A program made the position numbers and the translations under genes. A stretch of DNA of 8,888 nucleotides, taken from Actinomycetota bacterium (GTDB taxonomy: Bacteria > Desulfobacterota > Deferrimicrobia > Deferrimicrobiales > Deferrimicrobiaceae). Numbering within the stretch: position 1 is the stretch's first letter; the number at the start of each line of letters is the position of its first letter. A model generated the notes under the pieces. The model did no database searches and had not been told where the DNA came from. It was given only the letters and a program-made list of their open reading frames with translations. Where the stretch lies: assembly GCA_016844415.1 (NCBI GenBank), contig JAENIX010000068.1, forward strand, positions 1 to 8,888, in the 5' to 3' direction. Shown in pieces: positions 1 through 8,888 of this stretch.

Positions 1-1
1 G

Positions 2-945
2 CCCAACGGGAACTTCCTGGCGCTTTCCGGCTGCCGGGCGAACAATCTCAAGAACATCGACGTTTCCTTCCCTCTCGGCGTGATCACCTGCGTGACCGGC
101 GTTTCCGGCTCCGGGAAGTCGACGCTCGTCCTGGACACGCTGTACCGTGCGCTGGCCCAGAAGATCTTCGGCTCCCGCGACCGCCCCGGCGCGCACTCCT
201 CCCTATCGGGACTTCCCCTCGTGGACAAGGTGATCAACATCGACCAGTCGCCCATAGGAAGGACGCCGCGTTCGAATCCAGCAACCTATTCAGGGGCCTT
301 CACCCCCATCCGCGACCTTTTCGCCATGCTCCCGGAGAGCAAGGCGCGTGGGTACAAGCCGGGACGGTATTCCTTCAACGTCAAGGGGGGCCGGTGCGAG
401 GCGTGCGAGGGGGACGGAATACTGAAGATAGAGATGCACTTCATGCCCGACGTCTACGTCACCTGCGAGGAATGCGCGGGGAAGCGTTACAACCGCGAGA
501 CGCTGGAGATCGCCTACAAGGGAAAGACGATCGCCGACGTGCTCGACATGACCGTCGACCAGGCGCTCGCGTTCCTTGAGAACATCCCCCCGCCACCACG
601 TTATCCGGCGGGGAGGCCCAGCGGGTCAAGCTGGCGCGCGAGCTCTCCAGGCGTGCGACGGGAAAGACGGTCTACCTCCTTGACGAGCCGACGACCGGCC
701 TCCACTTCGACGACATCCGGAAGCTGCTTTCGGTCCTGCAGATGTTCGCCGAGGCGGGCAACACGGTCATCATCATCGAGCACAACCTGGACGTCATCAA
801 GACGGCGGACCACGTGATAGACCTGGGTCCCGAGGGGGGCGACGGCGGTGGAGAGGTGATCGCCTGCGGAACGCCGGAGGAGGTGGCGCGTAACCCGCGC
901 TCCTTCACGGGACGGTACCTGCGCAAGGTTCTGGGAGTGTCGTAG
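2..945 (+). CDS. uvrA: UvrA, excinuclease ABC subunit A, C-terminal part; reading frame broken near 590
   Basis: UvrA is the damage-recognition ATPase of nucleotide excision repair; this is its second ATP-binding half, running in from the left edge. Frame 2 opens at base 2 and shows the second Walker A (GVSGSGKST, about 98-124) and a zinc module with two CxxC pairs 19 residues apart (CEAC and CEEC, about 397-477). After ENIP (ends 589) the meaningful frame changes. From 592, frame 1 gives [15 protein letters not shown] (ABC signature), Walker [12 protein letters not shown], the H-loop IEHNLD and the normal UvrA C-terminus, stopping with TAG at 943-945. In family members about 22 residues (the KLQTL..VGL.YI.LGQ segment) lie between these points, so about 64 nt are missing, causing a -1 net shift. 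Left uncorrected, frame 2 runs in nonsense to 817. Identity is certain; whether the lesion is real or an assembly error cannot be told here. Confidence 0.93.
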
Positions 946-964
946 CCGGAGTCTTGCCGCGCCT

Positions 965-1495
965 TCAGCGCGCTTGCGGGGAGCGGGCGAGGGTCTTGGC
1001 CATTTCATTGCCGAACAGGAACTGGACTTCCTTCCGGACGGATTCGACGATCGGGTGGGTCCGGTTCTTCTCCTTCATGCACCAGAGGGACTTCATCTCC
1101 TCGTCCACGGTGAGCGTGCCCCCGGAGAGTACCAGGGGAAACATAACGCAGAATCTCGGCTTGAATTGCCACTCGTGCAGGCCTGCTTCGATGGCGCCTT
1201 TCTGAAGGGCGCAGCCGTGGCCCGGGTGGAAGAATGCGCATGCGTCTCCCACCACGCGGGTCTCGACGGCGATTCCGCTAGGGCAGTCGCGGTCGGCCTC
1301 CGTGTCTCCGAACCATGTGGACGGGTCTATGGCCTCGGGGCGGACGTAGGGGAGGAACAGCTCCCGGTTCGAGAGGATCACCTTCATCTCCCCGGCGTCG
1401 GTCCACACGCCGAAGCGGCAGCAGCGGCTGCGGCACTGCTCAGGTCGGCAGGCTTCGGGGAACTTCGCCTGGAATATGAGTGGGTCGATTATCAT
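965..1495 (-). CDS. Cys-cluster protein, DUF3109/YkgJ-like (putative Zn/Fe-chelating), function unknown
   Basis: Predicted cytosolic protein of 176 residues with no signal peptide or membrane segment. Nine cysteines are seen: a leading cluster C16-x4-C21-x3-CC(25,26), then DRDC, DACAFFHP, HGCALQ, RFCVMFPL and LWCM. This spaced cluster, with the HPGHGCALQ and KPRFCVMFPL blocks, resembles the metal-chelating Cys-cluster families (DUF3109, YkgJ), whose biochemical role is not established. I chose ATG at 1493-1495. A longer reading from GTG at 1529-1531 is open, but that codon overlaps an excellent -10 box, so it would lie upstream of the transcript start. The ATG has only a weak ribosome site. 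The gene converges on uvrA with 19 bases between the stops. Family-level assignment is from motif memory; no partner or substrate is suggested by the context. Confidence 0.8.
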   Translation of the reverse strand: MIIDPLIFQAKFPEACRPEQCRSRCCRFGVWTDAGEMKVILSNRELFLPYVRPEAIDPSTWFGDTEADRDCPSGIAVETRVVGDACAFFHPGHGCALQKGAIEAGLHEWQFKPRFCVMFPLVLSGGTLTVDEEMKSLWCMKEKNRTHPIVESVRKEVQFLFGNEMAKTLARSPQAR

Positions 1496-1522
1496 AAGGT
1501 TCTTTGACGGGCAGAGGAAAGA

Positions 1523-1550
1523 ATTATACACATTTCCCGCGTGTGTGCAA
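1523..1550 (-). promoter_or_regulatory. sigma70-type promoter of the Cys-cluster gene
   Basis: Read on the minus strand: -35 TTGCAC (1550-1545), a 16-nt spacer, then a perfect -10 TATAAT (1528-1523). The predicted transcript start is near 1516, giving a leader of about 20 nt before the ATG at 1495. This is the best promoter match in the window and it decides the start of the downstream gene. Confidence 0.7.
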
Positions 1551-1600
1551 ACTCCTTCGATGCCGGATTCCCTGCCGCCGAAAAAAAAGTTTTCCGTGCG

Positions 1601-1804
1601 TCACTGCCCGCGCTTCCGCCGCACGGTAACGGTCTCGCCGCCGATCCCCCAGTTATCCGTCTCGACCTCATCGATGGTCACGACCGTGGTCGCCGGGTTC
1701 TTCCCCAGGGTCTCCGCAAGCAGCCGGGTAACCCCTTCGATCAGTTTCGCCTTCTGCTCCGGCATCGCCCCTTCCCGCGTGATCCTGATGTTCACGTATG
1801 GCAT
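1601..1804 (-). CDS. 4-oxalocrotonate tautomerase family protein
   Basis: A 67-residue cytosolic protein, the usual size of the family, which forms small oligomers that use the amino-terminal proline as catalytic base. The sequence begins MPYVNIRITR, so Pro1 is exposed once Met is removed. The family hallmark NWGIGGE lies near residues 51-57, with Trp at the position of Phe50 in classical 4-OT. The position of the classical catalytic Arg39 is Val here, as judged by counting back from GIGGE, so the true substrate is probably not 4-oxalocrotonate. The ATG at 1802-1804 is preceded by a strong AGGAGG Shine-Dalgarno; the longer in-frame opening up to 1987 has no such site and lacks family similarity. 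It is probably transcribed alone, divergently from the fimbrial genes. No dissimilatory aromatic genes are nearby. Confidence 0.9.
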   Translation of the reverse strand: MPYVNIRITREGAMPEQKAKLIEGVTRLLAETLGKNPATTVVTIDEVETDNWGIGGETVTVRRKRGQ

Positions 1805-1948
1805 GCGTCTCCCTCCTGTTTCCACGTTGGATGCCGCAGAGTGGTAATCGTACCATCGGCCGAATCGCCCGGCGGTTGCTCTCCTCAGGAAAATTCTGCG
1901 GTGAATCGCTGTTCGATTGGGTAGACCGATGAAGGGTTCGCTTGCAAC

Positions 1949-1963
1949 GTCAAAACTTTGACA
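1949..1963. promoter_or_regulatory. Inverted repeat with TTGAC on both strands, in the divergent intergenic region
   Basis: GTCAAA-AC-TTTGAC (1949-1962) is a perfect 6+6 inverted repeat. Its right arm continues to TTGACA (1958-1963), a perfect -35 hexamer for the fimbrial direction; the left arm reads TTGAC on the other strand. No good -10 lies at 16-18 bases on either side, so a promoter is only suggested. An operator is equally possible. The rest of the 274-base region 1805-2078 shows no gene and no riboswitch that I recognise. Confidence 0.3.
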
Positions 1964-2078
1964 GGGCGGAACTTGGGTTTCTTGCATTTAACATTAAAGA
2001 ATTTCCGTTCATTCACCGAATAGGTTTGGGCAATACATACCATCCGGGTTATGCCTGGTAGATGAACAGGGGGGTAAG

Positions 2079-2540
2079 ATGAAAAGATTTTTCGCGGTAC
2101 TTATTGCCGTCGCGCTGTTTGGGGTAGGGGTAGTCGCGTCAGCGGCGGATACCACGAGCCTGGCCGTATCGGGCACGGTCGTGGGCACGTGCAAGTTTAC
2201 GGGGACCTCCGGGATAAGTTTTTCCCTCGATCCCAACTCGAGCGCGGCCGCTACGGCGACAGGGTCCGTCACGTATTGGTGCACCAAAGGGCAGGTGGGT
2301 ACGATGACTATGGGAAACGGCCAGAACGGCACTTCCCCGACTTATTATCTGAAAAGCACGGGTACCCCCGCTGACCAGGTCTTGTACTCGCTTAGCCCCC
2401 TCACCGATTCGTATACGGGACAGGGCAAATCCACCGCGAAGACATTGACGATCACCGGCACCGTCGCCAATGTCGATTATATTAATGCCGCCGCCCATTC
2501 CGACTACACCGATTCCGTGACGGTGACCATCAGCCCGTAG
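2079..2540 (+). CDS. Fimbrial subunit, spore-coat-U (SCPU) domain, first gene of the chaperone-usher locus
   Basis: Secreted 153-residue structural subunit. It has a Sec signal peptide: KR, hydrophobic residues 4-20, and cleavage after ASA at 22. The mature chain opens TTSLAVSGTVVGTC, fitting a donor strand followed by the first Cys of the conserved pair; the second is in TYWCTKG about 42 residues on. The chain ends DSVTVTISP, the typical last beta strand of SCPU pilins. SCPU subunits belong to archaic (Csu-type) chaperone-usher pili, where each subunit is completed by the N-terminal strand of the next. Placement first in the locus and the strong GGGGGG ribosome site 5 bases before ATG suggest the most abundant subunit; that is inference. 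A strong hairpin follows the stop, consistent with transcript attenuation before the assembly genes. Confidence 0.88.
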   Translation: MKRFFAVLIAVALFGVGVVASAADTTSLAVSGTVVGTCKFTGTSGISFSLDPNSSAAATATGSVTYWCTKGQVGTMTMGNGQNGTSPTYYLKSTGTPADQVLYSLSPLTDSYTGQGKSTAKTLTITGTVANVDYINAAAHSDYTDSVTVTISP

Positions 2541-2580
2541 ATCATCGGTCGCTCCGCTTTTTGCGGGGCCGAAGCCTAAA

Positions 2581-2605
2581 AGGGGTGGCCAGTCGGGCCA
2601 CCCCT
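2581..2605 (+). terminator. Hairpin after the first fimbrial subunit: partial terminator or mRNA stabiliser
   Basis: A perfect 10-bp stem, AGGGGTGGCC and GGCCACCCCT, with a 5-base loop, 40 bases past the stop. On the plus strand an A-run precedes it, but the tail is CT-rich rather than a T-run, so termination is probably incomplete. On the minus strand it would be followed by TTTT. A smaller hairpin (CCGC/GCGG around a T5 loop, 2554-2566) lies just upstream. The remainder of 2606-2804 holds no gene that I can support. Confidence 0.55.
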
Positions 2606-2804
2606 CCTCTCCTTCCCTTCGATCGATCGCGCAGCGAGTGATATCCGCGTCCACATGTTCTCGCGGGCGACGTGATTCTCCCATCCTATAGGCCATTCAC
2701 GGCTTGGCATTGCCAGGGTGCGGGCATTGGGCGCCGTAATGGTAATGTTTTTCGCGCTTCATCCGATAAGGAAGGTGGGAGCAATACCTTGTTGGAAGGC
2801 GTTC

Positions 2805-3402
2805 ATGGAAAATTCGAAGGGAAATAGCAACGGATTCGGTTCCCCGCCCGCCAAGCGCCTCCTGGGCCAGGTGCTGGTGGATGGCGGGTTCATCACGCAA
2901 GTGGACCTTGAGCTGGCGCTCGCGGAACAGATTCGCACGAAAGAAAGACTGGGGGAAGTGCTGATCCGGATGGGGAAACTCGGTCCGGAAGAAATAGACG
3001 TCGTGGTTTCCGTTCAGGGTGATCTGGCCTCCTTGAGCGGGGCCGTCAAGGCGGCGGCCGGCGGTCGCCATAATCTTGGCGATCTGTTGCTGAAGGCGAA
3101 ACGGGTTACCCCCGAGCAGCTTGGCAATGCATTGATCGAGCAGCAACGGACTCGAGCAGCAACGGACAGGGGAAAAGCTCGGCAGGGTACTTGTTCGCCA
3201 GGGCTTGCTGACGGATGGAGAACTTGACTCGATCCTGGAATTTCAACATCATCAAGGAGGAGAGGCGCCGGCATCGGCGCGGTTGAGGCTGGGGGAGATC
3301 CTCGTCGCCACCGGCCAGATCACCCGCGAGCAGCTCGATGCCGTACTGATCCAAAGGAAAACAACCCAAAAGAAGCTGGGAGAGCTGCTGGTGGAAGCCG
3401 GC
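2805..3402 (+). CDS. Triple MshEN-type (GspE N-terminal-like) c-di-GMP-binding repeat region; frame-broken N-terminal part of a larger protein
   Basis: Predicted cytosolic part. Six copies of the 24-residue MshEN motif start at 2859, 2946, 3072, 3175, 3286 and 3373. After removing a 16-bp duplication at 3136-3167, they form three pairs, each on a 29-residue period (24 plus a 5-residue spacer). That is the layout known for MshEN, the c-di-GMP receptor domain at the N-terminus of some type II secretion and type IV pilus ATPases. Copies 2 and 5 keep the full RLG start (RLGEVLIRMGKL, RLGEILVATGQI); copies 1, 3, 4 and 6 have Leu, Asn, Lys and Lys in place of Arg. Without correction the first frame ends at 3227. 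The start is ATG 2805 with GGAAGG 5 bases upstream; an upstream GTG (2718) has no ribosome site. No ATPase domain follows. The sixth motif breaks after its Gly (3402) and continues in another frame at 3404. Binding is predicted only. Confidence 0.7.
3136..3167 (+). repeat. Exact 16-bp tandem duplication, frameshifting the MshEN-repeat gene
   Basis: TCGAGCAGCAACGGAC occurs twice with no gap (3136-3151 and 3152-3167). Deleting one copy restores a continuous reading, ALIEQQRTGEKLGRVLVRQG, and places motif 4 exactly 29 residues after motif 3. The duplication therefore sits in the 5-residue spacer of the second MshEN pair. Confidence 0.95.
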
Positions 3403-3403
3403 G

Positions 3404-3913
3404 CGCCGCGGTCTCAAGCTCCAGGAAAAGCTTGTCACCGCGGCGATCCTGGCCGTGCTGTCTCTTGCGACCGTCGGCAGTTCGCAGGAGACCCCTTCCG
3501 GGGGTTCCAGGTCCAACGCCGGCCGCGCCGAGATGATGGTAAACGCCACGGTTGCGTCCCGCGCCGCGGTGAAAGTAATCTACCAACGCCCCGCGGTGGT
3601 CATCACGGATGCCGATATCGCACGGGGATATGTGGATTTCCCCTCCGCCTCCCGGATCGAGGTCCGGAACAACAGCCGGGCGGGGTATCTGCTGGTTTTC
3701 ACGGGGATCGGAGATCTATTTTCGATGTTAGACCAAGTTAACGTGAAGGGACTGGGAATCGAGACCCAGATCGGCCCGGGTGGCGGATGGATCCCCCAAC
3801 CCTATGCCAGGGACACGGTGACGATGGAACTCAGCTACCGCTTTGTCCTTTCGAAGAATATCCGGCCCGGGAGCTATGAATGGCCGCTTTCCCTCTCGGC
3901 GCGACCGATGTGA
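3404..3913 (+). CDS. Membrane segment plus periplasmic pilin-like beta domain; C-terminal part of the MshEN protein or a separate fimbrial subunit
   Basis: The frame-2 continuation reads RRGLKLQEKL, then a hydrophobic stretch LVTAAILAVLSLATVG (about 3431-3478), then a Ser/Gly-rich linker and about 125 residues with alternating beta-strand character. That domain has no Cys and ends with YRFVLSKNIRPGSYEWPLSL, like the last strands of a pilin or Ig-like fimbrial domain; I do not recognise the family. LKLQ at 3413-3424 fits positions 21-24 of the sixth MshEN motif if about 20 nt are missing near 3403, which also explains the frame change, so one fused protein is the better reading. The alternative is a separate secreted subunit whose start was lost: no ATG, GTG or TTG precedes the hydrophobic stretch in frame, and the first in-frame start (GTG 3455) falls inside it. 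The stop lies 52 bases before the chaperone start. Confidence 0.6.
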   Translation, partial: RRGLKLQEKLVTAAILAVLSLATVGSSQETPSGGSRSNAGRAEMMVNATVASRAAVKVIYQRPAVVITDADIARGYVDFPSASRIEVRNNSRAGYLLVFTGIGDLFSMLDQVNVKGLGIETQIGPGGGWIPQPYARDTVTMELSYRFVLSKNIRPGSYEWPLSLSARPM

Positions 3914-3965
3914 ACCTGCCGATCCTCAAGATCATCTGGAACAAAAAAAAGGATCTGTTATATTG

Positions 3966-4748
3966 ATGCCCATGCGATCGCACGGGAGGAGTGTACCGAC
4001 GAACCGGACCGTATTCGTCCTCATCGGGGTCGCTCTTTTCCTTTTCCCTTTCCCTTTCGTTTCCCGGGCAGGGGAATGGAGGGTCACACCCATCCGGCTG
4101 GACCTCGGCAGGGAAGCCAGGAGCGGGGCGATCACGGTCATCAACGAGATGGATGGAAGGCTTCAGGTACAGATGAAGACCTTCGAATGGACCCAGGATG
4201 AAGAGGGGAAAGATAATTATACCGAGACCGACGACATCCTCTTTTTCCCGCGGATGATCCTCTTTGAAAAGAACGAAGAGAGAATCATCCGCGCGGGGAT
4301 CCGAATTCCCCCTGCGGCAAGAGAAAAAACCTATCGATTGTTCATCGAGGAAATACCGGAACCCAGGAAGGCGGAAGGGGCGAACGTGGCCATCGCCATA
4401 CGGTTCGGCGTCCCCATTTTCGTGAAGCCCCTGAAGGAGGAGGTCAAAGGGGAAATCGAGAAGATGGGGATGTCCAACGGGACGGTTGCAGCGCGGGTGA
4501 GAAACGCCGGGAATCGGCATTTCGTCATCCTCTCCGTCGTCGTCAAGGGGAAGAACGGCGGGAACGAGGAGATCTTCTCGAAAGAGCTCTCGGGCTGGTA
4601 TCTTCTTGCCGGGGCCTCGAGGCTCTACACGACGACCGTTCCGCCGGACGCCTGTCCGAATCTGGCGCGGTTGGATATAGAGGTCAAGACCGATACCGTA
4701 ACCCTTCCCGGAAGCATGGTTGCGGAAAAATCCATGTGCATGCCGTAA
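3966..4748 (+). CDS. Periplasmic fimbrial chaperone, PapD-like
   Basis: A 260-residue periplasmic chaperone that would bind fimbrial subunits by donor-strand complementation and deliver them to the usher. The signal peptide runs from positive residues through hydrophobic 15-32 to cleavage after SRA (35). The mature chain begins GEWRVTPIRLDL, the usual first strand. The family hallmark EKTYRLFIEEIPEP is present, followed by the alternating hydrophobic strand VAIAIRFGVPIFV that donates to subunits. The second Ig-like domain runs to a C-terminus with a Cys pair (PDAC, KSMC). ATG 3966 was chosen because AAAGGAT lies 11 bases upstream and the signal peptide begins there; the reading frame is open back to 3843 but overlaps the upstream gene. 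An 8-A run at 3943-3950 lies before it. Only 25 bases separate its stop from the usher start. Most similar in style to Csu-type chaperones. Confidence 0.92.
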   Translation: MPMRSHGRSVPTNRTVFVLIGVALFLFPFPFVSRAGEWRVTPIRLDLGREARSGAITVINEMDGRLQVQMKTFEWTQDEEGKDNYTETDDILFFPRMILFEKNEERIIRAGIRIPPAAREKTYRLFIEEIPEPRKAEGANVAIAIRFGVPIFVKPLKEEVKGEIEKMGMSNGTVAARVRNAGNRHFVILSVVVKGKNGGNEEIFSKELSGWYLLAGASRLYTTTVPPDACPNLARLDIEVKTDTVTLPGSMVAEKSMCMP

Positions 4749-4773
4749 CGCGCCGCTTCCCCCCCAGCGAAAG

Positions 4774-7125
4774 GTGAAAGCAGGCCTCTTCCTCTCTCTT
4801 TCCCTGCTGACGGTCCTCATCTCCATTATCTGTCCCTGCACTGCGGAAGGCACCGAGTTGATATTCGTCCGCATCATCCTAAACCAGGAACCGAAAGGGG
4901 AATTCCTGGTAGGCATCGATGGCGATGGAGACTTTCAGGTCCGTACGGAGGACCTAAAGAAGATGGGGTTCCGGGACCCCAAGGGAAAAACTTCCGAAAT
5001 CGACGGCCAACCCTGCATCTCCATCCGGTCCATGGCAGGAGTCAATAAATCCTTTCATGAAAAGTCCCTCTCCCTGGAAATCACAGCCGATCCGGAATTC
5101 CTGTCGATGCGGACCGTCGACCTTCTCCCGAAACGACAGGCCAAGGTCGAATATCCGAAGGATCCCAGCGGATTCTTCAACTACGGGGTCAGCTATTCCG
5201 CGGGGAAGGACTTCCGTTTCGACACCCTGGGAGTTACCGACCAACTCGGGGTCCGGCTCGGCGAGTTCCTGTTTCTCACGGATTCCTCCTACACGAAAGA
5301 CTCCAAGGATGAAAAATTCGTGAGACTGATGAGCAACGTCACCTACGACCGGCGGCAGGAGCTTCAAAGAATGGTGCTGGGGGATTTCTTCACCTCCTCG
5401 GGCAATCTCGGCAGCAACGTGAACCTGGGGGGGATCGGTTTTTCAAAAGCGTACAGCATGGATCCCTACCTGATTCGGTATCCGCTGGCGAACGTCTCCG
5501 GAATGGCGTCCCTTCCCTCCGAGGTGGACGTGTTGATGAACGGGGTGCGGATCCGGACGGAGAAGATCTCTCCCGGTGAATTCAATTTGAAGAACATCTC
5601 CTCCTATGGCGGGGCCGGCGCCGTCACGCTGGTGATCAAAGACGCCTTCGGGAAAGAACAGAAACTGAACTATCCTTTTTACGTGACGGATATTCTTTTG
5701 AAGAAAGGGCTTCACGAATACAGTTACAACGCAGGCTTCGCCAGAAAAAATTTCGGGGAGGAGAGCAACCGGTACGGGAACCTGGCGTTCTCCGCCTTCC
5801 ATAACTACGGGTTCAGCGATTCCCTCACCATGGGGATGCGAGGGGAGGGCATCCAGGGGAGATATAACCTGGGTCCTGCGGCTTCCTTCCGTCTCCATCA
5901 ATTGGGAATCTTCTCTCTTTCCTTATCCGGCAGCATGGACGAACGGGAGGGCACCGGCTCCGCCGGCTTCGCAAGCTACCAGTACCAGGACGGCAGGATC
6001 TCCGCGAGCGCTCTTGTAAAGGGTTTCACAAGAGGATATGTGGTCGCGGGAGAGGAAGTCCAGGCGGACAGGATCCGGTACGAAACAGGACTCGGCCTGG
6101 GATACGGGAGCAGCGGGTTCGGATCCCTGTCGCTGAGCACGGACATCGTCAGGAAATACGTCGGGCAAAACCGGCAAGTGGACACGGTGAGCTATTCCAG
6201 AATGTTATGGCGGAGTTCGACTCTGGTCGCCTCGTTCCGGAAGATCCGTGACGAAATTTCCTCGACGGAGATCTTCGTCGGCATGACGTACCATGCGAAG
6301 CCGGACCTCTCCCTGTCGACCGGCTATAAAAGGTCGGAAGGAACGAATACGGAAACATTGCAAGCCCAGAAGAACACCCCCGCGGGGGAAGGCTACGGCT
6401 ACCGGGTATCGTTGGAGAGGTTGGATTCGCCGCCAGCTTCCGCCACCTCCGTCAACCCGTTCTATCAATACAATTCCCGGTACGGCGTCTACACCGGCGA
6501 ATACAGGGGAGTCTATAACGATACCGGGCGGGGAAATGAAACGTACAACCTCACCGCCTCCGGGGGAATCGCCTATGTCGGGAAGACGATCGGCCTGAGC
6601 CGTCCGATAACGGACAGCTTCGGACTGGTAAAGGTCGACGATCTCCAGGGAGTCCGGGTTTATCTGAACAACCAGGAAATCGGCCGGACCGACGCAGGGG
6701 GGAAGGTCTTCCTGCCGACCCTGGGGTCTTACGAAGAGAACAGGGTGTCGATCAGCGACAAGGACATCCCGATGGAATATTCCCTGCCCGAAATCGTGAA
6801 ATATGTTTCCCCTCCCCTGCGGAGCGGATCGCTGATTCCGTTCGATGCGAAGAGGTTCCAGGCCGTCACCGGGAAGCTCAATATCCGGACGGAGGAAGGG
6901 ATCCAGCCCGTCGAATATTCCGAGGTCCGGATGCATTCACCAGGGAAGGAGGCCGCATTCCCGACGGGAAGGGGTGGGGAATTCTATCTCGAGAACACGG
7001 AGCCCGGGGAGTACAAGGGCTCCTTTGTCTTCAAGGGGAAAACGTGTACCATTGGGCTGGTCATCCCGAAGACGGAAGAGATGATCGTTGACCTGGGGAG
7101 CCTTGTCTGTGAAGACCTTCGTTAG
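4774..7125 (+). CDS. Outer-membrane fimbrial usher, FimD/CsuD-like
   Basis: A 783-residue usher, near the usual 800-850, forming the outer-membrane channel that assembles and exports the fibre. Signal peptide MKAGLFLSLSLLTVLISI with cleavage near CTA (24). The N-terminal chaperone-binding domain starts ELIFVRIILNQEPKGEFLVG. The barrel region includes LGDFFTSSGNLGSNVNLGGI and SMDPYLIRYPLANVSG. The plug follows: PSEVDVLMNGVRIRTEKISP to about GAGAVTLVIKDAFG. C-terminal domains begin near GLVKVDDLQGVRVYLNN; a last domain carries a Cys pair (GKTC, LVCEDLR). GTG 4774 was chosen because it starts a canonical signal peptide; a TTG at 4720 would add 18 residues and overlap the chaperone by 29 bases, and neither start has a strong ribosome site. 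The 3' end overlaps the next gene by 17 bases. The frame is intact throughout, unlike the gene two positions upstream. Confidence 0.93.
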   Translation: MKAGLFLSLSLLTVLISIICPCTAEGTELIFVRIILNQEPKGEFLVGIDGDGDFQVRTEDLKKMGFRDPKGKTSEIDGQPCISIRSMAGVNKSFHEKSLSLEITADPEFLSMRTVDLLPKRQAKVEYPKDPSGFFNYGVSYSAGKDFRFDTLGVTDQLGVRLGEFLFLTDSSYTKDSKDEKFVRLMSNVTYDRRQELQRMVLGDFFTSSGNLGSNVNLGGIGFSKAYSMDPYLIRYPLANVSGMASLPSEVDVLMNGVRIRTEKISPGEFNLKNISSYGGAGAVTLVIKDAFGKEQKLNYPFYVTDILLKKGLHEYSYNAGFARKNFGEESNRYGNLAFSAFHNYGFSDSLTMGMRGEGIQGRYNLGPAASFRLHQLGIFSLSLSGSMDEREGTGSAGFASYQYQDGRISASALVKGFTRGYVVAGEEVQADRIRYETGLGLGYGSSGFGSLSLSTDIVRKYVGQNRQVDTVSYSRMLWRSSTLVASFRKIRDEISSTEIFVGMTYHAKPDLSLSTGYKRSEGTNTETLQAQKNTPAGEGYGYRVSLERLDSPPASATSVNPFYQYNSRYGVYTGEYRGVYNDTGRGNETYNLTASGGIAYVGKTIGLSRPITDSFGLVKVDDLQGVRVYLNNQEIGRTDAGGKVFLPTLGSYEENRVSISDKDIPMEYSLPEIVKYVSPPLRSGSLIPFDAKRFQAVTGKLNIRTEEGIQPVEYSEVRMHSPGKEAAFPTGRGGEFYLENTEPGEYKGSFVFKGKTCTIGLVIPKTEEMIVDLGSLVCEDLR

Positions 7126-7570
7126 GCTGTGCGCCCTCCTGCTCTTCGCCTGTCCAACCGGGGAGGCACGGGCCCTCTGCAACGTCACGGCGACAAGTGT
7201 GAACTTCGGCGCGTACGATGTCTTCGTGGCCGCGCCGCTGGATTCCACGGGCAGCGTGACCGTCTCCTGCACCTATTTCTTGCCGCGCAATGTGACGGTT
7301 TCGATCGGAGCCAGCGCGACTTCGGGCGGGTTCAATCCCAGGAGGATGAGGCCGCCGTCGGGATCCGACCGGCTGGATTACAACCTTTTCACCACTTCTT
7401 CCAGGAGCACCATCTGGGGGGACGGAACGGCAGGAACGTCAACCGTCCTTCTTTCCAACGTCAGAAGAAACCAGCCGCGGGTCACCACGATCTACGGGAG
7501 AATCCCCGCCGGGCAGGATATCCAGGTAGGCTCCTTCACCGACACCGTGACGGTTACGATCCTCTATTAA
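7109..7570 (+). CDS. SCPU-domain fimbrial subunit, last gene of the locus (probable minor or tip subunit)
   Basis: A 153-residue secreted subunit. GTG 7109 begins MKTFVRLCALLLFACP, a signal peptide with likely cleavage after ARA (22), and has GGGGAG 8 bases upstream. It overlaps the usher stop by 17 bases, so translation is probably coupled. The mature chain LCNVTATSVNFGAYDVF is a textbook SCPU start (Cys, then NFG). The second Cys is in VTVSCTYF, and the chain ends DTVTVTILY. Position after the usher is that of the tip adhesin CsuE in Acinetobacter-type loci, but CsuE is roughly twice as long with two domains, whereas this has one. It could be a tip, an initiator or a second pilin. A longer reading from TTG 7088 is open but lacks the ribosome site and adds residues before the signal peptide. 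Confidence 0.87.
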   Translation: MKTFVRLCALLLFACPTGEARALCNVTATSVNFGAYDVFVAAPLDSTGSVTVSCTYFLPRNVTVSIGASATSGGFNPRRMRPPSGSDRLDYNLFTTSSRSTIWGDGTAGTSTVLLSNVRRNQPRVTTIYGRIPAGQDIQVGSFTDTVTVTILY

Positions 7571-7575
7571 ATGGA

Positions 7576-7602
7576 AAAGGGCCCCTGAAAAAGGAGCCCT
7601 TT
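7576..7602. terminator. Bidirectional hairpin terminator between the fimbrial locus and atpE
   Basis: AAAGGGC pairs with GCCCTTT (7 bp), continuing after one mismatch with CC/GG around a TGAAAAA loop. It lies 5 bases past the fimbrial stop and 34 bases past the atpE stop. On the minus strand the stem is followed by TTTTCC, the better terminator orientation for atpE; on the plus strand only TTT follows. Confidence 0.7.
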
Positions 7603-7636
7603 CGAAGAGAAAGCGTGCCGCCCGGTCTTGCGCTGC

Positions 7637-7969
7637 TTAGAGCTTGCCCACCAGAATGAAGGCGATGACCAGGGCGTAGATGACCAGGGACTCGATCAGC
7701 GCGAGACCGACGATCATCGGGATGAAGATCTTGTTCTGGGCGGAAGGATTGCGGGCGATCCCCTCCAGCCCGGCGGCGATGGCCTTGCCCTGGCCAAGCG
7801 CTCCGCCGAAGGATGCGATCGCTATGCCGAATCCGGCAGCCAACGCGATGAAGGTCTTGTAGTTGCTTCCGCCCGCTGCGGCGGCACCTTCTTCAGCAGC
7901 GAAGGCCACGGAGGCCACTGCCACGACAAGCAGGGCCAGCAGAAAAGAAATGGTGAGTCTGCGGAACAT
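7637..7969 (-). CDS. atpE: ATP synthase Fo subunit c
   Basis: Forms the rotating proteolipid ring that carries ions through the membrane in F-type ATP synthase. The protein is 110 residues, longer than the usual 75-90, because it carries a signal-peptide-like leader (hydrophobic 6-22, AFA then AEEG). Helix 1 is FIALAAGFGIAIASFGGALG, the polar loop is ARNPSAQ (72-78), and helix 2 holds the ion-binding Glu93 in LALIESLVIYALVIAFIL. Gln60, Glu93, Ser94 and Tyr98 sit at the spacing of Gln32, Glu65, Ser66 and Tyr70 of the Ilyobacter Na+ ring, but the Thr67 position is Leu95. ATG 7967-7969 has AAAGGGGG upstream. It follows atpB in one unit with 80 bases between, which contain a 10-bp hairpin. The frame stays open far upstream through atpB in the wrong frame; that extension is spurious. 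Confidence 0.96.
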   Translation of the reverse strand: MFRRLTISFLLALLVVAVASVAFAAEEGAAAAGGSNYKTFIALAAGFGIAIASFGGALGQGKAIAAGLEGIARNPSAQNKIFIPMIVGLALIESLVIYALVIAFILVGKL

Positions 7970-7998
7970 CGGGTGTCCCCCTTTCGGATTATGAGATC

Positions 7999-8025
7999 CC
8001 CCCGGGAGAGGTAACCTCCCGGGGG
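7999..8025 (-). promoter_or_regulatory. Strong hairpin in the atpB-atpE intergenic region
   Basis: CCCCCGGGAG (7999-8008) pairs perfectly with CTCCCGGGGG (8016-8025) around a 7-base loop. In the direction of transcription no T-run follows, so it is unlikely to terminate. Lying between genes whose products are needed at very unequal ratios, it could stabilise the atpE message or mark a processing site; that role is inference. Confidence 0.6.
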
Positions 8026-8049
8026 CGGTGATGCCCTTGCCTGTGCTGC

Positions 8050-8814
8050 TTAATGCTCCTCCGCGTGCGCCACCGCGCCCGAGATGTAGATCATGGAGAG
8101 CACCGTGAAGATGAACGCCTGCATGAACGAGACGAAAAGCCCCAGCCCCATGAAAACGGACGGCACCGCCCATCCCACGAACGCCAGCGCCATGAACCCC
8201 CCGACGACCGCGTGATCGCCGGTGATGTTTCCCATAAGACGGAGGGAGAGCGAGAGCGGCCGCGCGAGGTGGGAGATGATCTCGATCGGGAGCATGATCG
8301 GAGCCAGCCACCAGACCGGCCCCAGGAAGTGCTTGAAGTAGGGGAGCCCGTTCTCCATGACGCCGAATATGTGCGTGGACAGGAATATGACGACTGCCAG
8401 GCCGACGGTGATGTTCATCTTCTGGGTCGGCGGGAGAAGGCCGGGTATGAGCCCCATCAGGTTCATGAAGAGTATGAACACGAAGCAGGTTCCGAGCAGC
8501 GGCATGTATTTCTTCGCGTGATGACCCAGGATGTCCTCGCCGATATCCACCAGGAATCCAAGGATAAGCTCGAAGAAGTTGCGCAGCGTCAGGCGCGGCT
8601 CCGGGATCACCATCTCGTCCGGCTTCTTCCGGCCGACGACGAGGTAGCTTATGACGGCGAGAAGCGCGGCGACGAAAAGGGCGGCGTACACATAGTAGTA
8701 CTGCTTCCCGCCGGGCAGGGCCATGAAGAAGGAAAAGCCGTGCTCCTCGGAGGCCGCCATCGCCGTCGCCGGCGCGAATAGGATCGCCCCGATCATCACC
8801 AGCCATCCGTGCAT
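8050..8814 (-). CDS. atpB: ATP synthase Fo subunit a
   Basis: Membrane stator subunit that supplies the ion half-channels facing the c-ring. The protein is 254 residues. Diagnostic blocks are the Fo-a core ARPLSLSLRLMGN with the essential Arg, and LFVSFMQAFIFTVLSMIYIS with the conserved Gln near the C-terminus. Several hydrophobic helices precede these, such as LLGTCFVFILFMNLMGLIPG. The N-terminus MHGWLVMIGAILFAPATAMA looks like a cleavable leader before ASEEHG. ATG 8812-8814 was chosen because a perfect AGGAGGT lies 8 bases upstream; the TTG at 8830-8832 that extends the frame by six codons would overlap the end of the preceding gene, and its next codons are the ribosome site itself. It is preceded by an atpI-like gene end and followed by atpE. 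The F1 genes are not adjacent on this side. Confidence 0.96.
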   Translation of the reverse strand: MHGWLVMIGAILFAPATAMAASEEHGFSFFMALPGGKQYYYVYAALFVAALLAVISYLVVGRKKPDEMVIPEPRLTLRNFFELILGFLVDIGEDILGHHAKKYMPLLGTCFVFILFMNLMGLIPGLLPPTQKMNITVGLAVVIFLSTHIFGVMENGLPYFKHFLGPVWWLAPIMLPIEIISHLARPLSLSLRLMGNITGDHAVVGGFMALAFVGWAVPSVFMGLGLFVSFMQAFIFTVLSMIYISGAVAHAEEH

Positions 8815-8828
8815 CGCGAAAGACCTCC

Positions 8829-8888
8829 TCAACGTGTCTTCATCTCCGCCGCCCGCGTCACCCCTTCAATGAGGATCCCCAGAAAGAG
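8829..8888 (-). CDS. 3' end of an upstream gene, probably atpI-like (ATP synthase subunit I)
   Basis: Nineteen codons enter from the right edge and end with TGA at 8831-8829, reading LFLGILIEGVTRAAEMKTR. The stop lies 14 bases before the atpB start and touches its ribosome site, showing a tight operon. A hydrophobic stretch followed by a charged tail fits the small membrane protein AtpI, which commonly precedes atpB. Only this tail is visible, so the name rests on position rather than sequence. Confidence 0.5.
   Translation of the reverse strand, partial: LFLGILIEGVTRAAEMKTR

Follow-up and report, generated by a model that had tools for sequence, protein, structure and literature searches.

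Cyclic-di-GMP motif repeats fused to a predicted pilin-like domain, mostly in chaperone-usher loci

The window, by which we mean the whole stretch of DNA analysed (8,888 nucleotides, positions 1 to 8,888 of contig JAENIX010000068.1), carries a chaperone-usher locus on its forward strand. The locus opens with a gene for an SCPU fimbrial subunit (2079..2540; Pfam SCPU, E 2.6e-9) and includes a periplasmic pilus chaperone (3966..4748; PapD_N, E 1.9e-13), an outer-membrane usher (4720..7125; Usher, E 1.4e-32) and, as its last gene, a second SCPU protein (7088..7570; SCPU, E 6.8e-31). Between the first SCPU gene and the chaperone, where a sequence-only reading had placed it, lies a fusion gene (2805..3913) that is split over three frames in the contig, as judged from the frames themselves and from intact relatives; its parts, in the frames of 2805, 3166 and 3428, are referred to as pieces A, B and C. 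Together they encode five complete c-di-GMP motifs and a partial sixth, followed by a hydrophobic stretch and then by a beta domain.

The motifs are arranged in three pairs. Pair 1 is complete within the window and consists of motif 1 (2859..2930; LLG..Q) and motif 2 (2946..3017; RLG..Q), each 24 residues long and separated by a 5-residue spacer; both are covered by the NCBIfam profile NF053729 (‘c-di-GMP_motif’) and keep their contact positions. Pair 2 comprises motif 3 (3072..3143; NLG, without the turn glycine), recognised by comparison with relatives, and motif 4 (3175..3246; KLG..Q), matched by NF053729 on piece B. In pair 3, motif 5 (3286..3357), again matched by NF053729, has RLG and an arginine in place of the last glutamine, as in the same-genus relative L014; motif 6 (3373..3424) is broken by the second frame change and was placed via L014. 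NF053729, with a cut-off of 38 bits, matches two stretches in piece A (72.1 bits, E 2.3e-20) and two in piece B (61.2 bits, E 6.1e-17). Both scores are well above the cut-off and bear out the earlier proposal that the repeats are MshEN-like, but the 90-position Pfam MshEN model (PF05157) matches none of the pieces of 2805–3913. The Pfam model has seven places in the window’s own genome, the fusion gene not among them, and is absent from the precomputed Pfam domains of the 120 relatives listed (of 394); profile searches of the window pieces likewise gave no match to the MshEN C-subdomain. In the PDB, motif pairs 1, 2 and 3 match PilF and MshE, and pair 2 also PilB.

Downstream of the repeats, the sequence and the family pattern point to a short hydrophobic segment (3431..3487) that resembles a signal peptide and may include a cleavage region. 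The hydrophobic run is short and similar in fusions and stand-alone relatives; AxA sites occur in 103 of 141 sequences versus 89.3 expected from shuffling, a slight excess only. In the structure model, a single helix (198–227) spans the end of the last motif and the membrane segment. The beta domain (3527..3910) is predicted from modelling to be pilin-like and begins with an alternating hydrophobic, putatively donor-strand-like segment (3527..3553), a stretch weakly aligned to SCPU, some 15 residues from the membrane segment. By sequence, the domain matched neither a Pfam family nor a known pilin; hhalign against the SCPU profile gave a probability of 2.4% over a short N-terminal stretch only, a Foldseek comparison of its model with the PDB returned no match reaching E 1e-3, and a 17-row alignment contained no invariant cysteine. 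The sequence-only reading had pictured a transmembrane sensor contacting or anchoring the fimbria: the hydrophobic segment is indeed present, but because it looks like a signal peptide it may or may not act as an anchor, and the beta domain is at least as likely to be released.

The first frame change in the fusion gene falls at a 16-nt tandem direct repeat (3136..3167; copies 3136–3151 and 3152–3167) and the second near 3404–3410. An intact copy of 370 aa (P0059) shares 96.5% identity with piece A, 94.9% with piece B and 98.8% with piece C. The window’s uvrA is frame-broken too, near 590 (580–605), though L014 carries uvrA as one uninterrupted frame, with which the two parts of the window gene share 100 and 98.3% identity; for this reason an assembly error is a likelier explanation of the break in the fusion gene than a pseudogene. 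The usher, the chaperone and both SCPU genes of the window each align to relatives in one frame. Between the window and L014, dN/dS is 0.30 for piece A, 0.27 for piece B and 0.38 for piece C; the first SCPU gene gives 0.38 and the chaperone 0.16.

Intact relatives of the gene were found. In the window’s class, piece C matched 6 of 26 genomes including its own, and in the other five the fusion gene occupies one open frame of 375–496 codons. The single-frame L014 protein has motifs starting at residues 19, 48, 90, 119, 156 and 185, which gives a spacing of exactly 29 residues within all three pairs and confirms the six-motif arrangement that had been read from the window, where motif 6 is visible only in part. 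A protein search returned 394 relatives. In the 120 listed, motifs, short hydrophobic segment and beta domain lie in one frame, as anticipated for a single protein, with six repeats before the beta domain in 116 and seven in 4; 24 of these relatives were read individually, all 120 entered the repeat and site counts, and 73 entered A1. A further search yielded three named records, DeMMO2_54 (L014), UBA4796 (L015) and Nitrospirae GWC2_56_14 (L016). A profile of the beta domain matched 17 of 395 genomes sampled from the window’s phylum and 27 of 395 from that of L016, in each case including the genome of origin, and the fusion itself was found in the samples of both phyla. Two same-genus genomes (G011 and G012, 97% completeness) contain neither the fusion gene nor an usher. 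In a further genome (G003, locus L132), the usher gene contains a run of N, no chaperone was found beside it, and a fusion gene may be lost in the gap. A search with the beta domain listed 102 proteins, 36 of which were read; our own repeat profile found no repeat in 68 of the 102, and because several listed proteins are fusion fragments on short contigs, counts of stand-alone forms were drawn from genome loci only.

The genomic setting ties the family to chaperone-usher systems mostly, but not exclusively. Chaperone, usher or SCPU genes occur in the examined stretch at 19 of 27 loci with MshEN fusions, 13 of 18 stand-alone loci and neither of two loci with receiver fusions; this tally leaves out L051 (contig edge), L076 and L084 (no wide stretch) and L087 (weak second match). 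The fusion sits directly between an SCPU gene and a chaperone gene at 11 of the 27 loci (the window, L014, L015, L017, L018, L019, L020, L048, L089, L092 and L102), so the intact homologues proposed for this position do exist; at the other fusion loci with chaperone-usher genes it has a different position, or the gene order is cut off by the end of the contig. The remaining 8 of 27 have no such genes in the examined stretch. An usher search in 14 genomes whose loci had few such neighbours or none came up empty in nine; seven of these nine carry a fusion and belong to the eight loci just mentioned (their completeness is not stated). Control of chaperone-usher pili, as originally suggested, thus agrees with most loci, but given the seven fusion genomes without a detected usher it would not be the fusion’s sole use. 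Several neighbourhoods hold further signalling genes. In the genomes of L090, L096 and L097, all without a detected usher, the examined stretch around the fusion also contains a GGDEF gene, and in L090 and L096 uvrB and radical SAM-B12 genes lie upstream as well. In the chaperone-usher locus of L092, a HAMP-GAF-GGDEF gene (1116–2912) lies upstream of the SCPU genes, and in L089 a single c-di-GMP motif pair is encoded by a small ORF of its own (9873–10217) upstream of the SCPU gene beside the fusion.

The beta domain is found behind different N-terminal parts. It follows three motif pairs, two pairs (P0231), one pair (L054 and the P0193 group), a response-regulator receiver domain in two genomes, or, in stand-alone forms, a plain N-terminal signal-peptide-like segment; one of the 18 stand-alone loci retains a remnant of a motif. 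Both receiver proteins (L046:6062–6958 and L047:5542–6435) consist of a receiver, a signal-peptide-like segment and then the same beta domain, and their genes lie in a histidine kinase operon, directly 3' of a PAS histidine kinase gene and 5' of a second receiver gene. One receiver-form genome (G354) also encodes a three-pair form (L043) in its chaperone-usher locus. In a tree of 82 rows, to which the beta-domain listing also contributed 13 stand-alone proteins and 10 with a single pair, parsimony requires 12 architecture changes, fewer of them forced by well-supported branches. Single clades of the signal-peptide forms (p 9.7e-5) and of the three-pair forms (p 1.3e-6) were rejected, the groups in both tests having been chosen after seeing the tree. 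We read the beta domain as a probable output domain that has gained or lost varied cytosolic inputs. In G498 (L109:2329–6911), the gene after a stand-alone beta gene encodes two c-di-GMP motif stretches together with an MshEN C-part, and a PAS-GAF-HD gene comes next. Repeats and beta domain in two genes, the arrangement named beforehand as evidence against a functional fusion, were thus encountered at one of 18 stand-alone loci, against 27 fused loci. We read this locus as a split version of the sensor-beta link; as a single case among the 18, it could also reflect chance adjacency.

We then considered whether the repeats could bind c-di-GMP. Across 121 sequences, Gly3 is present in 114–121 and Gln24 in 107–121, depending on the motif, and the commonest first residues of motifs 1 to 6 are L/P, M/L, L/Y, K/R, R and K/N. 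The sequence-only reading had noted that only motifs 2 and 5 keep the RLG arginine, so that one or two sites might bind. In MshE, changes of Arg9, Asp12 or Gln32 were reported to cost about fivefold at most (PMC5013675), and GSPII-B of PilF, with K and L at the first motif position, binds with a KD of 6 nM and its K167L variant with 2 nM, which led its authors to widen the motif to (R/K/L)LG (PMC11731258). By these precedents the first arginine is not decisive, and its absence would leave binding possible. The earlier count was thus too strict: by the (R/K/L)LG rule, pair 1 of the window keeps every contact position and both turn glycines, and motifs 3 and 5 in pairs 2 and 3 fail at one position each. 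When glycines are disregarded, this rule holds for pair 1 in 28, pair 2 in 51 and pair 3 in 56 of the 121 sequences, and for any pair in 83; with both turn glycines also required, the figures are 12, 2 and 29, and 37 for any pair. When the first residue is left nearly free, the membrane-adjoining pair 3 keeps its contacts in 101 of 121. Single-pair proteins of the P0193 type, one named source of which is Casimicrobiaceae, keep KLG..Q and RLG..Q. As contact positions are kept in only some relatives, many members probably bind through at least one pair, whereas for others binding is doubtful. The window’s own genome has seven GGDEF places, suggesting that c-di-GMP is probably made there.

With c-di-GMP repeats joined to a predicted pilin-like domain in a single protein, the messenger would likely act directly on a fibre part. 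Our tentative first choice is that c-di-GMP governs when the beta domain leaves the inner membrane for the chaperone-usher pathway. The sensor part would remain in the cytosol, and the hydrophobic segment would be inserted N-in and could be cleaved by signal peptidase. As long as the protein is uncut, the beta domain, perhaps together with its chaperone, would be kept at the inner membrane; binding of the ligand beside the membrane would alter insertion or cutting, and the freed beta domain would join or terminate the fibre. In the receiver version, phosphorylation would take the role of c-di-GMP. With somewhat more reserve, we suggest a general form of this scheme, a signal-gated preprotein in which an interchangeable cytosolic sensor ahead of the signal peptide decides the export and cutting of a pilin-like subunit. 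Entry into the fibre would need cutting, since the donor-strand-like segment of the uncut protein would lie too close to the inner membrane for the usher; the uncut form could only retain chaperone or subunits.

A less probable possibility is an uncut, permanent inner-membrane transducer, in which c-di-GMP would alter the periplasmic beta domain, which would bind chaperone or subunits and switch assembly on or off in the manner of LapD. In its favour are the retention of two kinds of sensor before the same domain, the modelled helix that runs from the last motif through the membrane segment and the occurrence of the family in genomes without a detected usher; the hydrophobic run, however, is as short as that of stand-alone relatives with a signal-peptide-like N-terminus. 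Because entry into a fibre would need cutting and the sensor’s last helix runs into the very segment to be cut, we tentatively prefer gated release to this permanent anchor. It is unlikely, on our weighing, that cutting and export of the beta domain are constitutive, as for an ordinary subunit, with the cytosolic part serving separately, for instance by placing the preprotein at the pole or at c-di-GMP-rich sites. The signal-peptide-like segment would suit such a protein and the stand-alone forms manage without a sensor, but repeated joining and loss, together with the swap of modules, suggest that the link itself matters. Less likely still are repeats that have decayed from MshE-type domains into a c-di-GMP-blind scaffold. 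Only 37 of the 121 sequences keep every checked consensus position in a pair, a turn glycine is missing from pair 2 in 116, and the C-subdomain is unmatched in the window pieces; against decay stand the near-constant Gly3 and Gln24, the intact motifs of the P0193-type proteins and, from the papers cited above, the tighter binding of PilF with K or L replacing R and the modest cost of Arg9 or Gln32 changes in MshE. Gated release remains our preferred, if tentative, account.

The fusion shares features with several known systems. With MshE and the GSPII domains of PilF, found in type IV pilus and secretion ATPases, it has in common the two 24-residue motifs with a 5-residue spacer, and its modelled repeats superpose at 1.5 Å over 58 residues; unlike them, it has no C-subdomain match and no ATPase, and places three pairs before a predicted exported domain. 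NfrB, described as an MshEN-related, c-di-GMP-activated glycosyltransferase (PMC8669469), has related motif repeats, whose models the fusion repeats match weakly; NfrB is an enzyme, whereas the fusion would be an exported subunit. With the SCPU or archaic subunits (Csu, CupE) the fusion shares, in most cases, their locus, and further predicted export, a predicted beta-sandwich and a donor-strand-like N-terminal segment; it differs in lacking an SCPU profile match and an invariant cysteine and in carrying a sensor ahead. LapD is a c-di-GMP receptor that acts through the inner membrane on an adhesin, and the fusion would likewise relay c-di-GMP signals from the cytosol to attachment at the cell surface. 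The output of LapD is a protease trap, whereas that of the fusion is a predicted pilin-like domain, and no match to the LapD-type GGDEF, EAL or HAMP domains was found in the window pieces or the relatives scanned. As the sequence-only reading had supposed, searches of open-access articles yielded no description of c-di-GMP repeats fused to a pilin-like domain.

To our knowledge, the known c-di-GMP control of chaperone-usher fimbriae is transcriptional. If the proposed scheme is true, a second messenger would set fibre assembly without transcription. The widespread fusion of a c-di-GMP module or a phospho-receiver to a predicted pilin-like, exported domain would constitute a direct, testable link from messenger to fibre assembly, for which the sensors exchanged in nature before a shared output domain may offer ready-made controls.
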